IMG/VR virus record: IMGVR_UViG_3300042521_001826
Coordinates: 1 to 31,145 of that record
Origin: a virus
Direction: 5' to 3' (one strand)
DNA: 31,145 nucleotides
Positions 1-31,145 of the stretch are shown here, one piece after another. The notes beneath the pieces were generated by a model. That model saw nothing but the letters and a program-made list of their open reading frames with translations, was not told where the DNA came from and did not search any database. Position 1 is the first letter of the stretch, and every line of letters starts with the position of its first letter. Position numbers and translations under genes: made by a program.

Positions 1-47
1 AAGTTCCAATAGATGTTAATGTCGCAGAGATATTGAGGCAAATATGA
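1..47 (+). CDS. 3' end of an upstream gene (partial)
   Basis: The frame starting at base 3 is open from the window edge and ends at TGA 45-47, giving a C-terminus of VPIDVNVAEILRQI. The stop overlaps the ATG of the next gene in an ATGA arrangement, the junction type used throughout this genome, which supports it as a real gene end. Too little is visible to name the protein. Confidence 0.5.
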   Translation, partial: VPIDVNVAEILRQI

Positions 48-364
48 AAACATTCAAACAGTTTGTAACCGAAGAATACTTGGATGAAAAATCTCCAGCA
101 TGGCAACGTTCTGCAGGTAAAGATCCAGAGGGTGGACTGAATCGTAAAGGTATTGCCTCTTATCGTAGAGAAAATCCAGGTTCCAAATTATCTATGGCTG
201 TCACAACAAAGCCGTCTAAACTAAAACCAGGTTCTAAATCAGCCAATCGTAGAAAATCATTTTGTGCTCGTATGGGTGGCATGAAGAAACGATTAACCTC
301 TGCTAAGACAGCAAATGATCCAGATAGCCGTATCAATAAAGCTTTAAGAAAGTGGAACTGCTAA
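44..364 (+). CDS. Basic T4-type conserved protein with capsid-targeting-like N-terminus
   Basis: This is a 106-residue, strongly basic protein. It resembles a conserved hypothetical family of T4-like cyanophages: AGKDPEGGLNRKGIASYRRE near residue 25, RRKSFCARM in the middle, and a RKWNC terminus. Its first ten residues, MKTFKQFVTE, align with the MKTYQEFIAE sequence that targets T4 internal head proteins into the prohead, where the head protease cuts after (I/L)-x-E. I infer it may be packaged in the head. GAGG at 35-38 serves as ribosome binding site, and the stop overlaps the next ATG. Family match is good; packaging is inference. Confidence 0.8.
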   Translation: MKTFKQFVTEEYLDEKSPAWQRSAGKDPEGGLNRKGIASYRRENPGSKLSMAVTTKPSKLKPGSKSANRRKSFCARMGGMKKRLTSAKTANDPDSRINKALRKWNC

Positions 365-909
365 TGCAATCTTTTAAAGAATACCTTGGTGAAGATTTAC
401 GCCAATGGTTTAAGCAAAAGTGGGTTCGCATGGACACTAAAGGTAATATCAAAGGTGATTGTGCGAGAGAACCAGGCGAAGGCAAACCAAAGTGTTTACC
501 TCAAGCCAAAGCACACGCCATTGGTAAAGATGCCCGTGCTTCAGCTGCTCGTAGAAAGCGTAGAGAAGATCCTAATCCAGAACGCCGTGGTGCACCAATT
601 AATGTAAAAACTGAAAACGTTTTTGAAGCCTGTTGGAGAGGTTATGTTGCCAGAGGTATGAAGAAAAAAGGTGACCGTATGGTACCTAATTGTGTACCTG
701 AAGAAATTGATATTCCAGTTTTAGAAGGTGAAGAAGAATGGTCAATGAGAGTTATAGATGAAGATGGTGCAATAGGTGGTTCATCAGGACCAACGAATGT
801 AACTGGTGTTGCAACGTCTACCGATCCCATTAGTGCTAGTGCTGTTAATAGAAGGAAAAGAAAGAGTCCTGTTATGATGTCCATCAGGAGAAAACCTCCA
901 AAGGCTTAA
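364..909 (+). CDS. Basic T4-type conserved protein, second CTS-like N-terminus
   Basis: This 181-residue basic protein starts MQSFKEYLGE, again like a T4 capsid-targeting sequence with a possible L-x-E cleavage site at residue 10. The N-terminal 80 residues carry a motif known from cyanophage hypothetical proteins (WFKQKWVRMD, then EGKPKCLP and ARKRREDPNPER-like text). Four cysteines fall in the first 110 residues. The C-terminal third is acidic, then Gly/Ser/Thr-rich, then basic. I chose the ATG at 364 because it overlaps the upstream TAA and follows GTGGA; an in-frame GTG at 352 is possible. The function is unknown; an internal head protein is a hypothesis. Confidence 0.75.
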   Translation: MQSFKEYLGEDLRQWFKQKWVRMDTKGNIKGDCAREPGEGKPKCLPQAKAHAIGKDARASAARRKRREDPNPERRGAPINVKTENVFEACWRGYVARGMKKKGDRMVPNCVPEEIDIPVLEGEEEWSMRVIDEDGAIGGSSGPTNVTGVATSTDPISASAVNRRKRKSPVMMSIRRKPPKA

Positions 910-910
910 T

Positions 911-1405
911 ATGTGGTTCTTGTCATTCATTCCTGATTGGATTTTACAATGGGCAATACATGGTCTAGTCATTCTTGGACTTGTATTAACATTTATAGGA
1001 TCATTTGTTAGATTTATACCTATGGTTCAACCATACGCTTTGGTTGGCAGACAATTGGGTATAGTATTATTAGTGATTGGTGTATTCTTTGAAGGAGGAT
1101 ATGCCACAGAAATGTCATATCGTGCTAGAATAGCCGAAATGCAAGCAAAGATAAAAGAAGCAGAAATTAAATCTGCAAAGGTCAATGAAAAGTTGGCAAA
1201 TGAAGTTAGTAAAAATAAAGAGTTGATTAAAGAGAAGGTGAATAGAAATGCTAGGGATATTGAAGCAAAGAGAGAAGCTATTAATTCTAAGTGTGAGTTG
1301 TCTGATGATGCTTGGATGCTCTACAACCGTGCCGTTGAGCCAAAAATTTCCAGAGGCTCCTCAAGTGCTAATGGAGCCCGCTCCGGTTCTAAAGCCTCTA
1401 AGTGA
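911..1405 (+). CDS. Inner-membrane spanin-like protein (Rz-like)
   Basis: This is a 164-residue protein with two hydrophobic segments near residues 12-35 and 48-65, then a long charged coiled-coil segment (about 70-125) and a Ser/Gly-rich tail. The layout fits an i-spanin, which spans the periplasm and fuses the two membranes at the last step of lysis. The decisive clue is context: a lipoprotein gene (1248-1541) begins inside this gene in another frame, the classic Rz/Rz1 nesting. Two membrane segments rather than one are unusual for Rz. It begins one base after the previous stop. Confidence 0.65.
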   Translation: MWFLSFIPDWILQWAIHGLVILGLVLTFIGSFVRFIPMVQPYALVGRQLGIVLLVIGVFFEGGYATEMSYRARIAEMQAKIKEAEIKSAKVNEKLANEVSKNKELIKEKVNRNARDIEAKREAINSKCELSDDAWMLYNRAVEPKISRGSSSANGARSGSKASK

Positions 1406-1541
1406 AGATAAAAAGACATTAGCAGACCTGTTACAAAATGCTAATGAGAATTACGGACTGTATTATGAGTTACAAGATAGATATAACGCATGGCAGTTAT
1501 GGTATAAACAACAGAAACAAATATTTGATAGTGTAAAATGA
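1248..1541 (+). CDS. Outer-membrane lipoprotein spanin (Rz1-like), nested start
   Basis: This is a 97-residue lipoprotein. The N-terminus is basic, then hydrophobic, and ends in a lipobox with MMLGC, giving a modified Cys near residue 23. The rest is Pro-rich and then helical, ending in a Trp/Lys/Gln-rich stretch like QLWYKQQKQIFDSVK, typical of the lipoprotein spanins of T4-like vibriophages and cyanophages. The first 158 bases overlap the i-spanin gene in another frame. It should sit in the outer membrane and pair with the upstream protein. The stop overlaps the nuclease start. Confidence 0.75.
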   Translation: MLGILKQREKLLILSVSCLMMLGCSTTVPLSQKFPEAPQVLMEPAPVLKPLSEDKKTLADLLQNANENYGLYYELQDRYNAWQLWYKQQKQIFDSVK

Positions 1542-1972
1542 AAAAACTACTACTTGTATTACTTGCAATGCCAATGTTGGTGATGGCACAAAAAACTCCG
1601 CAAGGTGTAACCTATGATGCACAGATTGTCCGCATGATTGATGGCGATACTGTGGTCATAGCGGCTCCCTTTTTACCAGCACCACTTAAACCCGAACTTG
1701 CCGTTAGAATATTCGGTGTGGATACTCCAGAAAAAGGACACAGAGCTCAATGTCCTTCCGAAGATACCCGTGGCAAGGCCGCTACTGAATTTACAAAAGC
1801 CGCCATTGCAAAATCTACCAAGCGTCAAGTTGTGTTGTATAGCTGGGATAAATTTGGTGGCCGTGTCTTAGGTGACATCATTTTAGATGGACAATCATTA
1901 CGCACAGGTCTAATTCAAAATGGTTTTGCTCGTGAATACTTTGGTGATGCAAAGCAATCATGGTGTAATTAA
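1538..1972 (+). CDS. Exported staphylococcal-type nuclease (thermonuclease, SNase fold)
   Basis: This is a 144-residue protein with a clear signal peptide (MKKLLLVLLAMPMLVMAQ), so it is predicted to be exported. The SNase signature is complete: MIDGDT (33-38), RIFGVDTPE with R57, D62 and E65, and FGGRVLGD with R109. These match the two catalytic arginines, the calcium-binding Asp and the general-base Glu of staphylococcal nuclease. It would cut DNA and RNA with calcium in the periplasm or medium. It lies among lysis genes and overlaps both neighbours. Why a phage exports a nuclease is not known; a role at lysis or in degrading competitor or released DNA is speculation. Confidence 0.88.
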   Translation: MKKLLLVLLAMPMLVMAQKTPQGVTYDAQIVRMIDGDTVVIAAPFLPAPLKPELAVRIFGVDTPEKGHRAQCPSEDTRGKAATEFTKAAIAKSTKRQVVLYSWDKFGGRVLGDIILDGQSLRTGLIQNGFAREYFGDAKQSWCN

Positions 1973-2376
1973 TGAAAAAATTAATACCATTGGCCTTTGT
2001 TGTATTGTTAAGTGGTTGTACTTTATTTGATGCCTACTTTATGGCCAAGTATGACACTAACGAATACTTCATTGTTAATGATATTAAAACAAAAGCACAA
2101 GTTGCCGAAGAAAATTGTGGCAATCAATTATTAGTTGTTGCACAGGTAAATGATTTGTATATTAAAACTTTAGAATTTAAGAATTTTACATCTCATATAC
2201 CAAGAAATAAAGATACGGATAATATGTCAACCAAGTTATTGACATTGACAAAAGATACAAGAGATTATTTTAACAAAGCAGAAAAGATTTCACCAATTTT
2301 TTGTAAAGCAAAACTACAACAGATTGTTAAATCAGCTGATACAATTCAACATGTACTAGGGAGCAAACCAAGATGA
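1972..2376 (+). CDS. Lipoprotein of unknown function
   Basis: This 134-residue protein begins MKKLIPLAFVVLLSGC, a lipoprotein signal with lipobox LSGC and a modified Cys at residue 16. The mature part is mostly helical and polar with two more cysteines. No family is recognised. It overlaps the nuclease stop by one base and sits in the lysis block, so an envelope role is likely. Confidence 0.75.
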   Translation: MKKLIPLAFVVLLSGCTLFDAYFMAKYDTNEYFIVNDIKTKAQVAEENCGNQLLVVAQVNDLYIKTLEFKNFTSHIPRNKDTDNMSTKLLTLTKDTRDYFNKAEKISPIFCKAKLQQIVKSADTIQHVLGSKPR

Positions 2377-2579
2377 CACCAGAACAATTAAATGCTTACA
2401 TCATTGAATACAATAAAATGTTGGCCGATGGATTAGTTAGTAAAGAAGAATATGTCGAATTGCTGAAAGGCATTAATATTATGGAAGGTATTGCTGACGA
2501 TGCTGAAGGATTGGCATTAAAAGAGCAATTAAATTTAATCATCAACGCTGCTATTAGTGCAGCTTCTTTAATGGCATAA
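2373..2579 (+). CDS. Small conserved-looking protein, unknown
   Basis: This 68-residue protein begins MTPEQLNAYIIEYNKMLADG. It is helical and acidic with an Ala/Ser-rich C-terminus (NAAISAASLMA). Its start overlaps the preceding stop in an ATGACACC context. The N-terminal part reads like a short helical-hairpin regulatory or structural peptide. No function is assigned. Confidence 0.65.
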   Translation: MTPEQLNAYIIEYNKMLADGLVSKEEYVELLKGINIMEGIADDAEGLALKEQLNLIINAAISAASLMA

Positions 2580-2591
2580 GGGGAATAAAAA

Positions 2592-2705
2592 ATGGTAGAT
2601 ACACTTTTTTGGGTTTTAGTTGGCGCATTTGTAGGTTGGCATTTTCCAGAACCTTTTTGGGCTAAAGCAATTAAAGCTAAAATTTTAGGAATGATCAAGA
2701 AATAA
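2592..2705 (+). CDS. 37-residue membrane peptide
   Basis: An ATG preceded by AAGGGGAATAAAA opens a 37-codon frame: MVDTLFWVLVGAFVGWHFPE, then a basic amphipathic tail. It has one membrane segment (about residues 3-18) and a lysine-rich C-terminus. Its stop overlaps the endolysin start by one base, so it is translationally coupled to the lysis enzyme. The size and topology fit a small lysis-associated or structural membrane peptide; the function is not established. Confidence 0.6.
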   Translation: MVDTLFWVLVGAFVGWHFPEPFWAKAIKAKILGMIKK

Positions 2706-3331
2706 TGGAACTGACAAAAGATCAACTGAAGCAATTGCTTCCAAAGAATCCATACATTGACCAATGGCACAATGCATTGTCACAATTGTTACCCGATTAT
2801 GGTATCAATACACCTCAACGCATTGCTGCCTTCATAGCACAATGCGCTCACGAATCCGGTAATTTTGTATTTCTCAAAGAGAATTTAAATTATCGTGCGC
2901 CGACTTTGCGTAAACTCTTTGCCAAGTATTTTCCAACAGATGAATTGGCCAATGAGTATGCAAACAAACCAAATAAACAAGAAGCAATTGCAAATCGTAT
3001 CTATGCTAATCGTATGGGTAATGGTGATGAAGCTTCTGGTGATGGTTTCAGATATTGTGGTCGTGGCCTAATTCAATTGACAGGCAAAGAGAACTATTCT
3101 TGGTTTGCTGCCTCAATTGAAGTACCTGTTGAAGAAGCATCTGAATATTTACAAACATTTGAAGGTGCAGCACAATCTGCTTGTTGGTTCTGGGAAACAA
3201 ACAATCTAAACCAATGGGCTGATAAAGGCGACATTCTCACATTAACAAAGCGTATTAATGGTGGTACCATTGGACTTGAAGATAGAATTAAACATTATGA
3301 ACACGCACTTCATGTATTGGGAGTTCATTGA
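2705..3331 (+). CDS. Endolysin, glycoside hydrolase family 19 (chitinase-like lysozyme)
   Basis: This is a 208-residue, single-domain GH19 lysozyme. Family motifs are clear: AQCAHESGNF around residues 46-54 with the likely catalytic Glu50, ANRMGNGDEASGDGFRYCGR around 101-120, and GRGLIQLTGKENY. It should cleave the glycan strands of peptidoglycan. No signal peptide is visible, so it must reach the cell wall through a holin. Several small membrane proteins follow directly. The start overlaps the preceding gene, and the stop overlaps the next ATG (TGATG). Confidence 0.92.
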   Translation: MELTKDQLKQLLPKNPYIDQWHNALSQLLPDYGINTPQRIAAFIAQCAHESGNFVFLKENLNYRAPTLRKLFAKYFPTDELANEYANKPNKQEAIANRIYANRMGNGDEASGDGFRYCGRGLIQLTGKENYSWFAASIEVPVEEASEYLQTFEGAAQSACWFWETNNLNQWADKGDILTLTKRINGGTIGLEDRIKHYEHALHVLGVH

Positions 3332-3603
3332 TGAATGATAAGAAGTTATTAAAGTGGATTTTGTTTATATTATTATTGCCCTTAACGTTGGCTTATTTTA
3401 GTGGTGATAGATTTCGATATCCATGCCAAGATCCAGCAAATTGGGATAAAGATATATGTAAATTACCATGGTGTGATGTAACTAGAACTTGTCCGGAACA
3501 TATTTTTAAAGGTCAAAATGATCCAAGAGTTGGTCCTGCTGGAGATAAGTCACTCGCACAAAAAACACCAACACCAACAGTAACCGGAGCGAATTGCAAA
3601 TGA
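3331..3603 (+). CDS. Membrane-anchored Cys-rich small protein
   Basis: This 90-residue protein starts at the ATG overlapping the endolysin stop, with GGGAG 7 bases upstream. One N-terminal membrane or signal segment (about residues 8-22) is followed by a compact region with five cysteines (PCQDPANWDKDIC and PWCDVTRTCPE) and a Pro/Thr-rich tail. The Cys pattern resembles a conserved small protein next to lysis genes in marine T4-like phages. Function unknown. Confidence 0.7.
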   Translation: MNDKKLLKWILFILLLPLTLAYFSGDRFRYPCQDPANWDKDICKLPWCDVTRTCPEHIFKGQNDPRVGPAGDKSLAQKTPTPTVTGANCK

Positions 3604-4118
3604 ATTTATTTAACAAAGAACAAAAACAACCAGAAACAGATTTCATGTATACAGAAGAGCAGTTGATGGCTCGACTGAAGTTTTTCATTGGTATTTGTTT
3701 GACACTCACATTGTTTGGTATTGTATTCGTTGTGTTGTATTCTTTAATTTTTGTAACACAACCACTCAACGCTATTTCTCCAATCGACCAAAAGTTCTTT
3801 GAGTTGATTGTACCTATCGCCACATTCTTGACTGGTACATTGTCAGGTATCATGTTGGCTGGTGGTGATAAGGATGCACAAAAAAGAGCATTAGAATTGG
3901 CTAATAGACCAACAACAGTATCGCCTGCACCAACCACACCATCTACACCAAGTTCATCAACAAGCTTTGGTGGAAATACATCACAGTTTACTGGTTCGTT
4001 TGGTGGCAACACAAATCAATTTACCGCAACACCAACAGCATCACCATTTACACCGGGAGTTGTAACGGGATTTGGTGGTAAACCAGCACCTGTTCAACCA
4101 CCACAACCAGAGTTATGA
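3600..4118 (+). CDS. Two-helix membrane protein with Pro/Thr/Gly-rich tail
   Basis: This 172-residue protein has two strong hydrophobic segments near residues 24-50 and 65-88, then a low-complexity tail rich in Pro, Thr, Ser and Gly with repeats of FGGNT-SQF or NQF. The ATG at 3600 overlaps the upstream TGA. Similar proteins occur beside lysis genes in marine T4-type phages. The two-helix layout could fit a holin, but the long tail is atypical. Function unknown. Confidence 0.7.
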   Translation: MNLFNKEQKQPETDFMYTEEQLMARLKFFIGICLTLTLFGIVFVVLYSLIFVTQPLNAISPIDQKFFELIVPIATFLTGTLSGIMLAGGDKDAQKRALELANRPTTVSPAPTTPSTPSSSTSFGGNTSQFTGSFGGNTNQFTATPTASPFTPGVVTGFGGKPAPVQPPQPEL

Positions 4119-4119
4119 A

Positions 4120-4344
4120 ATGAATTGGTTAAATAGTATGTTATCTGATGGTGTTAATGGCTCTGTTAGTAGTAAGAGGGTTATTACATTATTGGCGTTT
4201 ATTGTGTGTGTTTATGGTTTTATTGCTGACATACATGGTTATAAAGTAACCACATCATTATTTGATTCAATGATATACTTGGTGATTGCGGGATTAGGAT
4301 TTACTGCCTCAGAAAAATTTGCTAAAAAGGAAGAACAGAAATGA
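4120..4344 (+). CDS. Holin-like membrane protein
   Basis: This 74-residue protein begins MNWLNSMLSDGVNGSVSSKR, then two membrane segments (about 22-40 and 48-65) and a charged tail EKFAKKEEQK. A short soluble start, SSKR before the first helix, two helices and a lysine/glutamate tail is the common form of phage holins of this type. A holin would time lysis by letting the GH19 enzyme reach the cell wall. I chose the ATG two bases after the preceding stop. Confidence 0.55.
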   Translation: MNWLNSMLSDGVNGSVSSKRVITLLAFIVCVYGFIADIHGYKVTTSLFDSMIYLVIAGLGFTASEKFAKKEEQK

Positions 4345-4532
4345 AAAAGTTTTTAATTGCACTCAATCTCGTTATTTGGTCTGCTGTTGGTTATCAAGTT
4401 GCATATGCAGCTGAAACTAAAAAGGCTTGCGTGGTGCAGAAAGACCAAAAAACTGGTAAAGAAAAAGAAGTTTGTAAAGAAATAAAAGTGCATAAGAAAT
4501 TAGAAGGCACAAAAGTACCAGAAAAGAAATAA
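4341..4532 (+). CDS. Small exported lysine-rich protein
   Basis: This 63-residue protein has a signal peptide (MKKFLIALNLVIWSAVGYQVAYA, cut near AYA-AET) and a mature region of about 40 residues rich in Lys and Glu with two Cys, possibly one disulfide in the periplasm. The start overlaps the preceding stop (ATGA). No family is recognised. Confidence 0.65.
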   Translation: MKKFLIALNLVIWSAVGYQVAYAAETKKACVVQKDQKTGKEKEVCKEIKVHKKLEGTKVPEKK

Positions 4533-4955
4533 ATGGCAGAGTTTGACGATACCGACATTAAAGTGGATATTGGTGTTTTAAAAACACAAGTATTGACTTT
4601 ATCTGCACTTTGTAATAAAATGGACCAGATTATAGAAAAACTGGTGGACCAACACGACCGCCATATTGCAAAGGTATATACGGACATGGACAAACGAAGA
4701 TTAGAAACGGAAACCGATATCAAAGAAATTCATCAGCGAATAGATACCGTTTTGGATAAGATGGAATCTTCAAACAAAGAAATTATGGATGAATTCAAAT
4801 CTCTCCGTAAAGATATGAGTGAACATAACAAACAAGAGAAAGATGCTTTGGATGCTTTACTCAAATGGAAGTGGATGGTTGCCGGTGGTATTATTGCTAT
4901 CTCATGGTTGATTTCTCATGTAAATCCTGATACAATAAGCAAATTCCTTAAATAG
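4533..4955 (+). CDS. Coiled-coil protein with C-terminal membrane anchor
   Basis: This 140-residue protein has a long charged coiled coil across residues 10-110 and one hydrophobic helix near 112-130 (WMVAGGIIAISWLISHV). It would sit in the inner membrane with the coiled coil in the cytoplasm or periplasm. The position at the end of the lysis block suggests a lysis or envelope function such as holin regulation; this is inference. It starts directly after the previous stop. Confidence 0.65.
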   Translation: MAEFDDTDIKVDIGVLKTQVLTLSALCNKMDQIIEKLVDQHDRHIAKVYTDMDKRRLETETDIKEIHQRIDTVLDKMESSNKEIMDEFKSLRKDMSEHNKQEKDALDALLKWKWMVAGGIIAISWLISHVNPDTISKFLK

Positions 4956-4980
4956 TATTACAATTTAGATTAAATATATT

Positions 4981-5994
4981 ATGAGTGTTTTTATTGACAG
5001 AGCTTTTCTGCTCCGCATTTCGCCAAAATTACAAAGGTTTACCCAAAAGAAGGAAGACCTTTATAATTTTAGGTGTCCGCTCTGTGGCGACTCACAGAAA
5101 AATAAAACCAAATCTCGTGGTTATGTTTATCGCAAAAAGAATGACTACTTTTATATGTGTCATAACTGTGGTGCTTCAACTTCATTTTATAACTTTTTGG
5201 ACAAAGTTGACCCAACACTTATAAAAGAATATGCTTTAGAAAGATATAAAAATGGTGATAACAACAAAAGCGACCATAAAACTCCAGAATTTGAAGAATT
5301 CAAAACGGAGAAACCGACATTCAAAAAGTCATTGGATCTTCCATCTATCGACTCTTTACCAGAAGCGCATTTTGCTAAAGTCTATGTTCAGCAAAGACGG
5401 ATTCCGAAGGACTTTTTCTCGCAACTATACTATGCGGAAGATTTCGCAGCCTTCATACAAAGTCTTGGGATTGAGAACACAAACCTTAAAGAGAAAGACA
5501 ATCGGCTCGTCATACCGTTTTATGATAAAGAAAAGAACTTGGTCGCTGTTCAAGGGAGAGCACTAGGTGAATCTAAACTAAGATACATCACTATCAAACT
5601 TCACGAAGATAACCACAAGTTCTTTGGACTTGATAGGATAGACGAGGAGAAGATGATATATGTGGTGGAAGGTCCTATTGACAGTATGTTCCTAGACAAT
5701 GCTGTGGCTACCGCAGACAGTAACTTGGAATCAATCATGTCGATATACGATAAGTCCAAAGTTACATTGGTGTTTGATAATGAACCCCGTAATAAAGAGA
5801 TAGTTAAAAAAATTGATGAAGCGATAGAAAAACATTATCAAGTAGTGATTTGGCCAGAAATGATTGAATCTAAAGACATTAATGATATGATACTAGATGG
5901 GTTCTCACCAGATGAAATTCAAGATATCATAAGTAAATATACATTTGTTAATTTAAGAGCAAAAGCAGAATTGGTGAATTGGAAGAAGGTTTAA
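4981..5994 (+). CDS. 61: DNA primase, T4 gp61-like
   Basis: This 337-residue protein is close to T4 gp61 (342). An N-terminal zinc-binding domain has Cys32, Cys35, Cys60 and Cys63 (CPLC and CHNC). A TOPRIM-like catalytic region has VVEGPID with Glu230 and Asp234, and LVFDNE with Asp266 and Glu268. It makes RNA primers for lagging-strand synthesis with the phage helicase, which is not in this window. It opens the replication and nucleotide block. No strong ribosome binding site is seen before the ATG. Confidence 0.85.
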   Translation: MSVFIDRAFLLRISPKLQRFTQKKEDLYNFRCPLCGDSQKNKTKSRGYVYRKKNDYFYMCHNCGASTSFYNFLDKVDPTLIKEYALERYKNGDNNKSDHKTPEFEEFKTEKPTFKKSLDLPSIDSLPEAHFAKVYVQQRRIPKDFFSQLYYAEDFAAFIQSLGIENTNLKEKDNRLVIPFYDKEKNLVAVQGRALGESKLRYITIKLHEDNHKFFGLDRIDEEKMIYVVEGPIDSMFLDNAVATADSNLESIMSIYDKSKVTLVFDNEPRNKEIVKKIDEAIEKHYQVVIWPEMIESKDINDMILDGFSPDEIQDIISKYTFVNLRAKAELVNWKKV

Positions 5995-5997
5995 GTT

Positions 5998-6642
5998 ATG
6001 AATGTAAAATTAATATCATACACACAAGGAACAGATGGTAAAAATTTATTAGAGCAAGTTGCATATGCTGCTAGAGTTTCAAATCCATCAAATCAAAATA
6101 GTAACGACACAGCTGAAAAGTTGGTCCGTTATTTAATTAAGCATCAACATTGGTCGCCACTTGAAATGGTGAATATATGTTTAGAAATTGAAACTACAAG
6201 AGATATAGCAAGGCAAATATTACGACATCGTTCCTTTTCATTCCAAGAGTTTTCTCAAAGATATGCAGTAGCAGATTTGGGCTTTGAATTTAAAGAAGCA
6301 AGACTGCAAGATGAAAAGAATCGACAAAATAGTATTGAAACGGATAATGTTGGTTTGAAATTAAATTGGGAAACACAACAAGATTATGTTATCGTAGCAG
6401 CAGAGAGAGCATATCGTTGGGCTATTGAACACGGTATTGCAAAAGAACAGGCACGAGCAGTATTGCCTGAAGGCATTACAGTTTCAAGGTTGTATATGAA
6501 TGGAACTCTGAGGTCTTGGGTTCACTATATACAACTACGAAGTGAAAAAGGTACCCAAAAGGAACATCGTGAAATTGCATTGGCTTGTGCTAAAGCAATT
6601 GAACCGGTTTTCCCGATGATTCAAGAATTTATAACACAATAA
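5998..6642 (+). CDS. thyX: Flavin-dependent thymidylate synthase
   Basis: This 214-residue protein carries the ThyX signature RHRxxSxxxxSxR exactly at Arg76-Arg88 (RHRSFSFQEFSQR). It methylates dUMP to dTMP using FAD, NADPH and methylene-tetrahydrofolate, supplying thymidine for phage DNA. It replaces the ThyA-type enzyme of T4 itself, as in many aquatic T4-type phages. It lies between primase and the ribonucleotide reductase genes, with 3 bases to the upstream stop. Confidence 0.95.
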   Translation: MNVKLISYTQGTDGKNLLEQVAYAARVSNPSNQNSNDTAEKLVRYLIKHQHWSPLEMVNICLEIETTRDIARQILRHRSFSFQEFSQRYAVADLGFEFKEARLQDEKNRQNSIETDNVGLKLNWETQQDYVIVAAERAYRWAIEHGIAKEQARAVLPEGITVSRLYMNGTLRSWVHYIQLRSEKGTQKEHREIALACAKAIEPVFPMIQEFITQ

Positions 6643-6659
6643 CAAAGCAAGGCGAATAC

Positions 6660-8450
6660 ATGGAATACCTAGGTATCAAGATAGATTTAGAAAAAGATAA
6701 ATTATTCGATGAACTTGGAATTAAAAGACTTAAAGAAAGTTACATGAAGGAAGATGAAGAATCCCCACAACACAGATTCGCATTTGTATCAAAATCGTTT
6801 AGTTCCAATCCGGAACACGCACAGAGATTATACGACTACAGCAGTAAACATTGGCTCAGTTATTCTACTCCCATTCTTTCTTTTGGTCGTAGTAAGCGTG
6901 GTATGCCTATATCATGCTTCCTTAATTATATTGAAGATACTGCGGAGGGACTAGTTGATAACCTATCAGAAACTAATTGGCTTTCTATGCTCGGGGGTGG
7001 TGTTGGCATTGGCTTTGGTATTCGTTCAGCAGACGATAAATCTACTGGTGTCATGCCTCACCTCAAAATCTATGACGCCAGTTCTTTGGCATACCGGCAA
7101 GGTCGTACTCGCAGGGGCAGTTATGCTGCTTACCTCAGTATTTCTCATCCAGACATTATCTCTTTCTTAGAGATGCGGAAGCCGACAGGCGATCCTAATG
7201 TTCGTTGTTTAAATCTACATCATGGTATCAACATCACCGATGACTTCATGCAAATCATTGAAACGTGTATGTTGGATCCTGAAGCAAAAGATGATTGGGA
7301 ATTAAAAGATCCACATTCCGGTGAAGTGCGTGAAGTTGTATCAGCAAAAGAACTCTGGCAGAAAATTCTAGAGCTTCGTATGATGACAGGCGAACCATAC
7401 ATTCATTACATTGATACAAGTAACAATCATTTGCCACAATGGTTAAAAGATAAAGGTTTGAAGGTACACCAATCAAATCTATGTTCTGAAATTATTCTAC
7501 CAACAAACGAAGAAAGAACTGCTGTATGTTGTTTATCTTCTTTAAACTTGGAAACATACGATGAGTGGAAAAACGAACCTCTCTTTCTTAAAGATGTTGC
7601 TGAAATGCTCGATAATGTGCTTAGTTTCTTTATTGCTAATGCTCCTGATGCTATCGCTCGTGCTAGATACTCCGCTGAAAGAGAGCGTTCCATTGGCATC
7701 GGTGCTTTGGGGTTCCATGCTTATCTTCAGCGTAACGGAATTGCTTTTGAGGGAGTTATGGCAAAAGTAGCCAACAACAGAATCTTTAGTAGTATCAGAA
7801 AGGGATTAAATGAAGCTAACAAACAATTGGGTATGGAAAGAGGCGAAGCTCCAGATGCAAGTGGTACTGGTAACCGTTTTAGTCATCTCATGGCTATTGC
7901 TCCCAATGCTTCTTCTTCCATTATTATGGGCAATACTAGTCCTTCTATTGAACCTTACCGTGCAAATGCTTACCGTCAAGATACTTTATCGGGTTCTTTC
8001 TTAAATAAAAATCGTTGGTTGGACGAATTGATTATCAAACTATCACATGATAAACCAGAAGATTGGTATAATGATGTTTGGTCCTCTATTATTGCAAATG
8101 ATGGTTCTGTTCAACATTTAGAATGGATGTCTGAACATGATAAAGATGTATTTAAAACATCAATGGAAATTGACCAACGATGGGTGATTGAATTGGCTGC
8201 TGATAGACAACAGTATATTGACCAAGCACAATCACTTAATTTATTCTTTAGACCAGATGTTAATTTGAAGTATCTCCATGCCTGTCATTTTCTTGCATGG
8301 AAAAAAGGATTGAAAACTCTATACTATTGTCGTTCTGAAAAGATTGGTAAAGCAGACAAAGTTGCCAGAAAAATTGAAAGAGAAGTGATTAAAGAATTAG
8401 ATATGAGTGCTATTGCACAAGGCAACGAATGTTTGGCTTGCGAAGGTTAA
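6660..8450 (+). CDS. nrdA: Ribonucleotide reductase class I, large subunit
   Basis: This 596-residue protein is shorter than the T4 and E. coli NrdA (about 750) and lacks the N-terminal ATP-cone, as in aquatic phage NrdAs, so the usual dATP activity switch is absent. Active-site features are present: Cys86 (ISCF), Cys275 with Glu277 (NLCSEI), Cys290 (AVCCLSS), the radical-transfer pair Tyr555-Tyr556 (TLYY), and a C-terminal redox pair Cys591/Cys594 (CLAC). It reduces ribonucleoside diphosphates to deoxy forms with NrdB. AAGGCG lies upstream of the ATG. It is co-transcribed with thyX and nrdB. Confidence 0.95.
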   Translation: MEYLGIKIDLEKDKLFDELGIKRLKESYMKEDEESPQHRFAFVSKSFSSNPEHAQRLYDYSSKHWLSYSTPILSFGRSKRGMPISCFLNYIEDTAEGLVDNLSETNWLSMLGGGVGIGFGIRSADDKSTGVMPHLKIYDASSLAYRQGRTRRGSYAAYLSISHPDIISFLEMRKPTGDPNVRCLNLHHGINITDDFMQIIETCMLDPEAKDDWELKDPHSGEVREVVSAKELWQKILELRMMTGEPYIHYIDTSNNHLPQWLKDKGLKVHQSNLCSEIILPTNEERTAVCCLSSLNLETYDEWKNEPLFLKDVAEMLDNVLSFFIANAPDAIARARYSAERERSIGIGALGFHAYLQRNGIAFEGVMAKVANNRIFSSIRKGLNEANKQLGMERGEAPDASGTGNRFSHLMAIAPNASSSIIMGNTSPSIEPYRANAYRQDTLSGSFLNKNRWLDELIIKLSHDKPEDWYNDVWSSIIANDGSVQHLEWMSEHDKDVFKTSMEIDQRWVIELAADRQQYIDQAQSLNLFFRPDVNLKYLHACHFLAWKKGLKTLYYCRSEKIGKADKVARKIEREVIKELDMSAIAQGNECLACEG

Positions 8451-8468
8451 TTTTAAAGGAAAACAATA

Positions 8469-9455
8469 ATGATAAAAAAAGTAGAATCAAATCTATCGGA
8501 AGAACGCAACTATTTCAAACCCTTTAATTATCCTTGGGCTTATGATGCTTGGTTAAAACATGAACAATCTCATTGGTTACATACCGAAGTTCCTATGGCT
8601 GAAGATGTAAAGGATTGGAAGAAGAAATTATCCAAAGAAGAAAAAACATTTCTAACACAAATCTTCCGTTTCTTTACACAAGGTGATATTGATGTGGCTG
8701 GTGGTTATGTTAAGAACTATCTACCATACTTTCCACAACCTGAAGTTCGTATGATGCTTACAGGATTCGCTGCCAGAGAAGCGTTACATATTGCCGCCTA
8801 CTCACACCTGATTGAAACACTAGGTCTACCTGAAACCACTTACAATGAGTTCCTAGAGTATGAAGCCATGAGAGAGAAACATGACTATGTGATGGATATC
8901 TCCAGTAAGAATACCACCAGAGAGAATACCGCAACACATATTGCCGTGTTCTCAGCCTTTACCGAAGGTATGCAACTATTCAGTTCATTCATTATGTTGT
9001 TGAATTTTGCTCGTCATGGTAAAATGAAAGGTATGGGACAGATTATCACATGGTCGATTGTTGATGAAACACAACACGCAGAATCTATGATTAAATTGTT
9101 TAGAACATACATAGAAGAAAATCGTGAAATTTGGAATGATGAACTAAAAGGAAAAATTTATACCATTGCTGAAAGAATGGTACAACTAGAAGATAAGTTT
9201 ATTGACCTAGCATTTGGCGTAAATCAAATGGAAGGTTTATCTTCAGAAGATGTTAAGAAGTATATTCGTTATATTGCAGACCGCCGCCTAATCTCTTTGG
9301 GTCTTAAAGGTGTGTTTAAAGTGAAAAAGAATCCTCTACCATGGGTAGAAGAAATGATTAACGCACCAACACATACTAATTTCTTTGAGAATAGAGCAAC
9401 TGATTATGCAAAAGGAGCTTTGTCAGGAAATTGGGGTGAAGTTTGGGCTCATTAA
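8469..9455 (+). CDS. nrdB: Ribonucleotide reductase class I, small (radical) subunit
   Basis: This is a 328-residue ferritin-like subunit. All metal ligands can be placed: Asp73, Glu104, His107, Glu166, Glu200 and His203, with the same 31- and 34-residue spacings as in E. coli NrdB. The radical tyrosine is kept (Tyr111 in EALHIAAY), so this is a tyrosyl-radical enzyme rather than a Phe-type variant. It houses the di-iron or related cofactor that starts turnover in NrdA. TAAAGGAAAA precedes the ATG, 18 bases after nrdA. Confidence 0.95.
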   Translation: MIKKVESNLSEERNYFKPFNYPWAYDAWLKHEQSHWLHTEVPMAEDVKDWKKKLSKEEKTFLTQIFRFFTQGDIDVAGGYVKNYLPYFPQPEVRMMLTGFAAREALHIAAYSHLIETLGLPETTYNEFLEYEAMREKHDYVMDISSKNTTRENTATHIAVFSAFTEGMQLFSSFIMLLNFARHGKMKGMGQIITWSIVDETQHAESMIKLFRTYIEENREIWNDELKGKIYTIAERMVQLEDKFIDLAFGVNQMEGLSSEDVKKYIRYIADRRLISLGLKGVFKVKKNPLPWVEEMINAPTHTNFFENRATDYAKGALSGNWGEVWAH

Positions 9456-9464
9456 GGAGTTTAA

Positions 9465-9653
9465 ATGACAAACAAATCATTATCAGGCGAATGCCTGAGT
9501 TGTGAATCAACCTACAATGTTTCTTTCATGGAAGAAATGGTGTCACAAGAATTACCAGAACATTGCCCATTCTGTGGTGAACAAATCGAAGAATTGTCCG
9601 AGGACTATATAGAGGATGATGACGATGATTTGGATACTAAGGAATGGGACTAA
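9465..9653 (+). CDS. Small zinc-ribbon protein with acidic tail
   Basis: This 62-residue protein has two CxxC knuckles (CLSC at residues 10-13 and CPFC at 34-37), which should bind one zinc, followed by a very acidic tail (SEDYIEDDDDDLD). Similar zinc ribbons follow nrdB in aquatic T4-type phages. AAGGAG sits 6 bases before the ATG. It could regulate or bind an RNA or protein partner; no function is proven. Confidence 0.75.
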   Translation: MTNKSLSGECLSCESTYNVSFMEEMVSQELPEHCPFCGEQIEELSEDYIEDDDDDLDTKEWD

Positions 9654-10090
9654 ACTGGCAATATGATGGTAAAGATTTTACGGAAGACTTGATTGGTAAT
9701 AATTACGGGTTCGTGTATCAGATAACTAATCTGACAAATGGTAAAAAATACATAGGCAAGAAATTATTTTATTCTGCCAAAACCAAACAAGTCAAAGGTA
9801 AAAAGAAACGGTACAAAGCCAGTTCAAATTGGCAAACTTACTATGGAAGTAGTGACATCTTAACACAAGATGTGTTACAATACGGACACGATAACTTTGT
9901 CCGTGAGATTCTTCATTTATGCCACTCTAAAGGTCAATGTTCTTATTTGGAAGCAAAAGAACAGTTTACCAGAGGAGTTTTGGAAAGCGATGAATATTAC
10001 AACACATGGATTATGGTTAGAGTAAGAAAAACTCACATAAAGGAAAAAGATGCTGGACTTTCTACAACCACTAAAAAAAGACAAATTTGA
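9644..10090 (+). CDS. GIY-YIG-like nuclease-family protein
   Basis: This 148-residue protein begins with a GIY-YIG-like pattern, GFVYQITNLTNGKKYIGKK at about residues 22-40, followed by a basic KQVKGKKKRYK segment and a helical region with LEAKEQFTR. Homologues recur in T4-type cyanophages, so it is unlikely to be a recent homing endonuclease; T4 EndoII (denA) is a member of the same fold. The canonical GIY triad is FVY here. It overlaps the zinc-ribbon gene by 10 bases and the next gene by 41. Confidence 0.7.
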   Translation: MGLNWQYDGKDFTEDLIGNNYGFVYQITNLTNGKKYIGKKLFYSAKTKQVKGKKKRYKASSNWQTYYGSSDILTQDVLQYGHDNFVREILHLCHSKGQCSYLEAKEQFTRGVLESDEYYNTWIMVRVRKTHIKEKDAGLSTTTKKRQI

Positions 10091-10394
10091 TTTTATCACA
10101 TTTCTATCAGGAGATGAGGAAGGCAAAATCAATATTATGGGATCCGAATATGCGAACCCCGGTGAAGATGTTGGTGGTAATACTTTAGGCAAACTATATC
10201 ACATTGTTCTATTTCGTGATAGTCAAGAAAATTCGGAAGAATATGATGATGTTGATAACTTTGAAGCCATTCTCACCTGTCCTCTAGAATATATTTCAGG
10301 ATTAATACCAAGTGGATTTTATGGCATAGTTGCTAGAAAGACTACCACGTCACATAAACTCATGGATAAACTGCTTGCCATGATGAAGAAATAA
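10050..10394 (+). CDS. Unknown protein, possibly coupled to the GIY-YIG gene
   Basis: This 114-residue protein begins MLDFLQPLKKDKFDFITFLS. It is acidic in the middle (NSEEYDDVDNFE) and basic at the end. A GGAAAAAG ribosome binding site lies inside the preceding gene, with a 41-base overlap. No family is recognised. A promoter for the next gene lies at its 3' end. Confidence 0.65.
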   Translation: MLDFLQPLKKDKFDFITFLSGDEEGKINIMGSEYANPGEDVGGNTLGKLYHIVLFRDSQENSEEYDDVDNFEAILTCPLEYISGLIPSGFYGIVARKTTTSHKLMDKLLAMMKK

Positions 10395-10403
10395 TAGTAT
10401 AAT
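10375..10403 (+). promoter_or_regulatory. Sigma70-like promoter upstream of rnh
   Basis: TTGCCA (10375-10380), a 17-base spacer, and a perfect TATAAT (10398-10403) lie across the end of the preceding gene. Transcription would start near 10410, 22 bases before the rnh ATG. No stem-loop precedes it. Confidence 0.55.
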
Positions 10404-10431
10404 GTAGTTTTGAAACTGTTGAAAGTTTGTT

Positions 10432-11280
10432 ATGATTCTCGTTGATTTAAATCAAGTATTATTGTCTGGCCTCATGGCACAGATATCCAGTCAAAAAGGT
10501 GTTAAACTAGACGAAGGTCTGGTTCGCCACATGATTCTGAATATTCTCCGTATGCACATTCGTAATTTCCGTAAAGATTATGGTGATGTTGTATTATGTT
10601 GTGATAATCGTAAATATTGGCGCAAAGAATTTTTCCCATTCTATAAAGCTGGTCGTAAAAAGACCAGAGAAAAGTCTGATTTAGATTGGCATATGATTTT
10701 TGATATGTTAGCCAAATTTAAATCTGAACTGCGTGAAAACTTTCCATACAAAGTGATTGATGTTGAAGGTGCTGAAGCGGATGATATCATTGGTACACTT
10801 GTACCAATTTATTCGGCTCATGAGAAGATTTTAATTCTATCAAGCGATGGAGATTTTTTACAATTACAATATTATGGCAGCAATGTAAAACAATATAATC
10901 CGGCACAAAAGAAATTTGTTAAATCTGATAATCCATCTTTAGAATTGAAAGAGAAGATTATTCGTGGTGATAAAGGTGACGGTATTCCAAATATGTTCTC
11001 ACCATCTGATTGCTTTGTCCGTGACTTACGACAGAAACCTATTACCAAGAGTGTATTGGATAAGTATCTTAAAGAAGATGTGGTTGACTATAGTGAAACT
11101 GATAAAGCCAACTATTCCAGAAATGCCACACTTATTGACCTGTCTTTAATACCGACCGATATCAAAGAAAAAATTATAAATACATATAATGAAGCAAAAC
11201 CGGCATCTCGCCAAAAACTGTTAAATTATTTTATTGAAAACAAACTAAAGAATTTAATGGACGTTATTGAGGAATTTTAA
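10432..11280 (+). CDS. rnh: RNase H / 5'-3' flap exonuclease, T4 rnh-like
   Basis: This 282-residue protein belongs to the FEN/T4 RNase H family. Metal-binding acidic residues are in the expected order: Asp5 (LVDLN), Asp58 (CCDNR), Glu115/Asp117/Asp118 (EGAEADDIIG), Asp139/Asp141 (SSDGDFLQL), then Asp180 and Asp183 in a GDKGDGIPN helix-hairpin-helix. It removes RNA primers and short flaps from Okazaki fragments, matching the primase upstream. It has its own promoter and ends overlapping the next ATG (TAATG). Confidence 0.9.
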   Translation: MILVDLNQVLLSGLMAQISSQKGVKLDEGLVRHMILNILRMHIRNFRKDYGDVVLCCDNRKYWRKEFFPFYKAGRKKTREKSDLDWHMIFDMLAKFKSELRENFPYKVIDVEGAEADDIIGTLVPIYSAHEKILILSSDGDFLQLQYYGSNVKQYNPAQKKFVKSDNPSLELKEKIIRGDKGDGIPNMFSPSDCFVRDLRQKPITKSVLDKYLKEDVVDYSETDKANYSRNATLIDLSLIPTDIKEKIINTYNEAKPASRQKLLNYFIENKLKNLMDVIEEF

Positions 11281-11702
11281 TGAAAAATATCTATGAAGTA
11301 TTTGATGAATTTGAAGCTGTAACCACTAAAAAAGAACGAATGTTAGTAATTGAAAAAAATCTATCAAAGACCTTGGTAGATGTGTTACAATTCACATTTC
11401 ATCCAGAGTGTAAATGGAAAATTAAAGAAATGCCAGAGAATTATAAAACTCCTGATACAAAACCAGGAATATCTCGATGCCAACTTTCCACCGAAATTAG
11501 AAAGTTGTATCTTTTCCAAGAAGGACATCCTGAAGCTGAAAAATTATCTCCAAGAAAACAAAACGAACTATTAATTCAACTTTTAGAATCAATAGAACCT
11601 CGTGAAGCTGAAGTTATTATTGGTATCTTCAAAAAAGACCAAGGCGTGAAAGGTTTGACATATAATTTTGTTAAAGAGGCGTTCCCTAATCTTTTACCCT
11701 AA
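11280..11702 (+). CDS. Conserved T4-type phage protein (DUF6433-like)
   Basis: This 140-residue protein matches from memory a cyanophage family often next to rnh, with FHPECKWKI, LSTEIRKLYLF and LTYNFVKEAFPNLL-like elements (DUF6433 is my best name, not checked). It is helical and soluble. The start overlaps the rnh stop, so the two are probably made together. The role is unknown; replication or host takeover is suggested by context. Confidence 0.75.
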   Translation: MKNIYEVFDEFEAVTTKKERMLVIEKNLSKTLVDVLQFTFHPECKWKIKEMPENYKTPDTKPGISRCQLSTEIRKLYLFQEGHPEAEKLSPRKQNELLIQLLESIEPREAEVIIGIFKKDQGVKGLTYNFVKEAFPNLLP

Positions 11703-12074
11703 ATGCACGACAAAGAACGAATTATCGTAACAGTTGGTGAATTCGATCCGTTAGATTCTAACGATTTACGCTTTCTCCAACGGTGCAGGAGAAAAGGTGA
11801 TTGGTTGGTCGTAGGAGTTCATTCAGATTGGTGGATGGTCTATGCTCTTGGTGGGTTTACTCACAATTACAATACTCGCCGAGAGATTGTTGAAAATATA
11901 AGATGTGTTGGTGAAGTATTCTCATTCAATGATTCTGATGGTACAGTCTGCCAACTACTTAAAATAGTAAAAATTTGTTATCCACATTCCGACATTACCT
12001 ATGTGTCAAATATGGATATGCATAATATGCCCGAAACTAAAATTAGAGGCATAACTTTTGAAACGATGAAATAG
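11703..12074 (+). CDS. Cytidylyltransferase-like protein, HxGH motif lost
   Basis: This 123-residue protein has the start of a HIGH-type nucleotidyltransferase fold: VTVGEFDPLDSNDLRFLQRC, then DWLVVGVHSD. In active enzymes (TagD, CoaD, RfaE families) the motif is GxFDxxHxGH. Here both His positions (18 and 21) are Asp. The C-terminal ISSTK-like motif is also not seen. It is probably catalytically dead or has a changed chemistry. It starts at the preceding stop. Confidence 0.7.
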   Translation: MHDKERIIVTVGEFDPLDSNDLRFLQRCRRKGDWLVVGVHSDWWMVYALGGFTHNYNTRREIVENIRCVGEVFSFNDSDGTVCQLLKIVKICYPHSDITYVSNMDMHNMPETKIRGITFETMK

Positions 12075-12083
12075 GAGAGGTAA

Positions 12084-12269
12084 GTGACAAAATTTGTAGG
12101 TAAATTTCGTAAAAACAAAGATTACTCTGATGATTACGATTACGCAAGAAATGTTCTACACAGTAAGAAACGCCGTGATGAACACGGAGAAGTAAAGAAG
12201 TTAAAAAATTACGAATATGAAGATTCTCATAAATTGGTTGAGAAGGAAGATTGGCCAACCAGGTTTTAA
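12084..12269 (+). CDS. Small basic/charged phage protein
   Basis: This 61-residue protein starts at GTG with AGGAGAGG 6 bases upstream, which decides the start. It is rich in Lys, Asp, Tyr and Arg (SDDYDYARNVLHSKKRRDEH). Small charged proteins of this type are common near rnh in T4-type phages. Function unknown. Confidence 0.65.
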   Translation: MTKFVGKFRKNKDYSDDYDYARNVLHSKKRRDEHGEVKKLKNYEYEDSHKLVEKEDWPTRF

Positions 12270-12376
12270 TTTCATATTATAAGAAATTTTATTATTTCCA
12301 CTATTTTTTAATTTTTTTAGCATAAGTATCGGTGTCCGCTTTCGAAATAAAGCTTTGGTACCATAGGTACTGGTAT

Positions 12377-12431
12377 GTGTGTCTTAAAAACAACACTATC
12401 TCTTGACATTCTCCTTAAACTGTAGTATACT
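12377..12431 (+). promoter_or_regulatory. Promoter cassette: degenerate palindrome plus sigma70-like promoter
   Basis: A degenerate copy of the recurring palindrome (GTGTGTCTTAAAAACAACAC, 12377-12396) lies 6 bases before TTGACA (12403-12408), a 17-base spacer and TATACT (12426-12431). It drives the gene starting at 12459. Confidence 0.75.
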
Positions 12432-12432
12432 T

Positions 12433-12455
12433 GTAATTTCCGAGTGGGAGATTAC
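12433..12455 (+). promoter_or_regulatory. Hairpin over transcription start and ribosome binding site
   Basis: GTAATTTCC (12433-12441) can pair with GGAGATTAC (12447-12455) around a 5-base loop, nine pairs with one G-T. The right arm contains the GGGAG ribosome binding site of the gene at 12459. The expected start of transcription (about 12438) falls inside the left arm, so it may be an operator rather than, or as well as, an RNA hairpin. Confidence 0.45.
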
Positions 12456-12458
12456 ATT

Positions 12459-12803
12459 ATGATTATATACGGTTACATTCCGAAGTCTAAAAAACGCAAA
12501 GTTCCAAAATTAGTGAAACAACGTCACGAAGATTGGTTAAAATCAATTTCAGAAATACCACGGATTTGCAAATATGCCAAGTCCACGACTATTTCCAAAT
12601 CTGTACCATCTCCTAGAATTCCTGCTGGCAGGGAAACTCCCCATTACGCATCCGTTGACACAGGTTTTATACCTTGCGTTAAAAAAACGGAATATTCTTA
12701 TACTGGCGATAAAATGAAAGGCATTGGCACAATGCACAAGTCTAATGCTGTTCCGGTATTCACGGATACTGAAGCCAAAGAAATTTCAAGTATGAGGAGA
12801 TGA
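12459..12803 (+). CDS. Basic unknown protein, first gene of promoter cassette operon
   Basis: This is a 114-residue basic protein (MIIYGYIPKSKKRKVPKLVK) with Lys/Arg-rich N-terminus and a Ser/Pro/Thr-rich middle. I chose the ATG at 12459 because GGGAG (12446-12450) sits 8 bases upstream and the cassette promoter reads into it; an upstream in-frame GTG at 12444 would overlap the ribosome binding site. No family recognised. Confidence 0.65.
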   Translation: MIIYGYIPKSKKRKVPKLVKQRHEDWLKSISEIPRICKYAKSTTISKSVPSPRIPAGRETPHYASVDTGFIPCVKKTEYSYTGDKMKGIGTMHKSNAVPVFTDTEAKEISSMRR

Positions 12804-12804
12804 T

Positions 12805-12975
12805 ATGTCAGCACCAAAAGGTTGGACAGATGATGAGTGGTACGATTTTCAGGAATATTTTGAATCCTTATCTTGCCAAGAACAACAAATTGAGTTACAA
12901 TCCATGGTGGCACTAGGAAAAGCCAAACAACGAGGCAAAAATGTCGTTGTAATTGAACAATATTATGAAATGTGA
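12805..12975 (+). CDS. 56-residue unknown protein
   Basis: ATG at 12805 follows GAGGAG and opens a 56-codon frame, MSAPKGWTDDEWYDFQEYFE, acidic with a KAKQRGKNVVVIEQYYEM end. It starts one base after the preceding stop. The tight spacing and clear ribosome binding site support it. Function unknown. Confidence 0.6.
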   Translation: MSAPKGWTDDEWYDFQEYFESLSCQEQQIELQSMVALGKAKQRGKNVVVIEQYYEM

Positions 12976-12981
12976 GAAATT

Positions 12982-13167
12982 ATGTTAACACAATGGGAAG
13001 AAACACAAATACATAGAGGTATGGATGAGATTATATTCAATCTAAGGCATATTCCTGCTGAAGATGTTGCTTATTTTCTCGTAAAATTCAATCCGAAGCT
13101 TGCCGATGAGCTTGCATCAGCGATTGAACACAACTTTTTTGAGAAAGATTTGAAAAATGTCAAATAA
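12982..13167 (+). CDS. 61-residue unknown protein
   Basis: This small helical protein (MLTQWEETQIHRGMDEIIFN) lies 6 bases after the previous gene and overlaps the start of the next one. No membrane segment and no recognised family. Confidence 0.55.
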   Translation: MLTQWEETQIHRGMDEIIFNLRHIPAEDVAYFLVKFNPKLADELASAIEHNFFEKDLKNVK

Positions 13168-13315
13168 TATGCTATTTTTTGAAGCGGCACGAGCAGATGA
13201 TGAAGAAATTCCTGCTTGGAAACGCTTGGATATCGTAACTCGCAAGTGGGCAATACTATCTCAACACGAAAAAGACCTTTCCGACTACCAAAAGATGAAG
13301 GAAATGTATCAATAA
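13157..13315 (+). CDS. 52-residue unknown protein
   Basis: The ATG at 13157 overlaps the end of the preceding gene. The frame encodes 52 residues (MSNNMLFFEAARADDEEIPAW...YQ) and ends just before the next promoter cassette. It is a soluble helical protein with a WKRLDIVTRKWAI segment. Function unknown. Confidence 0.5.
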   Translation: MSNNMLFFEAARADDEEIPAWKRLDIVTRKWAILSQHEKDLSDYQKMKEMYQ

Positions 13316-13321
13316 TCACTG

Positions 13322-13384
13322 GTGTTGCTAAAAAACAACACTTTCTAAGAAAATGCTTGACGGAATATAGGATTCCTGTATAAT
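13322..13384 (+). promoter_or_regulatory. Promoter cassette: 20-nt palindrome plus extended -10 promoter
   Basis: A perfect copy GTGTTGCTAAAAAACAACAC (13322-13341; 6-bp arms, 8-base loop) is followed 15 bases later by TTGACG (13357-13362), a 16-base spacer ending CCTG, and TATAAT (13379-13384). It drives the CobT-like gene. Confidence 0.8.
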
Positions 13385-13410
13385 TGTTATATTAATCGTT
13401 AGGAGCTTAT

Positions 13411-15528
13411 ATGCAATTACTTGAATCCAAATCACTTTTAGCCAAATTGATGGCTACCGAGAACTTAGTAGTAGAACAGCGTAATGTTCCTACTGCTTGC
13501 TTTGATGTCAAAAATCGTGTTTTGACAATTCCTGTATTAGATAAGAATATTTCTGGTTACCTTTATGACCTTTTTGTTGGTCATGAAGTTGGCCATGCAC
13601 TTTATACTCCTGAATCTGGCCTTCTCCGTGCCAGAGATTTAAAGATCCCACAATCCATTTCCAATGTTATTGAAGATGTTCGTATTGAAAAGAAAGTCAA
13701 ATACAAATATCCTGGCCTCCGTTCATCTTTCACAAAAGCATATGTTGAATTAACTCAAAAGAATTTCTTTGGCACTAATGGTGTCGATTTAAACGAATTG
13801 AATTTTGTTGACCGAGTGAATATGCACAGCAAAGGTGGTGCGATGCTCGGTATTCGTTTTGATGCCGAAGAAAGAAATTTACTCAATGAGATTGAATCTA
13901 CCGAAAGTTATGATGATGTTTTAGTTGTGGCTCAAAAAGTTCTCGCTTTTATGAAACAAAAAGAAGAAGAGCGTAAAGCCAATATGCCAGATTCCGAAGA
14001 TTATGAGGATGGTGATGATGGTGAAGATTTTGCAAACGAATGGGACGATGACTTTGGTGACGAAACTGAAGAAGGCGAAGAAACCGAATCTGGATCAAAA
14101 CAGGCTTCTGATGATTATGACGATGGTGAAGATGAAGATACTGAAATTATTGGTAATGATGACCGATTCAACCATAAAGAAATAGAACAAGATAATGTTC
14201 GTGCTTTCACCGATGAAGCATTTAAACAAAATGAGAAAAAGTTGTTTGCTGAAAATGCAAGCAATTATATGTATGGTAACATTCCAAAATTTGATATGAA
14301 GAAAGGTATTCTATCATACAAGGTTTTGTATGCAAAAATTGAAGATGAATATTCTCGCTGGTCATTAAATTTTGACAAAGCAGAAAATGGTCAGTATAAT
14401 AAACTGCGCCGTGATACGAGCAAGGTGGTTTCTTATCTTGTTAAAGAATTTGAATTGCGTAAAAATGCCGACCAGTTAAAACGTGCATCTACGGCCAAAA
14501 CTGGCGACCTTGATATGAAGAAGATTTTCTCTTATCAATTCAATGATGATATCTTTAAAAAGATATCGGTAGTGCCGAATGGTAAATCACATGGTCTTGT
14601 TATGTTCTTAGACTGGTCTGGTTCAATGCACGACCATCTTGCAAACACCATGAAGCAATTAATCAGTTTGGTAATGTTCTGTAAGAAAGTAAACATTCCA
14701 TATGATGTGTATGCTTTCGCTTCACCAGAATCGTTTAATGCACACCAGTATGAAATTACACCAAAGAAAGGCGATATTGCAAGTAACCCTTTCTACCTGA
14801 TGAATCTGCTATCAAGCAAAATGTCGGCTGGTGAATTTACCAAAGCGGCCAAGATTTTAACATTCATGGCCAATCATCAGAGATACACTCCTACCTTTAT
14901 GTCGATGGGTGGTACACCATTGAATGAAGCAGTTATTGCCGCTATGGAAATTATTCCCGCATTTCAGAAACAATACAAATTGCAAGTTGTAAATTCTGTG
15001 TTTTTAACTGATGGTGAAGGCCATTCACTCCGTCAGACTTATGACCAGAATACAGAAGGCAAATTACACAGGATTGGTAAAGACTATGGTATTAGAGATT
15101 TTGGTTTGATTATTCGTGACCCATTGACTAAGCACCAAGAAATTGTTGATAACATATATAATTGTGCTAGTCATACTGGTGCATATGTCAAGTTATTGAA
15201 AGCTCGCACCAATTGTAATGTGTTAGGTTTTTATGTAATCTCTGGTCGTGAATTTGGTCGTAAGATTTATGAATTCTATCCACGCACCGCAAATTACGAT
15301 ACAATCAAGGCTTCATTCCGTAAAACTAAATTTGCTGTTGTTACTACGGCTGGCTTTGATGAGTATTATGTTCTCCGTTCTGAAGCATTAGATACAGAAG
15401 AAGATAATACTTTTGAAGTAAAAGAAAATGCCACCACCCGTGGTCTAGTATCTGCGTTTAGTAAGTATGCTGGTGGTCGTGTCGCTAACCGTGTTGTTCT
15501 CAACCGATTTATAGGAATGATAGCATGA
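13411..15528 (+). CDS. cobT: CobT-like protein: zincin motif, acidic linker, VWA domain
   Basis: This 705-residue protein has three parts. The N-terminal region carries HEVGH at 58-62, followed by ALYTPE, a zinc-metallopeptidase pattern. Residues about 196-255 are a very acidic Asp/Glu linker. A C-terminal von Willebrand A domain has the MIDAS motif DWSGS (401-405), MGGTPL and LTDGEG (532-537). Phages label such genes cobT after the cobaltochelatase subunit, but no cobalamin pathway is present. VWA proteins of this type act with a MoxR-family AAA+ ATPase; the matching CobS-like gene is 12 kb downstream at 27903. AGGAG sits 5 bases before the ATG, and a cassette promoter is just upstream. Confidence 0.8.
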   Translation: MQLLESKSLLAKLMATENLVVEQRNVPTACFDVKNRVLTIPVLDKNISGYLYDLFVGHEVGHALYTPESGLLRARDLKIPQSISNVIEDVRIEKKVKYKYPGLRSSFTKAYVELTQKNFFGTNGVDLNELNFVDRVNMHSKGGAMLGIRFDAEERNLLNEIESTESYDDVLVVAQKVLAFMKQKEEERKANMPDSEDYEDGDDGEDFANEWDDDFGDETEEGEETESGSKQASDDYDDGEDEDTEIIGNDDRFNHKEIEQDNVRAFTDEAFKQNEKKLFAENASNYMYGNIPKFDMKKGILSYKVLYAKIEDEYSRWSLNFDKAENGQYNKLRRDTSKVVSYLVKEFELRKNADQLKRASTAKTGDLDMKKIFSYQFNDDIFKKISVVPNGKSHGLVMFLDWSGSMHDHLANTMKQLISLVMFCKKVNIPYDVYAFASPESFNAHQYEITPKKGDIASNPFYLMNLLSSKMSAGEFTKAAKILTFMANHQRYTPTFMSMGGTPLNEAVIAAMEIIPAFQKQYKLQVVNSVFLTDGEGHSLRQTYDQNTEGKLHRIGKDYGIRDFGLIIRDPLTKHQEIVDNIYNCASHTGAYVKLLKARTNCNVLGFYVISGREFGRKIYEFYPRTANYDTIKASFRKTKFAVVTTAGFDEYYVLRSEALDTEEDNTFEVKENATTRGLVSAFSKYAGGRVANRVVLNRFIGMIA

Positions 15529-15722
15529 TAGAACAATTAGTATCCTTTTTTGGTGCCCAAGGACACCGCCATGCCGACATATTATTTGTGGCATCGTGTA
15601 TTATGGCACCATATATTGTGGATTTTTTTAAAGAGTCCGATTTATTTAAAACCGAATTTTATAACACCGAAGAAGAAGCAGAAGCGGATGCTATGAAATA
15701 TGCTTTTGGAGAAAATGAATGA
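15525..15722 (+). CDS. Small membrane-associated unknown protein
   Basis: This 65-residue protein starts in an ATGA overlap with the CobT-like stop and has one hydrophobic segment (ADILFVASCIMAPYIVDFF, about 17-35) followed by a very acidic tail. Co-translated with its neighbour; function unknown. Confidence 0.6.
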   Translation: MIEQLVSFFGAQGHRHADILFVASCIMAPYIVDFFKESDLFKTEFYNTEEEAEADAMKYAFGENE

Positions 15723-15922
15723 AATTATTACATACACAATATGGGCCTGACAGAAAGGCCAACATTTTTCATAATGACCATTGTTATGTTGTTGAGTTGT
15801 ATATTGGTGACCGTTTGTATAGAAAGATGAATGTATTAGAAACATTAGTTGATGCTAAACATATGGTTGAAGTATTTTTAAACGAAGGTCGTAACCAACA
15901 ATTATTGAACGAAAATGTCTAA
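15719..15922 (+). CDS. 67-residue unknown protein
   Basis: The ATG overlaps the preceding TGA in an ATGA junction. The sequence has alternating beta-like segments (YVVELYIGDRLYRKM) and ends in a helix. No family recognised. Confidence 0.6.
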   Translation: MKLLHTQYGPDRKANIFHNDHCYVVELYIGDRLYRKMNVLETLVDAKHMVEVFLNEGRNQQLLNENV

Positions 15923-16181
15923 TATTATTGAAGCGGATGATTTTGATCCTAAAAGGATCGCTGATGAAATGATTAAACGATGCCTTAATGCCAGAGAATG
16001 GCACATCAAGTGTTATGTGAAAGAAGAATGGTTTATAAATGGAGTTGTTCCATTTACGATTAGTATGAAAGATGGTTTATATACTTGCAAAGTAATTGCT
16101 GCCACGAAATTGGAAGCACTTAAAAAAGTGGAAGAATATATGCCTGTGATTAAGTTTATTGAAGAAGATAATAATGAATGA
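15915..16181 (+). CDS. 88-residue unknown protein
   Basis: Overlaps the previous gene by 8 bases. MSNIIEADDFDPKRIADEMI is followed by mixed beta/helix text resembling the preceding protein's pattern (VPFTISMKDGLYTCKVIAAT, then a helix). The two may be distant relatives. The stop overlaps the MazG-like start (ATGAATGA). Confidence 0.6.
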   Translation: MSNIIEADDFDPKRIADEMIKRCLNAREWHIKCYVKEEWFINGVVPFTISMKDGLYTCKVIAATKLEALKKVEEYMPVIKFIEEDNNE

Positions 16182-16455
16182 GAAACAAAAAGAGGCACTA
16201 TTAATATTACAAGAAGAATGTGCTGAAGTAATCCAAGCTGCATCTAAAGTATTTCGTTTTGGTACAGAATCTAGGTGGCCAACCGAAGAATCAGGAACTA
16301 CATTAGAAGAACTGCAAATGGAAGTTGGCCAAGTATTGGCGATGATTGACATTTTGACAGAACAATGTGTATTATCAGATACCGCCATCAATGCAGCAAG
16401 ACATTACAAAAAAGAAAAACTAAAGATTTGGTCAAGCATTTATGACACAGAATGA
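16174..16455 (+). CDS. mazG: MazG-like nucleotide pyrophosphohydrolase
   Basis: This 93-residue protein has the MazG-type all-alpha layout, with LQEECAEVIQAASKVFRFG (Glu14, Glu15, Glu18) and a second helix LEELQMEVGQVLAMID. Phage MazG proteins hydrolyse NTPs or alarmones and alter the host starvation response. In the usual second motif ExxD (EIGDV), the Asp is Gln53 here, so metal binding may be weakened. I start at ATG 16174, which overlaps the previous stop. Confidence 0.75.
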   Translation: MNEKQKEALLILQEECAEVIQAASKVFRFGTESRWPTEESGTTLEELQMEVGQVLAMIDILTEQCVLSDTAINAARHYKKEKLKIWSSIYDTE

Positions 16456-16555
16456 TTTAGTTACCAATTTGAAAAGAATTAGGTGTTGGACAACGGCAGA
16501 TTCTATGGCCAGAAAATTGATTACCGAATTGATACAGGCACTAGGTGGTAAGTAG
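16442..16555 (+). CDS. 37-residue unknown protein
   Basis: ATG at 16442 overlaps the MazG-like gene and opens a 37-codon frame (MTQNDLVTNLKRIRCWTTAD...ALGGK). It ends in TAG whose last G is the first base of the next palindrome. Helical and basic; the ATG overlaps coding by 14 bases. Function unknown. Confidence 0.4.
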   Translation: MTQNDLVTNLKRIRCWTTADSMARKLITELIQALGGK

Positions 16556-16607
16556 TGTTGCTAAAAAACAACACCTTGGTTGACACCATCCTTGGTTGTG
16601 TTATAAT
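16555..16607 (+). promoter_or_regulatory. Promoter cassette: perfect palindrome plus sigma70-like promoter
   Basis: The second perfect copy of the 20-nt palindrome (16555-16574) lies 5 bases before TTGACA (16580-16585), a 16-base spacer and TATAAT (16602-16607). It drives the GTG-started gene at 16634. Confidence 0.8.
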
Positions 16608-16633
16608 GGTATTAAATTATGGAGATGAATTGA

Positions 16634-16861
16634 GTGAGTGAATTTGATAACATGAGTGTGGCAGAATTACAAGGATATTATTCCGATTTCCACAAAGCAA
16701 TTTTTAATTTCCGTCCTCGTTATCATACAACCGAACAATGGTATAATCTTGAATGGTTGAAACACGAAATAAATTCATTACATGACCACATGGATAAAAT
16801 GAAAGCCACGCCAGCTGGTCGTGCTCAGTTAGAATCAGAAGGTTGGCAATTTGAGGATTAA
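16634..16861 (+). CDS. 75-residue unknown protein, GTG start
   Basis: The GTG at 16634 follows GGAG (16621-16624) by 9 bases and the cassette promoter. The sequence MSEFDNMSVAELQGYYSDFH is helical and soluble. An internal ATG (16652) lacks a ribosome binding site. No family recognised. Confidence 0.6.
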   Translation: MSEFDNMSVAELQGYYSDFHKAIFNFRPRYHTTEQWYNLEWLKHEINSLHDHMDKMKATPAGRAQLESEGWQFED

Positions 16862-16863
16862 TT

Positions 16864-17199
16864 ATGACGAAATCAGGTGAAAAACTTTTAAAACTTCTTC
16901 CACATATTGAAGAATACCAAAGATACATTGAGAGCAACTATCAATTTTATAGTAATAGGTGTGAATACAAAAATGATTTAGGTTTTACTACTGGCTTTGA
17001 AGCTGGTAATAAGTATGTCAGAATCTTTCATTGGTACGATAGTGGTTCGTCCTTGAAACAAAGAAGTTGCCATTCATTCATCGACTTGAATACTGGTGAT
17101 ATATGGAAAGCGGCAAGTTGGAAAGCACCAGCTAAAAACTTTCCTCGTGGTAATGTTATACGAAAAGAATATGGTACAATTAGATGGACTGGTTGCTAA
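16864..17199 (+). CDS. Conserved phage protein of unknown function
   Basis: This 111-residue protein resembles a hypothetical family seen in aquatic phages: GFEAGNKYVRIF, then SFIDLNTGDIWKAASWKAPA, and a NFPRGNV motif. It is beta-rich with two Cys. It begins 2 bases after the preceding gene. Function unknown. Confidence 0.7.
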   Translation: MTKSGEKLLKLLPHIEEYQRYIESNYQFYSNRCEYKNDLGFTTGFEAGNKYVRIFHWYDSGSSLKQRSCHSFIDLNTGDIWKAASWKAPAKNFPRGNVIRKEYGTIRWTGC

Positions 17200-17221
17200 T
17201 TATATTCACCTGTAGTATAAT
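17193..17221 (+). promoter_or_regulatory. Sigma70-like promoter
   Basis: TTGCTA (17193-17198), a 17-base spacer ending GTAG, and TATAAT (17216-17221) overlap the end of the preceding gene. No palindrome is seen. It would drive the lipoprotein gene at 17254. Confidence 0.55.
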
Positions 17222-17253
17222 ATTTTAATTATGTTTATTAATGGAGATTTAAA

Positions 17254-17499
17254 GTGAAGAAGTATCTTATTATGTTATTACCGTTGTTATTACTACCGGC
17301 TTGTGCATCAAACCCACCGACTGTGGCTGGTGCAGAAAAGGTAGAAAAGATGGAACGCCGTGATGTAATTCGTGGTGTCGGTGAATGTGAAGATGCTGAT
17401 ATGAAACCTTATGTTGAGTATGTTACACAAACTACTCCTCATGGTAAAGTATTAGTACCAATTAATGTTCATTGTGACCCTAAACGTAAAAAATCTTAA
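17254..17499 (+). CDS. Lipoprotein of unknown function
   Basis: This 81-residue lipoprotein starts at GTG with GGAG 7 bases upstream. A signal of MKKYLIMLLPLLLLPAC gives a modified Cys at residue 17. The mature part has two more Cys (GECEDADMKPY and NVHCDPK) that probably form a disulfide, and a basic end. A pairing with the membrane protein that follows (17502) is likely; whether this is a second envelope or spanin-like unit is unknown. Confidence 0.7.
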   Translation: MKKYLIMLLPLLLLPACASNPPTVAGAEKVEKMERRDVIRGVGECEDADMKPYVEYVTQTTPHGKVLVPINVHCDPKRKKS

Positions 17500-17501
17500 T
17501 C

Positions 17502-17888
17502 ATGGACTATAATACAATTCTATCGACCTTAGGCATCACACAAGGTCGACTAGAAACAATTATCATCTTTTCGATAATTGCCATTGGTATTGGTATTATC
17601 TGTGTAATGTATTGGAAATTTTTGTTGGCAGGTTTCTTTGCGCTTGTGATTATCTTTGTATTCTCACGGTCAGAAGGCACACCTGAACCTCTAAGTGTAA
17701 TTGCCAAAACTGCACCGCCTGTGGTGATTGATGAAACGCCACCACCAAAAGTAGAAGTAAAACCTGAACCTGTGCAACCTGTTGTGACACAGATAAGTAA
17801 AGAACAAAAAGAGTTTATGGAAGATTGTTTATCGTTAGCTGACAAAAAATCAATTTGCGAGGAATTATGGAAACAACGCTCACAGTAA
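17502..17888 (+). CDS. Two-helix membrane protein with Pro-rich periplasmic-type tail
   Basis: This 128-residue protein has two membrane segments (about 18-36 and 40-56), a Pro/Val/Lys-rich stretch (PPPKVEVKPEPVQPVV) and a helical end with two Cys (EDCLSLADKKSICEEL). It starts 2 bases after the lipoprotein gene. A Pro-rich spacer is often used to cross the periplasm, which fits a partner for the lipoprotein upstream. No function is proven. Confidence 0.65.
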   Translation: MDYNTILSTLGITQGRLETIIIFSIIAIGIGIICVMYWKFLLAGFFALVIIFVFSRSEGTPEPLSVIAKTAPPVVIDETPPPKVEVKPEPVQPVVTQISKEQKEFMEDCLSLADKKSICEELWKQRSQ

Positions 17889-17947
17889 TACTAGTTATTA
17901 TTTCTATTATCTTGGTAGCATACACCTTTCACACCTATACATTATGA
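17867..17947 (+). CDS. 26-residue membrane peptide
   Basis: ATG at 17867 lies within the end of the previous gene and opens METTLTVILVIISIILVAYT..., a single membrane helix, ending TGA that overlaps the next ATG. The size and topology are common in phage operons, but this could be a chance frame. GAGG at 17859-17862 gives a fair ribosome binding site. Confidence 0.45.
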   Translation: METTLTVILVIISIILVAYTFHTYTL

Positions 17948-18522
17948 CCGAAGAACAAATACAACACCTGACGGACCTCGTTAACAAAACAACTAAACGG
18001 GCGCCGTCTTTTGCTTTGATGCTCAATCATGTCATGCCAATCCATGAACCACTGATTGTAGAAACTGGTTGTGCTCGACAAGAAAACAATTTTGAAGGTG
18101 ATGGTATGTCTACCACCATCTTTGATACCTTTGTTGATTATCATGGTGGTGAATTCTATTCGGTAGATATTAATTCTGAGAATGTTCGATTTGCAGCCGC
18201 TACGGCCAAGAAAGCCAATCTGACTTGTTCCGATTCTGTAAAGTTTTTATACAATCATTCTAAAATATGGGTAGCACAGAATCGTAAGATTGATTTACTG
18301 TATTTGGATTCGTTTGACTTTGATATGGACAATCCACATCCATCCTCATTACACCACATCTTTGAACTGACCGCTATTATGCCATGCCTCAGAGAAGGCA
18401 CCATGATTTGTGTTGATGATAACTTTGACACCGTTGGTAAAGGTGGTTATGTAAAAGAATTTATGGATTTGATTGGCAAAGAAAGAATATATACTGGTTA
18501 CCAATGGGTGTGGAAACTTTAA
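17944..18522 (+). CDS. Class I SAM-dependent methyltransferase-like protein
   Basis: This 192-residue protein has a Rossmann methyltransferase layout: IVETGCARQ (motif I, near 38-46), YSVDINSENV (acidic ribose-binding loop), SVKFL, and IDLLYLDSFDFD as motif IV. It ends with GTMICVDDN, which resembles the CmcI-like/glycan-modifying methyltransferase family. The substrate is unknown. The start overlaps the preceding small gene, and AAGGAG follows it for the next. Confidence 0.7.
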   Translation: MTEEQIQHLTDLVNKTTKRAPSFALMLNHVMPIHEPLIVETGCARQENNFEGDGMSTTIFDTFVDYHGGEFYSVDINSENVRFAAATAKKANLTCSDSVKFLYNHSKIWVAQNRKIDLLYLDSFDFDMDNPHPSSLHHIFELTAIMPCLREGTMICVDDNFDTVGKGGYVKEFMDLIGKERIYTGYQWVWKL

Positions 18523-18532
18523 GGAGATAGAC

Positions 18533-18781
18533 ATGACCACTTTCACCAGTGAAGATAGGCAATCAGCACAAAAGATTGTAGACGAAGCACCGTATCATCC
18601 TGGTTACGAAGGTGTCATACCGAATACTCAACTGAAACTAGATTTACCCAGCGCAGAAGAACAGAACTCTTTACTCCGCAAACGGATCCTTGAACTAGAA
18701 AAAGAACTAGAAGAATACCGTTCCTTTAAAACTCGCCACTCTAACACAGCACAAGGCATTATTGACTTTTTAAGAACATGA
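18533..18781 (+). CDS. Small protein with C-terminal coiled coil
   Basis: This 82-residue protein starts at ATG 18533 with AAGGAG 7 bases upstream. It has a loop-rich first half (EAPYHPGYEGVIP) and a strong coiled coil (LLRKRILELEKELEEYRSF). Its stop overlaps the next ATG. No family recognised. Confidence 0.6.
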   Translation: MTTFTSEDRQSAQKIVDEAPYHPGYEGVIPNTQLKLDLPSAEEQNSLLRKRILELEKELEEYRSFKTRHSNTAQGIIDFLRT

Positions 18782-18948
18782 TTACATTTTTTGGTATATT
18801 TGGAATACTCATCACCGTACTTGTGGCAGTACCAGCAACTCTGATTGCTATTGCCACCCTTATCGAACATCCAATCCGAACCATTCTTGCTCTATGGTTG
18901 GACCTCATTGAAACTTACAAAAACCTCTGGTATAATATAACGAAGTAA
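18778..18948 (+). CDS. 56-residue membrane protein
   Basis: ATG at 18778 overlaps the previous stop. MITFFGIFGILITVLVAVPA begins one long membrane segment to about residue 30, then a short amphipathic C-terminus. Small membrane protein of unknown role. Confidence 0.55.
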   Translation: MITFFGIFGILITVLVAVPATLIAIATLIEHPIRTILALWLDLIETYKNLWYNITK

Positions 18949-18972
18949 ACCAGCGAAACGCATCACCATATT

Positions 18973-19089
18973 ATGGCGAAACCACTCCTAGTACCTCTCG
19001 TATTCCTCTGCGTTTCCGCCGCATCCGGGCCAGCGCTTCCGAAAGGTTCCAATAACCATTCTCAGAAGCCGCTGAGCCACACTAAATGA
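18973..19089 (+). CDS. Possible 38-residue peptide in GC-rich patch
   Basis: ATG at 18973 opens MAKPLLVPLVFLCVSAASGP, signal-like, then a polar tail; the stop overlaps the next ATG. There is no good ribosome binding site, and the base composition is unlike the neighbours (about 54% GC by count over 18961-19080). The region also contains inverted repeats, so it may be RNA rather than a gene. Low support. Confidence 0.3.
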   Translation: MAKPLLVPLVFLCVSAASGPALPKGSNNHSQKPLSHTK

Positions 19090-19241
19090 AACTACTACAC
19101 ATATTCCAATATTGGACCGATACATCACTCTGGTTCAAACCAAAATTCTGGTACTATAACGAAATCACTCCCAAAGGATTCCGATTATTCACTCTTTGTG
19201 GTATTTGCTTCGTCTTTGACCGACCAGAGATATCCATATGA
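19086..19241 (+). CDS. 51-residue aromatic-rich protein
   Basis: ATG at 19086 overlaps the preceding TGA and encodes 51 residues rich in Phe, Tyr and Trp (MKLLHIFQYWTDTSLWFKPK, then FRLFTLCGICFVF). The CxxxC and hydrophobic end suggest membrane contact. It ends 3 bases before the next gene. Function unknown. Confidence 0.5.
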   Translation: MKLLHIFQYWTDTSLWFKPKFWYYNEITPKGFRLFTLCGICFVFDRPEISI

Positions 19242-19244
19242 AGC

Positions 19245-19718
19245 ATGGAAGAAAATAAGAAATCGAATACTGCCAAAGGCCGACACAGTTTCGATGCCGA
19301 GATAGGTGGAACTCTGGTACCTTTCCTTAACAGAAACATATCAGAATATCCCACAGAGGCAGGCGCAGTTAAATTTGAACTGGTACCTGTAACTCAACAA
19401 AAAGACTTAATGATTAACCATGCTAGGATGTATGCCCAGCAGGAATACGATAGAATCATGGAACTGGTCTCTGTATTACAAAAACAGGCTGACGATATTA
19501 AACGCAGATTAAATGTCACGGATGCTGTTCATGCTGCTGTGTACCAGTTTTCACCAGTAATGGGACATATCTATTGGTTAGTATGGGATAAAAGAAAACA
19601 ACACATACTCCTCACACAGAATGGCCCAAACGATTGGACTAGTGGTGTACCTGAAGATTATGAATATCAGACACAGGTAAAGTATATGGGTGACCACACA
19701 TGGATGGAAATAGTTTAA
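19245..19718 (+). CDS. DUF2452-like protein
   Basis: This 157-residue protein has the order of features I associate with the DUF2452 family (eukaryotic C1orf50-like): an N-terminal conserved loop (AEIGGTLVPFLNRNIS), a helix with QQEYDRIMELVSVLQKQADD, then FSPVMGHIYWLVW and GDHTWMEIV at the end. The assignment is from memory and not verified. Biochemical role unknown. Confidence 0.65.
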   Translation: MEENKKSNTAKGRHSFDAEIGGTLVPFLNRNISEYPTEAGAVKFELVPVTQQKDLMINHARMYAQQEYDRIMELVSVLQKQADDIKRRLNVTDAVHAAVYQFSPVMGHIYWLVWDKRKQHILLTQNGPNDWTSGVPEDYEYQTQVKYMGDHTWMEIV

Positions 19719-19742
19719 TATAAGAAAGGACTTTCATACAAT

Positions 19743-19850
19743 ATGAATATAACAACTGATGTATCTGGTAAATGGGTACCAATCCAAGATGTTCTGAAAC
19801 TATTGGAACGAATACAAGAACTGGAGAAACAAATCTATGGATCCCGTTAA
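19743..19850 (+). CDS. 35-residue peptide
   Basis: ATG at 19743 follows AAAGGA by about 13 bases and encodes MNITTDVSGKWVPIQDVLKL, then a helix; it overlaps the next gene by 14 bases. A short helical peptide, function unknown. Confidence 0.45.
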   Translation: MNITTDVSGKWVPIQDVLKLLERIQELEKQIYGSR

Positions 19851-20109
19851 ACTGTATAGAGAACGCTTCTGGTATCTCTGGAACCTCCTGAAAAATTTTT
19901 TTACGTCTGAATACTCCTGTACTGGTTATTGTAACCAAGGGAGAAACTGTACCTGTAGACCTCCCGATATAAGTGGTACTATTATCAAACTCCATAAACT
20001 TTCGAGAACCATAGAGGACCCCGAAGAAAGTATTAAGGTCCGATTACTTGCTGATGAGCTCGCTAAAATTGGCAACCGGCTCCACGAAAAAAAATCTGAG
20101 AATCAATGA
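19837..20109 (+). CDS. 90-residue unknown protein
   Basis: MDPVKLYRERFWYLWNLLKN is followed by a cluster of four Cys (CTGYCNQGRNCTC) and a helical C-terminus. The cysteines could bind one zinc. It overlaps both neighbours, giving a tightly packed operon. No family recognised. Confidence 0.55.
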   Translation: MDPVKLYRERFWYLWNLLKNFFTSEYSCTGYCNQGRNCTCRPPDISGTIIKLHKLSRTIEDPEESIKVRLLADELAKIGNRLHEKKSENQ

Positions 20110-20303
20110 TACTGAATAAGAGAAACTCTCAGACCGCACGGTGGGACCACGATAATAATAAGTGGTCAGTCGGTACTAGAGAATATCAATGGTATCACGA
20201 AACAACCAAAGAGGAATCTCCGTGGATGGACCTCGATGCAGCATTGGTCTGGATCAAGGAACGGGACCAGAAAAAAAATATGGAGAATTTGAATCATGGG
20301 TAG
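20106..20303 (+). CDS. 65-residue unknown protein
   Basis: MILNKRNSQTARWDHDNNKW is Trp-rich and polar, overlapping the previous stop (ATGATA) and the next start by 8 bases. No family recognised. Confidence 0.5.
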   Translation: MILNKRNSQTARWDHDNNKWSVGTREYQWYHETTKEESPWMDLDAALVWIKERDQKKNMENLNHG

Positions 20304-20538
20304 AAATTATCAAGGATCTGGTGCAAAGTCAGACAATGAAGTATCCAGAGAAGCCAGTAAGGCCTCATGGTATAAGACCAATAAAACCATACAACTGAAT
20401 GATAGGTATCGTGCCTATGTCAAGACGGTACCAGAAGGTGAACGACAGATGACCTTTCTGGAATTCAAAGAAACTCAGAAACCTCCTAGGAAAAAATTCC
20501 AGAAAAAACGAAAACCTAGTGGAAGCCCCAGAAAATAA
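20296..20538 (+). CDS. Basic 80-residue protein
   Basis: Starts MGRNYQGSGAKSDNEVSREA, then YRAYVKTVPEGERQMTFLEF, and ends in a very basic Lys/Arg/Pro tail. A charge pattern that fits nucleic-acid binding. It is the last gene before a 420-base gap. Function unknown. Confidence 0.5.
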   Translation: MGRNYQGSGAKSDNEVSREASKASWYKTNKTIQLNDRYRAYVKTVPEGERQMTFLEFKETQKPPRKKFQKKRKPSGSPRK

Positions 20539-20895
20539 AAATTCGAGAAAAAGAGTTTGACCTGGTGGAGCTTTTTTAGCTTATCACTATACTATGGCCC
20601 TCCCGCCCTTACACCATATAGTCGTTTTCATAGCTGCCCTCCAAGCAAGACCAGGCAAGGCGCTGTATAGCAGTCCCGAAGCACTCCGAAGCAGTATCCG
20701 TAAGACTCTATCACCACTCCCATACAGTATCCCACTCAATCCCCACACGGCGCCCAAAGCTGCCACACAACCCTCCGAGCCGTACCACCTCTAAGCGTTT
20801 TCGAGCGTCCTCGTGAACCCCGACCAATTCTCCAGTAGTCCGGTCAAGTATTATCCATAACCGGATCAACCACTTACCGCATGCAAAAATAACGC
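20539..20895. other. GC-rich, C-skewed stretch with no assured gene
   Basis: GC is about 57% in 20641-20820 by direct count, against mostly below 40% around it, and C greatly exceeds G on the + strand. Direct repeats include CCGAAGCA twice near 20680. On the + strand a Pro-rich 66-codon frame (20594-20794) lacks a ribosome binding site. On the minus strand a 59-codon frame from GTG at 20766 to 20587 has GGAGGG 4 bases upstream and reads as a hydrophobic Gly/Leu-rich peptide. Neither can be trusted. No tRNA or U-tract terminator was found. Confidence 0.5.
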
Positions 20896-20923
20896 TTGAC
20901 GGATACCAGAATACCTGTATAAT
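20896..20923 (+). promoter_or_regulatory. Sigma70-like extended -10 promoter
   Basis: TTGACG (20896-20901), a 16-base spacer ending CCTG, and TATAAT (20918-20923). It is the same promoter type as at 13357. It drives the gene at 20957. No palindrome is seen upstream. Confidence 0.75.
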
Positions 20924-20956
20924 TATCTCATTAACTCAGAAAAGAAAGGTTTTAAA

Positions 20957-21232
20957 ATGTTTTCATATATTGACACCATCCAGAATTTACCGGTTGCTCA
21001 GAAGCGCTCACTAGTCAAATCCATTAAGGAAATGATTAAGGAAGATATCGCCTCCAACCGTACCAGTAAGCAGCTAGCTAGCGCCGCTAAACGTGTAGAG
21101 CGTGAAGCCCGCAAGGCGGAACGCATCGCTAAACTAGAAGCAAAGCTCGAAGCACTCCGCAATCCTGTCGGTGTTAAAGCAGTTAAAGCTAATCGCAAAC
21201 CTGGTAAGGTTACCACTACCACTTTCGCTTAA
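20957..21232 (+). CDS. Small Lys/Ala-rich coiled-coil protein
   Basis: This 91-residue protein begins MFSYIDTIQNLPVAQKRSLV and continues as a long basic coiled coil (AKRVEREARKAERIAKLEAK). A start pattern of I-x(3)-LP-x-A-x-K-x-x-L also opens the next gene (21291), suggesting a duplicated domain. It has its own promoter. Function unknown. Confidence 0.6.
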   Translation: MFSYIDTIQNLPVAQKRSLVKSIKEMIKEDIASNRTSKQLASAAKRVEREARKAERIAKLEAKLEALRNPVGVKAVKANRKPGKVTTTTFA

Positions 21233-21237
21233 TAGTG

Positions 21238-21277
21238 AATTTATAATGATGCTTCGCTGAGGTGTCATTAGTAAATT
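21238..21277 (+). promoter_or_regulatory. Intergenic hairpin
   Basis: AATTTATAATGA (21238-21249) pairs with TCATTA-G-TAAATT (21265-21277), 12 pairs with one bulged G, around a 15-base loop. It separates two related small genes. No U-tract follows, so termination is doubtful; RNA processing or stability is possible. Confidence 0.45.
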
Positions 21278-21290
21278 TATTAGGAAAATT

Positions 21291-21500
21291 ATGTTAGATA
21301 ATATTAGAGAATTACCACTAGCAGATAAAAAAACACTATTAGCTATGCTTCAAGCAGATTTAGGGCTTACAGTTAATGTGGATATTACAGTAGATAAACC
21401 TACATGGTATCAAATAGAAACCCGCCGCTGTAATGAGATAGCTATAGTAAAGCGTAGTGGTGGACAGGTAATCTATACAGACTTACAGAGCTGTGAATAA
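21291..21500 (+). CDS. 69-residue protein sharing the LPxAxK start with its neighbour
   Basis: MLDNIRELPLADKKTLLAML shares its first part with the gene at 20957. The rest is beta-like with TWYQIETRRC and ends in a Cys. Preceded by TTAGGAAAATT as ribosome binding site. Function unknown. Confidence 0.6.
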   Translation: MLDNIRELPLADKKTLLAMLQADLGLTVNVDITVDKPTWYQIETRRCNEIAIVKRSGGQVIYTDLQSCE

Positions 21501-21793
21501 GCTCTATTATTCTCTGAATAGCTTAGATATGCTCTAGGATACTCAGGAAATGGTAGGAAACAGTAGGAGAATCGTGGAAACAGACTAAGAGCCGCAATGG
21601 TACTCTATGCAGCGACACAATCCACGATAATCCCACTTTTTCACACTTTATCCCACTTTCTATATTACTTTTGGTTATATAAGAGGTTTTGTGTGTTGTT
21701 TTGTAGCAACATATTGCGGATTTATATTGATTTACTCTACCATTTTCTGTATAATGGTGGTATTATTGAATTATTTGATTAGGAAATTATATT
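21501..21793 (+). other. Intergenic region before the Gp88-like gene
   Basis: About 290 bases with no assured gene. It holds two GGAAACAG copies (near 21554 and 21576), two ATCCCACTTT copies (near 21630 and 21648), TCGTGGA/TCCACGA as a 7-base inverted repeat, and the palindrome-promoter cassette near its right end. A 61-codon frame (21597-21782) runs across the promoter and is not credited. Confidence 0.5.
21693..21755 (+). promoter_or_regulatory. Promoter cassette: inverted-orientation palindrome plus promoter
   Basis: GTGTTG-TTTTGTAG-CAACAT (21693-21712) is the palindrome in reverse orientation. It lies 14 bases before TTGATT (21727-21732), a 17-base spacer and TATAAT (21750-21755). It drives the Gp88-like gene. 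Confidence 0.7.
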
Positions 21794-22570
21794 ATGAAAT
21801 TATTATCTACTGGCAATCCTAAGATTTTGAAAGGTTTGGCACAAGGTTACAATACCTACATTTTGCATCTTGCGCCTGCTTCATTATCTGGACATAATAC
21901 CTGTCCTAAGGCAACGGTTGGTTGTATTGCTTCTTGCCTTAATCTGGCAGGTCGTGGTGGTATGTTTAAGCGTGGTGAGTCCACTAATGTTATTCAGCAA
22001 GCTCGTATCCGTAAGACTAAGCAATTCTATGATAACCGTTCGGAATTCATGGTTGATTTAGTTAAAGATATTGAATTAGGTATCAAGCAGTCTAATCGGT
22101 TAGGTTTAGTACCGGTGTTTAGATTGAATGGCACCTCTGATTTATCATGGGAAAAGTATGAGGTTGTGCGTAATGGTGAAGTCTTTACTAACATCTTTGC
22201 AGCTTTCCCTGATATCCAATTCTATGACTATACCAAGGTGATTGGTCGTAAGGTTGCTGACATTGACAATTACCATTTGACCTTTTCTATGGCGGATGGC
22301 AATTATATGGATTGTAAGCGTGCGGTAGAAGAAGGATTGAATATTGCTGTGGTGTTTGGTATCAAGAAAGGTACTGCAATGCCTAAGAAATTCTTTAATC
22401 ACAATCTATCCGTATTCAATGGTGACGATAGCGACCTACGCTTTCTTGATCCTAAAGGTTGTGTGGTTGGTCTATATGCCAAAGGTAAGGCCAAGAAGGA
22501 TACGAGCGGTTTCGTGAAATATCCAGTTGGAAATTATTCGTTCACTATCAAATTAGATAAGGCGGCATAA
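21794..22570 (+). CDS. Gp88-family protein
   Basis: This 258-residue protein matches the phage Gp88 family, known from mycobacteriophages and T4-like phages: MKLLSTGNPKILKGLAQGYN, then HLAPASLSGHNTCPKATVGC and SCLNLAGRGGM. Conserved Cys (three in the 36-58 region) suggest a metal or Fe-S site, but no function is proven. TTAGGAAATTATATT precedes the ATG, under a cassette promoter. Confidence 0.85.
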   Translation: MKLLSTGNPKILKGLAQGYNTYILHLAPASLSGHNTCPKATVGCIASCLNLAGRGGMFKRGESTNVIQQARIRKTKQFYDNRSEFMVDLVKDIELGIKQSNRLGLVPVFRLNGTSDLSWEKYEVVRNGEVFTNIFAAFPDIQFYDYTKVIGRKVADIDNYHLTFSMADGNYMDCKRAVEEGLNIAVVFGIKKGTAMPKKFFNHNLSVFNGDDSDLRFLDPKGCVVGLYAKGKAKKDTSGFVKYPVGNYSFTIKLDKAA

Positions 22571-22571
22571 T

Positions 22572-22763
22572 ATGAAAACATTTAAAAATGTTAGATATGA
22601 GGTTAGTTGGTACGAACCTAAGTTTGGTTGTAATGATATTAAATCAATATCCAATTATAATAAAGCGTTATCATTGTATAATGAAAAGAAATTGGAAAGA
22701 AGGCGCCATGTATCATTGGAAAAAATTGTATCAGTATTAACTAAAGAATTTATTACACCGTAG
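22572..22763 (+). CDS. 63-residue basic unknown protein
   Basis: MKTFKNVRYEVSWYEPKFGC is followed by a basic helical end. It starts one base after the preceding stop. The MKTFK start is short of the capsid-targeting pattern, so no packaging is claimed. Function unknown. Confidence 0.55.
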   Translation: MKTFKNVRYEVSWYEPKFGCNDIKSISNYNKALSLYNEKKLERRRHVSLEKIVSVLTKEFITP

Positions 22764-22769
22764 TTTTAT

Positions 22770-22794
22770 AGTAACCATTCTATGAGTGGTTATT
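22770..22794 (+). promoter_or_regulatory. Intergenic hairpin
   Basis: AGTAACCATT (22770-22779) pairs with AGTGGTTATT (22785-22794), 10 pairs with two G-T, loop of 5. No U-tract follows directly. It lies between two small genes. Confidence 0.45.
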
Positions 22795-22820
22795 AGTAAG
22801 ATTATTAAAAAAGAGGTAGT

Positions 22821-22964
22821 ATGAGTTATATGAAAAGAACCTATGAAGAAATCATAGAGTTATACCAAGATGGTATGACCGAAAAGCAAATCGCTAAAAA
22901 GCTCGGTGTTGATATTAAATTGGTTAGAGCGGCCATTGAGTGTTATACCGATTATAAAGAGTGA
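22821..22964 (+). CDS. Small helix-turn-helix protein
   Basis: A 47-residue protein starting MSYMKRTYEEIIELYQDGMT, with an HTH pattern MTEKQIAKKLGVDIKLVRAA. It is a likely small DNA-binding regulator. AGAGG lies 5 bases before the ATG. Candidate binder of the recurring palindromes, which is only a guess. Confidence 0.6.
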   Translation: MSYMKRTYEEIIELYQDGMTEKQIAKKLGVDIKLVRAAIECYTDYKE

Positions 22965-22966
22965 TT

Positions 22967-23053
22967 ATGCTTGAAATGACTTATTTGGATAAACTGTTAT
23001 TAACTCGGTTTAGTATTGGTTTAGTATTATTATTAATTGGAGTATTATTATGA
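22967..23053 (+). CDS. 28-residue membrane peptide
   Basis: MLEMTYLDKLLLTRFSIGLV, then a Leu/Ile-rich membrane helix to the end. The stop overlaps the next ATG (TATGA). Small membrane peptide, function unknown. Confidence 0.45.
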   Translation: MLEMTYLDKLLLTRFSIGLVLLLIGVLL

Positions 23054-23229
23054 ATGTATATGTTGTGAAATCTGGTCAATTTATTGACCTTGTTGGATGG
23101 GAATGGTTAAATCTTCGTGCCTTTTCTGATTATGATAAAGCCGTAAATTTTAGTAAAACGGTAGAAGAGCAGATTATGAATTTTGAAATGGAATCTGTTG
23201 AAATTGAAGAATTAACATTGGAGGCGTAG
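23050..23229 (+). CDS. 59-residue unknown protein
   Basis: MNVYVVKSGQFIDLVGWEWL is followed by a helical acidic end. It overlaps the preceding stop, with GGAG 10 bases before its ATG inside the upstream peptide. A small alpha/beta protein as common in phage early regions. Function unknown. Confidence 0.55.
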   Translation: MNVYVVKSGQFIDLVGWEWLNLRAFSDYDKAVNFSKTVEEQIMNFEMESVEIEELTLEA

Positions 23230-23230
23230 T

Positions 23231-23518
23231 ATGTTCGGTGGTAAATTGTTAGTGAGCACTAGGAAGCAAATTGAAGGCACCCATCGCATGCATTCATACC
23301 AAGATACTTGGGAAGATTCGGTGGACATTTCATATGATGGTGAATTGACACCAGCGGTATGCAGAGCAATCTGTGAAGCATGGGAGAAATCTGGTCGTCT
23401 TGGCACCAATCAAAGTGGTTATGGTGCATTAAGATGGTCAAATGCCGATACCATACTTGGTGTGGATGTAGTAAGGCGCCAGTTGCGCTTAGGTTGTTCG
23501 GTTAATCTGTGTGATTAA
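23231..23518 (+). CDS. 95-residue unknown protein
   Basis: MFGGKLLVSTRKQIEGTHRM, then VDISYDGELTPAVCRAICEA and a Gly-rich NQSGYGALRW. GGAGG lies 7 bases before the ATG. Cys at about 50 and 54 plus two more near the end. No family recognised. Confidence 0.6.
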   Translation: MFGGKLLVSTRKQIEGTHRMHSYQDTWEDSVDISYDGELTPAVCRAICEAWEKSGRLGTNQSGYGALRWSNADTILGVDVVRRQLRLGCSVNLCD

Positions 23519-23523
23519 TCCAC

Positions 23524-23590
23524 AATAGTTGACCAATTTGGTCAGCTATTATAAAGGGTTCTTGACATTTTTGGTAGAATCCTTTATAAT
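23524..23590 (+). promoter_or_regulatory. Hairpin plus sigma70-like promoter
   Basis: AATAGTTGACC (23524-23534) pairs with GGTCAGCTATT (23540-23550), 11 pairs with one G-T and a 5-base loop. Eleven bases later comes TTGACA (23562-23567), a 17-base spacer and TATAAT (23585-23590). It has the same stem-loop-then-promoter arrangement as the other cassettes, with an unrelated stem sequence. Confidence 0.75.
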
Positions 23591-23600
23591 AGGGAGAATT

Positions 23601-23684
23601 ATGTTAGTAGCAATAAACATATGTATTTTGTTGTATATGGTAGCATCAAGTTTTTTAATTTATTATGTAATTAAGGAGTATTAA
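23601..23684 (+). CDS. 27-residue membrane peptide
   Basis: ATG at 23601 follows AGGGAG and encodes MLVAINICILLYMVASSFLI, one membrane helix, then YYVIKEY. It contains the AAGGAG that serves the next gene. Its ribosome binding site and promoter give fair support. Confidence 0.5.
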   Translation: MLVAINICILLYMVASSFLIYYVIKEY

Positions 23685-23687
23685 ACT

Positions 23688-24218
23688 ATGCCAAATTGGT
23701 GTAATAATAATATTGAGCTTTATCACGAAGATAAAGCAATGGTAGAACGGGCAGCCAAAGCATTTGCTGATGGCACATTTTTGAATGAATTTATTCCATT
23801 GCCTGTTGAATTGAAAGATACCACATCACCAAGTGAAACCAATGAAGCATTGGTGGAGAAATACGGTGCTTCTGACTGGTATTCGTGGTGTGTGAATAAT
23901 TGGGGTACCAAGTGGGATATCTCGCCATATGGTTCTGAAATCAATGAGAATGGCGTATTAGTTGGTGCTTTTGATAGTCCATGGGGTCCTCCAATTGAGG
24001 CATATGCAAAGTTGGAAGAATTAGGCTTTGATGTTAGGGCCTACTATCATGAACCTGGTATGGGTTTTGCTGGAATGTATGAAGGTTCGGATGAATGCTA
24101 CGATTATTCTGGCATGAATGCTGATGAAGCGGAAGAATATCTGCCTGAAGCCTTGAATGAAATGTATGGTATCACCGAATCAATGCGTGAATGGGAAGAG
24201 GAGAACGAAGATGAGTAG
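23688..24218 (+). CDS. Api92/YubB ferredoxin-like domain protein
   Basis: This 176-residue protein begins MPNWCNNNIELY, the typical start of the Api92/YubB family of mobile-element proteins with a ferredoxin-like fold, followed by an inserted acidic region and a WGTKWDISPYGSE-like core. No enzymatic role is known; such proteins occur on plasmids and phages. It has AAGGAG 10 bases upstream. Confidence 0.75.
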   Translation: MPNWCNNNIELYHEDKAMVERAAKAFADGTFLNEFIPLPVELKDTTSPSETNEALVEKYGASDWYSWCVNNWGTKWDISPYGSEINENGVLVGAFDSPWGPPIEAYAKLEELGFDVRAYYHEPGMGFAGMYEGSDECYDYSGMNADEAEEYLPEALNEMYGITESMREWEEENEDE

Positions 24219-24417
24219 ACGCCGTGAAATGATTGAAATGTTGGTTGATAATGATATTGATAGTATTATGGCTGATGCCAATCAAAATGATTTATCAGTA
24301 TTGGCAGAAATTTTGTATACTGGTTTTAAAGGCTACGAAAACTACACCGAAGAACAATTGGTGCAGGAAATGAATGAGCGTGAGCTTTGGAATGCTTGGT
24401 TTAAGGAGGCCGTGTGA
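24211..24417 (+). CDS. 68-residue acidic protein
   Basis: ATG at 24211 overlaps the previous gene with GAGGAG upstream. MSRRREMIEMLVDNDIDSIM is helical; the end is acidic. It provides AAGGAGG for the next gene. Function unknown. Confidence 0.6.
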   Translation: MSRRREMIEMLVDNDIDSIMADANQNDLSVLAEILYTGFKGYENYTEEQLVQEMNERELWNAWFKEAV

Positions 24418-24584
24418 ATAAATTTAAAGTAACGATTGCCTCGACAATCTATTATGAAGCAGAGGTTGAAGCAGAATCAATAAAGAATATTCACAATCAA
24501 TTTGACGGCGGTGATTTAGATTTTACCACATGGAAAGAAATTGATTTGGAATCTAGTGTTTTTAATATAGTGGAAATTGAATAA
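24414..24584 (+). CDS. 56-residue protein, GTG start
   Basis: GTG at 24414 lies 5 bases after the perfect AAGGAGG (24402-24408) and overlaps the preceding stop as GTGTGA. MNKFKVTIASTIYYEAEVEA has a beta-strand pattern. The strong ribosome binding site decides the start. Function unknown. Confidence 0.6.
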   Translation: MNKFKVTIASTIYYEAEVEAESIKNIHNQFDGGDLDFTTWKEIDLESSVFNIVEIE

Positions 24585-24588
24585 TATT

Positions 24589-24828
24589 ATGGGAATGTTA
24601 TATACAATACAACCTGATGATTTGGAACCAATTGAGTATACCCATTATGACTGTTGGGAAAACAATACAACATGGTATGATGTCGTCAGAGAGTGGGAAA
24701 AGACTTTAGGTGTTGGTTTATCTAAAGAATCAACAGCGGCCACAATGATGTCTTTGCTTAGCAATGGATATGATGTATATTGTGGTGATGAATTTATTGA
24801 AATATATGAAGGTAAACATAATGAATAG
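24589..24828 (+). CDS. 79-residue unknown protein
   Basis: ATG at 24589 opens MGMLYTIQPDDLEPIEYTHY, then REWEKTLGVGLSKESTAATM. The stop overlaps the next ATG. Soluble, acidic; no family recognised. Confidence 0.55.
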   Translation: MGMLYTIQPDDLEPIEYTHYDCWENNTTWYDVVREWEKTLGVGLSKESTAATMMSLLSNGYDVYCGDEFIEIYEGKHNE

Positions 24829-24976
24829 ATGGGAATTTACAATTAAAGAATTAAAGGCATTACAACAGAAAACGCCAGATACACCACTAATTGTTGAGGC
24901 GTATGTGGAGTGGGTTTTACTAAATGGTTATTCTATTAAAAAGAATAGGGCGCATAAGTGTCAAACAGTATCTTAA
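24821..24976 (+). CDS. 51-residue unknown protein
   Basis: The ATG at 24821 overlaps the previous stop; MNRWEFTIKELKALQQKTPD is helical and basic. It overlaps the next gene by 19 bases. Function unknown. Confidence 0.5.
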   Translation: MNRWEFTIKELKALQQKTPDTPLIVEAYVEWVLLNGYSIKKNRAHKCQTVS

Positions 24977-25167
24977 AATGGTCGGCAACAATTATTACCT
25001 TAATTGGTGCAGTATTGACAGCCGCCAATCTATATCCTTATAATATCTACGCATTCAATATAGGATGCGTATTATGGATAATATGGGGATATAGAATAAG
25101 AGAAAATTGTATTATTTTAGTGAATTCCGTATTATTGTCCATATATCTGGCCGGTGCGTTGTTTTGA
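24958..25167 (+). CDS. Small membrane protein, GTG start
   Basis: A 69-residue protein with up to three membrane segments (ILKWSATIITLIGAVLTAAN, IYAFNIGCVLWIIWGY, CIILVNSVLLSIYLAGALF). The GTG start has a weak AGGGCG upstream. The pattern resembles small PnuC-like or two-segment transporters but is too short to say so. Confidence 0.5.
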   Translation: MSNSILKWSATIITLIGAVLTAANLYPYNIYAFNIGCVLWIIWGYRIRENCIILVNSVLLSIYLAGALF

Positions 25168-25250
25168 TACAACACTTTGATAAAAATTGGCCAAGTATTG
25201 TTATCGGAGTATGCCATGTTGGTTGTGGTATAGTCCAATACCTGTATAAT
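25156..25250 (+). promoter_or_regulatory. Palindrome variant and promoter
   Basis: A variant palindrome GCGTTG-TTTTGATA-CAACAC (25156-25175; four strong pairs) lies 47 bases before a weak TTGTGG (25223-25228), a 16-base spacer ending CCTG, and TATAAT (25245-25250). The wider gap and weak -35 make this the least certain cassette. Confidence 0.5.
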
Positions 25251-25278
25251 GGTTTGTATTGATTGATTAGGAGATATT

Positions 25279-25563
25279 ATGTTGAAATTTGAAAATGTTG
25301 CAAAAGTTGGTGATATTATCCGTGCATATGATTTTAAGCCATGTGCAGGTCGTGATGATGCTTTTATTGAAGGTGTTGTAGAACAGGCCAATTGTAATGA
25401 ATCTGGTTTTAATTCTTACAAGGTCACGGTGACAGTTGATAAGTTTAAGAAATACGAAACTAAACCTAATCCTCGTAATCGTGTAGGAAAGATTGTATTT
25501 GTTCCACATCAAACGAGTTTTATGGAATTTGATTTTCGTGTAATTAATTTGAGTAGAGGTTAA
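25279..25563 (+). CDS. 94-residue unknown protein
   Basis: MLKFENVAKVGDIIRAYDFK, then GRDDAFIEGVVEQAN and a beta-rich remainder with FEMKVT-like strands: an OB or SH3-like small beta-barrel pattern. GGAG lies 5 bases upstream. It follows a promoter. The barrel idea is inference. Confidence 0.6.
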   Translation: MLKFENVAKVGDIIRAYDFKPCAGRDDAFIEGVVEQANCNESGFNSYKVTVTVDKFKKYETKPNPRNRVGKIVFVPHQTSFMEFDFRVINLSRG

Positions 25564-25564
25564 T

Positions 25565-25768
25565 ATGGATATTAGTAGAGCGTGTAATATTGTTCAAGAA
25601 ATGGCCAAACATCGTGGTACAGGTATTTTGGAAATTTTACAAGAATATGACAAGTATCAGGTGGATGGTAAATGTGACCATTTTTGGCCTGATGAAAATA
25701 CGGCGTGCCGTGTGTTTATGAATGATGCTCGTAAAATGTTTACACCAGTAGAAAAGGAAACTGTATGA
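25565..25768 (+). CDS. 67-residue unknown protein
   Basis: MDISRACNIVQEMAKHRGTG is helical with a KCDHFWPDENTACRVFMNDA centre. It starts 1 base after the preceding gene and overlaps the next. Function unknown. Confidence 0.55.
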   Translation: MDISRACNIVQEMAKHRGTGILEILQEYDKYQVDGKCDHFWPDENTACRVFMNDARKMFTPVEKETV

Positions 25769-26082
25769 AACTAAATTATCAACAGAAAGAAGATATTATG
25801 CAATCTATATTTGCTAATCATCTTTCACCAATTGGTTTTCGGTCAGTTTACAAAGCTGTGCCAATTGACAATTATGAACAAATCAAGCAATTTATTGATT
25901 TCACCAAGTATTTTGTAATGTTCCGTGGTCCACGACCAAGCTTTAATCAAAGTTCTACCCGTAAGCGTGATGCAAAAGCGTTTGATGTGTATGAGCGTGA
26001 TGCACGGACTGTCCGTGAGCTTCGTATTGAGCGTGAGGCATTTTTGCGTGGTGTTGAGTATAAAAAATCGCATACGGTGTAA
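25765..26082 (+). CDS. 105-residue basic unknown protein
   Basis: MKLNYQQKEDIMQSIFANHL, followed by a mixed region and a strongly basic RKRDAKAFDVYERDARTVRE helix. A nucleic-acid-binding role is possible from charge only. It overlaps the preceding stop (ATGA). Confidence 0.55.
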   Translation: MKLNYQQKEDIMQSIFANHLSPIGFRSVYKAVPIDNYEQIKQFIDFTKYFVMFRGPRPSFNQSSTRKRDAKAFDVYERDARTVRELRIEREAFLRGVEYKKSHTV

Positions 26083-26103
26083 CTAGTTTAATCCGATGTG
26101 CGT

Positions 26104-26130
26104 AGTAATGTGTAGGAAAATCACATTGCT
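26104..26130 (+). promoter_or_regulatory. Leader hairpin upstream of a tiny frame
   Basis: AGTAATGTG (26104-26112) pairs with CACATTGCT (26122-26130), nine pairs with one G-T, loop of 9. It sits in the 160-base gap between genes and precedes GGAGG at 26141, as part of a possible leader. Confidence 0.45.
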
Positions 26131-26152
26131 TGGTCTTACTGGAGGAATATCC

Positions 26153-26212
26153 GTGGCAGACTTTAAAAAGCCAAAACAGCGGCTGATAGTTTTTTGGTTT
26201 CAACTGAGATAA
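26153..26212 (+). CDS. Possible 19-residue leader peptide
   Basis: GTG at 26153 follows GGAGG by 7-8 bases and encodes MADFKKPKQRLIVFWFQLR. Downstream TTTGGTTT (26193-26200) can pair with AAACCAAA (26216-26223), followed closely by TTATTTTTT. The layout of peptide, hairpin and T-run before the gene at 26244 resembles an attenuator. It is very short and may be chance. Confidence 0.3.
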   Translation: MADFKKPKQRLIVFWFQLR

Positions 26213-26243
26213 TGTAAACCAAACCTTATTTTTTGGAGATTAT

Positions 26244-26435
26244 ATGAGTAGAGTGATTAACAGATTGATTAGTGAGTTGGTAGAAGATGGCATGGTTCAA
26301 ATGAAAAAGCTAAAAAAAGCTGAATTGATTGACCTTACCAAAGATTTGTTGACTGATAATTTGCGTGAATTGACTGACGATACAATTATCAAAATTTATG
26401 AAGAGCGTTATAATACTAATTTGAGTGGAGTTTAA
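26244..26435 (+). CDS. 63-residue basic/acidic helical protein
   Basis: MSRVINRLISELVEDGMVQM, then KKLKKAELIDLTKDLLTDNL, is a fully helical small protein. TGGAG lies 5-6 bases before the ATG. No family recognised. Confidence 0.6.
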   Translation: MSRVINRLISELVEDGMVQMKKLKKAELIDLTKDLLTDNLRELTDDTIIKIYEERYNTNLSGV

Positions 26436-26437
26436 TT

Positions 26438-26887
26438 ATGGGCACCAGAAGTTTAACATTTGTATATGAAGAATCCAAGAGTGGTGAGGCCGCAGAGCGT
26501 ATTGTCAATATGTACCGCCAATACGATGGTTATCCAACAGGCCATGGTGCTGAGTTGGCAGAGTTTCTATCGAGCGGTACAATGACCAATGGCTTACGCC
26601 TTGGTGCCAATGAGAAATTCTTCAATGGCATGGGTTGTTTGGCTGCACAGATGATTGCAAATTTCAAACAATCATCTGGTGGATTTTATATTCATCCTGT
26701 TGTTCAACAATCATGTGGACAGGATTACGAATATCATATTTTGAATGTTGATGGTGAATTCAAAATTGAAGTGTATTATTGTGGTTGCAATATGTTTGGT
26801 ATGAGTAGTGATTATGATAGTGAAGTTATTTTCTCTGGTTCACTGCCTGAATTTGTGGAGTTCTGTAAAGAAAAGGAAACAGCATGA
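26438..26887 (+). CDS. Conserved phage protein (MGTRSLT family)
   Basis: This 149-residue protein matches a widespread hypothetical phage family: MGTRSLTFVYEE, then YRQYDGYPTGHGAELAEFL, NGMGCLAAQMI and GGFYIHPV. The conserved GHGAELA region suggests an active site, but no reaction is known. It starts 2 bases after the preceding gene. Confidence 0.8.
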   Translation: MGTRSLTFVYEESKSGEAAERIVNMYRQYDGYPTGHGAELAEFLSSGTMTNGLRLGANEKFFNGMGCLAAQMIANFKQSSGGFYIHPVVQQSCGQDYEYHILNVDGEFKIEVYYCGCNMFGMSSDYDSEVIFSGSLPEFVEFCKEKETA

Positions 26888-27066
26888 GTTATGATTCAGA
26901 TTTTGAAAGTGTATACATGGTTGAATTTGAATCAGGTCGTACCATCCATGTGAGCTTTTATGAAGTTCAAGAAGTGAGAGAGTATTGTGCTGATGAGCAT
27001 CCAGATGAAACCATCAAAATAATTTATAAAGAAGTTTATGTTGGTGGCGAGGAAAACGAAGAATGA
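26884..27066 (+). CDS. 60-residue acidic protein
   Basis: MSYDSDFESVYMVEFESGRT begins a beta-strand-rich, very acidic protein, overlapping both neighbours by 4 bases. Like the next gene, it begins with a short hydrophobic-acidic strand (VYMVEFE / YYLVEFV); the two may be relatives. Function unknown. Confidence 0.55.
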   Translation: MSYDSDFESVYMVEFESGRTIHVSFYEVQEVREYCADEHPDETIKIIYKEVYVGGEENEE

Positions 27067-27236
27067 ATTATTACCTCGTAGAATTTGTGGATGATTCGGT
27101 TCATACTCAATATGAAGAAGTGACCGCCATTTCAGCACAAGAGGCGGTGTATAGTATTAAATTTGGTTGGCCTAACGCCAAGATTTGGAATGTTTGGATT
27201 GATTGTGGTGAAAACGACCAATGGAAAGATGAATAA
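27063..27236 (+). CDS. 57-residue acidic protein, relative of preceding gene
   Basis: MNYYLVEFVDDSVHTQYEEV is followed by a Trp-rich end (GWPNAKIWNVWIDCGE). The ATG overlaps the preceding TGA, and the stop overlaps the next ATG (TAATG). Function unknown. Confidence 0.55.
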   Translation: MNYYLVEFVDDSVHTQYEEVTAISAQEAVYSIKFGWPNAKIWNVWIDCGENDQWKDE

Positions 27237-27637
27237 TGGGTATATCAGCATACAAAGAAATTACCGAATGGAATGAACCAGATTTTGTGGTGCCTAGTCA
27301 TACCTATTTGTTTGATGGTAAGTCTAATATATTGGCCTATGCTCGTGAGAGTGATGGTGAGATTAAGATATTCACCAAACCAATCCCAATGGATACCCGT
27401 AGGCGTAAATTTGTCAAAGTGAACCATAAAGGTTTACAATCAATTGCAGTAACTTTACAATCAACCGAAAAAACTTTACAATCAGACTTTCCTAATTGGC
27501 AGGTGAAATCGGATAGTGGTAAAACCTATACCGTTGAGTTGATTGGTGGTAAATATCATTGTAATTGTATTGGTTATGGTTATCGTGGTAAATGTAAACA
27601 TTCGGAAAGTGTTGCTAAAAAACAACAGGCTGGTTGA
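27236..27637 (+). CDS. SWIM-type zinc-finger protein
   Basis: This 133-residue protein ends in a SWIM motif CxCxnCxH: Cys109, Cys111, Cys120 and His122 (HCNCIGYGYRGKCKH). SWIM fingers bind nucleic acids or proteins. The first two thirds are a mixed alpha/beta region, with a RRRKF basic patch near residue 57. The last 10 codons coincide with a palindrome copy (27609-27628) that begins the tRNA promoter cassette. Confidence 0.75.
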   Translation: MGISAYKEITEWNEPDFVVPSHTYLFDGKSNILAYARESDGEIKIFTKPIPMDTRRRKFVKVNHKGLQSIAVTLQSTEKTLQSDFPNWQVKSDSGKTYTVELIGGKYHCNCIGYGYRGKCKHSESVAKKQQAG

Positions 27638-27661
27638 CATCCTGTGTGGTACCTGTATAAT
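27609..27661 (+). promoter_or_regulatory. Promoter cassette overlapping a gene end, driving tRNA-Glu
   Basis: GTGTTGCTAAAAAACAACAG (27609-27628; 5-bp arms) lies inside the 3' end of the SWIM gene, where it encodes VAKKQQ. Then TTGACA (27634-27639), a 16-base spacer ending CCTG, and TATAAT (27656-27661). The start should be near 27668, 7 bases before the tRNA. Confidence 0.8.
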
Positions 27662-27674
27662 GGTAGTTTAAATT

Positions 27675-27749
27675 GCACGGTTCGTCTATCGGTTAGGACA
27701 TTGCCCTTTCACGGCAGGAAGACCAGTTCGATTCTGGTATCGTGTACCA
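27675..27749 (+). tRNA. tRNA-Glu (anticodon UUC)
   Basis: All parts can be folded: a 7-bp acceptor stem with G-T pairs, D arm, anticodon stem 27701-27705/27713-27717 around loop CTTTCAC with anticodon TTC (27708-27710), T arm ACCAG-TTCGATT-CTGGT (27722-27738), discriminator A and encoded CCA (27747-27749). It should read GAA/GAG. It has its own cassette promoter. Confidence 0.93.
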
Positions 27750-27778
27750 AAAGTATTAAAAGTATTAAATAGTAGATT

Positions 27779-27910
27779 ATGAAAAGAAAAACTAGAGCAC
27801 ATTTCGTATTGTTTTGTAGTAATACACCATTCAAACCAAAAAGAGTGGTGTCAAAGGTCGCCTTCAAAAGGCGGGTTAAACATAAATTGAAAGATTTTCG
27901 TTATGAATAA
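27779..27910 (+). CDS. 43-residue basic phage protein
   Basis: MKRKTRAHFVLFCSNTPFKP opens a strongly basic 43-residue protein of a type I recall as recurring in T4-like phages (small basic proteins with an FVL-x-x-x-x-TPFK core). Its stop overlaps the CobS-like ATG. A stem-loop GTATTG-TTTTGTAG-TAATAC (27806-27825) lies inside it, with the same loop as the palindrome at 21693. Confidence 0.6.
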   Translation: MKRKTRAHFVLFCSNTPFKPKRVVSKVAFKRRVKHKLKDFRYE

Positions 27911-29072
27911 ATTGAATAAAAACGGTATTGCTTTCGTAGAGGCAGCCGAGAAATTATATGGCATTGGTGCCGTGTTGACCAGAGATAACATTGCTCATGT
28001 GGTCAGCGAGGCAGATGTACCATATCCATATTGGTTTGTAACCAAAGCAGAATATCGTAATGGTAACCGTGGTGAGTATTTGTTACCTAACATTGGCACC
28101 AAGAAACAAAAAGCTTCCGTTGTTGAAGAAGAATTGGAAATTGCCTACGCACAACCTGCTCAAGTGTTGGAATTCCGTCAACCAAAATTGTTGGATGAAT
28201 CTGATTCTGCCGTGCCTACTAAGTTTGAAGGCTATGTGCCATTTGGTTTCTACAAAGATTTGTTTGGCATTGTAAAATCTAAAATGTTTTATCCTGTATT
28301 CATTACTGGTTTATCAGGCAACGGCAAGACCTTGATGGTTGAGCAAGTGTGTGCTGAACTCAAGCGTGAATGTATTCGTGTGAATATCTCCATTGAAACT
28401 GATGAGACCGACCTGCTTGGTGGTCCTACTCTTATCAATGGTAATGTGGTGAATCGTGATGGTCCTGTTCTTCAAGCAATGAAGAAAGGTGCTGTATTGT
28501 TGATTGACGAAGTTGACCGTGGTTCTAATAAGTTGATGTGCTTGCAAGGCATTCTAGAAGGCAAACCATACTACAACAAAAAGACTGGTGAGGTTGTAAA
28601 ACCTGCCGATGGTTTCACCGTGATTGCCACCGCCAACACCAAAGGTCGTGGTTCAGAAGAAGGTCGTTATCTATCACAAGTGCTTGATGATGCCTTCTTA
28701 GAGCGATTCCCAATCACGGTAGAACAGGAATATCCTGATGCCAAAACTGAGCGTAAGATTCTTACACCGTTAATTGCTGATAAAGAATTCGTTGAGAATC
28801 TATGCCAATGGGCAGATGTGGTACGCCAATCGTTTGACCAAGGTGCTACTGATGAGATTATTTCCACTCGCCGTTTGGTACATATTGCCAAGGCATTTGG
28901 TATATTTAAAGACCGCATGAAAGCGATTGAGCTTTGTGTGAATCGTTTTGATGCCGAAACTAAAATGGCATTCTTAGATTTGTATTCAAAAGTGGATAAC
29001 ACCGTTGAATCACCAGCGAATACAAGTACCATTTCTACCACAACCGAGGTTGCCAATCAACCACAGGTGTGA
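27903..29072 (+). CDS. cobS: CobS-like MoxR-family AAA+ ATPase
   Basis: This 389-residue protein has an N-terminal adaptor-like region and an AAA+ core: Walker A GLSGNGKT (136-143), Walker B LLIDEVD (199-205), then a TANTKGRGSEEG loop and a sensor-2-like region with ARG-type residues. MoxR/CobS ATPases act with a VWA protein to remodel or metallate a target; the CobT-like protein at 13411 is the expected partner. The pair is 12 kb apart here rather than adjacent. No cobalt pathway is visible, so the cob names are by homology only. Confidence 0.85.
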   Translation: MNKLNKNGIAFVEAAEKLYGIGAVLTRDNIAHVVSEADVPYPYWFVTKAEYRNGNRGEYLLPNIGTKKQKASVVEEELEIAYAQPAQVLEFRQPKLLDESDSAVPTKFEGYVPFGFYKDLFGIVKSKMFYPVFITGLSGNGKTLMVEQVCAELKRECIRVNISIETDETDLLGGPTLINGNVVNRDGPVLQAMKKGAVLLIDEVDRGSNKLMCLQGILEGKPYYNKKTGEVVKPADGFTVIATANTKGRGSEEGRYLSQVLDDAFLERFPITVEQEYPDAKTERKILTPLIADKEFVENLCQWADVVRQSFDQGATDEIISTRRLVHIAKAFGIFKDRMKAIELCVNRFDAETKMAFLDLYSKVDNTVESPANTSTISTTTEVANQPQV

Positions 29073-29078
29073 TACAAT
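29050..29078 (+). promoter_or_regulatory. Sigma70-like promoter overlapping the CobS end
   Basis: TTGCCA (29050-29055), a 17-base spacer, and TACAAT (29073-29078). The same TTGCCA -35 is used at 10375. It would drive the gene at 29134 and the structured region beyond it. Confidence 0.45.
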
Positions 29079-29133
29079 GGTCAATGTAGTGTGTAGTAAT
29101 TTATATTATGTTTAATTTGATAGGAGTATTAGT

Positions 29134-29466
29134 ATGGCTTTAACAGTTCGTAAAGGTAAGGTAAACCGTCATGAGAAAATTACCCAAGTGTTGTTGTCTG
29201 GCAAACCTGTAAGTCCTGATGAGATTGCTACAGTTTTCAAAGGCACCAATCAAGAGGCAGTGCTGTACCGCCTCTCAACCAACATCTATAACATTCGTAA
29301 AGATGGTGGTATTGTGAAAGTAATCAAAGATGGCCGTAAAGTAAAGGCATATCAATTGGTTAATTTCACCGAGTTCGATAGCAATGGCCGTTACAAAGGC
29401 AAAGCAGTTGCAAAACCTGCTCAGCCTGCTGTAAAACCTGTTGTTGACCAACCCGTTACAGCGTAA
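29134..29466 (+). CDS. Winged-helix-like DNA-binding protein
   Basis: This 110-residue protein begins MALTVRKGKVNRHEKITQVL, followed by a helical bundle and a wing-like RKDGGIVKVIKDGRKVKAYQ. The pattern resembles winged HTH proteins. The C-terminus is an Ala/Pro/Val/Lys-rich tail. TAGGAG lies 5 bases upstream. It sits just before the structured element; a regulatory link is only a possibility. Confidence 0.65.
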   Translation: MALTVRKGKVNRHEKITQVLLSGKPVSPDEIATVFKGTNQEAVLYRLSTNIYNIRKDGGIVKVIKDGRKVKAYQLVNFTEFDSNGRYKGKAVAKPAQPAVKPVVDQPVTA

Positions 29467-29474
29467 GTAGTAGA

Positions 29475-29503
29475 ATATGGCCCCTCGGGAGAGGCCGCCA
29501 TAT
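29475..29503 (+). promoter_or_regulatory. Hairpin that competes with the long stem
   Basis: ATATGGC (29475-29481) pairs with GCCATAT (29497-29503), and inside CCTC (29483-29486) pairs with GAGG (29491-29494) around a GGGA tetraloop. The right arm GCCATAT is also the outer part of the following 21-bp stem, so the two folds exclude each other. This is the pattern of a switch or attenuator. Confidence 0.5.
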
Positions 29504-29573
29504 TAAAACACACCATACGAACCGATTACTCTGGTAGCAAAGGCGTAAGCTGATGGTGTGTTTTAATATGGCG
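29496..29573 (+). ncRNA. Candidate structured RNA, element 1 (21-bp perfect stem)
   Basis: Bases 29496-29516 pair perfectly with 29553-29573 (21 bp; the core is ATATTAAAACACACCAT). The 36-base interior (29517-29552) holds two weak hairpins: ACC/GGT near 29521-29535 and AGC/GCT at 29536-29551. Nothing known to me (tRNA, terminator, CRISPR repeat) fits. It lies between two genes in a 240-base gap. Confidence 0.45.
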
Positions 29574-29575
29574 TT

Positions 29576-29689
29576 ATATTGAAACACATTGAGTTGAATC
29601 TTGATCCAGATTCAATGGGGAGTTGAAGTAGAGAGAACCGGCCGGTCTGCTCTACATATACACTCCGAGATACCAGTGTGTTTCAATAT
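29576..29689 (+). ncRNA. Candidate structured RNA, element 2 (16-bp stem with inner hairpins)
   Basis: Bases 29576-29591 pair with 29674-29689, 16 bp with one G-T. Inside are TTGAATC/GATTCAA (29594-29600 with 29609-29615), GGAGT/ACTCC (29619-29623 with 29662-29666), and GTAGAG/CTCTAC (29628-29633 with 29650-29655) capped by a CCGG hairpin. The outer stem shares ATATTRAAACACA with element 1. The right arm ends 3 bases before the AAGGAG of the gene at 29708. Confidence 0.45.
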
Positions 29690-29707
29690 GACAAGGAGTT
29701 CTATATC

Positions 29708-29926
29708 ATGGGTTGGATTTTAATTTTCTATTTGAACACACCAAACAATTATCAGGTGCATTCGCATTATGATATGAAAGTGGATTGTTCTGTCAAAGAA
29801 TCGTATTACAATAATGTTTTCAAAGAAGTTGGTACAAAAGTGGTGGCTGCCTGTAAACCAAAAGAGTTTGTAAAGTATGCAAAGAATCAAGGTGGCTTGA
29901 TATATAAACAATATGAGTTGAGATAA
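29708..29926 (+). CDS. 72-residue unknown protein
   Basis: MGWILIFYLNTPNNYQVHSH is followed by two Cys and a helical basic end. AAGGAG (29693-29698) lies 9 bases before the ATG, just after the structured element, which could control its access. Function unknown. Confidence 0.6.
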   Translation: MGWILIFYLNTPNNYQVHSHYDMKVDCSVKESYYNNVFKEVGTKVVAACKPKEFVKYAKNQGGLIYKQYELR

Positions 29927-29927
29927 T

Positions 29928-30110
29928 ATGAAAAGTATTTGGCATTATAAAGATTATAGTTATTGGTTTAGCATAGAGGAAGAGGAAGATAATGTTAAAA
30001 TCTTTCATTATGCCTATAGTATAGGTGGTTCACAGATGTTGAATTATTCTCCTTATGAAAAAATGACCGAAGAAGAATTTAGAAAAATTGTAGATGAAAT
30101 GACAAAATGA
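29928..30110 (+). CDS. 60-residue unknown protein
   Basis: MKSIWHYKDYSYWFSIEEEE is acidic and aromatic, with a helical end (YEKMTEEEFRKIVDEM). It starts one base after the preceding stop and overlaps the next ATG. Function unknown. Confidence 0.55.
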   Translation: MKSIWHYKDYSYWFSIEEEEDNVKIFHYAYSIGGSQMLNYSPYEKMTEEEFRKIVDEMTK

Positions 30111-30460
30111 AAATTGCAATTAATAGACAGCACGGTGGATTTGGCCTCTCTGATGAGGCCTTTGAAGCCTTGCTGAAACGAAAAGGTATTGAGTTTGAAA
30201 TATCTGAATCACAATTTGGTTGTTCAAATTATTATGCCAAAGGCCATGCGGGTGATGATGAGTATTTCATTTCTCAATATGAGTATTATGAACCACGAAA
30301 CGATCCAGATTTAATTGCTGTGATTGAGGAGTTTGGTGACAAAGCTCATGGTTGGGCTGCATCATTAAAGATTGTGGAAATTCCTTATGGCGTGGCATGG
30401 CAGATTGAAGAATATGATGGTTTGGAACATATTGCTGAGAAGCATCGGACATGGTGTTAA
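30107..30460 (+). CDS. Conserved phage protein of unknown function
   Basis: This 117-residue protein matches a hypothetical family common in many phages: MKIAINRQHGGFGLSDEAF, then RNDPDLIAVIEEFGDKA and LKIVEIPYGVAWQIEEYDG. Conserved N-terminal motif and C-terminal WQIEEYDGLE suggest a shared fold, but no function is known. Overlaps neighbours. Confidence 0.8.
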   Translation: MKIAINRQHGGFGLSDEAFEALLKRKGIEFEISESQFGCSNYYAKGHAGDDEYFISQYEYYEPRNDPDLIAVIEEFGDKAHGWAASLKIVEIPYGVAWQIEEYDGLEHIAEKHRTWC

Positions 30461-30640
30461 ATGTCCATCATTCTTTTAATCTTTGCATTGCTTTGTGCAT
30501 TTGCCGCTGGCATGGAATACTCTAGTAAAAATACACTAGATTTCTCACCAGAAGCGCTTGGAGGTCTCTTATTCTGTGCCATAGCACTAGGGCTTATAGT
30601 CATAGGGATACTGTCACCAGAGGCGCTCCACATAGACTAA
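30461..30640 (+). CDS. 59-residue membrane protein
   Basis: MSIILLIFALLCAFAAGMEY, then a polar loop and a second membrane helix (LLFCAIALGLIVIGIL). Two membrane segments with a repeated SPEAL motif in the loop and at the end. ATG follows the preceding stop directly. Function unknown. Confidence 0.6.
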   Translation: MSIILLIFALLCAFAAGMEYSSKNTLDFSPEALGGLLFCAIALGLIVIGILSPEALHID

Positions 30641-30644
30641 AAAG

Positions 30645-30696
30645 TGTTGTGTCCATACAACAGACCGCTTGATTACCACCGTGGTTGTGTTATAAT
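30645..30696 (+). promoter_or_regulatory. Promoter cassette with divergent loop
   Basis: TGTTGT-GTCCAT-ACAACA (30645-30662; 6-bp arms) lies 6 bases before TTGATT (30669-30674), a 16-base spacer and TATAAT (30691-30696). The stem is kept while the loop differs from the others. It drives the gene at 30727. Confidence 0.75.
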
Positions 30697-30726
30697 GGCA
30701 GTTCAAATTGAGAAGGAGTTTTTGTT

Positions 30727-30969
30727 ATGAAAAAAGCAATCAATAAATCTATTAAAGATATTTTTCCAGGTATTATGATTTTGGATTTTGAGCCAGTTTG
30801 TGTAGAAAATCCATTTAGTGGTGAAAGCGTGATGTTATCACCTGATGAAGTGGCAGTATATGATTACGTCAAAGGTTGTGAATTGATTGGTGATTATAAG
30901 GGTGTGCGTAAAGGCCTTGATTGGTTTAGAGAGCACAATTGTGAAGCGTATATGACTTTATTGGATTAA
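30727..30969 (+). CDS. 80-residue conserved-looking protein
   Basis: MKKAINKSIKDIFPGIMILD, then VCVENPFSGESVMLSPDEVA. A helical end (KGLDWFREHNCEAY) closes the protein. AGGAG lies about 6 bases before the ATG, under a cassette promoter. No function known. Confidence 0.65.
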   Translation: MKKAINKSIKDIFPGIMILDFEPVCVENPFSGESVMLSPDEVAVYDYVKGCELIGDYKGVRKGLDWFREHNCEAYMTLLD

Positions 30970-30971
30970 TT

Positions 30972-31139
30972 ATGAATATTGATAAAAATGAAATGTTTGA
31001 ATACTTGGACACCTTGCGTGAAACAGGTGTAACCAATATGTTTGGTGCTGGTCCTTATTTGCAACAGGCATTTGGTGTTGACCGCAGAGAAGCTAGAACT
31101 GTATTAATGGAATGGATGAATACATATGCCCAGCGATAG
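30972..31139 (+). CDS. 55-residue conserved phage protein
   Basis: MNIDKNEMFEYLDTLRETGV is followed by TNMFGAGPYLQQAFGVDRRE and a helical end. The text NMFGAGPYLQ-x-AF is a pattern I recall from many phage hypothetical proteins. It starts 2 bases after the preceding stop. Function unknown. Confidence 0.7.
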   Translation: MNIDKNEMFEYLDTLRETGVTNMFGAGPYLQQAFGVDRREARTVLMEWMNTYAQR

Positions 31140-31145
31140 ATTTGA
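31126..31145 (+). CDS. Possible start of the next gene (cut by the window)
   Basis: ATG at 31126 overlaps the end of the preceding gene in another frame and begins MPSDRF. There are only 20 bases and no clear ribosome binding site, so this is a guess based on the usual overlapping gene starts here. Confidence 0.25.

Follow-up and report, generated by a model that had tools for sequence, protein, structure and literature searches.

What occupies the GC-rich, strongly C-skewed island that separates two plus-strand genes (Table 1) is the question raised by this locus. It lies in a window of 31,145 bases, the whole stretch of DNA analysed, which corresponds to a virus record encoding a GP88-family gene, a ThyX-type thymidylate synthase and a T4-type RNase H; from these genes, the virus is most likely a T4-type phage. 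We conclude that the island probably marks the place where one transcript stops before the next one starts, and not a hidden gene.

Composition and coding content of the island

The whole window has a GC content of 0.370 and a GC skew of +0.127. The preliminary description had reported about 57% GC and a strong excess of C over G at 20641–20820, and recomputation gave the same 57% (GC 0.572, skew −0.359, with 70 C and 33 G, C being about twice G), making this the most extreme part of the window. Over 20560–20895, the values were 0.521 and −0.349. The highest GC of any 180-nt segment fell within the island (0.578 at 20633, against 0.528 elsewhere and a shuffle maximum of 0.544), as did the largest C-minus-G count per 180 nt, which was 46 at 20705, compared with 30 at the next place in the window and a maximum of 29 in the 200 mononucleotide shuffles that set the chance level. 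Since both GC and C excess exceed the rest of the window and the shuffle maxima, the composition of the island is beyond chance. The island itself is therefore real, but its extent, first put at 20560–20895, is wider: the region runs from about 20501, where a conserved element begins, to the promoter at 20896–20923. Elsewhere in the window, the minimum skew was −0.368 at 18830, and a second C-skewed stretch at 18973–19089, probably coding, takes in a gene together with a plus-strand ORF of 38 aa whose start resembles a signal peptide by eye.

Table 1. Features of the island and its flanks (window coordinates; all on the plus strand)
Feature	Position	Strand	Evidence or remark
80-aa gene that closes the upstream transcription unit	20296..20538	+	ORF list; relatives in L092, L096, L098, L099 and L019
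Conserved element (full extent of the match to sequence model R1)	20501..20585	+	77.6 bits, E 1.3e-23; single match in the window
Near-invariant A-rich 30-nt core, AGAAAATAAAAA-N8-AAAGAGTTTG	20530..20559	+	Exact-pattern scan of viral contigs
T run after GGTGGAGC	20572..20577	+	Without counterpart in L046-type relatives
Rut-like tract, rich in C, poor in G and unstructured, in which no reading frame is conserved	20585..20825	+	Composition, folding and alignments
27-bp palindrome-type site AATACTTGAC-N7-GTCAAGTATT, left half degenerate	20826..20852	+	Starts 70 nt upstream of the −35
GATCAACCACTTA	20864..20876	+	Starts 32 nt upstream of the −35
Sigma-70-type promoter for the next gene, TTGACG-N16-TATAAT	20896..20923	+	11 of 12 consensus matches; kept in relatives
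91-aa gene, function not assigned, first of the next unit	20957..21232	+	Relatives in nine loci

The island had also been described as lacking an assured gene, with a minus-strand frame (20766–20587) as a candidate. The frame is present (GTG start, 59 aa), and the GGAGGG noted upstream of it is there as well, as CCCTCC on the plus strand, four bases before the start of the frame; as a gene, however, it did not hold. In an alignment to eight relatives, from which the identical locus L081 was left out, the frame was interrupted by frame-shifting gaps in all eight and by stops in six. The plus-strand ORF at 20594–20794 lacked its ATG in all eight, and a second minus-strand ORF (20869–20711) contained stops in seven. 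None of the three ORFs is thus kept in relatives, and a PHROG search gave no match for the minus-strand frame or for the plus-strand ORF at 20594–20794. Although the window and L081, which is identical to it, have both of these frames open, the gaps, stops and missing start codons leave a protein-coding island close to refuted, and the C-rich patch should not be annotated as a spurious minus-strand gene.

A near-invariant core followed by a C-rich tract

Relatives of the locus were collected by protein-guided scans of viral contigs, taking the best 80 loci of each scan, and loci with the same gene order as the window were recovered. L081 is identical to the window over 19001–22600. The downstream 91-aa and 69-aa genes are common to L083, L084, L085, L088/L089, L090, L139, L082 and L086, and relatives of the 91-aa protein in nine loci besides L081/L161 showed 61–79% identity over at least 88 aa. 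When the intergenic sequences were compared, strong conservation emerged where the island begins on its left, in an element with an A-rich core within which lies the TAA stop codon of the 80-aa gene.

The exact-pattern scan of viral contigs for the core returned 97 stretches. The collected loci contained 78 distinct core copies, of which 75 were kept as real elements; L187, L188 and L197, whose surroundings resemble coding sequence, were discarded before counting. The core was 30 nt long in all 75, with gaps of 2–10 permitted by the scan; these 75 are related sequences and not independent events, and the pattern fixes 22 core positions, at which invariance is by construction. Variants outside the exact-pattern constraint were found in L005, L053, L151 and L155 (E < 1e-7) and, more weakly, in L087 (E 0.007) and L091 (E 0.001). 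A looser pattern returned mostly chance matches and was dropped. A similar junction with a diverged core (e.g. AAAAAAAGTTACTGAA before TTTGACC) is present in L082, L086, L089 and L093, the first three of which retain the same downstream genes and promoter.

Model R1 was built from 78 sequences, with that of the window (as L081) among them. Eleven of 20 long virus records had one strong match each (E < 1e-14), a figure that describes copy number and not prevalence, as these records were picked as known carriers and most of them had fed the model. Marginal extra matches (E 0.003–0.08) occurred in four of the 11 (G002, G003, G006 and G015). Among the other long records, the variant present in G010 and G017 was weak (best E 7e-5 and 3e-6, respectively), G014 had a marginal match (E 0.03) and six had none. 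Of 84,980 genomes of bacteria and archaea, none matched the core pattern extended by ACC exactly. BLAST searches with the island region or with the element of a relative against 50,697 records of cultured phages gave chance-level matches only (best E 4 and 0.2), in runs with a low-complexity filter by which the A-rich core may be masked. An Rfam search of the window returned nothing at the island, the sole match at gathering score being a tRNA at 27675.

The composition downstream of the core was counted in 70 of the 75 elements, those followed by at least 120 nt, the other five being too short. Mean GC in these 120 nt was 0.553, compared with 0.383 upstream, and mean skew was −0.369, compared with +0.095 upstream (n=70). 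Skew was below −0.2 in 65 of the 70 tracts. By the terms of the preliminary description, its reading would fail if the corresponding sequence in related phages were random and ordinary in composition, which it is not: GC was above that of the tract's own upstream sequence in 69 of 70 cases, and skew was below it in all 70. The five tracts without clear C skew belong to L171, L183, L218, L220 and L229. In L171, L218 and L229, TTTGGG replaces TTTGAC, and in L171 and L229, the core is followed by hardly any C-rich tract, so core and tract are separable. In the 172 kb of G001, skew this negative occurs at the tract and at one other place, and six other plus-strand windows match or exceed the C excess of the tract; in G002, the tract is below that threshold and 998 other windows do so. 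Imported DNA, another origin proposed for the island, is unlikely because the tract recurs at the same place in relatives and the core pattern has no exact copy in the prokaryote genomes searched.

Given that the element is near-invariant, noncoding and kept while neighbouring genes differ, it must do something specific. The invariance of the core points to a specific reader, either an RNA- or DNA-binding protein or a replication function.

Candidate functions of the element

The end-of-run position of the element is observed directly. In 72 of 74 cases, a count made without a control set, the end of a plus-strand ORF of 60 aa or more falls in the interval from −350 to +60 relative to the core, and in 48 of these 72 it falls within −70 to +35. 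The tract is followed either by a convergent gene, frequently an ORF of about 215 aa, or by a gene in the same direction that has a promoter of its own. Of the 51 loci with enough sequence, 24 were classed as co-directional and 27 as convergent by a rough ORF rule that visibly misclassifies some of them. A strict TTGAC..TATA[AC]T promoter at +60 to +700 was found in 13 of the 24 co-directional loci vs one of the 27 convergent ones, and this lone case, L139, is really co-directional.

At slightly less than even confidence, we read the island as a transcription-unit boundary, in which C-rich RNA loads Rho and transcription then restarts from a regulated promoter. The upstream plus-strand unit would end at the A-rich element, which lies across the last stop codon or shortly after it. 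RNA past the element would be untranslated, C-rich, G-poor and unstructured, so the tract is where host Rho could load and halt RNA polymerase, and the sigma-70 promoter with its two precisely spaced upstream sites would start the next plus-strand unit. Termination would then be the selected function, and the core may be recognised for this purpose, as RNA or as DNA. Besides the position of the element and the downstream promoters, this reading draws on the resemblance of the tract to a Rho loading site and on the precedent of T4.

As for the resemblance, the rut-like rule of RhoTermPredict calls for six C residues spaced 11–13 nt apart and for C over G in 78 nt. It was satisfied by 65 of 70 tracts vs 99 of 720 control stretches and, when C/G > 2 was required, by 56 of 70 vs 23 of 720, the controls being taken from gene-dense upstream sequence of the same loci and thus mostly coding. 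The C-rich, G-poor bubble of the window spans 155 nt, where about 70–80 nt or more is expected; in this length, in its little structure and in its untranslated position after a stop codon, the tract agrees with Rho terminators. Rho also prefers pyrimidine-C steps, a preference and not a strict requirement; in the tracts, these steps are not enriched beyond composition (observed/expected 1.016, with 37 of 70 above expectation). Further points speak against Rho. Ordinary Rho termination needs no near-invariant core; five of 70 tracts lack clear C skew, and that of G002 is unexceptional; and a generic terminator would be expected at other operon ends, whereas the strand examined in G001 has only one other such C-rich place.

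As for the precedent, a T4 review states that Rho added in vitro restricts T4 transcription to immediate-early RNA, which implies sites upstream of delayed-early genes, and that later work put the effect of Rho in vivo down to RNA binding and not to termination (PMC2988021). The island shares with the early/delayed-early Rho terminators (rut sites) of T4 a C-rich, unstructured, untranslated RNA at a unit boundary in a T4-type phage. It differs in that its tract is accompanied by an almost invariant A-rich 30-nt core across many viruses. Moreover, Rho action at the island is predicted from sequence, and the review itself offers a non-termination alternative for T4 (PMC2988021).

Structured RNA, proposed earlier for the island, found no support in folding. 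For the tract of the window, z was −0.02 on the plus strand and −1.22 on the minus strand, and the means in relatives were −0.44 in 17 co-directional and 0.02 in 55 other cases, with no structure beyond chance. A structure signal at +55 to +155 (mean z −1.48, n=70) is explained by the segment +85 to +155 (z −2.12, n=53), where the convergent gene has its terminator; z for the tract proper is near zero. A hairpin at the element is a separate matter, as GC arms around an A-rich loop, followed by a U run, could form an intrinsic or factor-assisted terminator or a processing hairpin, to which the C-rich tract would be secondary. We consider this unlikely. Like intrinsic terminators, the island element has GC arms and then a T run, which is present in most elements but missing from those of the L046 type; unlike in intrinsic terminators, the loop of about 30 nt is the most conserved part, the hairpin is weakly supported and the T run is lost in a subgroup. 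Predicted folds pair arm2 with arm3 in 49 of 69 unique elements, yet RNAalifold on 78 sequences predicted no pair. Of two windowings, one gave own arms a slight advantage over swapped arms (p 0.011, one of six tests, uncorrected), and the other showed no difference (p 0.47 and p 0.32). The variants in L151 and in L046/L168/L186/L218 look compensatory by eye, while the core fold has a z of just −0.27 and a simple terminator scan, in which only loops of 3–8 were allowed, found no site in the island. With no consensus fold and with arm swaps that cost nothing in two tests, the conservation of the core is one of sequence and not of a proven hairpin. Two further structures were rejected: an upstream arm1–arm2 hairpin that appeared compensatory by eye (own −8.23 vs swapped −8.46 kcal/mol, p 0.80), and a pseudoknot between the A run and the T run, for which core position 19 is T in eight of 75 elements without a compensating change and the L046 type has no T run (by eye).

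Conservation in sequence and not in structure would also suit a sequence-specific cis site in DNA, with an A-tract core and a strand-biased flank, used for replication initiation or bound by another protein; we regard this as slightly less likely still. It would agree with the single strong copy in each of the 11 long known-carrier records and with the fixed core length in the 75 kept elements. Iteron-like [AC]AAAGTAYTAC repeats occur three times in the L176 island and four times in that of L247, but at least two such repeats were found in just three of 75 islands. The element follows a plus-strand ORF in nearly all cases, as counted above, which argues against a DNA site. The origin suggested in the preliminary description survives within this alternative, but the GC-skew switch expected of a bidirectional origin is absent at the element in G001 and G002, the two records considered, where mostly same-strand genes lie on both sides. 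The repeats of L176 and L247 lie no further than about 215 nt past the core, with one and none, respectively, in the rest of the contig. A genome-end (cos-like) role is unlikely because the element is internal, at 45.9 kb of 172 kb and at 137 kb of 174.5 kb.

A noncoding RNA spanning the C-rich tract and transcribed from its own promoter, with TTGACC of the core as −35, appears highly unlikely. A-tracts do precede TTGACC, and L180, L194 and L212 have a perfect TATAAT 16 nt past it. However, a −10-like score above 3 was reached in 12 of 72 elements, vs a mean of 6.8 and a maximum of 14 in shuffles, the −10 of the window itself is poor (1.7), and the tract has neither structure beyond chance nor, in the window, an Rfam match. 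A class-wide sigma-70 promoter in the core was rejected, as −10 hexamers 15–19 nt from TTGACC did not exceed the shuffle maximum (12 of 72).

Terminators and early promoters are known kinds of element at phage operon junctions. The combination of a fixed 30-nt core with a C-rich tract, in one strong copy per record, was not described in the titles and abstract openings of the literature searched. It is quite possible, though less likely than not, that many uncultivated T4-type phages share a cis element, present once per genome, that has not been described before. Its A-rich core would be read, as RNA or DNA, by a factor with sequence specificity that the phage may itself encode, and the factor would act with the C-rich tract, giving a regulated end of the main early operon or a replication start at one defined place. 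If it is a dedicated end signal, it would provide a sequence handle on early-operon insulation in uncultivated T4-type phages and would allow a clean test of the idea that Rho-loading tracts serve phages as designed boundaries. Should it instead be an origin or bind a factor, these phages would have such a site defined by its sequence.

The downstream promoter and its upstream sites

The promoter of the 91-aa gene, which stands out as sharply defined among the relatives closest in arrangement to the window, is preceded by two sites at fixed distances (Table 1). These were compared in the 22 segments with a TTGAC..TATA[AC]T promoter, a set in which the window and the identical L081 are counted separately and in which the promoter found in L093 is the core itself. 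The palindrome-type site starts 68–70 nt upstream of the −35 in 20 of the 22, with 3–5 mismatches in a search that tolerated up to nine. A ATCAANNNNTT-type site with at most one mismatch starts 31–32 nt upstream of the −35 in 18 of the 22, and it is exact in six. The copy in the window, GATCAACCACTTA, is one mismatch away from the IHF-type consensus WATCAANNNNTTR. The same palindrome occurs at 23524–23550, ahead of a second promoter at 23562, and its consensus is about AATAGTTGACC-N5-GGTCAACTATT. Because of this second copy and the recurrence of the palindrome in many relatives, it looks like an operator and suggests a phage regulator with a small regulon.

At other places in the window, a hairpin, GTGTTGCTAAAAAACAACA(C), is repeated at 13322–13341, 16555–16574 and 27609–27627, with a variant at 21693. 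The three copies directly precede TTGAC..TATAAT-type promoters at 13357, 16580 and 27634, and the pairs of hairpin and promoter resemble, in simple form, the PeSL (promoter early stem-loop) cassettes of T4-type phages. The island differs from such cassettes in its other conserved core, its long C-rich tract and its operator-type sites, and in being a single strong copy in the records examined; it is like them in lying at an intergenic junction where an end signal is followed by an early-type promoter.
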